Source of the DNA: Roseateles sp. DAIF2
Lineage (GTDB): Bacteria; Pseudomonadota; Gammaproteobacteria; Burkholderiales; Burkholderiaceae_C
Length of the DNA stretch: 64,000 bases
Assembly (NCBI RefSeq): GCF_015624425.1
Contig: NZ_CP049919.1
Location: forward strand, 2,666,001 to 2,730,000
Direction: 5' to 3'
Shown here: positions 1-64,000 of the stretch, in pieces
Position numbering within the stretch: the stretch's first letter is position 1
How the letters are laid out: each line of letters opens with the position of its first letter
Position numbers and translations under genes: made by a program
The notes under the pieces: model-generated
The model's database searches: none
Seen by the model: only the letters and a program-made list of their open reading frames with translations
Told to the model about the DNA's origin: nothing

Positions 1-2
1 AT

Positions 3-500
3 CTCGCTTCGTACTCCAATGAGCAGTTGCGCTACGGGCTCTCGTACATTGTCGACAACGGCGCCTCTGACATCGTGTTCGCAATCATGTCTGAGGATGT
101 CGCAGTCGAGTTACGTTTGCGCGCTATTGCGGGACTCAAGCATGTGTACTCACACATCTTCGAAACTCGCTGCGCGCCCGTCCTTGGTCACACAAGCGAA
201 CCTGGCAGCAATGCGCTGAACTACATGTGCTACATGCTTTGGGACATATCGCCGCTGTCATACTGGGAGCGATCGCCAAAGCGCACCATCTTCTACGGTG
301 CGGTCTGCGACGTCTTAGAACGTGCGCTGACATCACCAAATCGAGCATGTGTGGAGAGCGGCTTGCATGGCTTAGGCCACATCTATTCCTCCTACCCTGA
401 GCGCGTGGAAGAAGTCATCGACCAATACCTCCACGCTGCGAGTCCGCCGGAAGACCTACGGCGGTACGCCATGAATGCAAGGAGAGGGCATGTCCAGTAG
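3..500 (+). CDS. Hypothetical cassette protein, C-terminal part (5' end outside window)
   Basis: The reading frame is open at the left window edge, so only the last 165 or so residues are seen; the TTG at 27 is probably internal. No family is recognised with certainty. The visible part looks alpha-helical, with a pattern suggestive of HEAT-like pairs (segments around SEDVAVELRLRAIAGLKHVY and CVESGLHGLGHIYSSYPERV), and it ends in a short basic tail. There is no membrane segment or signal peptide in the visible part. An attC site begins 22 bases after the stop codon, so the gene is most likely the payload of an integron cassette. Its codon use is less GC-biased than that of the core genes further right. 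Confidence 0.7.
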   Translation, partial: LASYSNEQLRYGLSYIVDNGASDIVFAIMSEDVAVELRLRAIAGLKHVYSHIFETRCAPVLGHTSEPGSNALNYMCYMLWDISPLSYWERSPKRTIFYGAVCDVLERALTSPNRACVESGLHGLGHIYSSYPERVEEVIDQYLHAASPPEDLRRYAMNARRGHVQ

Positions 501-521
501 TCGTTGGCGCACGTCCCCGAT

Positions 522-634
522 GTCTAACTTGTCGGTCAAGCGGACGCCAACACGGGCCATGGCTTCGCCATCTTCATGGCCAGTGTTGGTGCCCTCCGCC
601 CTGTCGGGCTCCGGCGCCGCTTACCTTGGGCGTT
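522..634 (+). other. attC site, split by the IS1182-type element
   Basis: The left core GTCTAAC at 522-528 fits RYYYAAC. The arm at 534-548 (GGTCAAGCGGACGCC) pairs with 613-625 (GGCGCCGCTTACC), leaving two unpaired bases (C537 and A544), the extrahelical bases expected of attC. An inner stem also forms between 541-552 and about 583-599. The right core is interrupted after GTT (632-634) by the IS. Joining 634 to 3684 restores GTTAGGT, a perfect GTTRRRY core. The ancestral site would be about 117 bp. Confidence 0.78.
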
Positions 635-728
635 GAGGCTGTAAAAAATCTCCCCGGTGCGGGAGTCTCCGAATAGCGCGGTCAGGCGCCGGGCGCTGCA
701 ATCGAGGCCGAGTCAGAGGAGGCCACGG

Positions 729-763
729 ATGCCGCGCTACAAGCCTCAGGTCCGAGGTGCGAT
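729..763 (+). pseudogene. Displaced first codons of the IS1182-type transposase
   Basis: An ATG at 729, preceded by a purine-rich GAGGAGG (716-722), opens a frame reading MPRYKPQVRGA before it meets the IS3 element. Removing 764-2007 (the IS plus one CGAT copy) joins this frame seamlessly to MFLPVVLSEQLVPG at 2006 onward, so this is the original start of the transposase. IS1182 transposases usually begin with a short stretch of this kind ahead of the FLP motif. The fragment itself encodes nothing useful. Confidence 0.8.
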
Positions 764-795
764 TGCGCTGCCCCCAGGTTTCGTAGCACTTCGAT

Positions 796-1677
796 CTAGA
801 GCCCTGGGGTTTGCATCGTAGTTGGTGATGCGGGGTTTGGCGCGGTGCCGCCCGCATGCTGGCGGCACCGTGCGGCGAACACGGCCGGCGGCACGTAGCC
901 AAGGGTGCTGTGCGGCCGGTGGTGGTTGTAGTCCTCGCGCCAGTTGTCGATGACGCTGCGCATGTGGCTCAGGCTGGCGAACCAGTGCTGCGACAGGCAC
1001 TCGTCGCGGAAGCGGCTGTTGAAGCTTTCGATGTAGGCGTTCTGCACCGGCTTGCCTGGCTGGATGAAGCGCAGTTCAACGCCGTTGCGGGCGGCCCAGC
1101 ACTGCATCGTCCGGCCGGCGAACTCCGGGCCGTTGTCTGTGCGGATCACCTTGGGCAAGCCCCGCTCGGCCTTGACCTGGTCGAGCACCCGCGTGACGTA
1201 CAGCGCTGGGATCGACGTATCCACAGCGATCCGCACCGCCTCCTTGCTGCAGTCGTCCACGACCGTCAGCGTCTTGATTCGTCTGCCGTTTGCCAGCTCG
1301 TCGAACACGAAGTCCATGCTCCACACCTCATCGGGTTGCATCGGGCGCACCAACAGCTGCCGCTCAGGCACCGGCAGCTTCTTGCGCCGGCGCTTGCGCA
1401 CCATCAGCCCTTCCTCGCGGTAGACCCGGTACGTCCGCTTGACGTTGATCGTCCAACCTTCGAGCTGCAGCCGGCTGTGCAGCATCCGGTAGCCGTGACG
1501 GCGGTGCTGGCCGGCGAGCTCCGTCAATCGCTCACGCAGCCGGCCGTTGCCGTCGTCGCGAGGGCGGTAGCGCAGGGTGCTGGCGCTCATGCCCACCAGC
1601 CCGAGGGCTCGGCGTTCGCTCAAGCCCCTGTCCTGCAACTGCCGCACGACCTCGCGCCGCGCCGCCACGGCCATCAC
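796..1677 (-). CDS. IS3-family transposase, OrfB (catalytic DDE part)
   Basis: OrfB of the IS407-group element, 293 residues from a GTG start. It carries the retroviral-integrase-type DDE catalytic triad: D122 (WSMDFVFDE), D181 (RTDNGPEF) and E217 (YIESFNSRFRDECL), with the expected 35-residue D-E spacing. An HTH_21-type segment lies around residues 25-90. Its start overlaps the orfA stop (GTGA). A G GGA AAG heptamer (1682-1676) just before the orfA stop fits a -1 slippery site, so the active transposase is probably the OrfAB fusion, as in other IS3 elements. The stop codon lies within the left terminal repeat. No key residue is missing. Confidence 0.96.
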   Translation of the reverse strand: MMAVAARREVVRQLQDRGLSERRALGLVGMSASTLRYRPRDDGNGRLRERLTELAGQHRRHGYRMLHSRLQLEGWTINVKRTYRVYREEGLMVRKRRRKKLPVPERQLLVRPMQPDEVWSMDFVFDELANGRRIKTLTVVDDCSKEAVRIAVDTSIPALYVTRVLDQVKAERGLPKVIRTDNGPEFAGRTMQCWAARNGVELRFIQPGKPVQNAYIESFNSRFRDECLSQHWFASLSHMRSVIDNWREDYNHHRPHSTLGYVPPAVFAARCRQHAGGTAPNPASPTTMQTPGL

Positions 1678-1934
1678 TTTCCCTTGAGAACCTCGCGCAT
1701 CGCGTCGATCTCAAGCATCGAGTTGGCCAGCAGCTTCTTGAGCTTCGTGTTCTCGGCCTCCAGCGTCTTCAGCCTCTGTGCGTCCGACACGTTCATGCCG
1801 CCGAACTTGGCCTTCCAGGCGTAGTAGCTTGGCTCGCTGAAGCCATGCTTCCTGCACAACTCCTTGACCGGCAGCCCGGCATCGGCCTCACGCAGGAAGC
1901 CAATGATCTGTTCCTCGGTGTATCGCTTCTTCAT
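1674..1934 (-). CDS. IS3-family transposase, OrfA (DNA-binding part)
   Basis: OrfA of the IS407-group element: a helix-turn-helix (residues 2-45, KKRYTEEQIIGFLREADAG then LPVKELCRKHGFSEPSYYAW) followed by a leucine-zipper coiled coil (about 50-85) used for multimerisation. It binds the IS ends and is joined to OrfB by programmed frameshifting. I chose the ATG at 1934 (MKKRYTEE), where family members start; an in-frame ATG at 1949 would add five residues (MEIGP). The gene overlaps orfB by four bases. Confidence 0.94.
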   Translation of the reverse strand: MKKRYTEEQIIGFLREADAGLPVKELCRKHGFSEPSYYAWKAKFGGMNVSDAQRLKTLEAENTKLKKLLANSMLEIDAMREVLKGK

Positions 1935-2005
1935 CGGTCCGATCTCCATCTCGGGTTGATCGGACTCTAGAACGGCCTGCTACGAATCCTCGGGGGCAGC
2001 GCACG

Positions 2006-3514
2006 ATGTTCCTGCCGGTGGTGCTGTCGGAGCAGCTGGTGCCGGGCAGCTTTGCCTTTGCGCTGAACCTGCTGGTGGATGAGGAGCTGGACCTCTCGGC
2101 GCTGGACGCGCGCTTTCGCAACGAAGAGGTGGGCGCCAGCGCCTACGACCCGCGCGTGCTGCTCAAGATCGTGCTGCTGGGCTACAGCCGCGGCCTGGTG
2201 TCGAGCCGGCAACTGGAGCGGGCCTGCGAGCATGACATCCAGTTCATCGCGATCAGCGGGGACAGCCACCCCAGCCATGCGCAACTGGCCAAATTCGTCA
2301 GCGGCCTGGGGCCGCAGATCAAGGCGCTGTTCCATCAGGTGCTGCTGACCTGCGATGCGCAGGGCTTGATCGGTCGAGAGCTGTTCGCCATCGACGGCGT
2401 GAAGCTGCCGGCCAACGCCAGCAAGGAGCGCAGCGGCACGCATGCGGAATTGCTCCACCGGGCGCGCCGGCTGGAGAAGGCGGCCGAGAAGATCGTGAGC
2501 CTGCACCAGGCGCAGGACAGCCGCACCGGGACGCCCGGCGATGAAGCACTGCAGGCGCGCCGCCAGCAGCGTGTGGACGCCCTGCGCCGCGAGGCCCAGC
2601 GCACGCGAGAGTTCCTGCGCACCACGACGCCGCGGCGTAACCGCAAGGGCCAGGAGCTCAAGACCAACATCACCGATCCTGACAGCGCCAAGATGGCCAC
2701 CAGCAAGGGCGTGATCCAGGGCTATGCGGCCCAGGCCGCGGTGGACGCGCGGCACCAGGTCATCATCGCGGCGGACATCACTGGCTCCGGCTCGGAGCAG
2801 GCCATGCTGCTGCCCATGGTGGAGCAGGCACGGCCCTTCGCTGACGCGCAGACACTCGTCACGGCAGACGCTGGCTACCACAGCGATGTCAACGTGCAGG
2901 CCCTGCACGCGCAAGGCAGGCCCGCGCTGATTGCCGACACGCAGATGCGCCAGCGCGATGAACGCTTCAAGGACCACGCTCAGCACAAAGCCCAGCCCGA
3001 CCCGCTCTACGACAAGCAGGCCACCGGGCAGGGCAAACCATCGATCAAGCACTTCGGGCCGAGCGACTTCCGATTTGATCCAAAGGCCAGGACGGCGATC
3101 TGCCCGGCCGGCCAGACGCTGCGCAGCAGCGGGGCGATCTACCAGGTGGGCAAGGGCCAGCGGCGCGAAGACTTCAAGGCCAGGCCCGAGGATTGCCAAG
3201 GCTGCGCGCTGCGCACCCAGTGCCTGCGCCACCCCGAACGCACAGCTGCACGCAAGGTCTCGCTGTTCCACGCCAGAGAGCTCGACCCGAACGATCCGAG
3301 TCAGCGCATGCGCCGGGCCATCGACAGCCCGCAGGGGCGAGCGTTGTACAGCCGGCGCATCGCCACGGTGGAGCCGGTGTTCGCCAACCTGCGGCACAAC
3401 AAGCGGCTGAGCCGCTTCACGCTGCGCGGCACGGGCAAGGTGGGGGCACAGTGGCAGTTGTTCTGCCTGGTGCACAACATCGAGAAGTTGGCGCACAGCG
3501 GCTGGAGGCGGTGA
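2006..3514 (+). CDS. IS1182-family transposase, lacking its first 11 residues
   Basis: DDE transposase of 502 residues. The N-terminal DUF772-type domain (FLPVVLSEQLVPG, then YDPRVLLKIVLLGYSRGLVS) is followed by catalytic segments at FAIDGVKLPANASK and TADAGYHSDVN and a C-terminal DDE_Tnp_1_6 part with a Cys-rich CQGCALRTQC knot and a late conserved segment RIATVEPVFANLRHNK. The natural start lies at 729, separated by the IS3 insertion. The ATG used here is the original Met12, so a nearly full protein could be made if transcription enters from the IS3 end, but the native promoter and ribosome site are gone. Confidence 0.9.
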   Translation: MFLPVVLSEQLVPGSFAFALNLLVDEELDLSALDARFRNEEVGASAYDPRVLLKIVLLGYSRGLVSSRQLERACEHDIQFIAISGDSHPSHAQLAKFVSGLGPQIKALFHQVLLTCDAQGLIGRELFAIDGVKLPANASKERSGTHAELLHRARRLEKAAEKIVSLHQAQDSRTGTPGDEALQARRQQRVDALRREAQRTREFLRTTTPRRNRKGQELKTNITDPDSAKMATSKGVIQGYAAQAAVDARHQVIIAADITGSGSEQAMLLPMVEQARPFADAQTLVTADAGYHSDVNVQALHAQGRPALIADTQMRQRDERFKDHAQHKAQPDPLYDKQATGQGKPSIKHFGPSDFRFDPKARTAICPAGQTLRSSGAIYQVGKGQRREDFKARPEDCQGCALRTQCLRHPERTAARKVSLFHARELDPNDPSQRMRRAIDSPQGRALYSRRIATVEPVFANLRHNKRLSRFTLRGTGKVGAQWQLFCLVHNIEKLAHSGWRR

Positions 3515-3680
3515 GGGCCACAGCCAGGGCCGTGATATCCCCCATCAGCAGGGTTCGGCAGCGCTCACAGGCGCCCGCAGTTGGCGCCACAATCATCCGG
3601 AATGAAAACTCTGCTGAACCAGCTCCCGTTCCGCTCGTCAAAGTCCATGACGCGTGGGCAGAGGGTTATTGGACAGCTTC

Positions 3681-3692
3681 GTTAGGTTTCAC
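3681..3692 (+). other. Left boundary of gene cassette B (attC right core)
   Basis: GTTAGGTTTCAC contains the core GTTAGGT (GTTRRRY). It is the perfect 12-base reverse complement of 4215-4226 (GTGAAACCTAAC), as expected when the two ends of one cassette pair in the excised circle. The cassette would run from 3682 to 4315. GTT at 3681-3683 is also one copy of the IS1182 target duplication. Confidence 0.75.
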
Positions 3693-3708
3693 ATTGCAGC
3701 CAATACAA

Positions 3709-4218
3709 ATGCGTCCATTCCTCCTCCTCGCGCTCCTGATCCCATCCGCAGTTCCGGCCCAAACCATGAACGAGCGGGCCGAGAAGGATGAACTCGTGTT
3801 CATGCGGGAGGAAGAGCCTGCTATGCGCAAGGCATTTCAGGTCGCGCGGGGTTCGCTCGATGAATTTCTTGGCCTTGCCGCGGCGCAATCGCAAAGCAGA
3901 ACCGGGTTCTCTTTGAAGGTCGCCATTTCTCAAGGCGGCAATACGGAGTACTTTTGGGTGAACGACTTTGCGACCAAAGACGGAAGCTCCTTCGAGGGTG
4001 AAATTGGTAACGAACCTAGGATGGTTAAGACCGTCAAGCTCGGTCAGAGATATGCCTTTGCTCGTGCCCAGATAGTGGATTGGCTCTACATCGACAAAGG
4101 TCAACGCAGAATGGTCGGAAATTTCACTTTGTGCGCGCTGCTGACGAAGGAATCCAAGAGCGAAGCCGAAGCGACCAAGCAAAGGTACAAGTTGGATTGC
4201 TCGAAGGTGTCAGAGTGA
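3709..4218 (+). CDS. DUF2314 (YegJ-like) exported protein in an integron cassette
   Basis: A 169-residue protein with an N-terminal signal peptide (MRPFLLLALLIPSAVPAQT, cleavage near residue 18), so likely periplasmic or lipid-free secreted. The rest matches the DUF2314 pattern: an acidic start, AMRKAFQVARGSLDEFL, GFSLKVAISQGGNTEYFWVN, EGEIGNEP and a late DWLYID..GQRRMVGNFT motif. The biochemical function of DUF2314 proteins is unknown; they are often found in cassettes and toxin/immunity neighbourhoods, so an accessory role is possible. The start was chosen at the ATG that opens the signal peptide; the frame is open far upstream but belongs to the IS there. The stop codon abuts the attC site at 4220, the usual cassette arrangement. 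Confidence 0.82.
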   Translation: MRPFLLLALLIPSAVPAQTMNERAEKDELVFMREEEPAMRKAFQVARGSLDEFLGLAAAQSQSRTGFSLKVAISQGGNTEYFWVNDFATKDGSSFEGEIGNEPRMVKTVKLGQRYAFARAQIVDWLYIDKGQRRMVGNFTLCALLTKESKSEAEATKQRYKLDCSKVSE

Positions 4219-4219
4219 A

Positions 4220-4321
4220 ACCTAACCATTCCATCGAGGGGACAAACAACGGCGGTTCCGTTCAGGGCTTTCCGCCCAAGTTGGTGCCGCCGTCGTTTGC
4301 CCCTCATGTCAAACGTTAGAT
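4220..4321 (+). other. attC recombination site (complete, 102 bp)
   Basis: Left core ACCTAAC (4220-4226, RYYYAAC) and right core GTTAGAT (4315-4321, GTTRRRY). The inner arms GAGGGGACAAACAACGGCGG (4236-4255) and CCGCCGTCGTTTGCCCCTC (4287-4305) pair almost perfectly, with one extra A on the left arm acting as an extrahelical base and one G-T-type mismatch. The last bases of the right core come from the next cassette, which explains why they do not pair perfectly with the left core. Confidence 0.9.
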
Positions 4322-4353
4322 TTCACAACACACCAACCACGCTTTGTCACGCC

Positions 4354-4773
4354 ATGTCATTCCTTGCTAGACCATTCCGGGTCGCGGACCTGATGCGAGT
4401 CGTGGGCGATTCCTACAGCTACAAGACAGCGTTTCAGTACAGCCTTGTTTGCGAAGACGTCCGTACATTTCCAGATCTGTACTTAGTGGATGATGCGTCG
4501 GGTGAATATCTATTGGAGCTAAATCCTGTAATGCGAGAGGACGGAGAACGAACGAAGTTCTTGTTCTTCACTCATGGGGCTGTAATCACGTTCTATAAAA
4601 AGCTATGGTCGCCCGAAGTTTCCATTCAGAAGTTCCCCTCAAGCCTGGAGCCATTTCGAGAAGGCATTCAGGCGAGATTCTTATTGGCGGCTCAGGTGCA
4701 CTTTGATGCGCGCAAAGAGAAAGTTTCTTTGTCTTTTGTTTCAGACAATGTCGACTTCATCTCGATCTTCTAA
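4354..4773 (+). CDS. Hypothetical cassette protein, 139 residues
   Basis: A soluble-looking protein with no signal peptide or membrane segment (starts MSFLARPFRVADLMRVVGDS). I recognise no family. It contains alternating acidic and aromatic stretches (YSLVCEDVRTFPDLYLVDDA, FFTHGAVITFYKKLW) that suggest a mixed alpha/beta fold. Base composition is clearly lower in GC than in the neighbours, consistent with a mobile cassette of different origin. An in-frame ATG at 4297 lies inside the preceding attC site, so the ATG at 4354 is preferred. The gene begins 33 bases after the cassette joint at 4315/4316 and ends 34 bases before a degenerate attC left core. Confidence 0.65.
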   Translation: MSFLARPFRVADLMRVVGDSYSYKTAFQYSLVCEDVRTFPDLYLVDDASGEYLLELNPVMREDGERTKFLFFTHGAVITFYKKLWSPEVSIQKFPSSLEPFREGIQARFLLAAQVHFDARKEKVSLSFVSDNVDFISIF

Positions 4774-4807
4774 TCGCGTAGTCAATTGCGACACCTTGCA
4801 TACCGAA

Positions 4808-4818
4808 TGAAATATAAC
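4808..4818 (+). other. Degenerate left core of cassette C attC site
   Basis: TGAAATATAAC matches TGAAATCTAAC, the reverse complement of the start of cassette C (TTAGATTTCA from 4316), with one mismatch. It lies where the cassette's attC should begin, 34 bases after the stop codon. No matching right half follows before the IS110-type element starts about 10 bases further on, so the site appears cut by that element. Confidence 0.5.
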
Positions 4819-4839
4819 CAGTCTACAAGGACTTCCCAC

Positions 4840-5135
4840 TGTTTCAAGCTCCAGTAGCAAGACATGACCCCTCCAGGGGCACTTCTCATTCAAGACCTGT
4901 GTTCTGGGCAGCGGCAACGCAACGAGGAACAGACTGAACATCTACAAACGGGCTTGATGCGGACGTTGCCGCGGCCCCAGATACGAACCGCTCAGCGGGG
5001 CCCCATTCGTTCGTCGTTGTTGGCGCGGCGCACCGCGCGTGCAACGGACGGGTTATCGGGTTCACCAGCTGCCGGTCTGACCTGTGCTTTGCCTCTGCGA
5101 ACGTGGGTCTGCGAAGTGACTCTGGAGCGTCGAGA
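4840..5135 (-). ncRNA. Candidate bridge RNA region of the IS110-type element
   Basis: About 300 bases without a credible gene lie 3' of the IS110-type transposase stop. In IS1111-group elements the long non-coding end beside the recombinase 3' end is reported to encode the structured bridge RNA that pairs with target and donor DNA. GC-rich inverted segments are visible, for instance GCCCCAGATACGAAC followed by GTTCG repeats around 4975-5015. No structure prediction was run, so this is a positional call only. Confidence 0.3.
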
Positions 5136-6221
5136 TCAGGCCGGCAGCGGCGCTGTTGGCGCGGGCTGCTTGCACTGCGGAATGGGCGGTACATGTTCGG
5201 GGTCGTAATCGAGCTCCCGCGTCAGCACCGCCCACAGGATGCGGGCATTCTTGTTAGCCAGCGCCACCAGGGCCCTCTGCCAACCCACACGATCCCGGAG
5301 CTGCAGCAGCCACTGCGAGATGCGGTCGCAGCGCTTGGGCGCGGCCAGCAGCGCGGACTTGGCCCCCTGGATGAGCAGCGTGCGCAGATAGTTGTTGCCG
5401 CGCTTGGTGATGCGGCCCAGGCGGTGCTTGCCGCCGCTGGAGTTCTGGCTGGGCACCAGGCCGAGCCAGGCACTGAACTGGCGAGCACTCTTGAACTGGT
5501 GCATGTCACCGACCGCGGCCACCAGAGCCGAGGCGGTGAGTTCACCCACGCCGTGCAACTGGGCCGCCCGCGCGGCGGCCTGATCCTGGCGCACATGCTG
5601 CTTGACCTGGCTGTCGCACCAGGCGATCTCCTCATCCAGAAGACGCCAATGCGCCTGCGCCCGCTGCAGGCCCAGGCGCAGCATGCCGGGCAATTCGTTG
5701 CTGGCGTCCTCCAAGGCGTGGCTGAGCACGCGACGCAAGGCGTCAGGGCTCTGAGGGAACACCAGGCCGAACTCTGCCAGCAGGCCGCGGATGCGGTTGA
5801 TGCAGGCGGTGCGCTCCTCCTTGTAGCCTTCGCGCAGGCGATGGATGCCTTGCCAGCCTTGCTGCTGGGGTGTCTTCACCGCTATGCAGCGGGTGCGCAC
5901 GCGCGAAGCGGCTTCACAGATGGCCGCGGCATCGTAGGCGTCGTTCTTGCCACTGGTGCCCTGCACGCGAAACGGGGCGATGAAGTGTGCGGCGATCAGC
6001 CGGGCATCCAAGCCCATCAAGCGCAGCCTGCGGGCCAGGTGATGCGCGCCCGAGCAACTCTCCATGGCGACCACGCAGCCTGCCGGCAAGGTGGCGGCCC
6101 ACTGCTCGAAGCGCTGGGGTGACATCGGGCGCGCAAGCACGGTCCGCTCCGAACCGTCCACCGCGTGGACCTGGTAAACACGCTTGGCTAAATCCACCCC
6201 GACTCGGGTAATCTCGTCCAT
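5136..6221 (-). CDS. IS110-family transposase (DEDD recombinase)
   Basis: A 361-residue serine/DEDD-type transposase. The N-terminal RuvC-like DEDD domain shows D10 (VGVDLAKRVYQVHAV), E54 (MESCSGAHHLAR), and D94/D97 (KNDAYDAAAICEA). The C-terminal Transposase_20 domain contains LHGVGELTASALVAAVGD and SAWLGLVPSQNSSGGKHRLG, including the conserved serine region. The MESC..AHH and AICEA motifs point to the IS1111 group. The frame stays open far upstream (to 6881), but the ATG at 6221 is where family members begin. The protein is complete, so the element may be functional. Confidence 0.93.
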   Translation of the reverse strand: MDEITRVGVDLAKRVYQVHAVDGSERTVLARPMSPQRFEQWAATLPAGCVVAMESCSGAHHLARRLRLMGLDARLIAAHFIAPFRVQGTSGKNDAYDAAAICEAASRVRTRCIAVKTPQQQGWQGIHRLREGYKEERTACINRIRGLLAEFGLVFPQSPDALRRVLSHALEDASNELPGMLRLGLQRAQAHWRLLDEEIAWCDSQVKQHVRQDQAAARAAQLHGVGELTASALVAAVGDMHQFKSARQFSAWLGLVPSQNSSGGKHRLGRITKRGNNYLRTLLIQGAKSALLAAPKRCDRISQWLLQLRDRVGWQRALVALANKNARILWAVLTRELDYDPEHVPPIPQCKQPAPTAPLPA

Positions 6222-6395
6222 GGACTTCCCCTTTTCATATGGCTGCAGATTGATGACTTCGAACACCACCAATCTTGGCGCATTGACGCCGTTTGCCCGA
6301 AGGTGGGAAGTCCCTTCGTATTCGCTCAAGCCGACTCGCCCCCTGTGTCCCTCACGACTTGGTTTCAACCTTAGCCAGCGCAGTACAGCCCACGC

Positions 6396-6974
6396 ATGAC
6401 CAAGGACAGCAGCCTCACCATCCGCCGGCTGGCACCCGAGCTGAAAGACGACTTCCTTCGGTACTTCGAAGGCGCCGCGTTTGCCGACAATCCGAAGTGG
6501 AAGTCCTGCTATTGCCAGTTCCTGTACGTCGATCACGCCATCGTCAACTGGAGCGCTCGCACTGCCGAGGAGAACCGCAGCGCGGCTTGCGACCGCATTG
6601 CCTGCAAGCGCATGCAGGGGCTGCTGGCCTATCGCGATGGACAGGTTGTCGGCTGGTGTAATGCCGCGCCGCGGGTGCTGCTGGACTCCTTCGCCGATGA
6701 ACCGATCCCGGATGCCGAGCAGGTGGGACAGATCACCTGCTTTGTGGTCGCGCGCGAGCATCGGCGCACCGGCGTGGCTCGGGCCTTGCTCGAAGAGGCT
6801 TGCGCCCTGTTGCGAGACCAGGGGCTTCTTGTGGCGGAGGCCAATCCTTCGCGCGAGGCTGTCTCGGACGCGGAGCAGCACTTCGGGCCCCTGTCGCTTT
6901 ATCTGTCCGCGGGCTTCTCGATCGTCAAGGAACAGGCGGACGGGCTCGTCGTTGTGAGGCGGCCACTCATCTAG
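6396..6974 (+). CDS. GNAT-family N-acetyltransferase
   Basis: A 192-residue cytosolic protein of the GCN5-related acetyltransferase fold, which transfers acetyl from acetyl-CoA to an amine. The acetyl-CoA loop is seen as ARALLEEACALLRDQG preceded by V.REHRRTGVA (R/Q-x-x-G-x-A) at residues about 120-145; a late strand with LYLSAGFSIVKE closes the fold. The substrate is not predictable. The gene begins about 80 bases beyond the presumed right end of the IS110-type element and is followed by a strong terminator, with no attC after it. It could be the last cassette of the array or the first chromosomal gene. Confidence 0.85.
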   Translation: MTKDSSLTIRRLAPELKDDFLRYFEGAAFADNPKWKSCYCQFLYVDHAIVNWSARTAEENRSAACDRIACKRMQGLLAYRDGQVVGWCNAAPRVLLDSFADEPIPDAEQVGQITCFVVAREHRRTGVARALLEEACALLRDQGLLVAEANPSREAVSDAEQHFGPLSLYLSAGFSIVKEQADGLVVVRRPLI

Positions 6975-6998
6975 TTCCAGGGCGGTCTAGGCAAAGAA

Positions 6999-7032
6999 AG
7001 AAGCCGGCCGGGCTTCGCGCCCGCCGGCTTCT
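6999..7032. terminator. Bidirectional intrinsic terminator
   Basis: The arms GAAGCCGGCCGGGC (7000-7013) and GCCCGCCGGCTTC (7019-7031) form a GC-rich stem with one bulge and a five-base TTCGC loop. T-rich sequence follows on the plus side, and A-rich sequence precedes it (AAAGAAAG), serving the converging FKBP gene on the other strand. Confidence 0.75.
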
Positions 7033-7093
7033 CTCTCGTTTCATTTCACTTCACGTGGACAGCGTCACTGCCGCCCCCGCGCCGCGGCCTTGC

Positions 7094-7822
7094 TCAGACC
7101 GCCAGCAGCTCCACCTCGAACATCAGCGTGGCATTCGGCGGGATCACGCCTCCGGCGCCGCGGGCGCCGTAGCCCAGCTCGGCCGGGATGACGAGGATGC
7201 GGGTGCCGCCGACCTTCATGCCCTGCACACCCTCGTCCCAGCCGCGGATCACCATGCCGGCGTCGAGCTGGAACTTGAAGGGATCGCGGCGGTCCTTGCT
7301 GGAGTCGAACTTCTTGCCGCGCAGGGCGCCTTCGGTCTTGTAGAGCCAGCCGGTGTAATGCACGGTGACCTTGGCGCCGCTCCTGGCCTCGGCGCCATCG
7401 CCGACGACCTGGTCCTGGTACTGCAGGCCGCTGGCGGTGGTGGTCAGGCTCAGGCTGACGGCCTCGTCGCCGCCGGACACGCCCAGCAGCTCGACCTCGA
7501 ACATCAAGGTGGCATTGGGCGGGATCACGCCGCCGGCGCCGCGCGCGCCATAGCCCAGCTCGGGCGGGATCACCAGGGTGCGGCTGCCGCCGACCTTCAT
7601 GCCCTGCACGCCCTCGTCCCAGCCGCGGATCACCATGCCGCCGTCCAGTTCGAAGTCGAAGGGCTCGCCGCGATCCTTGCTGGAATCGAACTTGGCGCCC
7701 TTGACGCCGTCTTTGTACAGCCAGCCGGTGTAGTGCACCGACACGTCGTGGCCGCTCTTGGCCTCGGCGCCGGTGCCCGGGGTGGTGTCGTCGTATTGCA
7801 GGCCGCTGGCGGTGGTGTTCAT
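7094..7822 (-). CDS. Tandem-domain FKBP-type peptidyl-prolyl isomerase
   Basis: A 242-residue protein made of two FKBP domains (about residues 2-115 and 125-242), each close to 115 residues. Each has SGLQY, VHYTGWLYK, KFDSSKDR, MVIRGWDEGVQGMKVGG, ELGYGARGAGGVIPPNATL and a final F-E-V-E-L-L. They catalyse cis-trans isomerisation of proline bonds and assist folding. There is no signal peptide, so it is cytosolic. The two copies are highly similar to each other, suggesting a recent internal duplication; most bacterial FkpA/FKBP homologues of this subtype have one domain. The hydrophobic-pocket residues (Y, F, D, W, Y, F) appear present in both copies. It converges with the GNAT gene on a shared terminator. 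Confidence 0.93.
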   Translation of the reverse strand: MNTTASGLQYDDTTPGTGAEAKSGHDVSVHYTGWLYKDGVKGAKFDSSKDRGEPFDFELDGGMVIRGWDEGVQGMKVGGSRTLVIPPELGYGARGAGGVIPPNATLMFEVELLGVSGGDEAVSLSLTTTASGLQYQDQVVGDGAEARSGAKVTVHYTGWLYKTEGALRGKKFDSSKDRRDPFKFQLDAGMVIRGWDEGVQGMKVGGTRILVIPAELGYGARGAGGVIPPNATLMFEVELLAV

Positions 7823-7856
7823 GATGAAGAAAATCCTTTGCAGAAAGTGGCCGGCA

Positions 7857-8765
7857 TCATAAATCCCGCCACCGATCCCGCCACCGGAGCACGGCTTCGG
7901 CCAGGGTTTCCGGCAGGCCCAGGCCCGGTGTGAGGGTCAGGTCCAGATGGGTCGCGGCGGCGCGCAACGCGGCCGGCGGGTCGGCCAGGTCCAGCGCGGC
8001 GGCGCCGTTCTGCTTGGAGAGCTTCTGCCCGTCGGCGGCCAGCACCAGCGGAGTGTGCAGATAGCGCGGCCGGGGCAGGCCCAGCAGGCGCTGCAGCTGG
8101 AGCTGGCGCGGCGTGTTGTCGGCCAGGTCGGCGCCGCGCACGATGTCGGTGATGCCCTGGTCCGCATCGTCGACCACCACCGCCAGCTGGTAGGCCCAAA
8201 GCCCGTCGGCGCGCTTGAGCACAAAGTCGCCGACCTCCGCCTCCAGGTCCTGGCGCTGCGGGCCCAGGCGCCGGTCCTGCCAGTCGATGACGCCGGCCTG
8301 CGCGGTCAGCAGCCGCCAGGCGCGCGCCGGCTTGCCGCCCAAGCCGCCATGGGCGGGTCGGCAGGTGCCGGGGTAGACCCGCTCGCCGTGGCGCTCGGGG
8401 GTCAGGCCGGCGGCGGCCAGCGCGGCGTCGATGTCCTTGCGCGAGCAGCCGCAGGGGTAGGCCTGGCTGGCGTCCCGCAGCCGCTCCAGCGCGGCGGCAT
8501 AGTGCGCGCCGCGCCGCGACTGCCAGAGCGGCGCCTCGTCCGGCCGCAGGCCCAGCGTGGCGAGCTGCTGCAGGATGAAATGGTCCGCGCCGGGGACGCA
8601 GCGCGGGATGTCGACATCCTCGATGCGCACCAGCCAGCGCCCCTGATGCGCACGGGCATCCAGCCAGCTGGCCAGGGCCGCGACCAGCGAGCCCGCGTGC
8701 AGCGGCCCGGTGGGCGAGGGGGCGAACCGGCCGATGTAGGAGGGGGAAGAAGACGGCACTGTCAT
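7857..8765 (-). CDS. gluQ: Glutamyl-Q tRNA(Asp) synthetase
   Basis: A 302-residue paralogue of the catalytic domain of glutamyl-tRNA synthetase. It charges glutamate onto the queuosine base at position 34 of tRNA(Asp) without needing tRNA for activation. Visible features are the HIGH-type motif ([14 protein letters not shown]), the cysteine cluster CGCS near residue 100 with YPGTC further on (zinc site), and the KMSKS-type motif QKLSKQNG. It lacks the anticodon-binding domain, as expected. I start at ATG 8765 ([14 protein letters not shown]), two bases after the stop of the LysR gene, so the two are likely co-transcribed. The longer open frame upstream has no family support. Confidence 0.95.
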
Positions 8766-8767
8766 CG

Positions 8768-9745
8768 TCAGAGCAGCAGGCCCTCGTGCTGCTCCAGCAG
8801 CGCCTTGCGCGTCGCGCCGCTTTGCAGCTGCGACAGCCACCATGCCAGGGCCTTGGCCGGGCGCTGGCCGGTGTTGCGCCAGGCGTAATGCATCGGGAAG
8901 ATGCGCTTTTCCTGGTAGGTCGGCGGCGCGACCAGACGGCCGGCCTCGATATGCCGGCGCACCATCGACACCGGCAGCGAGCCGCAGCCCAGGCCGCGCA
9001 TCAGCGCCTCCAGCTTGGTCGCCATCGAGGGCACGGTCAGCACCTCCTGGCCGGGCATCACGCCCACCGTCATCGGCGCCAGGGTGCGGGCGCTGTCGGC
9101 CACCGCGATGATGCGGTGCTGGGCGATCGTGGCGGCGGACAGCACGCCGGTCTCGCGCGCCAGCGGGTGGTGCGGCGCGACGCAGAACACCATCTCCATG
9201 TCGCCCAGCAGCTCGCAGAAGACCGAGGCGCCGGGCGGCTGGTCGGTGGTGCCGATCGCCAGGTCGGCCTGGCCGGACAGCAGGGCCTCCCAGGTGCCGG
9301 ACAGCACCTCGACGCGCAGCTTCAGCCGGGTCGGCGGGCCCAGCGCGGCCCCTGCGCTGTCGTCGACCGGCAACTGGTAGAAGGCCTCCATCAGGTCGAA
9401 CAGGGCGCGGCGCGCGATCGCGTCGTCGATCGCGATCGTCAGCTCGCTTTCCCAGCCGGTGGCGATGCGGCGCACCCGGTTCGCCACCGCGTCCATCTCC
9501 TGCAAGAGGCGCCGGCCCTCGACCAGCAGTTCCTGGCCGGCGGCGGTCAGCTCGGCCTGGCGCGAGCGGCGGTCGAACAGCAGCACGTCCAGCGCGTCTT
9601 CGAGCTGGCGCACGCTGTAGGTCAGGGCCGAGGGCACCTTGCCCATCTCGCGCGCGGCCGCGGCGAAGCTGCCGGCGCGGGCGATGCTGTCCATCATCGC
9701 CAGGGCTTCGGGGGTCAGGACGCGGCGTTTATCGGCAATCGACAT
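8768..9745 (-). CDS. LysR-family transcriptional regulator
   Basis: A 325-residue regulator with an N-terminal winged helix-turn-helix (residues 9-67: [20 protein letters not shown], then [20 protein letters not shown]) and a periplasmic-binding-protein-like effector domain (about 95-300). It is divergent from the pirin gene at 9885, the usual arrangement for a LysR regulator and its target; in Burkholderiales a LysR next to a pirin is common. The inducer is unknown. A TGAA-N7-TTCA palindrome lies between the two genes. Confidence 0.93.
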
Positions 9746-9782
9746 CGGAAATGGGGGAGCGGGGCAGACCCTTCATCTTATT

Positions 9783-9797
9783 TGAATGCTGGCTTCA
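9783..9797. promoter_or_regulatory. Candidate LysR operator between regulator and pirin
   Basis: TGAATGCTGGCTTCA is an interrupted palindrome (TGAA-N7-TTCA) close to the T-N11-A form favoured by LysR proteins. It sits 38 bases upstream of the LysR start and 88 bases upstream of the pirin start, in the only intergenic space between them. Confidence 0.4.
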
Positions 9798-9884
9798 GAG
9801 CGGGCTGGGCGATGCCGGGGGAGGGCGCTCCTACATTGACTGCATGGCGCCCATCGGTGCCTCACAAGGAACAAGGAGCCGACG

Positions 9885-10613
9885 ATGTCCGATGTCGAAC
9901 TGATCAAATCCGCCGACCGTGGCTATGCCGACCATGGCTGGCTGAAGTCCTTCCACAGCTTCTCCTTCGCCGACTATTACGACCCCAAGCGCATGGGCTT
10001 CGGGCCGCTGCGGGTGATCAACGAGGACCGCGTCGCCGCCGGCACCGGCTTCGGCACCCATGGGCACCGCGACATGGAGATCATCAGCTATGTGCTGGAC
10101 GGCGAGCTGGCGCACAAGGACAGCATGGGCAACGGCCATGCCGGCGGCGCCAACGCGGGCGTGATCCGGCCCGGCGACGTGCAGCGCATGAGCGCCGGCA
10201 CCGGCGTGATGCACAGCGAGTTCAACAACCTGAAGACCGGCGCGACCCATTTCCTGCAGATCTGGATCATGCCGGACCAGCGCGGCGTCGCGCCCGGCTA
10301 CGAGCAGAAGCATTTCGACGCGGCCGAGAAGCGCGGCAAACTGCGCCTGGTGGCCTCGAAGGACGGCGCCGAGGGCTCGGTCAGCCTCCATGCCGACGCA
10401 AGGCTCTACGCCGGCCTGTTCGACGGCGCCGAGACCGCAGAGCTGGCGCTGGCACCGGGCCGCCTCACCTACGTGCACCTGGTGCGCGGCGCGCTGACGG
10501 TCAACGGCCAGGTGCTGACGGGCGGCGACGCGCTGCAGATCCGCGAGCTTGAGCGGCTGGAGATCGCCGGCGGCGCCGACGCCGAGGTCCTGGTGTTCGA
10601 CCTGCCTCGTTGA
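9885..10613 (+). CDS. Pirin-family protein (YhhW-like cupin)
   Basis: A 242-residue bicupin of the pirin family. Metal-ligand motifs of the N-terminal cupin are seen as FGTHGHRDMEIISYVLDGEL (His pair and Glu) and GTGVMHSEFN (His). Some members act as quercetin 2,3-dioxygenases; others are regulators or stress proteins. The N-terminus SADRGYADHGWLKSFHSFSF is characteristic. A ribosome site AAGGAG lies 7 bases before the ATG. The C-terminal cupin (about 150-242) is less conserved. It is divergent from a LysR regulator, which probably controls it. Confidence 0.92.
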   Translation: MSDVELIKSADRGYADHGWLKSFHSFSFADYYDPKRMGFGPLRVINEDRVAAGTGFGTHGHRDMEIISYVLDGELAHKDSMGNGHAGGANAGVIRPGDVQRMSAGTGVMHSEFNNLKTGATHFLQIWIMPDQRGVAPGYEQKHFDAAEKRGKLRLVASKDGAEGSVSLHADARLYAGLFDGAETAELALAPGRLTYVHLVRGALTVNGQVLTGGDALQIRELERLEIAGGADAEVLVFDLPR

Positions 10614-10641
10614 GCCTCATGGGCTGGATAGACTCCGGCCC

Positions 10642-11358
10642 ATGAACACCTTGCTGACGCTGCTGAAATTCCTGCCCCTGATCGACTGGCTCGCCCTGGG
10701 GCTCTTTTTCGTCGGCTGGGCCGGATATGCGCGCTTCGCGAAGCAACGCTCGCTGACCAAGGCCTCGGTGCTGGGCGCGACCAACCGCGAGCGCCGGCGC
10801 TGGATGCTGCAGACCACCTACCGTGAGGTGCGGGTGATCGACGGCGTCGTGGTGCAGAGCCTGTCGACCAGCCCCTCCTTCTTCGCCTCGACCACGATCC
10901 TGATCATCGGCGGCCTGCTGGCCGTGCTGGGCGCCAGCGACCAGGCCAGCGAGCTGGTGCGCGAGATCCCGTTCGCGGCGCGCACCTCCACCCTGGTGTT
11001 CGACCTCAAGCTGGTGCTGCTGGCGGGCATCTTCGTCTATGCCTTCTTCCGCTTCACCTGGAGCATGCGGCAGTACACCTTCGGCGCGCTGCTGGTCGCG
11101 GCGGCGCCCGAGTCCAAGCAGTTCGAGGCCGACCCGAGCCTGTCGCGCGAGGCCTTCGCCGACCGCGCCGGCAAGGTCGTCGGCCTGGCGGCCGAGACCT
11201 TCAACGACGGCCTGCGCGCCTACTACCTGGCCTTCGCCGCGGTGGCCTGGTTCTTCTCGCCCTGGGCCTTCATCGCCGGCACCGCCGGCGTGATCTACAT
11301 CCTCTATCAGCGCGAGTTCCGCTCGGAGGTGCTGAAGGCGCTGGAGGCGGAGGTCTAG
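10642..11358 (+). CDS. DUF599 family membrane protein
   Basis: A 238-residue inner-membrane protein with four predicted hydrophobic segments (about residues 10-30, 78-97, 115-135, 198-220). It matches the DUF599 pattern: an early NRERRRWMLQTTYREVRVID loop, STSPSFFASTTILIIGGLLA, then FRFTWSMRQYTFGALLVAAA. Its function is unknown. The start is the ATG at 10642, 28 bases after the pirin stop; the open frame extends back into pirin but has no support there. Its stop codon overlaps that of the convergent tpsB gene (CTAG, 11355-11358), so the two transcripts run into each other. Confidence 0.88.
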   Translation: MNTLLTLLKFLPLIDWLALGLFFVGWAGYARFAKQRSLTKASVLGATNRERRRWMLQTTYREVRVIDGVVVQSLSTSPSFFASTTILIIGGLLAVLGASDQASELVREIPFAARTSTLVFDLKLVLLAGIFVYAFFRFTWSMRQYTFGALLVAAAPESKQFEADPSLSREAFADRAGKVVGLAAETFNDGLRAYYLAFAAVAWFFSPWAFIAGTAGVIYILYQREFRSEVLKALEAEV

Positions 11359-13097
11359 AAGCGCGACACCAGGCTGAACCAGGCCATCGGCTGGCCCGGG
11401 CGCGTGTCCGAACGCGGGCTGCCGCCCTGGGTCCGCCAGGCCAGGCTGAGGTCGGCGCTGACGCCCCGCAGCTGCCAGCGCAGCCCCAGGCCGGCACCGG
11501 CCAGGCTGCGATGCCTGTCGGCCCGGTCCCAGGGCCGGGCATTGATGTCGACGCGGCCGGCGTCGTAGAAGGCCAGCAGCTTGGTGTTGGGCTGCAAGGC
11601 GTAATGCAGCTCGAGCTGGGCCAGCAGGCCGCGGTCGCCATAGCCCTCGCTGCTCGGGTAGGCGCGCACGCCGGCCGGGCCACCGAGGCCGAAGTCCTCC
11701 GACGAGTCGAGATTGCCCTCGCTCCACTGCGCGCCCAGATGGCCGTAGAGGCTGAAGGCGCCGCTCAGGGCCTGGATGCGGTGCAGGTCCAGGCCGAGCT
11801 TGTCGAAGCGGCCCTGGCTGCGCGCGGTCAGTGCGTCGCCGGCGCGGGCCTGCGGGTCCAGGCGCAGCCGGCCCGGCGTCCAGCTCAGGCTGCCGTAGCT
11901 GATGCCGCCGCCGCCGATCTCGTCGCGCCGGTCGAACTGCAGGGTCAGCGCGACGCTGTCGCTGCGCTTGGCACTGCGGGTGGCGAGGGCGTCCTGCCGG
12001 TCCCGCAGATCCTTGTGCTGGTAGGAGGCGGCCAGCGTGACGTTGGCCAGACGGGTGCGCCGCAGCGGGTAGCTCAGGCCCAGGCTTGCGACCTTGGCGC
12101 TGCCGCCTGCCCGCAGCGCGGCAAACTGCTGGCCCAGCTCGTAGCTGGTATGGGCGTAGCCGATGCGGCCGCGCCAGCCCTGGGCGCCCAGCGGCAGGCT
12201 GTAGTCCAGCGAACCGAGCAGCAGGGCCTCATCGCTGGCCATGGTGCGCAGCTGCAATTGGTCGCCAAAGGTGAAGGGGCTGTCGATCTGCAACTGCAGC
12301 CGGGCCCGGTAGATGCCGTTGTAGCGGCTGCCGTGGTTGTCCAGCGCGAGCTCGGCGCCGACGCTGCGCTCCCGCTGCACCGACACCTCCAGGTCGCCGC
12401 TGCCGCCGGCCTCGCCGGGGCGCACGACCGGATGGCTGGTGACGCCCGGCAGGTCGGACAGCAGCAGCAGCGCGCGCTCCAGCGGGGCCTGCTCGATCAG
12501 CGCGCCGCTTGGCAGCGGCGCCAGATAGGCCTGGGCCGCGGCTTGCACATCGGTCACCTCGTTGGCGGCGCGGACCTTGCCCCAGCGGCCCTCGATCACC
12601 TCGATCTGTAAGCGGCCCTGGCCCAAGGCCTGGGCCGGCAGCAGGGCGCGGGCGAAGGGGTAGCCGGCGCGCTGGTAATGCGCGGTGATGCGCGCGGCCA
12701 GGCCGCGCAGGCCGGCGAGATCGAAACGTTGACCGGTGACCTCGCCCAGCACGGCGCGCAATGCATCGGCGTCGAACACGGTATGGCCGCTGAAGTCGAC
12801 CGACTGGAGCTGCACCTGGGGTCCACCGGGGGCGACCGGCTGTCCGCTGTCCGGCGTCAGGATGTCCAGCGGCCTGGACGGCTTGGGTGCCTCGGCGGGC
12901 GGCGTCAGTTCGCGCAGCGTGCGGCCGGCGTCGGGGAGCGCCTGCTGGGCCAGGGCCGGGGCTGCGCATAGCAGCGCGCCCAGGGCCAGCGCGATCGGAT
13001 GGGGGCGCTGGTGTTCGCGGGTGTTCGGGGCGGTGGTGAAACGGGTCATCTCAGGCATCGGAAGGGATTGGAGGACGGCAGCAGCGCTGCCGTTCAT
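11355..13097 (-). CDS. TpsB outer-membrane transporter (ShlB/FhaC/HecB family)
   Basis: A 580-residue Omp85-type protein that secretes the large TpsA partner encoded just upstream. After a signal segment (residues about 35-52, ALGALLCAAPALAQQ) comes a Pro-rich linker, a POTRA_2 domain (about 95-170: VQLQSVDFSGHTVFDADALR ... ARITAHYQRAGYPFARALLP), a second POTRA and a 16-strand barrel ending in the outer-membrane signature SLVSRF. The lid-loop motif is seen as GVRAYPSSEG (family VRGY). The ATG overlaps the tpsA stop by four bases (13094-13097), indicating translational coupling and one operon. The N-terminus before the signal is long; an internal Met at residue 14 or 17 may be the real start. 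Confidence 0.94.
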   Translation of the reverse strand: MNGSAAAVLQSLPMPEMTRFTTAPNTREHQRPHPIALALGALLCAAPALAQQALPDAGRTLRELTPPAEAPKPSRPLDILTPDSGQPVAPGGPQVQLQSVDFSGHTVFDADALRAVLGEVTGQRFDLAGLRGLAARITAHYQRAGYPFARALLPAQALGQGRLQIEVIEGRWGKVRAANEVTDVQAAAQAYLAPLPSGALIEQAPLERALLLLSDLPGVTSHPVVRPGEAGGSGDLEVSVQRERSVGAELALDNHGSRYNGIYRARLQLQIDSPFTFGDQLQLRTMASDEALLLGSLDYSLPLGAQGWRGRIGYAHTSYELGQQFAALRAGGSAKVASLGLSYPLRRTRLANVTLAASYQHKDLRDRQDALATRSAKRSDSVALTLQFDRRDEIGGGGISYGSLSWTPGRLRLDPQARAGDALTARSQGRFDKLGLDLHRIQALSGAFSLYGHLGAQWSEGNLDSSEDFGLGGPAGVRAYPSSEGYGDRGLLAQLELHYALQPNTKLLAFYDAGRVDINARPWDRADRHRSLAGAGLGLRWQLRGVSADLSLAWRTQGGSPRSDTRPGQPMAWFSLVSRF

Positions 13098-16000
13098 TGC
13101 GCTCGGGCATCGGATTCGGCGCGGCCGACGGACAGGGCCGGCGGCACGGGCAGGCGCAGGCCGCCATCAACCACCAGCACGCGCAGCGCGCCACCCGCAT
13201 CGCGGCCACTGCCACTGGCGGCCAGTGCGGTGCTCAGGGCATCGCCGCTGATTGGCACCAGGTTCAGGCTGCTGTTGTCCTGCAGCCGCGGCGACAGGGG
13301 CGTGCTGGCTGCGCTGCTGGCCTGCAGTCCTCCCGAAGCGGCGGCCTGCCGGGCGGCGCTGGACTGGGCAGTTTCCAGCGCGGGAGTGGGGGGGGTTCCG
13401 GGACCGGGCTTGGGCGCGGCGGTGATGCTGAGCATGCCGTCGATCACGGTGATCAGGTAGTTGCCATTGGCCAGGGCGGCTGCGCTGATCGCGTAGCCAC
13501 CGACGTCTTCGCCGGCGGCCCGGGTGAGCTGGCCTTCCAGGCGGTCGTCGCCGATCAGGCTGCCGCTGCTGACGCGCCAGCCCAGTGCGGGGTCGGTCTG
13601 GCCTTGCACCTTGCTGGCGTTGCCCGCGGTGACCGTGATCGCGCGCGGGGTGATGGTCAATGCGCCGTCGACCACGCTGATTGCGTAGTTGCCGTTGACG
13701 AGGGCGGAGGCATCGATCTTGTAGCTGCCGACCTTGTCGCCCGGCGCGCGTGTCAGGCCGCCGCCGAGCGTGTCGGCGCCCACCAGGCTGCCGCCGGTGA
13801 GCCGCCAGCCCAGCGCCGGGTCGGCATCGCCGTAGACCTTGCTGGCGCTGTCGGCCGTTACCGTGATCGGGCGCGGGTTCACCGTGAGGTTGCCTTCCTG
13901 CACCGTGACCACGTAGTTGCCGTTGGCCAGGGCCGAGGCGTCGATGGCGTACCGGCCGACGTTCTCACCCGGTGCACGTGTCAGGCTGCCGCTGAGCTTG
14001 TCGCTGCCCGCCAGACTGCCGCCGGTGAGCTGCCAGCTAAGCGCGGGGTCGGCGCTGCCGTAGATCTTGCTGGCGTTGTCGACAGTGACGGTGAGGGCAC
14101 GCGGGTTGATAGTCAGGGCGCCATCGACCGCGGTGATCGCATAGTTGCCATTGGCGAGGTCGGCGACGCTGACCGTATAGCGGCCGGCGTTCTCGCCGGT
14201 GGCGCGGGTGATGTTGCCGGACAGGCTGTCGCCCTGGACCAGACTGCCGCTGGTGATACGCCAGTCCAGTGTCGGATCGGCCTCGCCATAGGCCTTGCTG
14301 GTGCTGTCGGCGGTGACGGTGATGGCACGCGGGGCGATCGTGAGGGCGCCGTCGACGGTGGTGATCGTGTAGTTGCCGCTCGCGTTGCCAAGGGCTGAGG
14401 CATCGATCTTGTAGCTGCCGACCCTGTCGCCGGCGATACGGGTCAGCGCGCCACTGAGACGATCGTTGCCGACCAGGTTGCCGGCCGTGACGCGCCAACC
14501 CAGCTTGGGGTCGGCATCGCCATAGACCTTGCTTGCGTGGTCGGCCGTGACGGTGATGGCACGTGGCGTGATGGTCAGCACGCCGCTGACCATGGTGATC
14601 GTGTAGTTGCCGCTGCTCAAGCCCGAGGGCGCGAGGGTGTAGCTGCCTGCGTTGACCGCATTCCGGCTGCTGCCACCATAGCTCGGGGTGCCGCCCAGAT
14701 TCGCGGCGGTCTCGCCGTTGACGAACCCCGAGTAGATCAGGCCATTGCCGCCGGACCAGCGCAGGCCATCGTAGGTCTTGCTGGCATTGTTAGCGGTGAT
14801 GGTGAGGGGCGCCTTCGCGATGGTCAGCGTGCCGTCGTTCCTCGCGACCAGATAGTTTTTACCGGCAGACAGCGCGCTGGTGCTGATCCGGTAGATGCCG
14901 GCGTTCGTGCCGGCGTTGCGCGTCACGCCGCCGGTGAACGCGTCGCTGCCAGCGAGGGCGCCGCTCGTGATTTGCCAGGTCAGTGCCGGATCGGTGCCGC
15001 CGTAGGTGTAACTCAGGTTGTCCGCAGTGACCGTGATCAGGCGCTGGTTGATCTTGAACAAGCCTCCCGCTTGGACGAGCAGCTTGTCCGCGGAGGCCGC
15101 GGAGAGACCTCCGACCTGGGTTCCATATGCGGTGGATTCATACCATGACCAATCGTTTGCCGCCTTGGCGCTGGCAAAGCTGCCACCGATCGTGGCGTTG
15201 CCACTGACGTCGGCGCTGCTGCCGCCGGCGTACTTGATGTGAGCGGCAGCGGCTTGGGCGGAGTAGGTCTGGCCGTCGTATTGCTTGACGATGGGATCGG
15301 CATAGGCGATGACCGTCGGCTTGAGCGCGGGCAGGCTGCCATCCGTTATGGACCATCCCTCCCAGGATGGCCCGAAGGTTGCGGCCGTCCCGAGCTCGGC
15401 CGTGCTCTTGGCGGCCATATTCGTTTTGGCGCTGCCCGTGCCAAAGGAGAACGCTCCTGGCGCCCAGGCACCATCTGCGGAAGTAAAGCCGGTGGCCGAG
15501 TCGAGCCAGTACGCGTCGCTGACGGTGGCATAGGTATAGAGCGAGCCGATCAGGGCGGCGGTGTATTGGAAGCTTGACGGAATTGTCGAGCCGCCGTCCA
15601 ACGTATAGCTGAACCGGGCAATGGCATTGTTGATCTGGTGCTTGCTGTTGGTGGTCGTGGACCTGCTGATGCTTCCGAAGATCCCCCCCGCGTAGAGATT
15701 CGCATCTGCGCCATTCGTGTACTTGTTGGCCGTGACGTTGATCGCGCCATCAAAAAAGAGGTCGCGGGCGACGATCTGTCCCGAACCCCGCAACTGGCCA
15801 ACAAGGCCGCCGACACTGGTTCTTCCATGCGTGGTCACGGCGATGGATCCACGACTTTCCAGCTGGGACATTATTTTGTCGCCAAAGGAATCTCCGATAA
15901 TTCCGCCGACGAAATTTCCCCTGCTTGTATCTGATTGAATAGGGACGCGAATTGATATGTTGCCTGTATTTTTGACGTCGACAATGGTGGAGTAAATTGA

Positions 16001-18100
16001 AGTCCCAGCGATACCTCCCGCTTGGTGATCGTTGTTCGTGCTGGATGAGGTCGAGCCCGAGATGTGGCCATGATTCCGGCCTCGATACAGGTGGCTGGAT
16101 TCCATCCAGCCGACAATTCCGCCAAGGCCTAGAAGACTGTTGCCTGCATCGATGTTGCCATGATTGATCACATTGATCATGGTTCCGTCCTTGAACTCAC
16201 CAACGATGCCGCCGATGGAATCACCTCGGTTGCCAGCGGTCACCGAGATTGGGGCTTTGTTGACCAAATTCTCCAATGTCGAGTTTTTGGCTTGTCCGAC
16301 AAAAGCTCCTGCCTTGTGAAAGGAGAGCTCCACAGTATTGGTTTCATCAATAGTTAGATCTTTGATGACACCACCCACCGCGTAATAGAAGAGTCCGCCC
16401 CCCTTGATGTCCATATTGGATATCTTGTGGCCGTTGCCGTCGAAGACTCCTCTGATATATGCGTTCTTTTGGATTGTCAATCGACCAGTATCTGGGGATA
16501 TGTCCTGTCCCAGGGCCACGAAACCAAATTGGGATGGATCGCCAAATTGGCCGGCTGAGTCGAGGAATCTCAGTAAATCGCTGGCGTTGTTGACCAGCAT
16601 GTAAGGTGCCAGCGCGCCGCCACCGAGGATGATGTTGCGATCGAAATTTGTGGGTGTCTGGTACTTTTTTTCGGGATTGGCGTTGGTCGGGTTGTAATAC
16701 AGCTTGATATTTCCGTCCGAACCGCTGAAATCGATGTAGCGGGTACTGGCATCGGCAAACTTCACCACGCCCGTGCCATTGGCATCGCTGTCGCTGCGCA
16801 GAATCAGGTCGCCCGTGCCGGCGCCATGGCGGATCTGCCGGTTGATCTGGATGTCGCGCTCGGCCTTCAGCGTCAGGGTGTTGCCGCTGCTCCAGTCGAT
16901 GCCGTCGTTGACGAAGATGTCCCCGTTGCCGCCGGCCGTGCCCTGGTTGGTGGTGGCGATCGTGACATTGGTGCTGGCCAGGTCGGTGGACAGCTGGGCG
17001 CCCGTGATGTCGCCGCCGCTGGCGGCGATCGTGTAGTCGTTCGGGTCGATCAGCCAGGTGCCGGTCTTGCCCCGGGCGGCCAGGGTGCTGATCTTGCGGT
17101 CGGCGGCCAGATTGACCTTGGCCGCGCTGGTCTCGATGAAACCGCCATCGCCGCCCTGGGGCGCGCTGGCGTCCAGCGTGCCGCCGACCTGGACGCCGTC
17201 GCGGCGCAGGTCGCCCAGCAGGTAGATCTCGCCCTTGGCGCCACTGGCCAGGGTGCGGGCCTCGCTGGTGCCGGTGTGCTTGATCACGCTGCCGGCGATC
17301 TCGCCGGCGCTCTTGGCCGTCAGGTAGATCAGGCCGCCGTCGGCGCGGATCGCGCCGCCCTGTTCGATCAGCGCGTCGAGCGCCCCTTGCTCGACCTCCA
17401 GCCTGGCGGGGCCGCCCAGATCCAGCAGCACGCGCCGGCCGGCACCCAGTTGCACCCGGCCGCCGTCGCCGGTGGCGATGCTGCCGGTGTTGCTGATGCG
17501 CGCGGCGATCAGGGCCACGTGGCCGCCCGCAGCGGCCTGGATGCGGCCCGCATTGACCACGCTGGCCGTGCTGTCACCGCTGAAACGGTAGCGGCCGGCC
17601 ATGAAGTCCGCGTCGCCGAGGTTCAGTGTCGAGGCCACCAGGCCACCGACATTGACCTGGGCGGTGGCGCTGAACAGCACGCCGTTGGGATTCAGCAGGA
17701 AGACCTGACCGTTGGCGTTGAGCGCGCCCTGGATGGTCGAGACCCCCGAGCCCAGCACGCGGTTCAGCGCGATGGCGCTGCTGGAGGGCTGGACGAAGTT
17801 GACGCTCTGGCCCGCGCCGATCGAGAAGCTCTGCCAGTTGGTGGCGAGCTTGTCGCTGGTCTGGGTGATCGTCAGCTGGTTGCCGCTCTGCGCGATGCTG
17901 CCGCTGCCGGCGACGACTTGAGCGCCACTGGGCAGGCTCTGGGCCTGCGTGGCACCGGCCGCCAGCAAGGTGGTGGCGCTCAACGCGGCCAGACGCAGCA
18001 GGCCGCCACCGGCGCGCTGGCCGCGCGCACGTGCGCCCTCGGGGGCGGGCACCCAGCTCTGGCTGAGTTCGTTCCAGATCAGTCGGTAGGTCTTGTTCAT
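13094..18100 (-). CDS. TpsA two-partner-secretion exoprotein with GLUG and MBG/YDG repeats
   Basis: A 1668-residue secreted adhesin-like protein. Order of parts: extended signal peptide region (ESPR, MNKTYRLIWNELSQSWVPA, cleavage after ATQAQ near 54); TPS haemagglutination domain (about 55-165) with the hallmark FLLNPNGVLF; beta-helix; a GLUG-motif stretch (about 575-800, e.g. GGIVGEFKDG, GGIVGWMESS, GGLVGQLRGS); then six MBG domains and one YDG-type domain of about 77 residues each (about 1020-1557, ITVTADxASKxYGxADP...NGNY.IT.VDGALTI.PRA); and a Ser/Ala-rich tail. It is exported by the TpsB encoded next. Likely a surface-bound adhesin. The GLUG stretch has lower GC than both flanks. An 18-bp response-regulator-type box lies 186 bases upstream of the start. 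Confidence 0.93.
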   Translation of the reverse strand: MNKTYRLIWNELSQSWVPAPEGARARGQRAGGGLLRLAALSATTLLAAGATQAQSLPSGAQVVAGSGSIAQSGNQLTITQTSDKLATNWQSFSIGAGQSVNFVQPSSSAIALNRVLGSGVSTIQGALNANGQVFLLNPNGVLFSATAQVNVGGLVASTLNLGDADFMAGRYRFSGDSTASVVNAGRIQAAAGGHVALIAARISNTGSIATGDGGRVQLGAGRRVLLDLGGPARLEVEQGALDALIEQGGAIRADGGLIYLTAKSAGEIAGSVIKHTGTSEARTLASGAKGEIYLLGDLRRDGVQVGGTLDASAPQGGDGGFIETSAAKVNLAADRKISTLAARGKTGTWLIDPNDYTIAASGGDITGAQLSTDLASTNVTIATTNQGTAGGNGDIFVNDGIDWSSGNTLTLKAERDIQINRQIRHGAGTGDLILRSDSDANGTGVVKFADASTRYIDFSGSDGNIKLYYNPTNANPEKKYQTPTNFDRNIILGGGALAPYMLVNNASDLLRFLDSAGQFGDPSQFGFVALGQDISPDTGRLTIQKNAYIRGVFDGNGHKISNMDIKGGGLFYYAVGGVIKDLTIDETNTVELSFHKAGAFVGQAKNSTLENLVNKAPISVTAGNRGDSIGGIVGEFKDGTMINVINHGNIDAGNSLLGLGGIVGWMESSHLYRGRNHGHISGSTSSSTNNDHQAGGIAGTSIYSTIVDVKNTGNISIRVPIQSDTSRGNFVGGIIGDSFGDKIMSQLESRGSIAVTTHGRTSVGGLVGQLRGSGQIVARDLFFDGAINVTANKYTNGADANLYAGGIFGSISRSTTTNSKHQINNAIARFSYTLDGGSTIPSSFQYTAALIGSLYTYATVSDAYWLDSATGFTSADGAWAPGAFSFGTGSAKTNMAAKSTAELGTAATFGPSWEGWSITDGSLPALKPTVIAYADPIVKQYDGQTYSAQAAAAHIKYAGGSSADVSGNATIGGSFASAKAANDWSWYESTAYGTQVGGLSAASADKLLVQAGGLFKINQRLITVTADNLSYTYGGTDPALTWQITSGALAGSDAFTGGVTRNAGTNAGIYRISTSALSAGKNYLVARNDGTLTIAKAPLTITANNASKTYDGLRWSGGNGLIYSGFVNGETAANLGGTPSYGGSSRNAVNAGSYTLAPSGLSSGNYTITMVSGVLTITPRAITVTADHASKVYGDADPKLGWRVTAGNLVGNDRLSGALTRIAGDRVGSYKIDASALGNASGNYTITTVDGALTIAPRAITVTADSTSKAYGEADPTLDWRITSGSLVQGDSLSGNITRATGENAGRYTVSVADLANGNYAITAVDGALTINPRALTVTVDNASKIYGSADPALSWQLTGGSLAGSDKLSGSLTRAPGENVGRYAIDASALANGNYVVTVQEGNLTVNPRPITVTADSASKVYGDADPALGWRLTGGSLVGADTLGGGLTRAPGDKVGSYKIDASALVNGNYAISVVDGALTITPRAITVTAGNASKVQGQTDPALGWRVSSGSLIGDDRLEGQLTRAAGEDVGGYAISAAALANGNYLITVIDGMLSITAAPKPGPGTPPTPALETAQSSAARQAAASGGLQASSAASTPLSPRLQDNSSLNLVPISGDALSTALAASGSGRDAGGALRVLVVDGGLRLPVPPALSVGRAESDARAQ
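13430..15050 (-). repeat. Tandem ~230-bp coding repeats (MBG/YDG domains of TpsA)
   Basis: Seven in-frame repeats of about 77 codons each, six MBG-type and one divergent YDG-type (around 14570-14800). Recurrent words are the reverse complements of GGCAACTACG..ATC and GCCGACCC. Copies 3-6 are the most alike at the DNA level, so copy number could change by recombination. Confidence 0.85.
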
Positions 18101-18285
18101 TGTCGAGGTCTCGTGGCGAGAGGCTGAAGCTGCGGTTCGGGCATGCGGCGGCGCTGCCCGCAGGGCATGCGGGTCGATCGTGGGGAGCAGGGGCCGGGCC
18201 GGTATCAGCCCATGGGCTGGCGGGCCGGATCAGCGGGCGGAGCTTGTGTCATGCCCTCAGGGTAGGCATGGGGTGGGGCGCGAAA

Positions 18286-18303
18286 CTGAGCGTTTCTGAG
18301 CGC
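18286..18303. promoter_or_regulatory. Direct-repeat box upstream of the TPS operon
   Basis: CTGAGCGTTTCTGAGCGC contains the hexamer TGAGCG twice with a 10-base period, the geometry bound by OmpR/PhoB-type regulators. The identical 18 bases occur at 19084-19101 in the promoter region of the neighbouring response regulator. This copy lies 186 bases before the tpsA start. Confidence 0.7.
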
Positions 18304-18354
18304 CGAGGATGCTGGTGGTGCCGAGCGTGGTTTTGTTCACGCTTGCCGCCTGGC

Positions 18355-19050
18355 TCAGGGCCGGATCAGCGCTCGGGCGTGGAAGCGATAACCGGCATTG
18401 CGTGCGGTGTTGATCGGCAGCGCCAGGCCGGTGGCCTCGTTGACCTTGCGGCGCAGGCGCCGCATCTGGGTGTCCAGGCGGCGCTGGTCGTAGCTGAGGA
18501 AATCCTCGCCCAGCGCCTCGACGATCTGCTGGCGGCTGGCGATCTGGCCGGCACCGCGCATCAGCTCGTGCAGCACGATCAGGTCCTGCTCGGACAGCGC
18601 GATCGGTCCGAAACCCGGCGGCAGCAGGCGCCGCGGGCTCAGCTCCAGCACCCAGGCCGCGTTCGGCTGCGGCGCGCCGCCGCCATCGCCGAGGCGGCGC
18701 GACAGCGCGCTCAGGGTGGCGGCCAGCTCGTCCAGGTCGGAGGTCTTGGCCAGGTAGTAGTCGGCGCCGATGTCCAGGCCGGCAACCCGGTCGCGCGTCG
18801 CGCCGCGTGCGGTCAACACCACGATGCCGAGCCTGTCGCCGCGCGCGCGCAGCTGCTGGATCAGGGTCAGGCCGTCGCCATCGGGCAGGCCCAGGTCGAT
18901 CAGCGCGATGCCATGGCGAGTCGGGTCGTAGCGGCGCTGGAAGCCCTCCAGCGAGGACTCGGCATCGACCCGGTAGCCGCAGCCGGCCAGGAACTCGCTC
19001 AGTTCCTCGCGCAGCACGGCCTCGTCTTCCAGCAGGATCACATCACGCAT
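18355..19050 (-). CDS. OmpR/PhoB-family response regulator
   Basis: A 231-residue two-component regulator. The receiver domain (about 1-115) has the acidic pocket E8/D9, phospho-acceptor D52 (ALIDLGLPDGDG), T81 and K101 (YYLAKTSDLDEL). The winged-helix output domain (about 130-228) ends in the usual INTARNAGYRFHA, close to the canonical T-x-R-G-x-G-Y-R-F. The start is the ATG at 19050; the longer open frame reads through the promoter. It is divergent from the histidine kinase at 19154 and is followed by the tpsA operon on the same strand. Matching boxes upstream of itself and of tpsA suggest autoregulation and control of the exoprotein. Confidence 0.94.
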   Translation of the reverse strand: MRDVILLEDEAVLREELSEFLAGCGYRVDAESSLEGFQRRYDPTRHGIALIDLGLPDGDGLTLIQQLRARGDRLGIVVLTARGATRDRVAGLDIGADYYLAKTSDLDELAATLSALSRRLGDGGGAPQPNAAWVLELSPRRLLPPGFGPIALSEQDLIVLHELMRGAGQIASRQQIVEALGEDFLSYDQRRLDTQMRRLRRKVNEATGLALPINTARNAGYRFHARALIRP

Positions 19051-19083
19051 GGGGCAAGGGTAGGGGCAGGCGAGGGCAACTGT

Positions 19084-19101
19084 CTGAGCGTTTCTGAGCG
19101 C
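19084..19101. promoter_or_regulatory. Direct-repeat box between response regulator and kinase
   Basis: An 18-base copy of CTGAGCGTTTCTGAGCGC, identical to that at 18286-18303. It lies 34 bases upstream of the response-regulator start and 53 bases upstream of the kinase start, so it could serve both divergent promoters. Confidence 0.7.
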
Positions 19102-19153
19102 ATCCGGGGCGCGATTGTAGGCAGGCCGCGGCCGGCCCCGATAATGCGCGCCG

Positions 19154-21199
19154 ATGAAAAACTGGCTTGTGTTGCGGTGTTGGGGGCGGATCTGCGGCTG
19201 GCTGGCCCTGTTGGGGCTGGTGGGCCTGTCGGCGCTGGCCCAGGCCCAGCCGCCGCTGCGGCTGGACCCGGAGCGCGCGCTCTCCAGCGGCGGGCATCTG
19301 GCCATGCTGCGCGACCCGGAAGGTCGGCTCGAGGCCGAGGCGGCCGCCGCCGCGCCCGGCTGGCGCGCGCTGCCCGGCCCGCTGAACATCGGCTACACCA
19401 ACGATGTGATCTGGTTGCGCCTGGTGGTGCAGCGGCCGGCGGGCGCCGCGCCGGACTGGCTGCTGCAGTTCAGCCATGCCCTGCTGGACGATGTGCGCCT
19501 GTTTCGCCAGGACGAGCAGGGCCAATGGCGGCTCGCGCAGCGCTCCGGCGAGGACGTCGGCCGCGGGCATTGGGCGATCGATGCGCGCAATGTGCTGCTG
19601 CCGCTGCGGCTTCCGGAGCAAGAGCCGGAGACCCTCTTGCTGCGGCTGCGCACCAAGAACGCGATGTCGACCTACCTGACCCTGATGACGCCCGAGGTCC
19701 ATACCGGCCGGATCTGGCGCGAGTACCTGGTCTATGGTCTGGGCTTCGGCTTCGGCCTGCTGCTGATCGCCTTTCACCTGCTGTTCTGGCAGATGACGCG
19801 CGAGCGACTCAGCGCCTGGTACCTGCTGTATGTGTCGAATGCGCTGTTGGTCGAGGCCCTGACCGCGGGGCTGCCGCAGCAGCTGTTCGACATGCCGGTC
19901 TGGCTGTCCGACCCGATGCTGGGCCTGTCAATGTGCGCCGGGCTGGCGATCGGCATCCGCTTCGCCGGCATGCAGCTGGGACTGGACCAGCGCTGGCCGG
20001 GCTTCTTCCGCTGGAGCCTGCGCGTCGTGACCGGGCTGAGCCTGGTGGCGGCGGTGCTGGTGCTGACCGGACGCAACGGGGCCGGCATGCTGGCGATGCA
20101 GCCGGTGGCGATGCTCAGCATCGTGCTCCTGCTCGGCGCGGCCTGCTGGCTGCTGCCGCGCGACAAGGGGCAGGCACGCGCCTTCCTGCTGATCTTCGGC
20201 GTCTACTACGCCGGCGTGCTGCTCAGCTTCGTGCGCAATTTGGGTTGGCTGCCGACCAATGTCTGGACCAACAACGTGGCCGCCCTGGGCACCTTGCTGC
20301 ACATGGTGCTGATGAGCATGCGGCTGAACCGGCGCTACGACCAGGAGCGGCGCGACAAGGAGAGCGCGCAGGCCCGCATCGTCGAGATCGTCGGCAAGCA
20401 CAACGAGCGTCTGGAGCAGGCGGTACGGGCCCGCACCACCGATCTGCGCCAGGAGATCGCGCAGCGCGAGCGGCTCGAGCAGGAGCTGCGCGCGGCGCTG
20501 GAGACCGAGCGCCGCGCCAAGCAATCGCAGCTGGACTTCGTCGCGATGGTCTCGCACGAGTTCCGCACGCCGCTGGCCATCATCAACACGACCGCGCAGC
20601 AGATCGCGCGCAACCTGGACGCGGTGCGCGAGAAGACGCTGGCACGCTGCATGAACCTGCGCAGCGCCGCGCAGCGCATGGCGGCGCTGGTGGACGAGTA
20701 CCTGACCGCCGACCGCATGGACACCGGCCAGTCCCCGTTCCAGCCGCGCGACTGCGAGCGCGAGGAGCTGGTCGATCTGCTGGACGACCTGGTGGCGGAC
20801 TGGCCCGAGGGGCGGGTCCTGCTGCGCGACGAACAACAGCTACCCGAGCGCCTGCACTGCGACCCCGGCCTGCTGCGCGTCGCGCTGCGCAATCTGCTGG
20901 CCAATGCCGACCGCCATACCGAGCCGGGCCGGGTGATCGAGCTGCAGGTGTTCAGCCCGACGCCGGGCGGCCTGAGCCTGCGCGTCAGCAACCCGGGCGA
21001 CGAGGTGCCGGCCGACGAGGTGCCGCGCCTGTTCGAGAAGTACTTCCGCGGCCGCCAGGCCCTGCAGGCCCCGGGCGCGGGCCTGGGCCTGTACCTGGTG
21101 CGCCAGATCGCCGAGATGCATGCCGGCCAGGCGCGGCTGGAGAGCGCCGGGCGCGGCGAGCCGGTGCGCTTCCGGCTCGATCTGCCGCTGCCGGCTTAG
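19154..21199 (+). CDS. Membrane histidine kinase with 7TMR-DISM sensor
   Basis: A 681-residue sensor kinase. A signal peptide (to about 31) precedes a periplasmic 7TMR-DISMED2-type domain (about 40-175), then seven membrane helices (7TMR-DISM_7TM, about 190-390), a coiled coil (about 395-455), and the kinase core: H-box MVSHEFRTPLAIINTTAQQI with the phospho-accepting His near 468, N-box LRNLLANADRHTE and G-box GAGLGLYLVRQIAEMHAGQ. Such sensors often perceive carbohydrates or other small ligands; the ligand here is unknown. It pairs with the divergent OmpR-type regulator. Its stop codon lies inside the terminator hairpin at 21196-21230. Confidence 0.94.
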   Translation: MKNWLVLRCWGRICGWLALLGLVGLSALAQAQPPLRLDPERALSSGGHLAMLRDPEGRLEAEAAAAAPGWRALPGPLNIGYTNDVIWLRLVVQRPAGAAPDWLLQFSHALLDDVRLFRQDEQGQWRLAQRSGEDVGRGHWAIDARNVLLPLRLPEQEPETLLLRLRTKNAMSTYLTLMTPEVHTGRIWREYLVYGLGFGFGLLLIAFHLLFWQMTRERLSAWYLLYVSNALLVEALTAGLPQQLFDMPVWLSDPMLGLSMCAGLAIGIRFAGMQLGLDQRWPGFFRWSLRVVTGLSLVAAVLVLTGRNGAGMLAMQPVAMLSIVLLLGAACWLLPRDKGQARAFLLIFGVYYAGVLLSFVRNLGWLPTNVWTNNVAALGTLLHMVLMSMRLNRRYDQERRDKESAQARIVEIVGKHNERLEQAVRARTTDLRQEIAQRERLEQELRAALETERRAKQSQLDFVAMVSHEFRTPLAIINTTAQQIARNLDAVREKTLARCMNLRSAAQRMAALVDEYLTADRMDTGQSPFQPRDCEREELVDLLDDLVADWPEGRVLLRDEQQLPERLHCDPGLLRVALRNLLANADRHTEPGRVIELQVFSPTPGGLSLRVSNPGDEVPADEVPRLFEKYFRGRQALQAPGAGLGLYLVRQIAEMHAGQARLESAGRGEPVRFRLDLPLPA

Positions 21200-21230
21200 G
21201 GCCTGCTGCCGTAGCGTTAGCAGGCCCTAA
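21196..21230. terminator. Bidirectional terminator between kinase and phospholipase genes
   Basis: TTAGGGCCTGCT (21196-21207) and AGCAGGCCCTAA (21219-21230) form a perfect 12-bp stem with an 11-base loop. The hairpin overlaps the stop codons of both converging genes (TAG at 21197-21199, and TAG on the minus strand at 21229-21227). Confidence 0.8.
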
Positions 21231-22357
21231 AACTGCAGAAAGCTCAGTCCCGCGCCGATGCTGGTCTGGCGGAAGTTGTAGTCGGTCAGGGTTTCGCCAT
21301 AGCCGCGGAAGGCCTGCACATACCAGCGCAGGCCGTTGGGCTGGTCGGCGTAGACCGGGTAGGTCCATTCCAGCTGCAGCGCGCCGTACTTGGCGACATC
21401 GCGCAGGGTGGTGCGGTAGAGCAGCTGCAGGGTGTGCGGGCCATGGGCCCAGTTGAACTGGAACTCGCTGCGGCCGCGGTAGTTGACCAGGTCCGGGTTG
21501 TTGTCGGTGGCCAGCGGTTCGTTCAGGCGCTTGGTCATGCGCGCGATGATGGACCAGTCGCCGCGCTCGAAGCCGGCCGCCAGGTTGATGCGGTTCCAGC
21601 TGCGCGACAGCGGGTCGGACTGGCCGTTGGACTGGTGCGCGATGCCGACCTGCGCATAGCGCCATTGCCAGTCCAGCGGCAGGCGGCGCAGGCCCTTGGG
21701 CGTCGGCACGATGTAGATCAGCTCGGGCTCGTAGTCGCTGTTGCGGAAGGGCTTCGAGTCCTTGCCGTTCCAGATCTGCCACATCGCTTGCTGGGTGTAG
21801 GCGGCCCAGAGGTCGGCGCCGGGCAGCAGCAGGTCCTGCGCGAGCTTGGTGCGCAGCGAGAGCTGGAACTTGGCCTCCTCGCGCCGGTAGTTGGGCAGGG
21901 GCACGGTCTCCTGGCTGGGCGAGGTGGGGGCGCGGTTGATGCGGCTGGTGATGTGCAGCGGCATCACGTAGTTGGGCCGGTAGCCGACGAAGTTGAAGAC
22001 GCCGCGCTTGTGTTCGGGTTCGAGCTCCCAGTACTTGGACAGCAGGCTGTGGCGCCCATCGTCGCCCTCGGCCGCGGCGACCGACAGCGGCGCGCCTCTG
22101 GGCGCCAGCAGCGAGGTCGACACGCTCGGGGCCGGCACCGCGGCACTCGCTGGCTCGGCCGTTGGCGCGGTCTCAACGGCGCGGCCCATCGCCCGGTCGT
22201 AGCAGGCCAGGCGGTCGGTCGGCGCGCCGATCGCCGCGCATTCCTCCAGCGCGGCCTGGCTCGGCAGCGCGGCGGGCTGGGCCGCCAGTGGTGAACCTGC
22301 CGCAAGCAACAGTGATGGCAGCAGCGCGCGGCGCGCGGCGGTCGTCATGTTCGGCAT
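21227..22357 (-). CDS. pldA: Outer-membrane phospholipase A1
   Basis: A 376-residue OMPLA-family enzyme that hydrolyses phospholipids misplaced in the outer leaflet, as a calcium-dependent dimer. The catalytic triad is intact with E. coli spacing: HQSNGQSDPLSRSWNR gives His, Ser at +2 and Asn at +14. Other family motifs are YTQQAMWQIWN and the C-terminal barrel strand ending SFLQF. After the signal peptide (to about 28) there is an extra DUF-like segment with a Cys pair (ECAAIGAPTDRLACYDRAMG). I start at ATG 22357, preceded by GGAGAGG; an upstream in-frame ATG at 22378 has no ribosome site. Confidence 0.94.
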   Translation of the reverse strand: MPNMTTAARRALLPSLLLAAGSPLAAQPAALPSQAALEECAAIGAPTDRLACYDRAMGRAVETAPTAEPASAAVPAPSVSTSLLAPRGAPLSVAAAEGDDGRHSLLSKYWELEPEHKRGVFNFVGYRPNYVMPLHITSRINRAPTSPSQETVPLPNYRREEAKFQLSLRTKLAQDLLLPGADLWAAYTQQAMWQIWNGKDSKPFRNSDYEPELIYIVPTPKGLRRLPLDWQWRYAQVGIAHQSNGQSDPLSRSWNRINLAAGFERGDWSIIARMTKRLNEPLATDNNPDLVNYRGRSEFQFNWAHGPHTLQLLYRTTLRDVAKYGALQLEWTYPVYADQPNGLRWYVQAFRGYGETLTDYNFRQTSIGAGLSFLQF

Positions 22358-22450
22358 CTGGTCGTCCTCTCCTGCCATTGCGGCCTCGTGATCCGGCCGG
22401 CAGTGTAGAGGGCGGCCGACGGCGGGCCTGTTACGTGCTGTAGATGCCGT

Positions 22451-23218
22451 TTACTTGAGACCGCCGCTGAGGAACTGCTGCAGGCGCTGGCTCTGCGGGC
22501 GCACCAGCACCTCGCGCGGGTTGCCCTGCTCCTCGACCTTGCCCTGGTGCAGGAACATGGTGTGGCTGGAGACCTCGCGCGCGAAGCCCATTTCGTGGGT
22601 GACGACGATCATCGTGCGGCCCTCGGCCGCCAGGTCGCGCATCACCTTCAGCACCTCGCCGACCAGCTCCGGGTCCAGCGCCGAGGTGGGCTCGTCGAAC
22701 AGCATCACCTCCGGCTCGACGGCCAGCGCGCGCGCGATCGCGACGCGCTGCTGCTCGCCGCCGGAGAGCTGGGCCGGGTAGACCGCCTTGCGGTGGGCGA
22801 CGCCGACGCGCGCCAGCAGGGCCTCGGCCTTTTCCAGCGCCTCGGCCTTGGGCACGCCCAGCACATGCACCGGCGCCTCGATCACGTTCTCGATCACGGT
22901 GCGGTGGCCCCAGAGGTTGAAATTCTGGAACACCATCGCCAGGCGCGCGCGCCAGCGCTGCAGCTGCTTGGCATCGGCGGCCTTCAGGCTGCCGTCGCGG
23001 TCAGGCGTCAGCGCGAGCTGCTCGCCGCCCAGCGAGAGCGTGCCCCGGTGCGGCTGCTCCAGCAGGTTGATGCAGCGCAGGAAGGTGCTCTTGCCGCTGC
23101 CGCTGGAGCCGATCAGGGTGACCACGTCACCCTTCTTGGCGGAGAGGGAGACGCCCTTGAGCACCTCGCGCTCGCCGTAACGCTTGTGGAGATCGCTGAC
23201 GATCAGGCTGTCGCTCAT
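22451..23218 (-). CDS. aotP: Arginine/ornithine ABC transporter ATP-binding protein (AotP-like)
   Basis: A 255-residue ATPase of the HisP/ArtP/AotP group that powers uptake of basic amino acids. Walker A GSSGSGKSTFLR (about 37-48), Q-loop VFQNFNLWGHRTVIENV, signature LSGGEQQRVAIARAL, Walker B VMLFDEPTSALDPELV and H-loop VVTHEMGF are all intact. It is the last gene of a five-gene operon (binding protein, two permeases, AotO-like protein, ATPase) matching aotJQMOP of Pseudomonas. The upstream gene ends 3 bases before its start. Confidence 0.94.
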   Translation of the reverse strand: MSDSLIVSDLHKRYGEREVLKGVSLSAKKGDVVTLIGSSGSGKSTFLRCINLLEQPHRGTLSLGGEQLALTPDRDGSLKAADAKQLQRWRARLAMVFQNFNLWGHRTVIENVIEAPVHVLGVPKAEALEKAEALLARVGVAHRKAVYPAQLSGGEQQRVAIARALAVEPEVMLFDEPTSALDPELVGEVLKVMRDLAAEGRTMIVVTHEMGFAREVSSHTMFLHQGKVEEQGNPREVLVRPQSQRLQQFLSGGLK

Positions 23219-23221
23219 CGT

Positions 23222-24343
23222 TCAGTCTCCCAACAGTTTGCCGGTGCGGCGGGCATCGAGGCCGGCCACCTTGGCGATCTTCATGCCGGCCCGCACGAAG
23301 CGCACCGAGTCGCGCGCGAACAGCAGGCCGTCGACCGGGCTGCGCAGCTCGGTCACGCCATTGCCGATCGGGTCGATCACATGGGCCAGCACCTCGCCGG
23401 CCTTGACCATGTCACCGGGCTGGCGCAGGAAGGTCAGCACGCCGGCCACCTCGCTCTTGATCGGCATGCTGCCGGCCAGCGGCCGCGCATCGCCCTGTGA
23501 TTCGGGCAGGGCCGGCTTGGCGCCGGCGATCAGGCCGCGCCAGGTCAGGAAGTCGATGATCTGCTGCGCGTCGCGTTCGGCCAGCGCATGCTCGACATCG
23601 GCCTGGCCGCGCAGCTCCACCGTCACCGACAGGCAGGCCTGCGGGATCGGGAAGCGGCCGGCGAAGCGCTGCGCCCAGCGCCACCAGGGCTGCGAGCAGA
23701 TCTCGTCGAAGGGCTTGTCGCCGGAGTCCTGCGCCAGCAGGGTCAGGCGTGCGCCGAGGAAGCGCGCCAGCGGCTCGCAATCGGCGGCGCAGGGCGTTTC
23801 GGTGTAGAGATGCATCACCGCCTGGGCGTCGCAATGCAGGTCCAGCACGATGTCGGCGTCGCAGGCGAGGGTCATCAGGGTGCGGCGCAGCGACTGCAGC
23901 TCGGTGTCGACCGGGCTGGTGTCGATCGCGCGCCGCAGCGCCTCGCGCAGCAGGCGGGTGTTCTGCACCGGGTCCTGGCCAAGGCGGGCCTCGACGGACT
24001 GGGCCACCGCGTCGATCTGGTCGGGGTAATGGCGGTTGAAGTTCTCGCCCGAGTTGGCCTCGAAGCGGCCCAGATGGCCGTGCAGCAGATGCTGGGACAG
24101 GCCGATCGGGTTGGCCATCGGCACCAGCACGATCTCGCCGGCGATGCGGCCCTCGGCCTGCAGCGCCTCCAGGCGGCGGCGCAGATGGTGGGCGACCAGC
24201 ATGCCGGGCAGCTCGTCGGCATGCAGCGAGGCCTGGATATAGGCCTTGCCGGCCGCGCTGCCGGCCTGGCCGTAATGCAGCGAGATCAGCTCTCGCTGGG
24301 TGCCCGGGGCGGGCGAGAGCAGGGGATGTCGGAGGGTTTGCAT
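23222..24343 (-). CDS. aotO: AotO-like succinylglutamate desuccinylase/aspartoacylase-family protein
   Basis: A 373-residue zinc carboxypeptidase-like protein (M14-related AstE/ASPA family). Zinc-binding pieces are QASLHADELPGML (His and Glu) and DIVLDLHCD (His); the NFNRHYPDQ motif is typical of AstE. It lies within an arginine/ornithine ABC transporter operon, where Pseudomonas has aotO, a protein of this family not needed for transport. The substrate is unknown; an N-acyl basic amino acid is a reasonable guess. A C-terminal biotinyl/lipoyl-like tail is suggested by AGEVLAHVIDPIGNGVTELR. Confidence 0.88.
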   Translation of the reverse strand: MQTLRHPLLSPAPGTQRELISLHYGQAGSAAGKAYIQASLHADELPGMLVAHHLRRRLEALQAEGRIAGEIVLVPMANPIGLSQHLLHGHLGRFEANSGENFNRHYPDQIDAVAQSVEARLGQDPVQNTRLLREALRRAIDTSPVDTELQSLRRTLMTLACDADIVLDLHCDAQAVMHLYTETPCAADCEPLARFLGARLTLLAQDSGDKPFDEICSQPWWRWAQRFAGRFPIPQACLSVTVELRGQADVEHALAERDAQQIIDFLTWRGLIAGAKPALPESQGDARPLAGSMPIKSEVAGVLTFLRQPGDMVKAGEVLAHVIDPIGNGVTELRSPVDGLLFARDSVRFVRAGMKIAKVAGLDARRTGKLLGD

Positions 24344-24365
24344 GGGACAGGGAATCAGCGCGGCG

Positions 24366-25052
24366 TCAACGCGGCATCAGGGGCCGCAGCCAGCGGCGCT
24401 CGGCCGCGTGGAACAGGCCGACCAGGGTCAGGGTCAGCAGGAAGTAGAACACCGCGGCGGTGATGAAGGCCTCGAAGGGGAGGTAGTAGGTGGAGTTGAC
24501 CTGGCGCGCGGCGCCGGTCAGGTCCATGACGGTGACGATGCTGGCCAGCGAGGTGCCGTGCAGCATGAAGATCGCCTCGTTGCTGTAGGCCGGCAGCGCG
24601 CGGCGCAGCGCCGAGGGCAGCACGATGCGGCGCAGCATCACCCAGCGGCTCATGCCCAGGGCCTTCGCCGCCTCGATCTCGCCGGCGGGCAGCGACTTGA
24701 TGCTGCCGGCGATGATCTCGACCGTGTAGGCGCAGGTGTTGAGCGCGAAGGTCAGGCAGGCGCAGAACCAGGCCGAGCTGAAGTAGGGCCACAGCGCGCT
24801 CTGCTGCATCCACTCGAACTGGGCCAGGCCGTAGTAGATCAGGAACAGTTGCACCAGCATCGGCGTGCCGCGGAACACATAGGTGTAGAGCCAGATCGGC
24901 CGCGAGAGCCAGGGGTTGGGCAGGGCGCGCAGCACCGCCAGCGGGATCGCGAACGTGAGGCCCAGCGCCAGCGAGATCAGCAGCAGCTCGAAGGTGGCGA
25001 CGGCGCCGCTCAGATAGAGCGGCAGGTTCTCGGTGATGACTTCCAGATTCAT
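24366..25052 (-). CDS. aotM: Arginine/ornithine ABC transporter permease (AotM-like)
   Basis: A 228-residue inner-membrane permease of the HisM/ArtM class, with five hydrophobic segments and the EAA loop EIEAAKALGMSRWVMLRRIVLP (about 138-158) that contacts the ATPase. The start is ATG 25052 (MNLEVITENLPLYL); a longer frame back to 25127 would overlap the preceding gene and is not supported. Gene order after the binding protein and first permease follows aotJQMOP. Confidence 0.92.
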   Translation of the reverse strand: MNLEVITENLPLYLSGAVATFELLLISLALGLTFAIPLAVLRALPNPWLSRPIWLYTYVFRGTPMLVQLFLIYYGLAQFEWMQQSALWPYFSSAWFCACLTFALNTCAYTVEIIAGSIKSLPAGEIEAAKALGMSRWVMLRRIVLPSALRRALPAYSNEAIFMLHGTSLASIVTVMDLTGAARQVNSTYYLPFEAFITAAVFYFLLTLTLVGLFHAAERRWLRPLMPR

Positions 25053-25074
25053 GAAGGGAGGGGCTGGGCGGGGG

Positions 25075-25767
25075 TCAGAGCTTGCCCTGGCGCTGGCCGA
25101 CGGCGAAGCGCTTCTGCAGCCGGTCAAACACCAGTTCCGAGACGCTGGTGAAGACCAGATAGATCACGGCCACGGCGGCATAGAAGACGAAGGGCTCGCG
25201 CGTCGCGCCGGCGGCCTGCGAGCCGCGCGTCATCAGGTCGAACAGGCCGATCACCGAGACGATCGCGGTGCTCTTGATCAGCACCAGCCAGTTGTTCGAC
25301 AGGCCCGGCAGCGCATGGCGGAACATCTGCGGGAAGCTGATGCGCACGAACACCTGCCAGGGGCTCATGCCATAGGCCAGGCCGGCCTCGCGCTGGCCCG
25401 GCGGCACCGCCAGGAAGGCGCCGCGGAAGGCCTCGGTCAGGTAGGCGCCGAAGATGAAACCGATCGTGACCACGCCGGCCAGATAGGGGTCGATGTCGAT
25501 GTATTCCTCGTGGCCCAGCGCCAGCGCGATGTGGTTCACCGCGACCTGGCCGCCGAAGAAGATCAGCAGCATCAGCACCAGATCCGGCACGCCGCGGATC
25601 ACGGTGGTGTAGAGATAGGCGAGGGCCTTGGCCCAGCGCCAGCGGGAGAGCTTGGCCATCGCGCCGGCCAGGCCGAGCACCATGGCCAGCGCCAGGGACG
25701 CCAGGGCCACGCTCAACGTGACCAGCGCCCCTTGCAACAAGCTCGGCAGAAATCCGTGCAAAAACAT
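25075..25767 (-). CDS. aotQ: Arginine/ornithine ABC transporter permease (AotQ-like)
   Basis: A 230-residue inner-membrane permease of the HisQ/ArtQ class. It starts MFLHGFLPSLLQGALVTLSV at ATG 25767 and contains about five membrane helices, the conserved YTTVIRGVPDLVLMLLIFFG and the EAA loop REAGLAYGMSPWQVFVRISF. It forms a heterodimer with the downstream permease. Two hairpins separate it from the binding-protein gene and probably lower its expression relative to that gene. Confidence 0.92.
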   Translation of the reverse strand: MFLHGFLPSLLQGALVTLSVALASLALAMVLGLAGAMAKLSRWRWAKALAYLYTTVIRGVPDLVLMLLIFFGGQVAVNHIALALGHEEYIDIDPYLAGVVTIGFIFGAYLTEAFRGAFLAVPPGQREAGLAYGMSPWQVFVRISFPQMFRHALPGLSNNWLVLIKSTAIVSVIGLFDLMTRGSQAAGATREPFVFYAAVAVIYLVFTSVSELVFDRLQKRFAVGQRQGKL

Positions 25768-25830
25768 AATTCGTCCATCAGCCCACGCCCTCGATGAGCG
25801 CCCGGCACAGCCGGCGCGATTCATCGAGTG

Positions 25831-25882
25831 ACGTCCGGGGATCCGGCTTTGCCGGGCCCTCGGACGTGCCCCCTTGAGGGGG
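25831..25882. repeat. Paired hairpins between aotJ and aotQ
   Basis: ACGTCCG (25831-25837) pairs with CGGACGT (25861-25867) around an inner CCGGC-TTT-GCCGG stem; a second hairpin CCCCC-TTGA-GGGGG follows at 25869-25882. It resembles GC-rich intergenic repeats seen in Comamonadaceae-type genomes. Its position suggests an mRNA stabiliser or partial terminator favouring the binding protein. Confidence 0.6.
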
Positions 25883-25909
25883 CCGGCGCAGCCGGTAGGG
25901 GGTGGTCCG

Positions 25910-26698
25910 TTACTTCGGCGCGATGTCGTACTCGAAGTACTTGTCGTTCAGCTTCTTGAAAGTGCCGTTGCTCTTCAGCGCGCCGATCGCGTCGTTGAAC
26001 TTCTTGGCCAGGGTCTTCTCGTCGGCCTTGCGCAGGCCGACGCCGACGCCGGCGCCGAAGTACTTGGGATCGGTGTAGCTCGGGCCGATGAAGGCGAAGC
26101 CCTTGCCGGCCGGGGTCTTCAGGAAGCCCAGGTCGGTGGCGACCATGTCGGCCACGGTGGCGTCCAGGCGGCCCGACTTCAGGTCCAGGAAGACCTGGTC
26201 CTGGGTGGCGTAGCGCACGATCTCGGCGCCCTTGAAGGTGTCGGCGGCGAACTTCTCATGGATGGTGGCGCGCTGCACGCCGACCTTCTTGCCCTTCAGG
26301 CCGGCGGGCGAGATGTCCAGCTTGGCGTCGGCCTTGGCGGCCAGGCGGGCCGGGGTGCTGTAGTAGGGGGCCGAGAAGGCGATCGTCTTCTTGCGTTCGT
26401 CGGTGATTGACACCGAGGCGATGATCGCGTCGATCTTGCGCGCCTGCAGGGCCGGGATCAGGCCATCGAACTCCTGCTGCACCAGGGTGCACTCGGCCTT
26501 GATCTCGGCGCACAGGGCCAGCGCGTAATCGATCTCGAAGCCCTTGAGCTTGCCGTCCGGGCCGACCTCGGAGAACGGAGGGTAGGCGCCCTCGACGCCG
26601 ATGCGGATCTTCTTCCACTCGGGGGCCTGGGCCTGGACGGCGGTGGCGGCGCTCAGGGCCAGGGCGGCCACGGCGATCAGAGATAAGCGTCGTTGCAT
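25910..26698 (-). CDS. aotJ: Basic amino-acid-binding periplasmic protein (AotJ/ArgT-like)
   Basis: A 262-residue extracellular solute-binding protein, family 3. A signal peptide (MQRRLSLIAVAALALSAATA, cleavage near 23) precedes a two-lobed fold with typical IRIGVEGAYPPFSEVGPDGK, GFEIDYALALCAEI and DAIIASVSITDERKKTIAFS motifs found in Lys/Arg/Orn and His binding proteins. It is the first gene of the operon. Ligand choice (arginine/ornithine) rests on operon similarity, not on residues I could verify. Confidence 0.93.
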   Translation of the reverse strand: MQRRLSLIAVAALALSAATAVQAQAPEWKKIRIGVEGAYPPFSEVGPDGKLKGFEIDYALALCAEIKAECTLVQQEFDGLIPALQARKIDAIIASVSITDERKKTIAFSAPYYSTPARLAAKADAKLDISPAGLKGKKVGVQRATIHEKFAADTFKGAEIVRYATQDQVFLDLKSGRLDATVADMVATDLGFLKTPAGKGFAFIGPSYTDPKYFGAGVGVGLRKADEKTLAKKFNDAIGALKSNGTFKKLNDKYFEYDIAPK

Positions 26699-26766
26699 AG
26701 GATCTCCAGAGTATGTGCGGATAGCGTAAGGGATTGAGTGTTGCATGGCCCGGCGCGCGCCGGGCA

Positions 26767-27738
26767 TCAGGGTTTGAGCGAATGCAAAAACTGCTGCAGC
26801 GCCGCCACGGTCGTGGCCGGATCCTCCTCCTGCGGCAGGTGGCCCAGCGGCTCGAAGACCTGCAGCCGGCTGCCCGGGATCGCGCGGGCAAAAGCCTCGC
26901 CCTGGGCCGGCGGCAGCAGCCGGTCGCGCCCGCCCCACAGGATCAGGGTCGGCTGGCGCAGCGTGCCCAGCTGTTCGAGATGCTGGCCGGGGCGCTGCTG
27001 GCGCAGCGCCTGCACCAGGGCGGCGCGGTTGCCCTCGCGCAGGGTCAGCTCGAAATGGCGGTCCACCACCTCGGCACGCAGCCTGGCCGGCACGCCATAG
27101 GCCTCGCGCAGCTGCTGCTCGACCACGCGGCGCGGCAGCAGGCCCGAGGCAATCAGTTCCAGGCCCGGCAGGCGCGCCAGGCGCAGCGCCGTCGGCTCGA
27201 CGCCGCCCGGCCAGGGCTGGCCGGCGGGATCGACCAGCACCAGCGCGGCCACGCGGGCCGGTTCCTCGGCCGCGAAGCGCCAGGCCAATTGGCCGCCGCT
27301 CGAATTGCCACCCAGCACCACCTGCGGCAGCTGCAGCCGGTCCAGCAGGCGGCGCAGGAAATCGAGGTAGGCGGCCTCGCGATAGTCACCGTCGGCGCTG
27401 GGGCCGGTCAGGCCGAAGCCGGGCAGGTCCAGCGTGATCACGCGCCGGCCCTCGGCCCGCAGCGCGGCGGCCCAGCCCTCCCAGGTGTGCAGGCTGGAGC
27501 CGGTGCCATGCAGCAGCAGCAGCGGCCGCGGATCGGCGCGCGGCCCCTCGTCGCGGTAATGCACCAGCTGGCCGTCCAGGTCCAGGAAGTCCGAGGGCGG
27601 CGGCGCCCAGCGCGCCACCAGGCTCTCCAGCGGACGCTCCGGCGCGCGGAAGGCGGCCAGGCCCAGGGCCAGGCCCAGCACCAGCAGGCCGGCAAGGCGC
27701 AGCAGCCAGCCGCCGGGACCCAGGGGTTCGCGCTTCAT
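26767..27738 (-). CDS. Alpha/beta hydrolase, membrane-anchored
   Basis: A 323-residue serine hydrolase. A single hydrophobic helix near the N-terminus (about 11-30) probably anchors it in the inner membrane with the domain outside. The oxyanion HGTGSS (about 78), nucleophile elbow GGNSSGGQLA (Ser near 146), acid WGGRDRLLP and final GHLPQEEDP His complete the triad. The substrate is unknown; it resembles haloalkane dehalogenase/epoxide-hydrolase-like esterases. It is transcribed away from aotJ's start, which lies 68 bases downstream of its stop. Confidence 0.88.
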   Translation of the reverse strand: MKREPLGPGGWLLRLAGLLVLGLALGLAAFRAPERPLESLVARWAPPPSDFLDLDGQLVHYRDEGPRADPRPLLLLHGTGSSLHTWEGWAAALRAEGRRVITLDLPGFGLTGPSADGDYREAAYLDFLRRLLDRLQLPQVVLGGNSSGGQLAWRFAAEEPARVAALVLVDPAGQPWPGGVEPTALRLARLPGLELIASGLLPRRVVEQQLREAYGVPARLRAEVVDRHFELTLREGNRAALVQALRQQRPGQHLEQLGTLRQPTLILWGGRDRLLPPAQGEAFARAIPGSRLQVFEPLGHLPQEEDPATTVAALQQFLHSLKP

Positions 27739-27803
27739 TCTTCGGGGCGGTCGCTTGTTACTGCTTGCGGATCGCTCGGCCGGCCGGTCTCTTGCTCGCT
27801 CGC

Positions 27804-28592
27804 TCAGGGGGCCCGGTGGGCCTCGCTGGCGGGACGCTGGATCTCGGTGGCCGGGGCCAGCCCGGCGTCCAGCGCCTCGCGCTGGTCGAACACAAAGCAG
27901 CTGCCGCGGTAATGGGCGCCGTCGGTTTCCTCGAAATACTTCAGGATGCCGCCTTCCAGCTGGTAGATCGGCGTGTCCGGCAGTTCCTGCTGCTGCAGGT
28001 AGATCGCGGCCTTCTCGCAGCGGATGCCGCCGGTGCAGAAGCTGACGACGGTCTTGCCCTGTAGCGCTTCGCGGTGCTGCTGCACCGCCTCCGGGAACTC
28101 GCTGAACTTGCCGATGCGCCAGTCGATCGCGTTCTCGAACGTGCCGTAGTCGACCTCGAAGGCATTGCGCGTGTCCAGGGTGACGACCGGGCGGCCGTCG
28201 TCGTCATGGCCCTGGGCCAGCCAGCGCGCCAGGGTCGCGGCCGGCAGCGCCGGCGCGCGCTCGGCGCGGTCCGGCCGGATCGCCGGGTGGTTCATGCGGA
28301 TGATCTCGGGCTTGACCTTGACCAGCAGCTTCTTGAACGGCACCGCCTCGCTCCAGCTCTCCTTCGGGCTCAGGTCGGCGAAGCGGACATCGGCGCGCAG
28401 GGTGTCGACCCAGTCGCGCACCGCGCTGCCCGGCCCGGCCAGGAACAGATTGATGCCTTCCTCGGCCAGCAGCACCGTGCCCTTCAGGCCCAGCGCCTGC
28501 GCCCGCTCATGCAGGCGATCGCGCAGCGCATGGCAATCGGGCAGGCCGACGAACTTGTAGGCCGAGATGTTGAGGATGGCGGGGTTCTGCAT
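27804..28592 (-). CDS. trhO: tRNA uridine(34) hydroxylase, rhodanese-like
   Basis: A 262-residue TrhO (YceA) protein that hydroxylates U34 of tRNAs using oxygen, the first step to 5-methoxy/carboxymethoxy-uridine. An N-terminal acylphosphatase-like domain (about 1-95, with LLAEEGINLFLAG) precedes a rhodanese domain (about 115-225) with the active-site loop SFCTGGIRCEKAA containing the catalytic Cys. The C-terminal EGGILKYFEE is typical. The start is ATG 28592; the very long frame reaching upstream reads through the antisense of the next gene. Confidence 0.94.
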   Translation of the reverse strand: MQNPAILNISAYKFVGLPDCHALRDRLHERAQALGLKGTVLLAEEGINLFLAGPGSAVRDWVDTLRADVRFADLSPKESWSEAVPFKKLLVKVKPEIIRMNHPAIRPDRAERAPALPAATLARWLAQGHDDDGRPVVTLDTRNAFEVDYGTFENAIDWRIGKFSEFPEAVQQHREALQGKTVVSFCTGGIRCEKAAIYLQQQELPDTPIYQLEGGILKYFEETDGAHYRGSCFVFDQREALDAGLAPATEIQRPASEAHRAP

Positions 28593-28648
28593 AGGAAGGG
28601 CAGGATTGTAGGCAAAGTGCGCCCATCGCCCGGCTCGAGTGCTGTTCG

Positions 28649-29776
28649 TTACTCTGTTTCGACCCGGTTGCGCCCCAGGGTCTTGGCGCGATAGAGGGCG
28701 ATGTCGGCGCGTCCCAGCAGGGCGTCGGCGCTGTCGCCGGGGCGCCAATGGGTCAGGCCGAAGCTGGCGCTGCGGGCGCGGGTCAGCTCGGGCGGCGGCA
28801 GCGCGACCTGGGCGCGCAGCTGCTCGGCGCGCTGCCGCGCCTGTGGCGCCTCGGTGTCGGCCAGCAGCAGGCTGAACTCCTCGCCGCCATAGCGGAAGAC
28901 CCGCTCCCCGGGCCGGCCGTCCAGGCTCAGGCGGCGCGCGAAGTCCTGCAGCGCGTGGTCGCCGGCATGGTGGCCGAAGCGGTCGTTGATGGCCTTGAAA
29001 TGGTCGACGTCCACCATCATCACCGCGAAGGCGCGCGAGCCGCGGGCGGCGCGCTCCAGCGCCTCGTGCAGGGCCTGGTCCAGCGCGCGGCGGTTCGGCA
29101 GCCCGGTCAGCTCGTCGGTCAGCGCCTGCGCGCGAGCCTCGGCCTCGGCGCGCGCCTTGCACAGGTGCAGGAAGCCCAAGTTGGTGACGATGATGAAGAC
29201 GAAGGAGAACAGGTAGACCGGCAGCTGCCAGCCCGGCGGCAGGTCCAGGTAGCGGGCCGAGCCGGCGTTCAGCCACATCGCCAGCGCGCGCAGCGGCAGC
29301 AGCAGGCCCATCAGCAGGTAGAACAGCGCGACCAGGCGCTGGATGCGCTGCAGCGCCGGTGCCGGTTGGCGCCACAGCAGGCGCGCGTTGAGCAGCTGCA
29401 GCAGGCCGTAGGCAAAGCCGTTGAAGATGGTCGAGGCGACATAGTGGCTGCCGCTGAGGGCGGCCACCAGGGTGACGAGACCGACCATCAGGGCCAGGCC
29501 CGGGAGATGCCAGGGGCGGCCGAGGAACTGCCGCAGCGCGACGAAGAACAGCGCGACGCTCAGGCCCCCGGCGGCATTGGCCAGCACCGCGGACAGCAGC
29601 GGCGGCAGCTGCCCGGCCGCGGCCAGCAGCATATAGGCAATGCCCTGGGCGCTGACGCCCAGGGTCCAGGTCCTCAGGCCGTTGTGCCGGTCGGCCGGGC
29701 CGCGCGCGACCCACAGGATCGCGGCAATGGAGAGCAGGGCGCAGGTCTGCGCCAGGAACAGGGTTCGCAGGTCCAC
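28649..29776 (-). CDS. Membrane diguanylate cyclase (GGDEF domain)
   Basis: A roughly 375-residue protein with six to seven N-terminal membrane helices (about 1-195) and a GGDEF domain (about 215-370) that makes cyclic-di-GMP from two GTP. The active-site motif is GGEEF (RYGGEEFSLLL), with DELTGLPNRRAL and VDHFKAINDRFGH also present. The inhibitory I-site, normally RxxD five residues before GGEEF, reads RPGE, so feedback inhibition may be weak. I use GTG 29776 because the ATG at 29899 would overlap the preceding cyclophilin gene by about 90 bases; this start is uncertain. Confidence 0.88.
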   Translation of the reverse strand: MDLRTLFLAQTCALLSIAAILWVARGPADRHNGLRTWTLGVSAQGIAYMLLAAAGQLPPLLSAVLANAAGGLSVALFFVALRQFLGRPWHLPGLALMVGLVTLVAALSGSHYVASTIFNGFAYGLLQLLNARLLWRQPAPALQRIQRLVALFYLLMGLLLPLRALAMWLNAGSARYLDLPPGWQLPVYLFSFVFIIVTNLGFLHLCKARAEAEARAQALTDELTGLPNRRALDQALHEALERAARGSRAFAVMMVDVDHFKAINDRFGHHAGDHALQDFARRLSLDGRPGERVFRYGGEEFSLLLADTEAPQARQRAEQLRAQVALPPPELTRARSASFGLTHWRPGDSADALLGRADIALYRAKTLGRNRVETE

Positions 29777-29807
29777 GCTGGGGGAGGGAACTTCGTCGCG
29801 TGGCGCC

Positions 29808-30749
29808 TCAGGGGACCGGGCGGGTCGGCACGCTGGCGCTGCAGACCTCGATATGGCCGGGGCTGTGCACGAACCAGCCACCGCGGTGGCGGCGTGCATC
29901 CAGCAGCGCGGTCCAGGTCTTGCTGTCGGTACGCAGCACCTGCAGGGCCGGGCGCTCGGCCTCGGGCATGTCGGTCAGCAGGCGCACGCGCTGGATCGCG
30001 CTGCGCTGCTCGGCCTGCTCGTAGAAGCCCATGTTCGGGCCGCCGCGCGGCAGGCTGGCCAGCAGCTCCATGCCCTTGAGTACGCGGCCGACCACGGTGA
30101 TGTTCAGGTCCAGGCCGCGCGGCGCATGGCCGATCACCGCATAGAGCTCGGCGCCGGTGCTGGAGTCAATCGCATTGCCGCGGCCGGCGCCGACCATGCC
30201 GTAGCAATGGGCCAGCCAGGCCTTGTTGGCCTTGGGATCGGCGGCCACGGGAAAACCGTCGACGAAGCCGGTCTGTGGCGCCCAGCCGTCGACATCGGGC
30301 AGGCGGGTCAGCGGCAGGCCTTGGTAGGGAATCGAGAACTCGGCCGGGATCTTGGCCTCGGCCTTGCCCAGCGGGCGGGCCTTCTTCGGATCATCACCGT
30401 CCGGGTCGCCCCATTGAGTGACGAAGTTGTCCTGCACCCGCACCACGGCCAGACCGTCGTAGAAGCCGCCGCGCGCCAGGCTGCGGATATTGGCGACATG
30501 GCGCGGCGCGAAACGCGGCGCCAGCTCGATCAGCACCTGGCCCGGGCCGCGCGGGCCCTGCAGCTCCATCAGCAGGGTGCTTTCCGGATCGAGCGCGCGC
30601 CAGTCGCCCGCGGGCGACTGGGCCAGCACCTCGGCGCTGCTGAGCGGCGGCGGCGGCTGGGCCGGCGCGGCAACGGGAGCGGCAATGGCGGAAATGGCCG
30701 GCAGCAGCAGCGCGGCCAGCGCGGTCGGGAGCAGGGCGGTCTTGGGCAT
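29808..30749 (-). CDS. Cyclophilin-type peptidyl-prolyl isomerase, exported
   Basis: A 313-residue protein with a signal peptide (MPKTALLPTALAALLLPAIS, cleavage near 24) and one cyclophilin domain (about 60-240) carrying VQDNFVTQWGDPDGDDP, GAELYAVIGHAPRGLDLN and VVGRVLKGMELLASLPRG. It probably assists folding in the periplasm. The domain departs from the E. coli PpiA pattern (long insert between 110 and 160). The start is the ATG at 30749. It is divergent from dnaE. Confidence 0.9.
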   Translation of the reverse strand: MPKTALLPTALAALLLPAISAIAAPVAAPAQPPPPLSSAEVLAQSPAGDWRALDPESTLLMELQGPRGPGQVLIELAPRFAPRHVANIRSLARGGFYDGLAVVRVQDNFVTQWGDPDGDDPKKARPLGKAEAKIPAEFSIPYQGLPLTRLPDVDGWAPQTGFVDGFPVAADPKANKAWLAHCYGMVGAGRGNAIDSSTGAELYAVIGHAPRGLDLNITVVGRVLKGMELLASLPRGGPNMGFYEQAEQRSAIQRVRLLTDMPEAERPALQVLRTDSKTWTALLDARRHRGGWFVHSPGHIEVCSASVPTRPVP

Positions 30750-30891
30750 GGGGCGCGAGCATAGCCGCCTTGCCGGCGCTTGTGGCGCGGCCGTTGGCCG
30801 GCGACGACGAGCTCTCGGGTCAATCCACGCATGGCTTTTGCCTGACGGCGAAAGCCCGAGGGCGGCTCGGCCCACTCTCTACAATTGGCAG

Positions 30892-33800
30892 ATGGCTTTT
30901 GTTCACCTGCGCACCCATACCGAGTTTTCCGTCGTCGACGGCACCCTGCGAACCGACGATGCCGCCAAGGCGGCGGCCAAGGACGGGCAGGTGGCGCTGG
31001 GCCTGACCGACCTGGCCAATCTGTTTGGCGGGGTGAAGTTCTACAACGCCTGCCGCAAGAGCGGCGTCAAGCCCATCCTGGGTGCCGACTGCTGGCTGGA
31101 GCCGGAGGCTTCGGACAAGTCCTCGACCCGCCTGCTGCTGCTGGTGCAGAACATCCAGGGCTATCTGAACCTGAGTGAGCTGCTGTCGCGCGCCTGGATC
31201 CAGAACGTGGTGCGCAACCAGGCCTGCGTCAAATGGGAGTGGCTGGAGGAGCTGGGCGAGGGCCTGATCTGCCTGTCCGGCGCGCAGTTCGGCGGCCTGG
31301 GCCAGGCCCTGCTGATGGGCGACCAGGCCAAGGCGCGCGACTGGGCGCAGCGCCTGGCCGCGATCTTCCCGGGGCGTTTCTACATCGAACTGCAGCGCGC
31401 CGGTCTGCCGGGCCAGGAGGCGCTGGTGCGGGCCAGCGTACCGCTGGCGGCCGAGCTGCAGCTGCCGGTGGTGGCAACGCACCCGATCCAGTTCCTGGCC
31501 GAGGAGGACTACGACGCCCATGAGGCGCGCGTGTGCATCGCCGATGGCGAGACCCTGGCCAACCCCAAGCGGATCAAGCGCTTCCTGCCGGGCCAGTACT
31601 TCCGCAGCCAGGCGGACATGGAGGCGCTGTTCGCCGACATCCCGAGCGCGATCGCCAACACGGTGGAGATCGCCAAGCGCTGCAGCCTGACCCTGGTGCT
31701 GGGCAAGCCGCAGCTGCCGAACTTCCCGACGCCGCTGCTGGAAGACGGCAGCAAGATGCCGATGGCGGACTACTTCCGCAAGCTCTCCTTCGAGGGCCTG
31801 GAGGACCGGCTGAAGCTGCTCTACCCGGACCCGGCCAAGCGCGAGGCGCAGCGCCCGCGCTATGTCGAGCGCCTGGAGTTCGAGCTGGAGACCATCATCA
31901 AGATGGGCTTCCCCGGCTACTTCCTGATCGTGGGTGACTTCATCAAGTGGGCGAAGATGAACGGCTGCCCGGTCGGCCCGGGCCGGGGCTCCGGCGCCGG
32001 CTCGCTGGTCGCCTATGTGCTCCTGATCACCGACCTGGACCCGCTGCAGTACAACCTGCTGTTCGAGCGTTTCCTGAATCCCGAACGCGTCTCGATGCCC
32101 GACTTCGACATCGACTTCTGCCAGGGTAATCGCGACCGCGTCATCGAGTACGTCAAGGACAAGTACGGCCGCCCCGCGGTGAGTCAGATCGCCACCTTCG
32201 GCACGATGGCGGCCAAGGGCGCGCTGCGCGATATCGGCCGGGTGCTGGGCATGGGCTTTGGCCATGTGGACTCGATCGCCAAGCTGGTGCCGGCGCCGCC
32301 GGGCAAGACCGTGACCCTGGCCAAGCTGCCGCCGGACTTCGACCCGGACAAGGCCAAGATGGTCTACGCCCGCCACGAGTCGCCCGAGATCGAGGAGCGC
32401 GAGCGCGAGGACGAGGAGGTCGCCGGCCTGCTGGGCCTGGCGGCGCGCGTCGAGGGCACGGTGCGCTCGATCGGCATGCACGCCGGCGGCGTGCTGATCG
32501 CGCCCGGCAAGATCACCGATTTCTGCCCCCAGTATCAGCAGCCCGGCTCGACCAGCGCGGTGAGCCAGTACGACAAGGACGACGTGGAGGCGATTGGCCT
32601 GGTGAAGTTCGACTTCCTGGGCCTGGCCACCCTGACCATCCTGGAGCTGGCCAAGGATTTTATCGTTGCGCGCTATCCGGAGCAGAAGGACTTCGCCTTC
32701 GAGAAGATCCCGCTGGACGACAAGAAGACCTACAAGCTGTTCTCCGACGGCCTGACGGAGTCGGTGTTCCAGTTTGAATCGAGCGGCATGCAGAAGATGC
32801 TGAAGGACGCGAAGCCCTCGCGTCTGGAGGATCTGATCGCGCTGAACGCGCTGTACCGCCCGGGTCCGATGGACCTGATCCCGACCTTCGTTGCGCGCAA
32901 GCATGGCAAGGAGGTGGTCGAGTACCCGCATCCGTTGACGGAGCCCGTGCTGGCCGAGACCTACGGCATCATGGTCTATCAGGAGCAGGTGATGCAGACC
33001 GCCCAGGTGCTGGGCGGCTACAGCCTCGGCGGCGCCGACATGCTGCGCCGCGCGATGGGCAAGAAGAAGGCCGAAGAGATGGCCATGCACCGCGAGATGT
33101 TCCGCAAGGGCGCCGCGGAGAAGGGCATCGACCAGGACAAGGCCGACGAGGTCTTCGACCTGATGGAGAAGTTCGCGGGCTACGGCTTCAACAAGTCGCA
33201 CGCCGCCGCCTACTCGCTCTTGGCCTATCACACGGCCTGGCTGAAGGTGCATTTCACGGCGGAGTTCTTCGCCGCGAACATGACCATCGAATCGGACGAC
33301 ACCGACAAGCTCAAGGTGCTACTCAACGATGCCAAGCTGTTCGGCATCGAGTTCGAGCCGCCCAATGTCAACCTGGGCGTGCACCGCTTCGAGCCGCTGG
33401 GCCCGAAGCGCGTCAACTACAGCCTGGGCGCGGTCAAGGGCACCGGCGTCGGCGCGATCCAGGCGATCGTCGCGGCACGCAACGAGGGTGGGCCCTTCAA
33501 GAGCTTCTTCGATTTCTGCGTGCGGGTGGACCGCAAGCAGGTGAACAAGCGCGTGGTCGAGGCCCTGATCAAGGCCGGCGCCTTCGACGCGCTGGAGCCC
33601 GACCGCGCGCGCCTGCTGGCCAGCGTGGCCCTGGGCTATACCTATGCCGACAACCTGCAGGCCAACGCCAACCAGGGCGGCCTGTTCGACTTCGACGACA
33701 GCACCCATGGCTCCTCGACCGCGGAGCCGCCGCTGGTCGAGGTGGCGCCCTGGAGCATCAAGGAAAAGCTCAGCCTCGAGAAGACTGCGATCGGCTACTA

Positions 33801-34410
33801 CCTCAGCGGCCATCTGTTCGACCAGAGCGGCGAGGAGGTGCGCCGCATGGTCAAGCGCCGCATCGCTGAGCTGCAGGACAGCCGTGAGCCGGTGATGGTG
33901 GCCGGCATCGTCAGCGACATGCGGGTGATCAACGGCAACCGCGGCCGGGTCGCGATCTTCAAGCTCGACGACAAGAGCGATGCGATCGAGGCAGTGGCCA
34001 ACGAGGAGCTGCTGAACGCCAACAAGGAACAGCTGGCCGAGGACGAGCTGATCATCGTCTCGGGCAAGGTGCAGAACGATCGCTTCTCCGGCGGCCTGCG
34101 CATGAACATCCAGCAGATCTGGAGCCTGACGGCGGCGCGCGCGCGCTTCGGCCGCTATGTCTACCTGCCGGTCAAGAGCAGCTTGCCGCCGCTGGCCGAG
34201 GTCGTGAAGACCTGGCCGGCGCGCAAGGTGGAAAGCGAGCAGGGCACGGTCAGCCAGGGCCTGAAGGTGCAGACCCACCATTTCCTGGCCCAGGGCCAGG
34301 CCAGGCTGGATCTCGGCGAGGACAGCCGTTTCTGGCCCTGCGACGAGGCGCTGCAACGCTTTGCCGAGCTGAGCCCGGAGCCCGCACGCATCGTTTACGA
34401 GGTCGAGTAA
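30892..34410 (+). CDS. dnaE: DNA polymerase III subunit alpha
   Basis: The 1172-residue replicative polymerase. N-terminal PHP domain (about 1-270, FVHLRTHTEFSVVDGTLR), palm/fingers with catalytic aspartates in MPDFDIDFCQGNRD (about 403 and 405) and VKFDFLGL (third Asp near 577), the finger motif NALYRPGPMDL, tandem HhH, an OB fold (about 1000-1090) and a C-terminal tau-binding part. Length matches the E. coli enzyme (1160). The start is ATG 30892 (MAFVHLRTHTEFS); the frame is open upstream without support. Confidence 0.97.
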   Translation: MAFVHLRTHTEFSVVDGTLRTDDAAKAAAKDGQVALGLTDLANLFGGVKFYNACRKSGVKPILGADCWLEPEASDKSSTRLLLLVQNIQGYLNLSELLSRAWIQNVVRNQACVKWEWLEELGEGLICLSGAQFGGLGQALLMGDQAKARDWAQRLAAIFPGRFYIELQRAGLPGQEALVRASVPLAAELQLPVVATHPIQFLAEEDYDAHEARVCIADGETLANPKRIKRFLPGQYFRSQADMEALFADIPSAIANTVEIAKRCSLTLVLGKPQLPNFPTPLLEDGSKMPMADYFRKLSFEGLEDRLKLLYPDPAKREAQRPRYVERLEFELETIIKMGFPGYFLIVGDFIKWAKMNGCPVGPGRGSGAGSLVAYVLLITDLDPLQYNLLFERFLNPERVSMPDFDIDFCQGNRDRVIEYVKDKYGRPAVSQIATFGTMAAKGALRDIGRVLGMGFGHVDSIAKLVPAPPGKTVTLAKLPPDFDPDKAKMVYARHESPEIEEREREDEEVAGLLGLAARVEGTVRSIGMHAGGVLIAPGKITDFCPQYQQPGSTSAVSQYDKDDVEAIGLVKFDFLGLATLTILELAKDFIVARYPEQKDFAFEKIPLDDKKTYKLFSDGLTESVFQFESSGMQKMLKDAKPSRLEDLIALNALYRPGPMDLIPTFVARKHGKEVVEYPHPLTEPVLAETYGIMVYQEQVMQTAQVLGGYSLGGADMLRRAMGKKKAEEMAMHREMFRKGAAEKGIDQDKADEVFDLMEKFAGYGFNKSHAAAYSLLAYHTAWLKVHFTAEFFAANMTIESDDTDKLKVLLNDAKLFGIEFEPPNVNLGVHRFEPLGPKRVNYSLGAVKGTGVGAIQAIVAARNEGGPFKSFFDFCVRVDRKQVNKRVVEALIKAGAFDALEPDRARLLASVALGYTYADNLQANANQGGLFDFDDSTHGSSTAEPPLVEVAPWSIKEKLSLEKTAIGYYLSGHLFDQSGEEVRRMVKRRIAELQDSREPVMVAGIVSDMRVINGNRGRVAIFKLDDKSDAIEAVANEELLNANKEQLAEDELIIVSGKVQNDRFSGGLRMNIQQIWSLTAARARFGRYVYLPVKSSLPPLAEVVKTWPARKVESEQGTVSQGLKVQTHHFLAQGQARLDLGEDSRFWPCDEALQRFAELSPEPARIVYEVE

Positions 34411-34547
34411 GGGGCGTGACGAGGGCGCGTGTCCCCTGCTCCCGTCACATGAAGCGAGGGGTTGCATCGGACCGGGCTTCGCAGGATGCTTCGCGGCTCA
34501 GGGACTGGTGGCCGCATCAATCGCAGGCGTGCACACAGAAGGCAGGT

Positions 34548-34567
34548 CGGGAACCCCGGGGTTCCCG
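34548..34567. promoter_or_regulatory. 20-bp perfect palindrome upstream of the Crp/Fnr gene
   Basis: CGGGAACCCCGGGGTTCCCG is perfectly self-complementary and lies 39 bases before the regulator's start codon. Position and symmetry suit an operator for a dimeric regulator, possibly the regulator itself. It does not resemble the TTGAT-N4-ATCAA Fnr site. Confidence 0.4.
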
Positions 34568-34606
34568 TGGCGTCTTGCGGGCGGCCGTAGCGGGCAAGGA
34601 GATGCC

Positions 34607-35476
34607 ATGGACCAGTCTCGCTGGCGCGCCGGTGCAGGCCGTGCCGATCTTGGGCCACATCACACCGATCCCGGGCGCCATGCCTGCCTCTCGGACCTGC
34701 TGCGCCTGATGGATGCGGCCGAGGAGGCCGATGCCGGCAGCGATGGCTATCCGGTCCGCGGTCTACCGGTGTCCGCCGGCGCCGTGCTGTTTCGCGAGGG
34801 CAGTCCGGCCCAGTCCATCAGCTTCGTGACGCGCGGGGCCTTCAAGGTCTACCGCACCGCCGAGGACGGCTACGAGCAGGTGCTGAGCTTTGTCGGCCGG
34901 GCCGAGGTCCTGGGCTTCGACGGCCTGTGCCGTCGCCAGCATTCCAGCACAGCGGTAGCTCTGGAGGACGCCGCGGTCTTCACGCTGAGCAATGCCGAGA
35001 TCCTGGGGCTGGAGACCCGGGTGCCGGCGCTGAACCGCATGCTGCACCGGGCCGCCAGCCGGCAGCTGCAAGGCTGCGGCGATGTGGTCGAGCTGATGGC
35101 GGCGGTGGCGGCCGAGGTGCGCCTGGCGCGTTTCCTGGTGCAGCTGTCCGATCGCATGCAGGCCTGCGGGCAGTCACCGCTGCGGCTGTTGCTGCGCATG
35201 TGCCGGCGCGACATCGCCAGCTATCTGGGCCTGGCCCATGAAACGATCAGCCGCTCCTTCAGCGCGCTGGTCGACTGGGGCTATCTGCAGGTCGACAACC
35301 GGGACATCGACATCCTCGACCTGGAGCGTTTGCGGGAGCTGGCGCGCAACACGCGCGGTCTGGTCGGCCTAAGCGTGCGGCGCCATGCGGATCCGGCCAT
35401 CGCGGCGCGCACACCGGTCCGCTCCAACCCGGCGATCCGCCGGTCGCGGCGCGGCGATGCCCTCGATCTCACTTGA
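34607..35476 (+). CDS. Crp/Fnr-family transcriptional regulator
   Basis: A 289-residue regulator with a cyclic-nucleotide-binding-like domain (about 45-155, FREGSPAQSISFVTRGAFKV), a dimer helix and a winged HTH (about 195-260, RRDIASYLGLAHETISRSFS then ALVDWGYL). It keeps the ETISR recognition helix of Fnr but I do not see the N-terminal cysteine cluster needed for an iron-sulfur sensor. The C-terminal 25 residues are an unusual basic tail. The start is ATG 34607, with AAGGAG 5 bases upstream; an in-frame ATG at 34508 lacks a ribosome site. The next gene is a sigma-54 activator, so this may be part of the same regulatory block. Confidence 0.88.
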   Translation: MDQSRWRAGAGRADLGPHHTDPGRHACLSDLLRLMDAAEEADAGSDGYPVRGLPVSAGAVLFREGSPAQSISFVTRGAFKVYRTAEDGYEQVLSFVGRAEVLGFDGLCRRQHSSTAVALEDAAVFTLSNAEILGLETRVPALNRMLHRAASRQLQGCGDVVELMAAVAAEVRLARFLVQLSDRMQACGQSPLRLLLRMCRRDIASYLGLAHETISRSFSALVDWGYLQVDNRDIDILDLERLRELARNTRGLVGLSVRRHADPAIAARTPVRSNPAIRRSRRGDALDLT

Positions 35477-35566
35477 TTTAGGGACATGCAAACCCTGCCC
35501 GCTTGCGTTCACTCAATGGCCAAACCCGGTTGAAAGGCATGCTGCCGGCCTGAGGTCGGCAAGAAG

Positions 35567-36910
<1,344 letters not shown>

Positions 36911-37004
36911 CGGTACCTCCGGATCTTCAAGCCGCAATATGTGTCATGGGCGAAACACCCGTCGCAAAGCCTTGCAACTGGCCGGGTCGTCCCGCCAAGT
37001 GACT

Positions 37005-37020
37005 GAATCCTGAGGGATTC
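37005..37020. promoter_or_regulatory. Candidate activator-binding palindrome 1
   Basis: GAATCC-TGAG-GGATTC, perfect 6-bp arms, about 170 bases upstream of the -24/-12 promoter, a usual distance for enhancer sites of sigma-54 activators. Confidence 0.35.
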
Positions 37021-37075
37021 CGAAGCGGTTGCTCGGGTCTCTCGGCCGGCCCCCGACGCGGCGGCCCAGCGCGGC

Positions 37076-37091
37076 GTCTCAGGCTTGAGAC
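37076..37091. promoter_or_regulatory. Candidate activator-binding palindrome 2
   Basis: GTCTCA-GGCT-TGAGAC, perfect 6-bp arms with the same 4-base spacing as the palindrome at 37005, about 96 bases upstream of the -24/-12 promoter. The two sequences differ, so at most one may be the real enhancer site. Confidence 0.35.
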
Positions 37092-37186
37092 AACTCGAAC
37101 CGGTCCGACGCGCATGGCGCAGCGCCGAGTCCCGGAGTCAGCAGAATTCTTCTTATGAATCAATGGTTTGGATTCGGAATCTGGCA

Positions 37187-37202
37187 TGGCATCAATCCTG
37201 CA
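37187..37202 (+). promoter_or_regulatory. Sigma-54 (-24/-12) promoter of the secreted-protein operon
   Basis: TGGCATCAATCCTGCA matches the TGGCACG-N4-TTGCW consensus with GG and GC twelve bases apart, as required; mismatches are only at less conserved positions. The transcript would start near 37213, giving a 60-base leader before the ATG at 37273. The adjacent upstream gene encodes a sigma-54 activator. The rest of 36911-37272 contains two palindromes and no gene. Confidence 0.72.
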
Positions 37203-37272
37203 TAGAGCTTGCCGGTTGGCCCTCGTGCCAATTTGCGCAGGACTCACTCACTCAACAAGCAAGGAGCGATCT

Positions 37273-39012
37273 ATGACAACGATGAGAAAGACGGTCATCG
37301 CCGCAGCGATCACGCTGGCCTTTGGCGGTGCGAGTACGGTGTGGGCCAATCCGGTCAACAACAACAATGCTGACACGGCCGACTCGGTCACCCAGTCGGC
37401 GGCGGCGACCTCGACCCAGACGAACAACACCGGGCCGACGGCGAACGAGTATTCCAAGGCGGTGCAGGACAACAGCACCAGCACGGTCAACAAGACCAAC
37501 AACAAGACGGTCAACAAGACCAGCACCAGCACGAAGACGGTCAGCAAGACCGACACCCGCACGACCAGCATCGACAAGTCGGGCGACAACCGCGAGAACT
37601 CCGGGCGCGCCGCGGCGGATGGTTCCGGCACGGCGGCCGCCAACAACGGCGCGACCAGCACCGCCAATCTGACCAACTCCTTCAACCACAGCAAGGCCGT
37701 CGCCAGCAGCAAGCTGGAAGGCTCGGTCTCCAATGTGACCGTGTATGGCATCGGCAATACCGCATCGAATGGCGGTAGTGTCAGCGGCGGCGCCGGTGGC
37801 AAGGGCGGCGCGGGCTATGGCGGCGATGGCCGCGGCGGTACCGGGGCCGGCGGTACTGGTGGCTCGGGCGGCTCGGCGGGCGATGGCGGCTACGGCGGCA
37901 ATGGCGGCAGCGGCGGCGATGCCAACAACGGCAGTGCCTCGGCCGGCAATGCCCGCAATGGCAGCGCGATGAACGGCTCGGCACGCGCCGGCAGCGGTGG
38001 CGATGGCGGCTCGGCCCGCGATGCGAGCGGCGGCCGCGGCGGCAGCGCCGGCAGCATCGGCGGTTCGGCCGTCTCAGGCAATCTGCAGGACACCGGCCAT
38101 GCGAACTCGGACAGCAAGGCCTCGGGCGGCAGTGCGTTGTCGGGCAGCAGGTCCTCGGGCGGTTCGACCGATGCCTACAACAAGTCCAGCGGCGGCAGCA
38201 GCGGCGTGGCCGGCATGGCCAAGGGCGGCTGGAGCGCCGCGGGCAGCCTGGCCGGTGCCGGCAGCGGCGGCGGCGGCGGCGGTGGAAGCGCCGGCAGCGG
38301 CGGCAATGGCACCGAAGGCGGCGGCGGCGGCGATGGCGGCGCGACCGGTGCCGGCACTGGCGGCGCGGGCGGCGCGGGGACCTCGGGCGCGGCGACCGCC
38401 TCCGGCGGCGCGGGCACGAACAGCGGCACCAGCAGCGGCGGCGCCGCCACCGGCAGCGCTACGGCCAGCGGCAGCACCAGCGCCAGCACCTCGTCCAGCA
38501 CCGGCGGCGCGGGCAGCAGCGGCGCGGCGACCTCGACCAGCGGCAGCAATACCGGCACATCCTCCTCGTCCGGTGGTGCCGCGACCTCGACCGCGGGCAG
38601 CGGCGCGCAGGCCACCAACAACGGCGGCGGCGGCGGCTCGGGCGGCTCGGCCACCAATGGCAGCGCCACCAATGGCGGCGCCTCCACCTCGGCCTCGAAT
38701 GGCAGCGCCACCGCCGGCAACGGCGCCACGGGCGCGGTCGGTGGCAGCGGTGGTCAGGGCGGCCAGGGCGGTGACGGCGCGGGCGGCCAGGGCGGTGCCG
38801 GCGCGGGCGGCGTCGGCAACGGTGCGACCGGCGGCGCTGGCGGCAATGGCGGCACGCTGGCGGTCAGCGCCGGGGTGTTCAACATGTCCAACGCGATGAC
38901 CAGCGTCGGCATGTCGGCGGCCGGCATCATGGTGGCGGCACAGAACAGCGGCATGGCGGCCCTGGTGCAGCAAAGCGTCAACGTGCAGGCCAACCTGAAC
39001 GTCGGCAAGTAG
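37273..39012 (+). CDS. Secreted glycine-rich low-complexity protein (candidate fibre subunit)
   Basis: A 579-residue exported protein. Signal peptide MTTMRKTVIAAAITLAFGG (cleavage near 27), then a Thr/Asn/Ser/Lys-rich segment (about 28-165, e.g. TVNKTNNKTVNKTSTSTKTV), a long Gly/Ser/Ala-rich segment (about 166-533) with many GG, GS and GN pairs and no cysteine, and a hydrophobic C-terminal 46 residues ending QQSVNVQANLNVGK. No enzyme domain is visible. A clear AAGGAG lies 6 bases before the ATG, and a sigma-54 promoter precedes it. With a C39 peptidase, exported partners and a FapF-like barrel next door, it is a candidate extracellular amyloid or matrix fibre subunit. This is inference; it is not FapC-like in sequence. 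Confidence 0.75.
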   Translation: MTTMRKTVIAAAITLAFGGASTVWANPVNNNNADTADSVTQSAAATSTQTNNTGPTANEYSKAVQDNSTSTVNKTNNKTVNKTSTSTKTVSKTDTRTTSIDKSGDNRENSGRAAADGSGTAAANNGATSTANLTNSFNHSKAVASSKLEGSVSNVTVYGIGNTASNGGSVSGGAGGKGGAGYGGDGRGGTGAGGTGGSGGSAGDGGYGGNGGSGGDANNGSASAGNARNGSAMNGSARAGSGGDGGSARDASGGRGGSAGSIGGSAVSGNLQDTGHANSDSKASGGSALSGSRSSGGSTDAYNKSSGGSSGVAGMAKGGWSAAGSLAGAGSGGGGGGGSAGSGGNGTEGGGGGDGGATGAGTGGAGGAGTSGAATASGGAGTNSGTSSGGAATGSATASGSTSASTSSSTGGAGSSGAATSTSGSNTGTSSSSGGAATSTAGSGAQATNNGGGGGSGGSATNGSATNGGASTSASNGSATAGNGATGAVGGSGGQGGQGGDGAGGQGGAGAGGVGNGATGGAGGNGGTLAVSAGVFNMSNAMTSVGMSAAGIMVAAQNSGMAALVQQSVNVQANLNVGK

Positions 39013-39090
39013 CAGCGCAAGCGGCTGGAAGCGCGCCATGCCGGGGCCGTTGTCCCGGCATGGCGCCACCTACGAGAAAGCAGGTGTGCC

Positions 39091-39468
39091 ATGGGCAATC
39101 ACCACAGGTTTGCGGTACTGCCGCTGTTTGCTTTGCTGGGTGGTCTGGCGGGTCAGGGGCTGGTGCTGGCGCAGGAGGTCCTGCAGACCCCCGCGGTCCC
39201 CAGCCCGGCGCTTGCCAACAACCCGCTGCAGGCGCGGCCGCTGGATGCGCAGCGGCTGGGCGGGCAGCGCGGCGGCACCGACACCTTCAACGACATGAGC
39301 CTGCGCGGCGTGGTGGCCGACAACCGCGCGGTCAATGTCTCGACCGGCGGCAACCTGGTCAGCCAGGGAGCCCTGTCCGGCATGTCGGGCGTGCCGATGC
39401 TGGTGCAGAACACCGGCAACAACGTGCTGATCCAGAGCGCGACCATCATCAATGTTCAGCTCAAGTAG
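39091..39468 (+). CDS. Small exported protein of the fap-like cluster
   Basis: A 125-residue protein with a signal peptide (about 1-28, LPLFALLGGLAGQGLVLAQ). No family is recognised. The mature part is rich in Asn, Val and Gly, with beta-strand-forming stretches (LRGVVADNRAVNVSTGGNLV) and a C-terminal motif LVQNTGNNVLIQSATIINVQ that resembles the ends of the proteins encoded at 37273 and 40193. Size and place suggest a minor or nucleator subunit. It follows the glycine-rich gene by 78 bases and precedes the C39 peptidase gene by 16. Confidence 0.7.
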   Translation: MGNHHRFAVLPLFALLGGLAGQGLVLAQEVLQTPAVPSPALANNPLQARPLDAQRLGGQRGGTDTFNDMSLRGVVADNRAVNVSTGGNLVSQGALSGMSGVPMLVQNTGNNVLIQSATIINVQLK

Positions 39469-39484
39469 CCAGCGGGGCCGCAGG

Positions 39485-40171
39485 ATGACGATGAAGCAAG
39501 CGAACGCGCTGTGCTGCCTGATGTTTCTGGCGGGCGGTGCGTGGGCCGGTACCGTGGAGCCGCCGCTGCAGATCGGTGGCGCCTTCTCGGTGCCGACCAC
39601 CAGCCTGCGCGAGCTGCGCTTTCGCTCGACGATCCGTCAGCAGTTCGACTTCAGCTGCGGCTCGGCGGCGATCGCCACCCTGCTGGCCCATCACTACCGG
39701 CACGGCGTCAACGAACAGACGGTGTTCGAGGGTATGTACCGGCATGGCGACCAGGAGAAGATCAAGCGCGAGGGTTTCTCGCTGCTCGACATGAAACGCT
39801 ATCTGCAGACGCTCGGCTTCGAGGCCAACGGCTTCGAGGCGACGCTGGAGATGCTGGGCCGCGCCAACATCCCCGCGATCGCGCTGATCCAGGAGCAGGG
39901 CTATCACCACTTCATCGTCATCAAGGGCCTGCGCCAGGGCCGGGTGCTGATCGGTGATCCGTCCGGCGGCCTGCGCGCGATGAGCCAGGCCAGCTTCCAG
40001 CAGATCTGGACCAACCAGATCCTGTTCGTGATCAACAACCAGCAGGACCGGGCGCGCTTCAACCTGGATGCCGAATGGAAGATCGTGCCCCGGGCACCGA
40101 CCGACCTGGCCATCAATCGCAACGGCCTGGGCTCGATGCTGCTGCCCAAGCTGGGCCCCGGGGATTTCTGA
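39485..40171 (+). CDS. C39-family peptidase, exported (FapD-like)
   Basis: A 228-residue protein with a signal peptide (MTMKQANALCCLMFLAGGAW, cleavage near 21) and a papain-like C39 fold: C58 in FDFSCGSAAIATLL, His near 142 in GYHHFIVIKG and D158 in LIGDPSGG, so the catalytic triad appears complete. C39 peptidases cut at double-Gly leaders in bacteriocin export; the closest functional parallel here is FapD of Pseudomonas amyloid operons, a periplasmic C39-like protease needed for export. It lies between exported low-complexity proteins. The start is ATG 39485; another ATG lies two codons later. Confidence 0.88.
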   Translation: MTMKQANALCCLMFLAGGAWAGTVEPPLQIGGAFSVPTTSLRELRFRSTIRQQFDFSCGSAAIATLLAHHYRHGVNEQTVFEGMYRHGDQEKIKREGFSLLDMKRYLQTLGFEANGFEATLEMLGRANIPAIALIQEQGYHHFIVIKGLRQGRVLIGDPSGGLRAMSQASFQQIWTNQILFVINNQQDRARFNLDAEWKIVPRAPTDLAINRNGLGSMLLPKLGPGDF

Positions 40172-40192
40172 GTCGTGAAGGCCGGACGCATC

Positions 40193-41563
40193 ATGAACAC
40201 CTCCACCCGACGTCTGGCCTGCCTGGTTTCGCTGCTGGGCGGTGGCTGCATCGTGCCGCTGGGCCTGGCGCCACCGCTGTACAAGCCGGTGGGCGAGTTG
40301 TCGCGGCTGCCCCTGGCCGAGCTGCCCCGTATGCCCGAGCCTGCCGCAGCGCAGCCGGCCGAAGAGCCGGTTGTTGAAGCCGAGGCGCCTGCGGCCATCG
40401 ATCCGATCCCGATCCCCGCAGCCCCTCCAGTGGCCGCGCGGGATGAAGATTTGCAACGCCGGCTGGTGCTGGCGATTCAGCGCATGGCGCCGGAGGAAAC
40501 CGTCGAACGCGAGCCCGCGGCGCCGATGCCGGTTCGCGAGAAGACGCTGTCCGGCCAGGTCTCGCACATCCTGACGCGTAGCGATCCGGCGCGCCCGAAC
40601 ACCACCGATGTCGAGGCCGAGGGCCTGCCGGTGGCCGAGGAGCTCGAGGCAGTGGGCATGAATCCACGGCGGATCGCCGCGATGCTCGGCTTCGATCCGT
40701 CCGCGGAACGACCCAGGCCGGCGCCCCCTGAGGAGCCGGAAGCGCAGGAAAGACGCAAGGTTTCGCTGGCGGGCTCGATGCATCCGGTTGCACCACCGGC
40801 CGCATGGGACTTGAATCCGGCACCCGCTCCCGAGCTTCAAGCGGGTCCGCCAGCGATCCCCGACGCGCCGGAACCCCGGCACGCCAGCCTGCCGCCAGCA
40901 CCGGCCGATCCGGTGCTGGCGCGCCTGCGCGATGGCGTGCCGAGGCTCGACCCGACCGTTCCCGCGCCGCCGGCCGTCAATCGCCTGTTGGCGGCGCCTC
41001 TGCCGGGCCATGGCTCGACGCCGCCGATTGCCCAGGTGGCGCTGCCGCTGGCCTGCGGCAGGGAAGGCGAGGAGCTGCCATCACGCAAGCCGGAGGAAGC
41101 GCCTTGCCGCCCGACGGCCAACGAGGCGCCGCGCCCGCCCGGCAGTCCGCGTCAGGCGCTGGGCGAGACCCGGCTGGCGCTGAACGGCCGTTCGCTCGAC
41201 GCGATCCGTGGCGGCTTCAGCGGACCCAACGGCCTGCAGGTCTCCTTCGGCATCGAGCGCAGCGTCTATATCAACGGCGCCCTGGTCACGACCACCAGCC
41301 TGAACCTGAATGGCCAGGGCCAAGCCACCGGCGCTGCCGGCCAGAGCCTGGCCCTGATCCAGAGCGGCGCGGGCAACAGCGTGGCGCCACAGCTGCTGTT
41401 GCCCTCGGCGATGCCGGGCACGGTGATTCAGAACAGCTTGAACGACCAGCGCATCCAGGCGCTGACGGTCATCAATGCAACCGTCAACAGCATGCAGATG
41501 CTGCGCTCGCTGAACCTGCAGACGACGATTCGCGAAGGCGTGACCGACTCGCTGCGCCGCTAG
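40193..41563 (+). CDS. Proline-rich exported protein of the fap-like cluster
   Basis: A 456-residue protein with an N-terminal hydrophobic segment (LACLVSLLGGGCIVPLGLAP); a Cys follows it but the lipobox is not canonical. Residues about 30-310 are Pro/Ala/Glu-rich and probably unfolded; the last 150 residues look folded (LNGRSLDAIRGGFSGPNGLQ, VSFGIERSVYINGALVTTTS) and end with PGTVIQNSLNDQRIQALTVI and a basic tail. The end resembles the two smaller exported proteins of the operon. No family is recognised; a FapE-like accessory or periplasm-spanning role is possible. An alternative GTG start at 40175 adds six residues. Confidence 0.68.
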   Translation: MNTSTRRLACLVSLLGGGCIVPLGLAPPLYKPVGELSRLPLAELPRMPEPAAAQPAEEPVVEAEAPAAIDPIPIPAAPPVAARDEDLQRRLVLAIQRMAPEETVEREPAAPMPVREKTLSGQVSHILTRSDPARPNTTDVEAEGLPVAEELEAVGMNPRRIAAMLGFDPSAERPRPAPPEEPEAQERRKVSLAGSMHPVAPPAAWDLNPAPAPELQAGPPAIPDAPEPRHASLPPAPADPVLARLRDGVPRLDPTVPAPPAVNRLLAAPLPGHGSTPPIAQVALPLACGREGEELPSRKPEEAPCRPTANEAPRPPGSPRQALGETRLALNGRSLDAIRGGFSGPNGLQVSFGIERSVYINGALVTTTSLNLNGQGQATGAAGQSLALIQSGAGNSVAPQLLLPSAMPGTVIQNSLNDQRIQALTVINATVNSMQMLRSLNLQTTIREGVTDSLRR

Positions 41564-41588
41564 CGCCGCACAGCCGCAGCGTGGGCGG

Positions 41589-42865
41589 CTAGAGATTCAT
41601 CGGCATGCGCAGGGTCAGGGTGATGTCGGGCGTGTCCCGGGTCATGCCGGCGCCCAGGGTGAAGTTCAGCGTCTTCTTGGGGCCTAGGCGATAGGCATAG
41701 CCGAGCAGCAGGGTGCCGAGCTGCACGCGCACCGCGTCGGCCGCGGTCGTGCCGTTCTGCTTTGTCTTGCCGACCGAGCTGTGGTCGTAGCCGATGCTGA
41801 AGGACGAGCGTTCGTTCAGCGCCAGGCCCATGCCGAAATTGAAGCCCAGCACGCCGCCGGGCTGGATGCTGCCGAGCTCCTGCGGCCCGTCATTGGTCTT
41901 GCGCACGACGTTGTCGCGCTTGAAGCTGTGCAGATAGCTGATCGAGCCGAACAGCACCGCCGGGTCCGAGGGATAGAGCACGGTCAGGCTGGGCTGCAGG
42001 CCGTAGAAGCCCGAGCCGGTCGGCAGCTGCGCCTGCACGCCGTCGCGCAGGCCGTTGACGCTGTTGTTGGTCTCGACCTCGAAGGGGTCGCGGCCGGTGC
42101 GCGTCTTCAGGCGCAGGCCGGCCACATAGAAGGGCTTGTCGACCCCGCCGTCGTTGAGCTGATAGCGCATGCCCAGCTCGATGTCGCCGATGCCATGGCC
42201 GCTGGAATCGAAGGCGACATTGGTGGCGAAGCCCGTTTCCTTCAGGATCTCGCGGCCGATGCTGCTGTCGGAGCGCCGCACATAGGGCACGCGGGCCTCG
42301 ATCTCGAGGCGGCTGCTGAGCCCGTAGCGCGCCGCCAGGGTGCCGGTGAAGGTGTTGCGCTTGACCTCGCGCACATCGATCACGCCGATCAGGATGGCGG
42401 GGATGATGGTGTAGCCCACCAGCGCGACGCGGTTGCTGGACGAGTAGGAGTACTGGAAGGAGGGCTCCAGCACCAGGCTGCGGTGCGGGGTCAGGATGCC
42501 GGACTGATCGAAGATCTGGGCCACATTGGCCGGCTGCGGGCTGTTGTCGCGCAGCGGTTCCACCTCGGCGGCGCGGGCGCCGGTATCGGCGGCCGGCTCG
42601 GCGGCGGCCACTACCTGCGTTCCGGTGCCGCGGCGCTCTGCCAGCGCTTCCAGGCCCAGCGCACGCAGGGCCTCCGACATGCGGGCTTCCTCATTGGCGA
42701 TCGAGCGCTTCAGCGCATCCAGCCGCTGGGCCTGTTCGGCAAACTGGCGCCGCAGGGTCTCCAGGCGCTCGGACGAGAGCTCGGGGGGGCGGCCCGTAGC
42801 GGCAGGGACAGGGTGAGCAGGCCGGCCATCGACAGGCATAGCGGCAGCAGCGGAGCTGGGCTCAT
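41589..42865 (-). CDS. Outer-membrane barrel protein, FapF-like, with frameshifted start
   Basis: The main frame encodes a coiled coil (SSERLETLRRQFAEQAQRLD onward, about 60 residues), a linker and a barrel-type domain ending TLRMPMNL. Coiled coil plus barrel matches FapF, the trimeric amyloid-exporting channel of Pseudomonas. This frame has no signal peptide. A perfect one (MSPAPLLPLCLSMAGLLTLS from ATG 42865, with GAGGAG upstream) lies in another frame, and the two would join if the 7-G tract at 42783-42789 had 8 bases. So the gene is frameshifted: phase variation, a null allele or a sequencing error. Automated starts near 42953 have no support. It converges on the operon at 37273-41563. 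Confidence 0.72.
42783..42789. repeat. Seven-G homopolymer at the frameshift of the barrel gene
   Basis: A run of seven G (plus strand; poly-C in the coding strand). One more base would fuse the signal-peptide frame to the coiled-coil frame, giving ...LRAAPPELSSERLETL. Confidence 0.8.
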
Positions 42866-43087
42866 CGGGGTCTCCTCGCGCAGCGCGGGCTGCATGGGAT
42901 GGCATGGGCATCGGCCGGATTCCCAACGCTAAAGGGTGGCGCGCGGCGGCCATTGCGTACGGTCAACGCCGCCCTGTTTCATTGCCCCGTGAAGCGCATT
43001 TGTCACTTGCTTCGGTGACAGCTGCTGGGCCGCGCGGCCCATCCGGCGGTTCATGCAAATCTCAGGCCGCATCGGGATGATCCGGGC

Positions 43088-44029
43088 ATGCCGAGCAAAC
43101 TTGTCGTCGTCACGCCCGCCGGGCGCGAGCATTACCTGGAGCTGCTGGCCCACCATCTGCTGAGCCAGCCCGGGCTGCACGAATGGCAGTTGTGGGACAA
43201 CTGCCGCCGGGAGAGCGACCGGGTCTATCTGCGCCGCCTGGCCCAGCGCGACCCGCGCATCCGTGTCGTCTCCATCCCGGCCTTCGAGGGCTGCCATCGC
43301 AGCAGCAACCGCTTCTACCGCCGCTGCGACGACCCGCGCGCCTTCTACATCAAGATCGACGACGATGTGGTCTACCTGGAACCCGGCGCGCTCGAGCGGC
43401 TGCGCCAGACCGCGCGGGCGCAGCGCCAGGCGGCCCAGCTGCTGGGGCGGCCGGTGCCGCTGTGGTGGTCGGCCCTGGTGGTCAACAACGCGATCTGCAG
43501 CTGGCTGCTGAAGCACCACGCCAAGCTCGAGCTGCCGGAGCGGCTGAGCTGCCAGGCCTCGGACCCGCTCGGTGGAGCCTGCCCGGCGTTCGCCCTGCGT
43601 CTGCACGAGCGTTTCCTGGCCCAGGTGGAGCAGGGCCGGCTGGAGCCGTTCCGGGTGCCGGATTTCCCGGTCTCGCTGTCGCGCCTGTCGATCAACTGCC
43701 TGGGCTTCTGGGGTCAGGACGTGCTCAGGCTGGGCCAGCGCTTCTGTCCCGACGATGCCGACGAGGAGGAATGGCTGTCGGCGGTGTTGCCCTCGCTGAC
43801 CGGGCGCCATGGCTGCGTGGTCGGCGATGTGCTGGTGGCGCATTTCGCCTGCGAGGCGCAGGAGCAGGCCCTGCTGCGCTCCGGTCTGCTGGAGCGCTAC
43901 TACGCGCTGGCCGGGCGGCCGGTGCCGGACTATCCGCTGCAGGGGCTGAGCCTGCCGCAGCGCCTGCGGCGCTGGTTACGGGCGAGGCAGCGGCGCCACA
44001 AAGCGGGTTTGGTGGCCGGCATCGGGTGA
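43088..44029 (+). CDS. Hypothetical protein with glycosyltransferase-type DDD motif
   Basis: A 313-residue soluble protein. The segment YIKIDDDVVYLEPGALERL (about 97-115) resembles the DXD metal site of GT-A glycosyltransferases, and the N-terminus SKLVVVTPAGREHYLELLAH suits a Rossmann-like start. HHLLSQPGLHEWQLWDNCRR resembles the donor-sugar part of capsule or LPS transferases in Comamonadaceae. I cannot name the family. A GTG/ATG start at 43088 follows a 130-base intergenic region; the next gene begins 42 bases after the stop. Confidence 0.65.
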   Translation: MPSKLVVVTPAGREHYLELLAHHLLSQPGLHEWQLWDNCRRESDRVYLRRLAQRDPRIRVVSIPAFEGCHRSSNRFYRRCDDPRAFYIKIDDDVVYLEPGALERLRQTARAQRQAAQLLGRPVPLWWSALVVNNAICSWLLKHHAKLELPERLSCQASDPLGGACPAFALRLHERFLAQVEQGRLEPFRVPDFPVSLSRLSINCLGFWGQDVLRLGQRFCPDDADEEEWLSAVLPSLTGRHGCVVGDVLVAHFACEAQEQALLRSGLLERYYALAGRPVPDYPLQGLSLPQRLRRWLRARQRRHKAGLVAGIG

Positions 44030-44071
44030 GATCGGATGATCGGGGGCTGTATCTGGACGTAAGCTGGCGGG

Positions 44072-45364
44072 GTGTCGCAGCAGCCCAGTACATCCTTCGG
44101 CAGCCCCATCCCCATCACTGGCCTGATCCTGACCGGCGGCGGCGCCCGTGCGGCCTACCAGGTCGGCGTGCTGGCGGCGCTGGCGCAGCTGCGGCGCGAC
44201 GCGGGTGTCGGCGGCCCGACCGGGCTGAACCCCTTTCCGATCATCGCCGGCACCTCGGCCGGCGCGATCAATGCGGCGACCCTGGCCTGCATCGCGGACG
44301 ATTTCGACGCCGCGGTCGACGGGCTGATGCATATCTGGCAGAACATCCATGTCGAGCAGGTCTATGCGGCCGATTCGCTGGGGGTGATACGCACCGGCGC
44401 GCGCTGGATGACGATGATGAGCCTGGGCTGGGCGCTGGCGCGCTGGAAGCGCAGCCGGCCTCGCAGCCTGCTGGACAACGCGCCGCTGGGCGATCTGCTG
44501 CGGCGCTGGGTGCGGCTGGAGCGGCTGGAGAAGATGCTGGACCAGGGCCATATGCGGGCGCTGGCGATCAGCGGCTCCAGCTACACCTCGGGCCAGCATG
44601 TGACCTTCTATCAAACCCATGCGCCGATCGCGCCCTGGCAGCGCTCGCAGCGCCTGGCGGTGCGCACGCGGCTGAGCATCGAGCATCTGCTGGCCTCCTC
44701 GGCCATTCCCTTCATCTTCCCGGCCGAGCAGCTGGAACTGGATGGCCAGCCGGAATGGTTCGGCGACGGCTCGATGCGCCAGAGCGCGCCGATCTCGCCG
44801 GCCGTGCATCTGGGCGCCGAGCGGGTGCTGGTGATCGGCGCCGGCCGCATGCATGAGCCGCCGGGGCGGCGCGAGGTGATCAACGAGGGCCATCCCAGCA
44901 TGGCCCAGATCGCCGGCCATGCGCTGTCCAACATCTTCCTGGACGCACTGGCGGTCGATGTCGAGCGGCTGCAGCGCATCAACCATACCCTGTCGCTGCT
45001 GCCGCCCGAGGCGCGGCGCAACACGCCGCTGCGCCCGGTCGAGGTGCTGGTGATCGCGCCCAGCCGGCGCCTGGACGAGCTGGCGGCCGAGCACCAGGGC
45101 AGCCTGCCACCCAGCATGCGCGGGCTGCTGCGCAGCGTCGGCGTGGCCGGCGAAGGCAAGGGCGCCAGCGGTTCGGCGTTGACCAGCTATCTGCTGTTCG
45201 AGCCGGCCTTCACCGGCGAGCTGATCATGCTGGGCATGGCCGACACCCTGGCGCGCCGCGCCGAGGTGCAGCGCTTCTTCGGCTGGCCGGCCCAGGCGCC
45301 GACGGTCGATCCGGCCGCGATGCGGCGCCGGCGCGCCGGCTTCGTTGAGAGCATCCCGGGCTGA
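44072..45364 (+). CDS. Patatin-like phospholipase
   Basis: A 430-residue patatin-family lipase. Oxyanion motif GGGARAAYQVG (about 22-32), nucleophile GTSAGAIN (Ser near 62) and the dyad Asp in GDGSMRQSAP (DGS instead of DGG/DGA). The C-terminal DUF3336-like part has LSNIFLDALAVDVERLQRIN. There is no signal peptide. Such proteins hydrolyse membrane lipids or act in storage granules. The start is a GTG at 44072; no ATG is better placed. It is followed by 130 bases before the next gene. Confidence 0.92.
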   Translation: MSQQPSTSFGSPIPITGLILTGGGARAAYQVGVLAALAQLRRDAGVGGPTGLNPFPIIAGTSAGAINAATLACIADDFDAAVDGLMHIWQNIHVEQVYAADSLGVIRTGARWMTMMSLGWALARWKRSRPRSLLDNAPLGDLLRRWVRLERLEKMLDQGHMRALAISGSSYTSGQHVTFYQTHAPIAPWQRSQRLAVRTRLSIEHLLASSAIPFIFPAEQLELDGQPEWFGDGSMRQSAPISPAVHLGAERVLVIGAGRMHEPPGRREVINEGHPSMAQIAGHALSNIFLDALAVDVERLQRINHTLSLLPPEARRNTPLRPVEVLVIAPSRRLDELAAEHQGSLPPSMRGLLRSVGVAGEGKGASGSALTSYLLFEPAFTGELIMLGMADTLARRAEVQRFFGWPAQAPTVDPAAMRRRRAGFVESIPG

Positions 45365-45492
45365 GGCGCCCCGGATCTGCTATGCCCCTTTTGGCGGGCA
45401 TCTGATCGCACCGCGCAGCGCCGGGGCGGCATAGCATGCATGCCGTGACAGGGAGCCCGATCGATCATCATCTTGAGCAAAGGAACCCGATC

Positions 45493-46188
45493 ATGAGTGA
45501 AGCATTGAGCATCGTCCTGGTGCATGGTTTCTGGGGCGGCGCGGCGCACTGGAGCAAGACCATCGTCGAACTGGCGCGCCTGGGGCATCAACGCCTGCGC
45601 GCGGTCGAACTGCCGCTGACCGCGCTGGCCGATGACGCCGAGCGCACCCGCAAGATGGTGGCGCAGCAGCCCGGGCCGGTGCTGCTGGTCGGCCATTCCT
45701 ATGGCGGCGCGGTGATCAGCCAGGCCGGCAATCTGCCGCAGGTGCAGGGCCTGGTCTTCATCGCGGCCTTCGCGCCCGATGCCGGCGAAAGCCCGGGTGG
45801 CATCACCCATGCGCGGCCGCCCGCCGCGATCGCCAATATCGAGCCGGACAGCGACGGCTACCTCTGGGCCCGCCACGACAAGTTCCATGAAAGCTTCTGC
45901 CAGGACCTGAGCGCGGACGAGGCGCTGGTGATGGCGGTCACGCAGAAGGCGCCGCTGGCCGGCACCTTCGGCGACACGATCGATGTGCCGGCCTGGCGCC
46001 ACAAGCCGAGCTGGTACCAGCTCTCGACCGAGGACCGGATGATCCATCCGGACAACCAGCGCCACATGGCCGAGCGCATGCAGCCACGCAAGCTGCTGAG
46101 CCTGCCGGCTAGCCATGCCTCGCTGGCCTCGCGGCCGGCCGAGGTGGCGGCGCTGATCGACGAGGCGGCGCGGGCGCTGGCGGGCTGA
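45493..46188 (+). CDS. Alpha/beta hydrolase
   Basis: A 231-residue single-domain hydrolase. HGFWGGAAHW oxyanion region, nucleophile GHSYGGAV (Ser near 71), acid in STEDRMIHPDNQ and final His in SLPASHASLASRP complete the triad. It resembles plant-type methylesterases and small chloroperoxidase-like esterases. The start is ATG 45493, with AGGAA upstream; an in-frame ATG at 45436 would add 19 residues without support. The substrate is unknown. Confidence 0.9.
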   Translation: MSEALSIVLVHGFWGGAAHWSKTIVELARLGHQRLRAVELPLTALADDAERTRKMVAQQPGPVLLVGHSYGGAVISQAGNLPQVQGLVFIAAFAPDAGESPGGITHARPPAAIANIEPDSDGYLWARHDKFHESFCQDLSADEALVMAVTQKAPLAGTFGDTIDVPAWRHKPSWYQLSTEDRMIHPDNQRHMAERMQPRKLLSLPASHASLASRPAEVAALIDEAARALAG

Positions 46189-46204
46189 TCGACGAGGCGC
46201 GCCT

Positions 46205-46525
46205 TCAGCCGCTGGATGCCGAGGCGGTTGCCGCGGGCGGCGCCTCCTCCAGCGCCCGCCCGCGCACGCGCAGGCCGGCGTCGGAGAGGCGCCGCGCCAG
46301 CGCCGGGCCGATGCCGCGCACGCGGCGGCGCAGCTCGGCCCAGTCGGCGAACGGGCCCTGGGCGCGTGCCGCCAGCAGGCGCTCGGCCAGTTGCGGGCCG
46401 ATGCCCGGCAACGATTCCAGCTCGGCGCGGTCGGCCTGATTGAGTTCCAGCAGATGGGGCTGCGCCCACAGCCAGCCCGGCGCCAGCAGCGCCATCGCGA
46501 GCCACCGGCGCCGGCATGTTTTCAT
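46205..46525 (-). CDS. ComEA-like helix-hairpin-helix protein
   Basis: A 106-residue protein with a signal-anchor-type N-terminus (LAMALLAPGWLWAQP) and two HhH motifs (ESLPGIGPQLAERLLAARAQ and RRRVRGIGPALARRLSDAG) as in the DNA-binding part of ComEA. It may bind DNA in the periplasm for uptake, though competence genes are not seen nearby. Its stop is 17 bases from that of the convergent hydrolase. It lies just downstream of msbA on the same strand. Confidence 0.85.
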   Translation of the reverse strand: MKTCRRRWLAMALLAPGWLWAQPHLLELNQADRAELESLPGIGPQLAERLLAARAQGPFADWAELRRRVRGIGPALARRLSDAGLRVRGRALEEAPPAATASASSG

Positions 46526-46531
46526 CTTTCT

Positions 46532-48268
46532 TCAGTCACCCAGCTGGGCCTGGACCATCGCGGCATAGGCGCCGTCGCGCGCCAGCAGCTCGGCATGGCT
46601 GCCGGACTCCAGCACGCGGCCGTCGGCCAGCACATGGATCGCATCGGCCGCGCGCACGGTGGACAGGCGGTGCGCGATCAGGATCAGGGTCTTCTTGCCC
46701 TGCCACTGGTCCAGCGCCTGCTGCACCGCGCGTTCGCTCTCGGTGTCCAGCGCCGAGGTGGCCTCGTCGAACACCCAGACCGGTGCATCCTTGTAGAGAG
46801 CGCGCGCGATCGCCAGGCGCTGGCGCTGGCCGCCGCTGAGCTTGCTGCCGTTGGCGCCGACATTGGTTTCCAGACCCTGCGGCAGGCCCTGCACGAAGTC
46901 CCACAGATGGGCGGCGCGCAGCGCCTGTTCCAGCTTGGCCTCGTCGCGCGGCTGGGCATAGGCGACGTTGTCGGCCACCGAGCTGTCGAACAGCACGATG
47001 TCCTGCGACACCACCGCGAACTGGCGGCGCAGCTCGGATTTCTTCAGCTCGGTGATGTCGAGGCCGTCCAGCAGGATGCGGCCCGCATCGGGCCGGCCGA
47101 AGCCCAGCAACAGATGGATCACCGAACTCTTGCCGGCCCCGGAGGCGCCGACCAGGGCGGTGGTCTTGCCGGCCGGGATCAGCAGGTCCAGGCCGTTCAG
47201 CGCCGGCTTGTCGGCGCCGGGGTATTGCAGGCGCACCTGCTGCAGCCGCAGTTCGCCCTGCACCGGGCCGCGCAGCTCGCGCTGACCGGCGTCGGGCTCG
47301 GCCGGCAGATCCAGCAGCTGCAGGCAGCCGCGCGCCAGCACGGTGGCGTTGGTGATCGGTGTGGCCAGGTCGCTGAGGTGGCGCAGGCGCGAGATCAGCA
47401 GCAGCAGCGCGGTGATGTAGGCGACGAACTCGCTGGCCGAGGCCTGTTCGCTGCGCGCCTGCAGCAGCGCGATGCTGGCGATCAGCGACAGCCCGACGCT
47501 GGCCACCAGCTGCGACAGCGGCTGGTTCAGCGCGCCGGCGGCGGCCTGCTTCAGCGAGTTGCGGCGCACCTCCATGGAGATATCGGCAAAACGCTCGCGC
47601 TCATGGTTGGCCGCGTCGAAGCTGCGCACGACGCGCCAGGCGCGGGTCACGTCGTCCACCTTGGCTGCCAGGTTCATCTGCGCGTCGTAGCTGAGCGTGC
47701 CCATCTTGCGCACCCGCAGGTTGACCTTCTTGACCACGAAGGCCATGGCCGGCAAGGTCACCATGGACATCAGCGTCAGCTTCCAGTTCAGCGCAAACAG
47801 GTAGACCAGCATGGCGACGGCGGGCAGGCCGTCGCGCAGCAGGGTGCCCAGGGTATGGCCCAGCATCGAGAGCGACTGCTGCGGGTCGTTGATCACCTTG
47901 GTGACCGCCATGCCGGGCTGCAGGCTGGTATAGACGCTGGCGTCGGCGCGCAGCAGGGCGTTGACCAGGGCCTGGCGCAGGTCGTTGACGCTGCGCAGCA
48001 CGGTCCAGTTCAGCAGGTACTGGCCGGCGAAGCTGGCCAGGCCGCGCACCACATACAGGCCGATCAGGGTGATCGGTACCCACCAGATCGAGAAGGTCTC
48101 CTGCTCGAAGCCGGGCTTGAACACGCGCTTGAGCAGCTCCGGGATCAGCGGCTCGGTGGCCGCGGCGGCCAGGTAGGCGAGCAGGGTCAGGGCCACGCCC
48201 AGGCGGTAGGGGCGGACAAAGACCAGCAGGCTTCGGAGGGTGGCTTTCGTGTCCGGGACGGCTGACAT
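46532..48268 (-). CDS. msbA: Lipid A export ABC transporter/permease
   Basis: A 578-residue half-transporter that flips lipid A-core across the inner membrane. Six membrane helices (about 25-310), then the ATPase with Walker A VGASGAGKSSVIHLLL, signature LSGGQRQRLAIARAL, Walker B VWVFDEATSALDTESE and H-loop LIAHRLSTV. I start at ATG 48268 (MSAVPDTKATLRS); an earlier in-frame ATG at 48346 lies near the divergent promoter. Gene neighbours (heptose biosynthesis) fit LPS assembly. Confidence 0.94.
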   Translation of the reverse strand: MSAVPDTKATLRSLLVFVRPYRLGVALTLLAYLAAAATEPLIPELLKRVFKPGFEQETFSIWWVPITLIGLYVVRGLASFAGQYLLNWTVLRSVNDLRQALVNALLRADASVYTSLQPGMAVTKVINDPQQSLSMLGHTLGTLLRDGLPAVAMLVYLFALNWKLTLMSMVTLPAMAFVVKKVNLRVRKMGTLSYDAQMNLAAKVDDVTRAWRVVRSFDAANHERERFADISMEVRRNSLKQAAAGALNQPLSQLVASVGLSLIASIALLQARSEQASASEFVAYITALLLLISRLRHLSDLATPITNATVLARGCLQLLDLPAEPDAGQRELRGPVQGELRLQQVRLQYPGADKPALNGLDLLIPAGKTTALVGASGAGKSSVIHLLLGFGRPDAGRILLDGLDITELKKSELRRQFAVVSQDIVLFDSSVADNVAYAQPRDEAKLEQALRAAHLWDFVQGLPQGLETNVGANGSKLSGGQRQRLAIARALYKDAPVWVFDEATSALDTESERAVQQALDQWQGKKTLILIAHRLSTVRAADAIHVLADGRVLESGSHAELLARDGAYAAMVQAQLGD

Positions 48269-48421
48269 CAAGGCTGGCGGCCCGAGGGCCGGGTGAAGCG
48301 GGAGCGGTATTGTCGCCTCGATTGCCGGCTTGGCCGCCCGCGCCATGGCCCGATAATCATGCGCCGGTGCCGCCTCGGGAAGGTGGCGCGAACCGCTTCA
48401 ACCGCCTCGAGACCCGATCCG

Positions 48422-48991
48422 ATGAGTTCCCTGTTTCTTCGCAATCTCGCCGAACATCAGCAACTGATGGCCGGGCTGCATGCCCTGGAGCCGGCCGTCC
48501 AGTCGGCCGGGCAGCAGCTGGCGCGCATCCTCGGCGCGGGCGGCAAGCTGATGTTCTGCGGCAACGGCGGTTCGGCCGCGGACAGCCAGCATCTGGCATC
48601 CGAGCTGACCGGGCGCTTCATCAAGGACCGGCGCCCGCTGGCGGCGATCGCGCTGAGCACGGACAGTTCGGCGCTGACCTGCATCGGCAACGACTATGCC
48701 TTCGACCAGGTGTTCGCCCGCCAGCTGACGGCGCTGGCACGCAGCGGTGACGGCCTGGTCGCGATCTCCACCTCGGGCAATTCGGGCAATGTGCTGCGGG
48801 CGGTCGAGGCGGCCAGAGTCCTGGGCGTCTTCACGCTGGGCCTGCTGGGCCGCGATGGCGGCCAACTGGCCGGGCTCTGCGACGCGGCCATCATCGTGCC
48901 GCATGCGGTGACGGCCCGCATCCAGGAGGCCCATATCCTGATCGGCCATACCTTGTGCGGCGTGATCGAAGCCGAGATGGGCCTGGACTGA
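48422..48991 (+). CDS. gmhA: Sedoheptulose-7-phosphate isomerase
   Basis: A 189-residue SIS-domain enzyme converting sedoheptulose 7-phosphate to D-glycero-D-manno-heptose 7-phosphate, the first step of ADP-heptose synthesis. The motif GNGGSAADSQHLASELTGRF (about 41-60) and SGNSGNVLRA (phosphate loop) are typical. It starts a four-gene operon for ADP-heptose (gmhA-hldA-hldC-gmhB), divergent from msbA. Confidence 0.94.
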   Translation: MSSLFLRNLAEHQQLMAGLHALEPAVQSAGQQLARILGAGGKLMFCGNGGSAADSQHLASELTGRFIKDRRPLAAIALSTDSSALTCIGNDYAFDQVFARQLTALARSGDGLVAISTSGNSGNVLRAVEAARVLGVFTLGLLGRDGGQLAGLCDAAIIVPHAVTARIQEAHILIGHTLCGVIEAEMGLD

Positions 48992-48992
48992 G

Positions 48993-49955
48993 ATGGGCGC
49001 TTCCGACATGAAGACGAATGCCGCAGGCTTGCCCGGCCGCGAGTTGCTGGCCCAGCGCCGCGTGCTGGTGGTGGGGGATGTGATGCTGGACCGTTACTGG
49101 TACGGCGCGGTGGATCGCATCTCCCCGGAGGCGCCGGTACCGGTGGTGCGGGTGGAGCGCGAGGAGGAGCGCCTGGGCGGCGCGGCCAATGTGGCGCTCA
49201 ACGTCAAGGTCCTGGGCGCGCGCGCGACCCTGCTGACCGTGGTGGGCCAGGACGAGCCCGCGCGCCGGTTGCGCGAGCTCCTGCATGCGCAAGGGGTCGA
49301 GACCGCGCTGCGCGACGACCCCAAGCTCAACACCATCGTCAAGCTGCGCGTGATCGGCCGCGCCCAGCAACTGATCCGCGTGGACTTCGAGAACGAGCCC
49401 GACCATGAGGTGCTGGGCGAGATGCTGGATGCCTTCCAGGAGCAATTGGCCCGGCATGATGTGGTGCTGTTCTCCGACTATGGCAAGGGCGGGCTGACCC
49501 ATATCCCGCGCATGATCGAGCTGGCCCGTGCCGCCGGCAAGCCGGTGCTGATCGACCCCAAGGGCCGCGACTACCGCCGCTATGCCGGCGCCAGCGTGAT
49601 CACGCCGAATCGCGCCGAACTGGCACAGGTGACCGGCGCCTGGGGCGACGAGGCCGAACTGCTGCGCAAGGTGGGGCAGCTGCGTTCGGACATCGATGTC
49701 GGCGCGGTGCTGCTGACGCGCTCGGAGGAGGGCATGACCCTGTTCGACGCCGAGGGCGTGACCCATGAGCCGGCGCGTGCGCGCGAGGTCTTCGACGTCA
49801 CCGGCGCGGGCGACACCGTGATCGCCACCCTGGCCGTGCTGCTCAGCGCCGGCCTGCCGCTGAGCCAAGCGATGCGCCTGGCCAACAAGGCGGGCGGCAT
49901 CGTGGTTGGCAAGTTCGGCACCGCGACGGTCAGCTACGAGGAGCTGAGCGCATGA
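48993..49955 (+). CDS. hldA: D-glycero-beta-D-manno-heptose-7-phosphate kinase
   Basis: A 320-residue ribokinase-fold (PfkB) kinase making heptose-1,7-bisphosphate, equivalent to the N-terminal half of bifunctional HldE. The N-terminal VVGDVMLDRYWYGAVDRISP is diagnostic, and the C-terminal DVTGAGDTVIATLAV holds the catalytic Asp and anion hole. The start is the ATG at 48993, overlapping nothing; an in-frame ATG at 49008 is possible. It is separated from the nucleotidyltransferase by a short GC-rich repeat, so it is not a frameshifted HldE. Confidence 0.92.
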   Translation: MGASDMKTNAAGLPGRELLAQRRVLVVGDVMLDRYWYGAVDRISPEAPVPVVRVEREEERLGGAANVALNVKVLGARATLLTVVGQDEPARRLRELLHAQGVETALRDDPKLNTIVKLRVIGRAQQLIRVDFENEPDHEVLGEMLDAFQEQLARHDVVLFSDYGKGGLTHIPRMIELARAAGKPVLIDPKGRDYRRYAGASVITPNRAELAQVTGAWGDEAELLRKVGQLRSDIDVGAVLLTRSEEGMTLFDAEGVTHEPARAREVFDVTGAGDTVIATLAVLLSAGLPLSQAMRLANKAGGIVVGKFGTATVSYEELSA

Positions 49956-50016
49956 GTCCCCGCCCGGCCACCCCGAAGGGGGCTCGCGCCGCAGTGCGAA
50001 GCCCGGAGATTACCCA
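49956..50016. repeat. Short GC-rich intergenic element between hldA and hldC
   Basis: A 61-base spacer with CGGCCACCCCGAAGGGGGCT (inverted CCCC/GGGG) and a GCGCCGCAGTGCG stretch, then GGAG as the hldC ribosome site. It resembles REP-like spacers seen elsewhere in such genomes. Function unknown. Confidence 0.45.
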
Positions 50017-50535
50017 ATGAGCACGGCGACGCCGAGCTGGGCGCTGGAAGACAAGCTGATCGACGCCGCGACGCTGAGCGACGAGGCCCTGGCGCAGCGC
50101 CTGGCCCGGCTGCCGCGTCCCCTGGTCTTCACCAACGGTGTATTCGACGTGCTGCATCGTGGCCATGTCAGCTATCTGCATGCGGCGCGCCAGCTGGGCG
50201 GCAGCCTGATCGTGGCCGTCAACACCGATGCCTCGGCGCGCGGCCTGGGCAAGGGGCCGGAGCGCCCGCTGAATCGGGATGTAGACCGCGCCCTGGTGCT
50301 GGCCGGCCTGGCCGGCGTCGATGCCGTGACCTTCTTCGCCGAGGCGACGCCGGTGGCCCTGCTGGCGCGGGTGCGGCCCGACATCTATGTCAAGGGCGGC
50401 GACTACGACATGGAGACGCTGGAGGAGACGCGGCTGGTGCGCTCCTGGGGTGGCCGCTCGCTGGCGATCCCCTTTGTGCAGGGCTACTCGACCACGGCCC
50501 TGGTGCACAGCATCCGCGGGACGCCGGCCCGATGA
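50017..50535 (+). CDS. hldC: D-glycero-beta-D-manno-heptose-1-phosphate adenylyltransferase
   Basis: A 172-residue cytidylyltransferase-like enzyme, equivalent to the C-terminal half of HldE, adding AMP to heptose 1-phosphate. Motif FTNGVFDVLHRGHVSYL (HxGH) near residue 40, and the family end RPDIYVKGGDYDME then STTALV. A GGAG ribosome site lies 8 bases upstream. The last bases overlap the gmhB start (ATGA). Confidence 0.92.
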   Translation: MSTATPSWALEDKLIDAATLSDEALAQRLARLPRPLVFTNGVFDVLHRGHVSYLHAARQLGGSLIVAVNTDASARGLGKGPERPLNRDVDRALVLAGLAGVDAVTFFAEATPVALLARVRPDIYVKGGDYDMETLEETRLVRSWGGRSLAIPFVQGYSTTALVHSIRGTPAR

Positions 50536-51101
50536 GCGGGACGCGCAAGGCCGCCTTCCTGGACCGGGACGGCGTCATCAACATCGACCATGGCTATGTC
50601 TACCGCTGGGAGGATTTCGAGTTCGTGCCCGGGGCGGTGGCGGCGATGCGGCGCCTGCAGGAGGCCGGCTATCTGCTGGTGGTGGTGACCAACCAGTCGG
50701 GCATCGGCCGCGGCATGTATGGTGAGACCGATTTCCAGCGCCTGAGCGCGCAGCTGCACGAGCATCTGGCGGCGCAGGGCGTGCGGCTGGCGGCGATCGA
50801 GCATTGCCCGCATCTGCCGGATGCACAACTGCCGGTCTACCGGATCCGCTGCGACTGCCGCAAGCCGGCGCCCGGCATGCTGTTGCGGGCCGCCCGAGTG
50901 CTGGATATCGATCTGGGCGGCTCGGTGATGTTCGGCGACAAGGCCTCGGACATCGAGGCGGCCCAGGGCGCCGAGGTCGGCCGGGCTTTCCTGTTGACGC
51001 CCAACGGGCAGGGACCGCTGCCCGAATTGCCGCCGGGGTTAGAAGCCAGCATCGCTCAAAGCCTGGCTGCCGCGGTGGACCAACTGCTCACGCGGCGTTA
51101 G
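50532..51101 (+). CDS. gmhB: D-glycero-beta-D-manno-heptose-1,7-bisphosphate 7-phosphatase
   Basis: A 189-residue HAD phosphatase. Nucleophile motif FLDRDGVINIDHGYV, motif II VVVTNQSGIGRGM, zinc-binding Cys/His set (CPHLPD then RIRCDCRKPAPGM) and MFGDKASDIEAA motif IV. It removes the 7-phosphate before adenylylation. Its stop overlaps the stop of the convergent glycosyltransferase (TTAG, 51098-51101). The final epimerase (hldD) of the pathway is not in the window. Confidence 0.93.
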   Translation: MSGTRKAAFLDRDGVINIDHGYVYRWEDFEFVPGAVAAMRRLQEAGYLLVVVTNQSGIGRGMYGETDFQRLSAQLHEHLAAQGVRLAAIEHCPHLPDAQLPVYRIRCDCRKPAPGMLLRAARVLDIDLGGSVMFGDKASDIEAAQGAEVGRAFLLTPNGQGPLPELPPGLEASIAQSLAAAVDQLLTRR

Positions 51102-52429
51102 CCGGCGGCTGCGCGGATCGGGCGGCGCGCCTTGGCCAGCAGGTCGGCGGTCGCCTCGGCCCAGGACATGCGCGGCGTGGCGCGGATCAGGGCCTCGCGC
51201 TCGCGCAGCAGGGGCTGGTCCTGGATGAACTGCACCAGCTTGGCGTAGATGTCGTCGACATCCAGCGGATCGAAGAAGCCCGCATGCTCGCCCGCCGCTT
51301 CGGGGATCGAGGCGGCATGGGAGGCCAGGCAGAACTTGCCGTAGCTGACCGACTCGGCCGCCGGCAGGCCGTAGCCTTCGATCAGCGACGGGAACACGGT
51401 GAAATGGCAGGCCCGGTACAGCGCGTCGAGCTCCTCGTCGGATGCATTGCTGACGAAGCGCACGCGTTCCTGCAGCACGGGCTTGGCCTTCAGGATCTCG
51501 TTCAGCGCCTGGTACTTCTTGTTGACGCTGCCGACCACCACCAGTTGCAGCCCGGCATCCTGTCGGGTCTCGATCACCCGGGCCCAGGCCTGCAGCAGGC
51601 GCGCCTGGTTCTTGGATTCGGCCACGCGGCCGACCGTCAGCAGGTAGCGGTCCGGCGTGAGCCCAGCGGGCAGCGGCGCCTTGGCCACGCCTTCCGAATT
51701 GATGTGCTGCCCGAAGAGGGACTTCTCGATCGGCTTCTCGGCGCCGGTGAACTCCAGCATGTACTTGCGGATCTCGCCCCGGTTGTATTCCGAGCTGGTG
51801 AAGAAGCGGTCGAAGGCCCGGAAGCTCTCCTTGATGAACTGGGTGAAGATCCGGCTCTCGCTGGACTTCTGAATGAAGCCGACCGGGATCACGTCGTGCA
51901 GCAGGATCTGCGCCGAGATGCCATGCTGGCGCTTGAGCTGCTCGATGTTCTGCACATAGCCGCCGATGATCCAGCTGCGGCCGACATTCAGCAGCACGTC
52001 GCCCGGCTTGAACTCGGGCGCGGGCATGCGGCGCTGGAACAGCAGCTGGGTGATGTAGAACTGCAGCGCGCTCGCGGAGGTGTGCCAGTAGTACTTGGCG
52101 GGCTTGTCGCGGTACTTGTCCTGGTAGTCCTTCCACGGCCTCAGGCGCGCATTCGGGCACAGGCGATAAAGCCGCGCGGCATCGGGCTCGATCTGGCCGG
52201 AGAGCAGGGCGCCCATGTACTCGACCACCTCGGGGGCCACCAGGCTGACCCGCTTGCAGGCGCGGCCGTGGAACATGATGAACTTGACGCCCTTGTCGAG
52301 GGAATGCAGCGCGTAGTTGAGGTGCACGCGCTGGATGCCGGTGACGTTCGAATGCTTCTTGACCCACAGGATCAGATCCGTGAGGTCCAGATAGATCGTC
52401 GGCGTGCTGGCTGGGGGCTGGAGGCTCAT
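51098..52429 (-). CDS. Glycosyltransferase family 4 protein
   Basis: A 443-residue GT-B glycosyltransferase. The N-terminal part is unusual (PTIYLDLTDLILWVKKHSNV then TGIQRVHLN); the C-terminal domain (about 260-420) shows LLTVGRVAESKNQARLLQAW and the EX7E-type FPSLIEGYGLPAAESV. It is the third gene of a three-gene set on this strand beginning at 54256, with start overlapping the stop of the next by four bases. Likely LPS core or other glycan assembly; donor and acceptor unknown. Confidence 0.9.
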   Translation of the reverse strand: MSLQPPASTPTIYLDLTDLILWVKKHSNVTGIQRVHLNYALHSLDKGVKFIMFHGRACKRVSLVAPEVVEYMGALLSGQIEPDAARLYRLCPNARLRPWKDYQDKYRDKPAKYYWHTSASALQFYITQLLFQRRMPAPEFKPGDVLLNVGRSWIIGGYVQNIEQLKRQHGISAQILLHDVIPVGFIQKSSESRIFTQFIKESFRAFDRFFTSSEYNRGEIRKYMLEFTGAEKPIEKSLFGQHINSEGVAKAPLPAGLTPDRYLLTVGRVAESKNQARLLQAWARVIETRQDAGLQLVVVGSVNKKYQALNEILKAKPVLQERVRFVSNASDEELDALYRACHFTVFPSLIEGYGLPAAESVSYGKFCLASHAASIPEAAGEHAGFFDPLDVDDIYAKLVQFIQDQPLLREREALIRATPRMSWAEATADLLAKARRPIRAAAG

Positions 52430-53472
52430 GGTCGGGAAAGTGGGTCGTGAGTGGCGAGCGGGGCGGCCATGCTCGCGAGCACCTGCCGGACCACCTCGGC
52501 CGGCTGGATGTCGGCCAGCTGTGGCGCCTGCAGCAGCTTCAGCATCTCGGGGTCATGGGGCAGCGGGGGGCGCGGGCCGAGCAGCACCCAGCTCGGCGTG
52601 CAGACGCCCGCGGCGATGTTGGTGGCGCCGGTGTCGTTGCCGATGCAGACCGTGGCCAGCGACATGGCCGCCACGGTGTCGGCGGCGCTGCCATCGGTGA
52701 CGGCCAGCGCGCGGCCGCGGAGTTCGGCCGGGATGCCGCCGAGGATCTCCTCGGCCAGTTCGGCCTCGAGCGGGCCGCCGGTGAGGAACACGCCGCCTCC
52801 GGACTCGATCAGCAGGGTGGCCAGCGCGGAGAAGTTGGCGGCGCCCCATTGCTTGCAGGGCTCGGAGGAGCCGATCGCCAGCGCATACAGGGGGCGGGGC
52901 AGGCCGGCCAGGCGCTCGCTCATCCGCGCCACGGCATCGGGCCGCACACTGATGCGGGGCACGATGGGGGCATCACAGAAGCCCTGGGTGATCGCGAAGC
53001 GGGTGGCCTCGTGATAGCTGCGGACATCCGGGCCGTCGTAGAAGTCGATCCAGGGCGTCTTGCTCAGCATCAGCCGCTGCAGCCAGGTCGCGCCGTAGCC
53101 GATGCGTTGGCGGATGCCGGCCCGCCAGCAGACGATGACCGTACGGCCCGGATGGTCCGAGAACATGATCATCCGGTCGAAGCGGCTCGGTGCCAGCTCG
53201 GCCCCCAGGCGCATCAGGCCCGGCAGGCCGCTGTGGCGGCCGCGGCGGCGCTCGACGCGGCGGGGCCGGCGGTCGAAGTCGACCACCTCGCGCAGCCAGG
53301 GCTCATGGCCGATCAGGTCGCGGGCCATCGCGGTCGGCGGGGCGATGAGGGTGATCTGGCCGTCGCGGCTCTGCTCGGCGATGCAGCGCAGGTACTGCGC
53401 ATGCCAGACCAGATCTCCCATGCCGTTGAGCTGGATCTGGACGGCCGTGTGCGGGCGGGTGTCGATACTCAT
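52426..53472 (-). CDS. Glycosyltransferase family 9 (heptosyltransferase-like) protein
   Basis: A 348-residue GT-B protein. IQLNGMGDLVWHAQYLR (about 14-30) is the N-terminal donor loop, and VCIGNDTGATNIAAGVCTPS (about 275-295) is the heptosyltransferase-type motif G-N-D-[ST]-G. GSSEPCKQWGAANFSALATL is the usual G-S-..K-W..F. With ADP-heptose genes next door it could be a heptosyltransferase of the LPS core. The start is ATG 53472. Confidence 0.88.
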   Translation of the reverse strand: MSIDTRPHTAVQIQLNGMGDLVWHAQYLRCIAEQSRDGQITLIAPPTAMARDLIGHEPWLREVVDFDRRPRRVERRRGRHSGLPGLMRLGAELAPSRFDRMIMFSDHPGRTVIVCWRAGIRQRIGYGATWLQRLMLSKTPWIDFYDGPDVRSYHEATRFAITQGFCDAPIVPRISVRPDAVARMSERLAGLPRPLYALAIGSSEPCKQWGAANFSALATLLIESGGGVFLTGGPLEAELAEEILGGIPAELRGRALAVTDGSAADTVAAMSLATVCIGNDTGATNIAAGVCTPSWVLLGPRPPLPHDPEMLKLLQAPQLADIQPAEVVRQVLASMAAPLATHDPLSRP

Positions 53473-53518
53473 GTGAAAAGAGCTCAAGCAAACAGGCGGA
53501 CGGCCGCATGCCGCGCGT

Positions 53519-54256
53519 TCATTCGCGCCAATGATCCGCAATCCACGGCGCCGGCTTGGCGCGCCGCCAGTTGCCGTTGTTGCGGCCGGCCAGCGCGTCG
53601 GGCGGGTTCACCACGCCGTGGAAGATCAGGATGCGCGCGCCGGCCGGGATGGCGGGCGCGCGGAGATAGTTCAGCGGCCAGCGCGGGATGCAGTGGTACT
53701 TGTAGCTGGCGCACCAGGACCCGTCCCAGTACTGCAGCAGGCCCTTTTGCTGCATCTCGTCCGAGAGGTAGGCCTGCTCGTTGCGGAACTTCTGGCGGAT
53801 CGCGTCGAACTCGCGGCGGAACTTGGCCAGCAGTTCGGGGTACTTGCCGATCTCGAAGCGGTAGACCGAGGAATTGCCGGTGATGCGCCAGGGGCGCTTC
53901 CAGTCGTGGATGATCAGGAACTCGCCCGGCACCTCGAAGAAGGGCGTGATGTCGTCCACGATCACGACGTCCAGGTCGAGGAAGAGGGCGGTGCCCTGCA
54001 AGCCGTGCAGATCGGCCTCGAAGGTGGTCAGCTTGGTCCAGCCGCGCTCCGGGCTGCCGGGCGGCAGCGCCAGCGGCGGGATCGGCAGGCATTCGACCTC
54101 GGCGCGCACGCCCTCGCTGAGGTCGGTCAGGCAGACAAAACGAAACTCGCCACGCAGGTGGCGGCGCACCATCGCGTAGAGGCGGTTGACATACTCGGGG
54201 CCGTACTTGGTGCCCCATTTCATGCACAGGATGACGCGCTCAGAGCTCTTCGACAT
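53519..54256 (-). CDS. Putative glycosyltransferase with DxD motif
   Basis: A 245-residue cytosolic protein. LFLDLDVVIVDDITPFFEVP (about 92-111) resembles a GT-A DxD site, and RITGNSSVYRFEIGKYPELL is also conserved in LPS-related proteins. Family not fixed. Its start overlaps the lapB stop by 17 bases; MKWGTKYG (ATG 54223) is an alternative. It precedes two glycosyltransferase genes and is probably part of that operon. Confidence 0.72.
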   Translation of the reverse strand: MSKSSERVILCMKWGTKYGPEYVNRLYAMVRRHLRGEFRFVCLTDLSEGVRAEVECLPIPPLALPPGSPERGWTKLTTFEADLHGLQGTALFLDLDVVIVDDITPFFEVPGEFLIIHDWKRPWRITGNSSVYRFEIGKYPELLAKFRREFDAIRQKFRNEQAYLSDEMQQKGLLQYWDGSWCASYKYHCIPRWPLNYLRAPAIPAGARILIFHGVVNPPDALAGRNNGNWRRAKPAPWIADHWRE

Positions 54257-55388
54257 GACGCGGGGGATAGGTGTCCCAGTTGAGGCAGCCGGGGCATTGC
54301 CAGAAATAATGCTGGGCCTCGAAGCCGCAGGCGGCGCAGCGGTAGCGCTGCAGCGGACGCACCGCGCGGTCCAGCGCGGCGCCGACCAGCGGGGCTTCCT
54401 CCTCGCTGAGCCTGGCGCCGCTGTGCGTCAGCAGCGCGCGCGCGGCCGACAGGCTGGGTTCGGCGCGCAGATGTTCCAGCAGGCGCTGGCGCTGCGCGCT
54501 GGTGGCGGGCTCCAGGCGCGCGATGGCGGCCAGCAACTGCATGCCGGGGCTGCGCTGGTACTGGGCCTGCAGGGTGGCCAGGGCCTGGTTGCCTAGGCCG
54601 GCGGCCAGGGCGGCTTCGGCATAGTCGCGCGCGACCAGGTGGAAGGATTCGGGGTTGGCGCTCAGCAGGCCGGCATAGGCGGCCATTGCCTGTTCGGGCT
54701 GATCGCGCCGCGCCAGCAGCTGGCCGGCCAGCACATGGGCGCGCGCGGCGCGTGGCGCCACCTTGCGCGCCTCGGCCAGCAGGGCCTGGGCCTCGGCATC
54801 GTCACCGCGACCCTGGGCCTCCAGCGCCAGCTCGCACAGGTAGTTGGCGATGCGCGCGGCGAAGGAGCCGCTGCCGCCCTGCTCGAGGTGGCGCGCCACC
54901 TCGGCGGCCTTGCGCCATTCGCGCGAGCGTTCGTAGAGCGAGAGCAGGGCCAGCTCGGCCTCGGTCTCGAAGGGCGTGCCCTGCAGCTGGCCGAAAGCCT
55001 CCTCGGCGCGGTCGAACAGGCCGGCCTTGAAGAAGTCCTGCGCCAGCGCATGCTGGGCGCGTTCGCGTTCGCTCTTGGGCAGGTCGCCGCGCTGCAGCAG
55101 ATGCTGGTGCACCCGCACCGCGCGCTCATATTCGCCGCGGCGGCGGAACAGATTGCCGAGGGCGAAATGCAGCTCCGAGGTGTCGGGGTCGTTCTGCACC
55201 GCCTCGATGAAGGCATCGATGGCCTTGTCCTGCTGCTCGTTGAGCAGCAGGTTCAGGCCCTTGAAGAAGGTCTTGGGGGCATCGCGCTGTTCGCGCTTCC
55301 ATTGGCGCGTGTCCAGCTTGGAGGCCAGCCAGCCCAGGGCGAAGGCGATCGGCAGCGCGATCAGCAGCCAGCGCAGGTCAAAGTCCAT
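54240..55388 (-). CDS. lapB: LPS assembly protein B (TPR and rubredoxin-type)
   Basis: A 382-residue inner-membrane protein with an N-terminal anchor (LLIALPIAFALGWLASKLD), nine or so TPR helices (about 60-320) and a C-terminal metal-binding domain YRCAACGFEAQHYFWQCPGC with the four cysteines intact. It targets LpxC for FtsH degradation and controls LPS synthesis. Its first codons overlap lapA by 11 bases, the usual lapA-lapB order. Confidence 0.94.
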   Translation of the reverse strand: MDFDLRWLLIALPIAFALGWLASKLDTRQWKREQRDAPKTFFKGLNLLLNEQQDKAIDAFIEAVQNDPDTSELHFALGNLFRRRGEYERAVRVHQHLLQRGDLPKSERERAQHALAQDFFKAGLFDRAEEAFGQLQGTPFETEAELALLSLYERSREWRKAAEVARHLEQGGSGSFAARIANYLCELALEAQGRGDDAEAQALLAEARKVAPRAARAHVLAGQLLARRDQPEQAMAAYAGLLSANPESFHLVARDYAEAALAAGLGNQALATLQAQYQRSPGMQLLAAIARLEPATSAQRQRLLEHLRAEPSLSAARALLTHSGARLSEEEAPLVGAALDRAVRPLQRYRCAACGFEAQHYFWQCPGCLNWDTYPPRHVEEL

Positions 55389-55683
55389 CGCGCACCACGC
55401 CGGCGTTGGGGGTCGGAGGTTCCGCTGTGGCGCCGGCCGGAGTATCAGGCGGGAACTGCTGCTGGCGCTGGGCCACGCGGCGGTGCTTCCACCAGGCCGG
55501 CACCATCGCCAGCACGCCCAGGGCGGCGCCGCAGCCGAAGGCCAGCAGCACGATGATCACCATCGGGGCATGCCACTCGTGGCCGAAGAACCAGCGCACC
55601 TCGACCTCCTGGCTGTTGTTCAGCGCGAAGGCGAAGAGGGCAAAGAAGATGAAGGCCCGGAAGAGCCAGACGAAAACTCGCAT
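55378..55683 (-). CDS. lapA: LPS assembly protein A (DUF1049)
   Basis: A 101-residue inner-membrane protein with two hydrophobic helices (about 5-22 and 40-62) and the DUF1049 motifs FALNNSQEVEVRWFFGHEW and VLLAFGCGAALGVLAMVP. It works with LapB in LPS control. It overlaps lapB by 11 bases and follows ihfB by 40 bases. Confidence 0.9.
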   Translation of the reverse strand: MRVFVWLFRAFIFFALFAFALNNSQEVEVRWFFGHEWHAPMVIIVLLAFGCGAALGVLAMVPAWWKHRRVAQRQQQFPPDTPAGATAEPPTPNAGVVRDGL

Positions 55684-55723
55684 TGCGCGGATTCTAGGCG
55701 CCGTCGGACGCCCGGCGGCTCAG

Positions 55724-56032
55724 TCAGCGTGCGTCGCTGTCGTCGGCCGGCAACTGGATGTCGACCGCCTCGCGCAGGGCCTTGCCCGGCTTGAAATGGG
55801 GCACCAGCTTCTCGGGGATCAGCACCTGGGCGCCGCTGCGCGGATTGCGGCCCATGCGGGGCGGGCGGCGGTTGATCGAGAAGCTGCCGAAGCCGCGGAT
55901 CTCGATGCGGTGGCCCTTGGCCAGCGCGTCGGACATCGCGTCCAGGATCGTCTTGACCGCGAACTCGGTGTCGCGCTGGGTCAGCTGGCCAAAGCGCTCG
56001 GCCAGGTGGGCAACAAGGTCGGAACGGGTCAT
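55724..56032 (-). CDS. ihfB: Integration host factor subunit beta
   Basis: A 102-residue HU/IHF-family DNA-bending protein. [19 protein letters not shown] and [20 protein letters not shown] (with the RNPRTG-type arm tip, here RNPRSG) are diagnostic. It dimerises with IhfA. Position between rpsA and lapA is conserved. IHF also assists sigma-54 promoters, such as the one proposed at 37187. Confidence 0.95.
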
Positions 56033-56155
56033 GACGATGGAATTCTTGTAGAAGGGTGGTTCGGAAGAAGAGCAGGCTCGCCCTCGGATGAGTGGCGAGC
56101 CTGCGGATCACCGGACCCCGGGGCCCGTGAGGGCTCCGGGGTCGCAGAACAGGGA

Positions 56156-57865
56156 TTAGTTGTTCTGGTTGTCCAGCTTGGCGCGCAGCAGGGCGCCCAG
56201 GCTGGTCGTGCCGGCGTTCTCACGCTCGGACGTGGCCGACAGGCGCTGCATGGCTTCCTGTTGGTCGGCGCTGTCCTTGGCCTTGATCGACAGCTGGATG
56301 TTGCGGGTCTTGCGGTCGATGTTGACGATGATGGCCGTCACTTCGTCGCCTTCCTTCAGCACGTTGCGGGCGTCTTCCACGCGGTCGCGGGAGATTTCCG
56401 AAGCGCGCAGGTAGCCGGTGACGTCTTCGGCCAGATCGATCTCGGCGCCACGCGCGTCGACGGTCTTGACCTTGCCGGTCACGGACATGCCGCGGTCATT
56501 GACCGAGGTGTAGCTGGTGAACGGGTCGGCGTCCAGCTGCTTGATGCCCAGCGAGATGCGCTCGCGCTCGACGTCCACGGCCAGCACGATGGCTTCGACT
56601 TCCTGGCCCTTCTTGAAGTTGCGCACGGCAGCTTCGCCAGTCTCTTGCCAGGACAGGTCGGACAGGTGCACCAGGCCGTCGATGCCCTGGGCCAGACCCA
56701 CGAACACGCCGAAGTCGGTGATCGACTTGACCGGGCCCTTGACCTTGTCGCCGCGCTTGACGTTCTCGGCGAACTCTTCCCAAGGATTGGCCTTGCACTG
56801 CTTCATGCCCAGCGAGATGCGACGCTTGTCTTCGTCGATCTCCAGCACCATGACTTCGACCTCGTCGCCCAGCGAAACGATCTTCGAGGGAGCGACGTTC
56901 TTGTTGGTCCAGTCCATTTCGGAGACGTGCACCAGGCCTTCGATGCCCGGCTCGATCTCGACGAACGCGCCGTAGTCGGCGATGTTGGTGACCTTGCCGA
57001 ACAGACGGGTGCTGGTCGGGTAGCGGCGCGAGACGCCGAACCACGGGTCGTCGCCCAGCTGCTTCAGGCCCAGCGAGACGCGGTTCTTCTCGGCGTCGAA
57101 CTTCAGGACCTTGGCGGTCAGTTCCTGGCCGACCTGAACGACTTCGCTCGGGTGGCGGACACGGCGCCATGCCATGTCGGTGATGTGCAGCAGGCCGTCG
57201 ATGCCGCCCAGGTCCACGAACGCACCGTACTCGGTGATGTTCTTGACCACGCCCTGGACGATCGCGCCTTCCGACAGCGTTTCCAGCAGCTTGGCGCGCT
57301 CTTCACCCATGGAGGCTTCCACCACGGCGCGACGCGACAGCACAACGTTGTTGCGCTTGCGGTCGAGCTTGATGACCTTGAATTCCATGGTCTTGCCCTC
57401 GAACGGGCTCATGTCCTTCACCGGGCGGGTGTCCAGCAGCGAGCCGGGCAGGAAGGCGCGGATGCCGTTGACCAGGACGGTCAGGCCGCCCTTGACCTTG
57501 CCGGAAACGGTGCCGGTCACGAAGTCGCCGGACTCCAGCGCGGTTTCCAGGGCCAGCCAGGAAGCCAGGCGCTTGGCCTTGTCGCGCGACAGGATGGTGT
57601 CGCCGTAGCCGTTTTCGATGGCGTCGATGGCCACCGAGACGAAGTCACCGACGTGAACTTCCAGTTCGCCCTGGTCGTTCTTGAATTCGTCGATAGGGAC
57701 GTAGGCTTCCGACTTCAGGCCGGCGTTCACCACCACGAAGTTGTAGTCGATGCGCACGACCTCGGCCGAGATGACCTCGCCGGAGCGCATGTCGGCTTTT
57801 TGCAGCGACTCTTCGAACAGAGCGGCGAAGGACTCACCACCGGTGGCGTTTTGGGTTTGGGACAT
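56156..57865 (-). CDS. rpsA: 30S ribosomal protein S1
   Basis: A 569-residue protein with six S1/OB RNA-binding domains (starting at about residues 30, 115, 200, 285, 372 and 460), needed for translation of most mRNAs. Repeats show [40 protein letters not shown] and [20 protein letters not shown]. The neighbour aroA-cmk ends 98 bases upstream; ihfB follows 123 bases downstream. The start [17 protein letters not shown] is family-typical. Confidence 0.96.
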
Positions 57866-57963
57866 GGTGTCTGCGGGCGGACCCGCGGGTTAGGTTGTTG
57901 AGTTCGCCGCCCTCGATGAACTGACGTTCGGAGGGAAGGGCGGCGGGCCCGGGTAAAGACCGT

Positions 57964-59988
57964 TCAGCCTTGCGAACCGAACGGCCGGCGCTCCCGCCAC
58001 CAAGCCAGCACCAGGTCCCTCGATTCCTCGATGGTCTGGGCCGAATTGTCCAGCGAAAGCGCGTCTGGCGCGGCCTGCAGCGGCGACGCGCTGCGACCCT
58101 TGTCGCGCGCATCGCGTGCCTCAAGATCCGCACGCAAGTCCGCGATATTAGCCGAAATTCCCTTGGAAATCAATTGCTTATGGCGGCGCTCGGCGCGCGT
58201 GGTGGCGCTCGCCGTCAGGAAGACCTTGAGCGGCGCGGCCGGGAACACCATCGAGCCCATGTCGCGCCCGTCGGCCACCAGGCCCGGCAGGCGGCGGAAG
58301 TCCAGCTGCAGCTGGTTCAGCGCGGTGCGCACCTCGGCATGCACCGCGACCCGCGAGGCCATCAGGCCGGTGGCCTCCTGGCGCAGCGCGTCGCTGACGT
58401 CCTCCTCGTCGAGGAAGGCGCGGCCCTGCTCGAAATGCAGGTCCAGGCCGGCCGCGACCCGGGCGACCGCCGGGCCATCGTCCAGGTTGATGCCGGCGCG
58501 GCTGGCCGCCAGGCCGGTGGCGCGGTAGAGCGCGCCAGAATCCAGCACCCAGTAGCCCAGCGAGCGGGCCACCTCGTCGGCCAGGGTCCCCTTGCCGGAG
58601 GCGGTGGGGCCGTCGATCGTGATGACCGGGATGTCTTCGATGCGGGCCTCGACCACCTCGAACAGGGTCTCGAAGTAGTCCGGGAAGGTCTTGGCGACGC
58701 AATGCGGCTCCAGGATGCGCACCGGCACCGGCCGATCCGTCACCAGCGCATTGAAGGCGGCCAGCGAGAAGCACATCGCGACGCGGTGGTCGTCATAGGT
58801 GCGGATCGCGGCCGGGCGCCAGGCGCCGGCGCCCAGCGGATGCACGGTGATCCAGTCCGGGCCTTCCTCGACCCGGGCGCCGAGCTTGGCCAGCTCGGCC
58901 GCCATCGCGGCGATGCGGTCGGTCTCCTTGACGCGCCAGCTGGCGATATTGCGCAGGGTGCTGGGGCCGTCGGCATAGAGCGCCATCACGGCCAGGGTCA
59001 TCGCCGCGTCGGGGATATGGTTGCAGTCCAGGTCCAGGGCCTTCAGAGGCCAGGCGCCGCGCTTGACCTCCAGCGCATTCGCCTCGGCGCGCACCTCGGC
59101 GCCCATGGCCTGGGCGGCCTCGATGAAGCGCACGTCGCCTTGCAGCGAGCTGCTGCCGACGCCCTCGATGCGGATCGGTGCGGCGCTGGCGGCGATCGCG
59201 CCCAGCGCGACGAAATAGGAGGCCGAGCTGGCGTCGCCCTCGACATGCACCGCGCCGGGCGAGCGGTAGCGGCTGCCGGCGGGAATGGTGAAGCGCTGCC
59301 AGTCGGCATCGCGGCGCACCTCGATGCCGAAGCGCTTCAGCAGTTCCAGGGTGATGTGGATATAGGGCTTGGAGATCAGCTCGCCGACCACCTCGATCTC
59401 GATGTCCCGCTCGGCCACCAGCGGCAGGGCCAGCAGCAGCGCGGTCAGGAACTGGCTCGACACATCGCCACGCACCTTGACCGGCGCATCCAGGCGCAGC
59501 GCGGCCTGGCCCTTCAGGCGCAGCGGCGGGTAGCCTTCATGGCCCAGGCAGTCGATGGGGCAGCCCAGGCCGCGCAACGCGTCGACGAGGTCGCCGATCG
59601 GGCGCTCGTGCATGCGCGGCACGCCGGAGAGCTCGAAGTCGCCGCCCTGGGTCGCGGCCAGCAGGGCCAGCGCGGCGGTCAGCGGGCGCATCGCGGTGCC
59701 GGCGTTGCCCAGGAACAGCTTGGCCTGCTGGACACTCAGGCGGCCGCCGATGCCGGTGACCTTCAGCGGGCCCAGCGGCTCCTGCTCCAGGCGGCAGCCC
59801 AGCTCGCGCAGTGCGGCCAGCATCACGCGGGTGTCGTCCGAATCCAGCAGGTCGTGCACCAGGGTCTGGCCCTCGGACAGGCCGGCCAGCAGCAGCACGC
59901 GGTTGGAGATGCTCTTGGAGCCCGGCAGGCGCACCGTGCCGGCCGCCGACCGCAGCGGCGGCAGGTCGAGGAAGGGGGTCTTGAACAT
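57964..59988 (-). CDS. aroA-cmk: Bifunctional EPSP synthase / cytidylate kinase fusion
   Basis: A 674-residue fusion. Residues about 1-440 are 3-phosphoshikimate 1-carboxyvinyltransferase (aromatic amino-acid pathway): [41 protein letters not shown] end. Residues about 450-670 are CMP kinase: [20 protein letters not shown]alker A and [15 protein letters not shown]. This fusion is known in several Burkholderiales; the two parts are separate genes in E. coli. It follows tyrA with 15 bases between. Confidence 0.95.
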
Positions 59989-60003
59989 GGGGGAGAAGGG
60001 GAT

Positions 60004-60894
60004 TCAGGAGTCCTTGCGGGAGGCGCCGCGCGGCACGTTCATGTGCCAGTTGGCACGCGCCTCGGCGATCAGGCGGATGCGGGCCTCAAGCTGCGCGGCG
60101 TCGCCGCCCTGCATCATGGCCTCCAGCGCGTCCAGCGCCTGGCGGAACAGGCGCGACTGCAGCAGCACCTCGGTCTTGTTGGCCATCAGGATGTCGCGCC
60201 AGACCGCCGCGTCGCTGGCGGCGATGCGGGTGAAGTCGCGAAAGCCCGGGCCGGCCAGCGACAGGAAATCGCGCCCCGCCGGCTGACTGGCCACCGCCTG
60301 GAAGAAGGCGAAGGCCAGCAGATGCGGCAGATGGCTGACGGCGGCGAAGGCGGCGTCATGGTTCTCCGGCGTCATCTTCAGTACCTGGGCGCCCAGGGCG
60401 GACCAGACATCGGTGGCCTTCTGCACCAGGGCGGCATCGGTCTGCGGCAGCGGGGTCAGGATCACCTGGCGGCCCTGGTAGAGCGTCGCGTCGGCATGCT
60501 GGACACCGGCCGATTCCTTGCCGGCGATCGGGTGCGCCGGCACGAAGGCCGGCAGCTGCTTGCCGAGCGCGCGCTTGGCGGCGTCGACCACGTCGCACTT
60601 GGTCGAGCCCACGTCCATGAACAGCACCTTGGGGTCGACCAGATGCCGCACCGCGCGCAGGGTCGATTCGGTCGCGGCCACCGGCACCGCCAGCAGCACG
60701 ATGTCCGAGCCGGAGACGGCCAGCAGGGCCGACTCGGCCGCCACGTCGATCACGCCCAGCTTCCTGGCGGTCTCGGTGGTGGAGGGCGATTTGCTGTAGC
60801 CGACCACCCGCCTGACCAGGCCGGCCTTCTTCATGGCCAGCGCGAAGGAGCCGCCCATCAGGCCACAGCCGATCACGCCGAGTTGATTGAACAT
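60004..60894 (-). CDS. tyrA: Prephenate dehydrogenase
   Basis: A 296-residue NAD-dependent enzyme for tyrosine synthesis. Rossmann motif GVIGCGLMGGSFALAMKKAG at the N-terminus; LLAVPVAATESTLR, HPIAGKESAGVQHAD (His of the active site) and a helical C-terminal domain. It lies 12 bases downstream of pheA and upstream of aroA, one aromatic amino-acid operon. Confidence 0.94.
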   Translation of the reverse strand: MFNQLGVIGCGLMGGSFALAMKKAGLVRRVVGYSKSPSTTETARKLGVIDVAAESALLAVSGSDIVLLAVPVAATESTLRAVRHLVDPKVLFMDVGSTKCDVVDAAKRALGKQLPAFVPAHPIAGKESAGVQHADATLYQGRQVILTPLPQTDAALVQKATDVWSALGAQVLKMTPENHDAAFAAVSHLPHLLAFAFFQAVASQPAGRDFLSLAGPGFRDFTRIAASDAAVWRDILMANKTEVLLQSRLFRQALDALEAMMQGGDAAQLEARIRLIAEARANWHMNVPRGASRKDS

Positions 60895-60906
60895 GGAAAA
60901 GCTACT

Positions 60907-62043
60907 TCAGGTCTTGATCGGGTAGGCCCCAATCATCTTGTAAAACGCGCAGATCTGGCGCAATTCCGCCAGCGCGGCGGCCACATGGGGCTCGCTCGGG
61001 TGGCCGTCCAGGTCGATGTAGAAGTAGTACTCCCACTGGCCGGTGCGCGCCGGGCGCGATTCCAGCCGCGTCATCGACACGCCATGGGTCTTCAGCGGCA
61101 CCAGCAGGTCATGCATCGCGCCGGGCTTGTTGGGCACCGAGACGATCAGGCTGGTGCAGTCGCGGCCGCTGACCGGCGGCATCGCCATGGTCTGCGGCAG
61201 GGTGATGACGGCGAAGCGGGTGCGGTTGTAGGCCTCGTCCTGCACCGCGTGGGCCGCGATATGCAGGCCGAACAGGGTGGCGGCGCGCTCGCTGCAGATC
61301 GCGGCCCAGGCGGGGTTCTCGGCCGCCAGGCGCGCGCCCTCGGCATTGCTGGAGACGGCGCGGCGCTCGGCCCCGGGCAGGTGCTTGTTGAGCCAGTTCT
61401 GGCATTGGGCCAGCGCCTGGGGGTGGGCCAGCACCGCCTCGACGCCCTGCAGCGAGTTCTCCTTGCGCACCAGGTTGTGGCGGATCAGCAGGCTGACCTC
61501 GCCGACCACATGGGCGGGGGTGTGCAGGAACAGATCCAGCGAGCGGGTGACCACGCCCTCGGTCATGTTCTCGACGCCGACCACGCCGTACTGCGCGCTG
61601 CCGCTGGCGGTGGCGTGGAAGACCTCGTCGAAGCTGTTGCAGTAGATCAGGTCGGCGGCGCCGCCGAAATACTCGATCGCGGCCTGCTCGCAGAAGGTGC
61701 CCATCGGGCCCAGCACCGCGACGCGCTGCGGCGACTCCAGCGCCAGGCAGGCCGACATGATCTCGCGCCAGATGGCGGCGACATGCTCGCCCTTCAGCGG
61801 GCCCTGGTTGGCGTTCTGGATCTTCGCGATCACCTGGGCCACGCGGTCCGGGCGGAAGAAGGGCGTGCCCTCGCGGCGCTTGAGCTCGCCGACCTGTTCG
61901 GCCACCTTGGCGCGCTGGTTCAGGGTCGCGAGCAGCTGGCGGTCCAGCGTGTCGATCTCGTTGCGCAGCGCCAGCAGCGCGGGATCGGCCACCGGTTCCG
62001 GCGGCATCGGGGTCTTGGGGTGGGTGTCGGCCGGATCAGCCAT
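60907..62043 (-). CDS. pheA: Chorismate mutase / prephenate dehydratase (P-protein)
   Basis: A 378-residue bifunctional enzyme for phenylalanine synthesis. Chorismate mutase domain (about 20-105, [20 protein letters not shown]), prephenate dehydratase (about 110-290; [22 protein letters not shown] with the Thr-Arg-Phe motif) and ACT domain (about 300-378; GAMHDLL and ESRPAR, which bind phenylalanine for feedback). The start [12 protein letters not shown] at ATG 62043 overlaps the serC stop by 8 bases. Intact. Confidence 0.95.
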
Positions 62044-62896
62044 GGTGCTTCTCAAAGTCCTTCAGGTACGTGACCAGCGCCTGCACGCCTTCCAGCGGCA
62101 TGGCGTTGTAGATGGATGCACGCATGCCGCCCACCGACTTGTGGCCTTTGAGTTGCAGCAGTCCGCGTTCCCTGGCGCCGGCCAGGAAGGCCTCGTTCAG
62201 GCCCTCGTTGCGGAGGTAAAAGGGGATGTTCATGCGCGAGCGGCAATGGGCCGCGACGCGGTTGTCGTAGAAATCGGAGGCGTCCAGCGCCTCGTAGAGC
62301 AGGCGTGCCTTGTCGATATTGCGCTGTTCGATCGCCGCCACGCCGCTCTTGCCGGCATAGCGAAAGTTCTTCAGCCACTTGAACACCAGGCCCGCGACAT
62401 AGATGCCGAAGGTGGGCGGGGTGTTGTACATCGACTGCGCCTCGGCCACGGTCTTGTAGTCGAAGGCCGAGGGGCAGATCGGCAGCGCCTGGCCCAGCAG
62501 GTCCTCGCGCACGAACACCAGGGTGACACCCGAGGGGCCGACGTTCTTCTGTGCGCCGCCGAAGGCCAGGCCGACCTTGGCCCAGTCGAGCGGGCGCGAC
62601 AGCTGATGCGAGGAGCAGTCGATCACCAGCGGTGCATCGCTGCCCAAGGCCTTCAGGTCCGGCAACTCGTGGAACTCGACGCCGTCGATGGTCTCGTTGC
62701 TGCACAGGTGCACATAGGCGGCGTCCCGGCGCAACTGCCAGCCGCTCGGCGCCGGGATGTCGGTGTAGCGGCTCGCAGCGCCATCGGCCGCGATCTGCAC
62801 ATCGGCGTAGCGGCGCGCCTCGGCCGCGCTCTTCTTGGACCAGGAGCCGGTGACGACCAGGTCGACCTGGCCGAGAACGCGATCGTGCCGCTGAAT
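62036..62896 (-). pseudogene. serC: Phosphoserine aminotransferase, 5'-truncated
   Basis: Only the last 265-285 residues of SerC (normally about 360) are present. Seen motifs: [48 protein letters not shown] with the PLP-binding Lys, and the C-terminal [20 protein letters not shown]. The first 75-90 residues, including the GGGxxENA phosphate-binding loop, are missing; the frame ends upstream at the same TAG (62899-62897) that ends the DUF2059 gene. A short fragment of the missing part is found inverted (see findings). Loss of SerC would mean serine and pyridoxine requirement unless a second copy exists. A misassembly is an alternative. Confidence 0.8.
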
Positions 62897-62914
62897 CTAT
62901 CGCGCGGCGGCCGG
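62857..62914 (+). other. Inverted serC fragment at the truncation point
   Basis: Read on the plus strand, 62861-62914 encodes [18 protein letters not shown], the expected SerC residues just before VDLVVTGSW, but in the wrong orientation. The joint is the 14-bp palindrome CCAGGTCGACCTGG (62857-62870). The fragment overlaps the last codons and stop of the DUF2059 gene. Confidence 0.6.
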
Positions 62915-63523
62915 GGCGGGGCGGGCGGCATTCAGCTTGGCCACGATGCTCTGCTCCAGCGCCTTCAGGCGGGTCTCGATGGTGCTGCGAGTGTCGCCCA
63001 CCAGCTTCTCGGCCAGCGCGCGCTGCATTTCCGGGCCGATCTGGTTGAACTTCTTGTTGACCGGCGATTCCAGCCAGGTGACCAGTTGCTTCAGCTCGTC
63101 CTCGCTGAAGCGCTCTTCCAGAATCGCGCCAACGGTGCTGGGCGCCAGCTTGAGGGCGCGTTCGCGCATCAGCGGCGTGGTCTCGTCGACGAATTTCTTG
63201 ATGTCCGCCTCGATCGCCTTGGCGGTGGCCTCGCGCTTGTCCTGAGGCAGTTGCTGCAGCGCCTGGCCGGCGCCCTGCATCAGATTGCCGACCGGCTGCT
63301 GCAGCATCGCGCGCGACATCGCCTCGAGGCCGGCCTGCTGCGCCTGCAGCGCGCGGGCGACCAGCTCTTTCTTGGCGGGGCTGCTCGTCGGGCTGGCCGG
63401 CGTGGCCGCCGGGGCGGCGGCGGTCTGGGCGATGGCGGCGCCGCCGGCGGCGATCAGGGTGGCCGCGGTCAGGGTGCGGAAGCGGGCGGGGAAGGACTTG
63501 CTGGAGTGGGACAAGATATTCAT
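62897..63523 (-). CDS. DUF2059 domain-containing exported protein
   Basis: A 208-residue protein with a signal peptide (RTLTAATLIAAGGAAIAQ, cleavage near 33) and a DUF2059 domain (about 120-180, RERALKLAPSTVGAILEERF then SEDELKQLVTWLESPVNKKF). Function unknown; conserved between gyrA and serC in Burkholderiales. The ATG overlaps the gyrA stop by four bases. The last few residues (PAPAAAR) are encoded by the inverted serC fragment, so the natural C-terminus may differ. Confidence 0.88.
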   Translation of the reverse strand: MNILSHSSKSFPARFRTLTAATLIAAGGAAIAQTAAAPAATPASPTSSPAKKELVARALQAQQAGLEAMSRAMLQQPVGNLMQGAGQALQQLPQDKREATAKAIEADIKKFVDETTPLMRERALKLAPSTVGAILEERFSEDELKQLVTWLESPVNKKFNQIGPEMQRALAEKLVGDTRSTIETRLKALEQSIVAKLNAARPAPAAAR

Positions 63524-64000
63524 TCCTGGTTGCTACTGCTGCTGTCGTCGCCGGCATCGGCGTCCGGGGTGGCGTCCGGAGTGGTGGATTCGCCGCTTTC
63601 GTTGGCGTCGTTCTCGACGATGCGCTGCAGGCCCGAGAGCTTGGCGCCATCGTCCAGCGCGATCAGGGTCACGCCTTGGGTGGCGCGGCCCAGCTCGCGG
63701 ATCTCGCTGACGCGGGTGCGCACCAGCACGCCCTTGTCGGTGATCAGCATGATCTCGTCATCGGCATGCACCAGGGTCGCGGCGACGACACGGCCGTTGC
63801 GCTCGCTCTGCTGGATCGCGATCATGCCCTTGGTGCCGCGGCCGTGGCGGGTGTACTCGGTGATCGCGGTGCGCTTGCCGTAACCGTTCTCGGTGGCGGT
63901 CAGCACGCTCTGGTTCTCGTCCTCGGCCACCAGCATCGCGATCAGGCGCTGATCGGGCTCCAGCATCATGCCGCGCACGCCGCGGGCCTGGCGGCCCATC
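63520..64000 (-). CDS. gyrA: DNA gyrase subunit A, C-terminal part (5' end outside window)
   Basis: The last 159 residues of GyrA, open at the right window edge. It covers the final blades of the C-terminal beta-pinwheel that wraps DNA: ENGYGKRTAITEYTRHGRGT, MIAIQQSERNGRVVAATLVH and RVSEIRELGRATQGVTLIAL, followed by an acidic tail (DADAGDDSSSSNQE) as in many GyrA proteins. The stop codon overlaps the DUF2059 start (ATGA). Confidence 0.96.
   Translation of the reverse strand, partial: MGRQARGVRGMMLEPDQRLIAMLVAEDENQSVLTATENGYGKRTAITEYTRHGRGTKGMIAIQQSERNGRVVAATLVHADDEIMLITDKGVLVRTRVSEIRELGRATQGVTLIALDDGAKLSGLQRIVENDANESGESTTPDATPDADAGDDSSSSNQE

Follow-up and report, generated by a model that had tools for sequence, protein, structure and literature searches.

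A probable Fap-type secretion and fibre-assembly cluster with a glycine-rich, single-repeat subunit in Roseateles sp. DAIF2

Gene layout and recurrence

The window, which is the whole stretch of 64,000 nucleotides analysed from Roseateles sp. DAIF2, carries five genes that we refer to as SUB, SMALL, C39, PRO and barrel. As the preliminary description had claimed, an ORF check placed SUB, SMALL, C39 and PRO on the + strand and the barrel gene convergently on the - strand, and the VpsR-like activator that it had noted next door is present (35567-36910, +). The genes and elements are as follows.

35567..36910, + strand: VpsR/BerB-like sigma-54 activator with a VpsR domain, an AAA+ domain with GAFTGA and a Fis-type HTH
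37076..37091, no strand: perfect dyad GTCTCA-N4-TGAGAC, to which the activator may bind
37187..37202, + strand: -24/-12 (sigma-54) promoter-like element TGGCATCAATCCTGCA, located 70 bases upstream of SUB
37273..39012, + strand: SUB, exported main subunit of 579 aa, rich in Gly, Ala, Ser, Thr and Asn
38869..38997, + strand: conserved module at the C-terminus of SUB, recognised by bridge HMM and profile-profile comparison as a single diverged Fap-type repeat
39091..39468, + strand: SMALL, exported 125-aa protein with a leader motif followed by one Fap-type repeat
39241..39276, + strand: double-glycine leader-like motif of SMALL, LDAQRLGGQRGG, with Gln at -4 and a predicted C39 cut after the motif
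39452..40171, + strand: C39, exported FapD/FilB-like C39 peptidase (later ATG at 39485)
40175..41563, + strand: PRO, exported protein with a variable Pro-rich N-terminal part and a putative FapE-like C-terminal domain (later ATG at 40193)
41180..41215, + strand: double-glycine leader motif of PRO, LNGRSLDAIRGG, with a predicted C39 cut before F348
41589..42953, - strand: FapF-like outer-membrane barrel with a long N-terminal helix (sequence and predicted fold)
42630-42773, - strand: predicted coiled coil of the barrel, in the long N-terminal helix
42783..42789, - strand: run of seven C that separates the frame of the signal peptide (ATG 42865) from that of the barrel

A hydrophobic segment lies close to the start of each of SUB, SMALL, C39 and PRO; because ORFs were taken from the first start codon, some predicted N-termini are too long. 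We collected at least 80 named loci, all found via C39. Among the matches listed, 49 named loci are longer than 20 kb, and SMALL, PRO and barrel are each present in 49/49 of these and SUB in 48/49. The order SMALL-C39-PRO on one strand is found in all 78 named loci holding the three genes (among the matches listed, in loci found via C39), and when SMALL was used as the query C39 adjoined it in 17/17 genomes. Co-occurrence in other genomes, which the preliminary description had proposed as a check, is thus borne out by the 49 full loci and by the SMALL-C39 linkage, and the five-gene set recurs mainly in Burkholderiales, with one locus (L172) in Cupriavidus metallidurans CH34; because it recurs across loci, a chance origin of the cluster is excluded. 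In two annotated records the cluster genes are labelled "hypothetical protein", "C39 family peptidase" or "transporter". A CRP/FNR regulator (34508) and a glycosyltransferase (43088) were considered as further members and rejected, as neither had a match at 1e-8 or at E 1 in 102 other loci.

Kinship of the barrel and the peptidase

The barrel protein matches the NCBIfam FapF model (1.4e-48, 166 bits, with an equivalog cut-off of 700) and the FapF sequence in the PDB (3.4e-33). Its AlphaFold model consists of a helix (61-108), a short helix (183-189) and a barrel, and in a Foldseek search with this model ranks 1-18 were all FapF chains, with TM by target up to 0.85. Pro311 and Thr312 are nearly invariant and Gly313 is invariant among 39 rows, which is where the PTG motif is located. 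By sequence and predicted fold the protein has the make-up of a FapF-type outer-membrane channel with a periplasmic coiled coil.

The peptidase matches the FapD model with an E value of 4e-44 and 150 bits, short of the curated cut-off of 330, and its Cys69, His153 and Asp169 are invariant in a six-row alignment. At the sequence level it is a FapD-like peptidase. In an unrooted tree of 45 rows, which included 27 of the group's 83 C39 proteins, this exported C39 is separated from the 11 rows of canonical FapD by a 100/100 split and so lies outside the FapD clade; the tree does not establish the C39 group as one clade apart from the intermediates, a single change being seen in 10% of bootstrap trees. 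The preliminary description was right in likening the barrel to FapF and the peptidase, with its intact triad, to FapD, and, given the recurring linkage, in suggesting that the cluster may be a diverged relative of Fap. We consider it probable that the cluster encodes a system of the Fap type for secretion and fibre assembly, which stands as a variant next to canonical Fap and works as proposed below.

The likeness to Pseudomonas Fap includes the FapF-like barrel with a coiled-coil-like helix, an exported C39, a putatively FapE-like protein after C39 and exported repeat-bearing subunits. The differences are that the barrel gene of this group is found on either strand, before or after the other genes, that the peptidase falls outside the canonical FapD rows, that none of the window proteins passes a Fap curated cut-off, that the leader of PRO and SMALL ends in RGG whereas that of FapE ends in RG[RK] (10/11), and that in the main subunit a single repeat is recognised and the body is Gly-rich, whereas typical FapC, according to PMC3792158, has three repeats. 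The cluster also resembles the Acinetobacter Fil system ("putative pilus") in the two components compared, FilB and FilC: C39 scores 145 bits against FilB, nearly the 150 bits obtained with FapD, and the barrel scores 77 against FilC, but the curated cut-offs of 475 and 630 are not reached.

The Fap-type repeat and the double-glycine leader

The repeat of SUB and SMALL was recognised through intermediate loci. The subunits of loci L148 and L149 contain three or four tandem repeats that fit one pattern, and a FapB profile built from three seeds matches the four-repeat subunits (3e-9 and 3e-6 in L148, 2e-4 in L149), one of which is also matched by the NCBIfam FapB model at 2e-4. A bridge HMM constructed from the single repeats of L150-L153 matched, at E < 1e-3 and among the matches listed, SUB in 79/80 cases (best 8e-15) and SMALL in 83/83 (best 2e-10), against 0.25 for the best reversed sequence. 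In profile-profile comparisons the C-terminal module of SUB matches the bridge repeats at 97%, and the bridge repeats match canonical Fap repeats at 79%. The SUB C-terminus compared directly with the canonical repeats and the FapB and FapC profiles gave 0.9, 0.6 and 0.4%, values not above those of reversed controls, and the claim of a repeat in SUB therefore rests on the intermediates. The bridge repeats against the FapC profile gave 0.6%, direct homology of SUB with FapC is undetectable by profile comparison, and the NCBIfam FapB, FapC and FapE models match none of SUB, SMALL and PRO at E <= 1. By way of the intermediate loci, SUB and SMALL each carry one diverged Fap-type repeat, as judged from sequence profiles, compared with the usual three of FapC/FapB subunits. 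The preliminary description saw no FapB/FapC-type repeats in SUB, which stands for direct comparison but not for the C-terminus, and its word "unrelated" was too strong.

Outside this repeat SUB varies in length (305-1105 aa, counted from the first start codon) and has Gly spaced at period 3 (mean z of 3.3 in 72 proteins, 51% above 3). AlphaFold gives no confident structure for SUB (pLDDT 40). A protein search with SUB, limited by low complexity, gave three matches among 8000 scored candidates. The period-3 Gly would suit a polyglycine-II fold, for which AlphaFold offers nothing confident. These properties of the body, together with the position of the single recognised repeat at the very C-terminus, agree with a possible, if somewhat doubtful, alternative in which the same export machine handles a non-amyloid SUB, a Gly-rich silk- or mucin-like coat or adhesin whose repeat is a tag for targeting to the barrel; the SUB set was picked by the tail pattern, which in part predetermines that its members carry this tail. 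A structural module is nevertheless a better fit than a tag alone to the three or four tandem repeats of the L148 and L149 subunits, and the repeat is also found in SMALL, which the C-terminal domain of PRO resembles (95% in profile-profile comparison).

PRO occupies the gene place of FapE. A FapE profile matches 55/83 PRO proteins at E <= 10, three of them below 1e-3 (best 5e-5, against 0.081 for reversed PRO), and matches SMALL about as well (best 2e-4); the profile-profile match of PRO with FapE is weak (27%, reversed 0.1%). Among the matches listed, all 81 located PRO leaders have RGG and hydrophobic residues at -7 and -12, and -4 is hydrophobic in 68 when Ala is counted and not in the other 13. 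All three positions are hydrophobic in 68/81, including the window PRO, compared with 48/466 background GG sites, or in 48/81 compared with 6/466 when Ala, Tyr and Trp are not counted. The loci are related to each other, and the motif was additionally counted in a non-redundant set of 54 PROs, in which the respective numbers are 49 and 37. In SMALL, again among the matches listed, GG is present in 77/82, hydrophobic residues are found at -7 in 81/82 and at -12 in 80/82, and -4 is hydrophobic in 47/82 and not in 35/82, the window SMALL having Gln. Canonical FapE has the same leader, ending in RG[RK] in 10/11. PRO thus has the GG and hydrophobic -4, -7 and -12 of double-glycine substrates, SMALL less fully so at -4, and the pattern fits leader recognition by C39 and suggests where FapD-type proteases would cut.

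C39 belongs to the sequence family of ComA, LahT and PCAT1, and the leader shares the hydrophobic -12/-7/-4 before GG. Unlike the peptidases of peptide exporters, C39 is stand-alone, with a signal-like segment and no ABC transporter in the gene, and the leader sits inside Sec-type proteins; at -3 PRO has Arg (81/81 among the matches listed), whereas LahT substrates almost invariably have Ala. Inactive C39-like domains act as chaperones in some type I systems. A role of this C39 as a chaperone, or as a cutter of the barrel linker as in the FapF cleavage discussed in the FapF structure paper, and not as the peptidase of PRO and SMALL, is unlikely, as the triad is intact and PRO and, to a lesser extent, SMALL show a conserved leader motif; in Pseudomonas, according to the FapF paper (2017), the FapD cysteine is needed and FapE alone among Fap proteins is without N-terminal peptides.

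Control elements, proposed working and the barrel reading frame

The activator matches the Pfam models VpsR (9e-13), Sigma54_activat (6e-70) and HTH_8 (7e-6), and GAFTGA can be read in its translation, which gives it the AAA+ sigma-54 interaction domain of a bEBP. BerB of Burkholderia cenocepacia keeps GAFTGA and targets the gene of a matrix regulator together with RpoN and c-di-GMP (PMC5552954), and VpsR of Vibrio cholerae is without GAFTGA (PMC3162934). The activator is like both in general architecture and can be set beside BerB by description, except that BerB is described as lacking an N-terminal sensor domain whereas the activator here matches the VpsR domain. A further likeness to Pseudomonas Fap is a VpsR-type activator near 9/11 of the canonical-type loci sampled, because of which a putative role in biofilm control, as suggested in the preliminary description, is reasonable by analogy with BerB. 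An activator scoring over 450 bits is absent from 20/49 full loci among the matches listed.

Two genes encode rpoN. Compared with first-order Markov resamplings, -24/-12 scores of at least 13 were found in 47/71 regions before SUB versus 4.5% of resampled regions; the element in the window has a modest score of 12.5, and 22% of resampled regions reach 12, but similar elements at comparable positions upstream of SUB in relatives lend it support. The dyad is exact in 21/71 of the relatives' regions versus 0.0000 of the resampled ones, though the loci used for this count are those from which its pattern was generalised. This pattern has three sites in the 6.0-Mb genome, and that at 37076 is the only fully palindromic one. 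Together, the promoter-like element and the dyad suggest sigma-54 control of the cluster. In canonical Fap loci, -24/-12-like sites of at least 13.5 occur in 2/9 (L139 and L144), and the dyad, sought upstream of the Fap genes of nine loci, appeared as a single 1-mismatch case (L154), which does not support such a site in canonical Fap. The left edge given in the preliminary description, 37187, is the first base of the -24/-12-like element.

As a Fap-type system, the cluster would work as follows. The activator, possibly responding to c-di-GMP, would bind the dyad and, with sigma-54, fire SUB, SMALL, C39 and PRO as a putative transcription unit, and the products would all pass through Sec. In PRO and SMALL the leader (hydrophobic -12 and -7, often also -4, followed by RGG) would be read by C39 in the periplasm, and the part before its end, which in PRO is the variable Pro-rich region, would be removed. 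The FapF-like barrel would then serve as the exit for SUB, the processed SMALL and the C-terminal domain of PRO, which its coiled coil would gather. Outside the cell SMALL, with its one repeat, would be a FapB-like minor subunit or nucleator, and SUB, with one repeat and very long Gly-rich arms, would stack with SMALL through the single repeats into a fibre or coat, possibly amyloid, displaying Gly-rich brushes.

The FapF paper (2017) calls the target of FapD unclear and states that Fap proteins lack canonical C39 sequences, and neither this Fap variant nor a FapD target was found in the open-licence literature searched. PMC6173800 reports Fap from additional genera and, from five further phyla, fapD and fapF homologues that are co-located, and part of the present group may therefore lie in its supplement. 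A Fap variant with a huge Gly-rich fibre protein is apparently uncharted. Because the leader is of the known double-glycine kind and FapE has the pattern RG[RK], the published question of the FapD target becomes directly testable by a few point changes. We regard as evenly balanced the broader proposal that FapD-type proteins are periplasmic double-glycine leader peptidases acting on FapE/PRO and SMALL and that many relatives of Fap, which as a large group occur mainly in Burkholderiales, make silk-like single-repeat matrix fibres with Gly-rich or Asn/Ser/Asp-rich bodies, often under a VpsR/BerB-type sigma-54 switch. Such a group would add a common matrix-type system, without names in the two annotated records, and a route by which repeat amyloid may shade into low-complexity, silk-like fibre.

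As assembled, the barrel gene has its signal peptide in another frame and none in-frame, and it may be switched off here or carry a sequencing indel. It is improbable that the whole cluster is a relic that no longer works in this genome, its barrel broken by a frameshift: the two frames and the absence of the cluster from two congeneric genomes would agree with this, but the other cluster genes have open frames, the dyad is a perfect one, the barrel frame runs without a stop over 454 codons and is similar to relatives over the barrel part, and a sequencing error or phase variation can also account for the 7-base homopolymer. The right edge of the preliminary description, 42865, coincides with the ATG from which a good signal peptide is read, though not in the barrel frame.

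Gene content and kinship with Fap

The genes of the cluster in the window are listed below. SUB, SMALL, and PRO matched no Pfam family at E <= 1 and no NCBIfam model; for the barrel, the only Pfam matches were sub-threshold ones to barrel families.

Genes of the cluster in the window
35567-36910, + strand, activator with VpsR and sigma-54 activator domains (Pfam)
37273-39012, + strand, SUB, Gly-rich exported main subunit (gene reading of the window)
39091-39468, + strand, SMALL, 125-aa exported protein (gene reading of the window)
39452-40171, + strand, C39 peptidase, C39 domain 8e-24 (Pfam)
40175-41563, + strand, PRO, Pro-rich exported protein (gene reading of the window)
41589-42953, - strand, outer-membrane barrel, convergent to the + strand genes

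Against NCBIfam models, the peptidase scored 150 bits with FapD (4e-44), whose cut-off is 330, and 145 bits with FilB, whose cut-off is 475; the barrel scored 166 bits with FapF (1.4e-48), whose cut-off is 700, and 77 bits with FilC. FapF alone among solved structures resembles the barrel in sequence at E <= 0.01 (best 3e-33), and FapF chains are all 18 top fold matches of its AlphaFold model (mean pLDDT 79), in which a 48-residue helix precedes the barrel and a short helix lies at 183-189. Cys69, His153, and Asp169 of the peptidase are invariant among six relatives, and the single C39 match and single FapF match in the window's own genome are the two genes of the cluster.

We compared three sets of loci: the window's group, canonical-type Fap (L138-L146, L154, and L155), and intermediates (L147-L153). 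We built a tree of 45 C39 sequences, including 27 of the 83 peptidases of the window's group. A 100/100 branch divides the canonical-type set from the window's group and the intermediates, and the last two are not cleanly separated from each other. The system likely works like Fap. Two defining features of canonical Fap were tested and neither was found in the window cluster, which is therefore not a member of canonical Fap and is best filed as a variant of the Fap kind, beside it.

No signal peptide is in frame with the barrel. On the - strand, a good one begins at 42865 in a different frame, and a run of seven C (42783-42789) separates it from the barrel; the split over 42783-42865 is possibly a phase-variable switch, a sequencing indel, or a real break. 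A hydrophobic N-terminal segment exceeds the threshold used in 66 of 72 barrels, the window counted, and the barrels of L029, L033, and L052 have an N-terminal hydrophobic score below that of the window's.

Repeats in the exported proteins

SUB has a variable body (305-1105 aa, 31% Gly, and 18% Ala among 72 SUBs) followed by a conserved C-terminal stretch of about 45 residues; AlphaFold gives no confident structure for SUB (pLDDT 40). In the window, a second conserved stretch (residues 124-168) lies ahead of the Gly-rich body.

Among the canonical-type loci, FapC of L145 and L139 exceeds the curated cut-off. The subunits of intermediates L148 and L149 contain, three or four times in tandem, a repeat that reads N.I...F....GI..[VA]QQN.G.N..MQQ..[AS]V, and are matched by the canonical FapB profile (3e-9, 3e-6, and 2e-4); those of L150-L153 are mostly Asn/Ser/Asp-rich with one such repeat at the end. 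At a threshold of 1e-3, a bridge profile of these single repeats recovered all 83 SMALLs, the strongest at 2e-10, and 79 of 80 SUBs, the strongest at 8e-15; its best reversed-sequence control reached 0.25. The tandem-repeat profile alone gave 3e-8 for SMALL and only 0.003 for SUB (reversed best 0.074). Profile-profile comparison with the bridge gave 97% for both SUB and SMALL, 79% for the canonical repeat, 71% for FapB, and 0.6% for FapC; SMALL-FapB gave 31% and SUB-canonical repeat 0.9%. On sequence grounds, SUB and SMALL are each read as holding one Fap-type repeat because a chain of evidence runs through the intermediates, without a direct match.

Leader motifs and candidate protease substrates

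PRO occupies the gene position of FapE and shares with it the motif 'L..[MIL]RG.[FY]' followed by 'FG[IV]'. The FapE profile matched PRO at best at 5e-5 and SMALL at 2e-4 (reversed best 0.081), and profile-profile comparison gave 27% for PRO-FapE (reversed 0.1%) and 95% for PRO-SMALL.

The conserved domain of PRO starts at RGG, and we compared its surroundings with the double-glycine leader recognized by C39 peptidases (hydrophobic -12, -7, and -4, then GG, counted back from the predicted cut). PROs were located in 81 of 83 cases (missing: L091 and L096) by a pattern that fixed the central G and a downstream motif and left -4, -7, and -12 free. RGG and hydrophobic -7 and -12 are present in all 81 and hydrophobic -4 in 68, the class including Ala, Tyr, and Trp. 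All three positions are hydrophobic in 68 of 81 PROs versus 48 of 466 background GG sites from the peptidases, barrels, and activators encoded at those loci, or 48 of 81 versus 6 of 466 with Leu/Ile/Val/Met/Phe only; for 54 non-redundant PROs the numbers are 49 and 37, respectively. SMALL, readable in 82 of 83 cases, has GG in 77, Arg at -3 in 82, and hydrophobic residues at -7 in 81, -12 in 80, and -4 in 47. The 11 canonical FapE sequences are hydrophobic at -4 (11), -7 (11), and -12 (10), with -4 and -7 belonging to the search pattern itself, and end in RGR (6), RGK (4), or RGA (1); the L140 stretch LSDEELGGLRGR matches the leader consensus save its last residue.

According to the FapF paper, secretion requires the active-site Cys of FapD, whose target is called unclear. 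The paper notes that Fap proteins are without canonical C39 sequences, although GG and GA motifs are present in FapE, and that FapE is the one Fap protein whose N-terminal peptides (about 70 residues) are missing. From these facts and the leader pattern, we propose PRO/FapE, and in the window's group SMALL too, as candidate substrates of the C39/FapD protease. With N-termini taken from the first start codon, the predicted cut would remove 39 to 682 residues of PRO and keep a part of median 125. Small exported-looking ORFs with 'VILWDE' are present in the Fap-type loci L139 (5863-6198) and L148 (7880-8272), the former with a leader-like motif too, IADEELSSMRGT.

Distribution, gene linkage, and transcriptional control

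Scanning genomes with the C39 profile confirmed at least 560 stretches, and the best 80 loci were retained, mostly from Burkholderiales with some from Dechloromonas, Azoarcus, Pseudoxanthomonas, and Lysobacter. Using HMMs built on four seeds, and recognizing SUB by a tail pattern, we found among these best 80 of at least 560 SUB in 76, SMALL, C39, and PRO in 79 each, the barrel in 69, and the activator in 43; C39 and PRO are uncounted in L044, where C39 runs past the locus end, and SMALL in L068, where C39 starts at base 91. Three of the four SUB-less loci start <600 bases from C39 (the fourth is L043), and all 11 barrel-less loci are under 20 kb. The 49 loci >20 kb include SUB in 48, SMALL, PRO, and barrel in 49 each, and an activator scoring over 450 bits in 29. 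SMALL, C39, and PRO lie on the same strand in the same order in 78 of 78 cases from the best 80 loci.

A SMALL-based search of 200 genomes of the order matched 17, three of which (that of the window and two more) had supplied seeds, and a C39 match adjoins SMALL in all 17; in G428, where both are on broken contigs, an extra SMALL match is without a neighbouring C39. C39 matched 27 of the 200 genomes at 1e-30, the 10 without SMALL more weakly (1e-30 to 1e-48). The cluster is absent from two congeneric genomes (L167 and L168), where C39 matches are only 1e-3 to 1e-4 and the gap from dnaE to the patatin gene is 165 and 254 bases; in the window it is about 9.7 kb (34381-44056).

By tblastn, C39 matched 18 plasmid records. 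The profiles found SUB, SMALL, C39, PRO, and the barrel on the C. metallidurans CH34 megaplasmid, and SMALL, C39, PRO, and the barrel on alphaproteobacterial plasmids of Polymorphobacter and Croceicoccus, where an Asn/Ser-rich repetitive protein, unmatched by the SUB and bridge profiles at 1e-3, occupies SUB's place:
L173, 3335-4621
L174, 3519-4526

Upstream of SUB, 44 to 117 bases ahead of its start, a -24/-12-like element scoring >=13 is present in 47 of 71 regions versus 4.5% of resampled regions; the 71, out of 84 loci, are the window and the loci where the start of SUB could be recognised. The window's site (score 12.5) is not unusual by itself and is supported because its position is common to relatives. 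The 71 regions also share a dyad, GTCNCA-N4-TGNGAC, which 21 of them carry without mismatch (resampled 0.0000) and 36 with at most one (resampled 1.3%). The window's genome has two rpoN (sigma-54) genes, at 5618202 and 3330281 of G000:C1. The nearest studied activator to the window's, among those named in the papers covered, is BerB of B. cenocepacia, which is described there as requiring RpoN, responding to c-di-GMP, and acting at a matrix regulator gene (PMC5552954). Within the stretch covered at each locus, a VpsR-type activator (352-612 bits) is nearby in 9 of 11 canonical-type and 5 of 7 intermediate loci; the canonical-type loci with such a sigma-54 activator are L138-L145 and L154.
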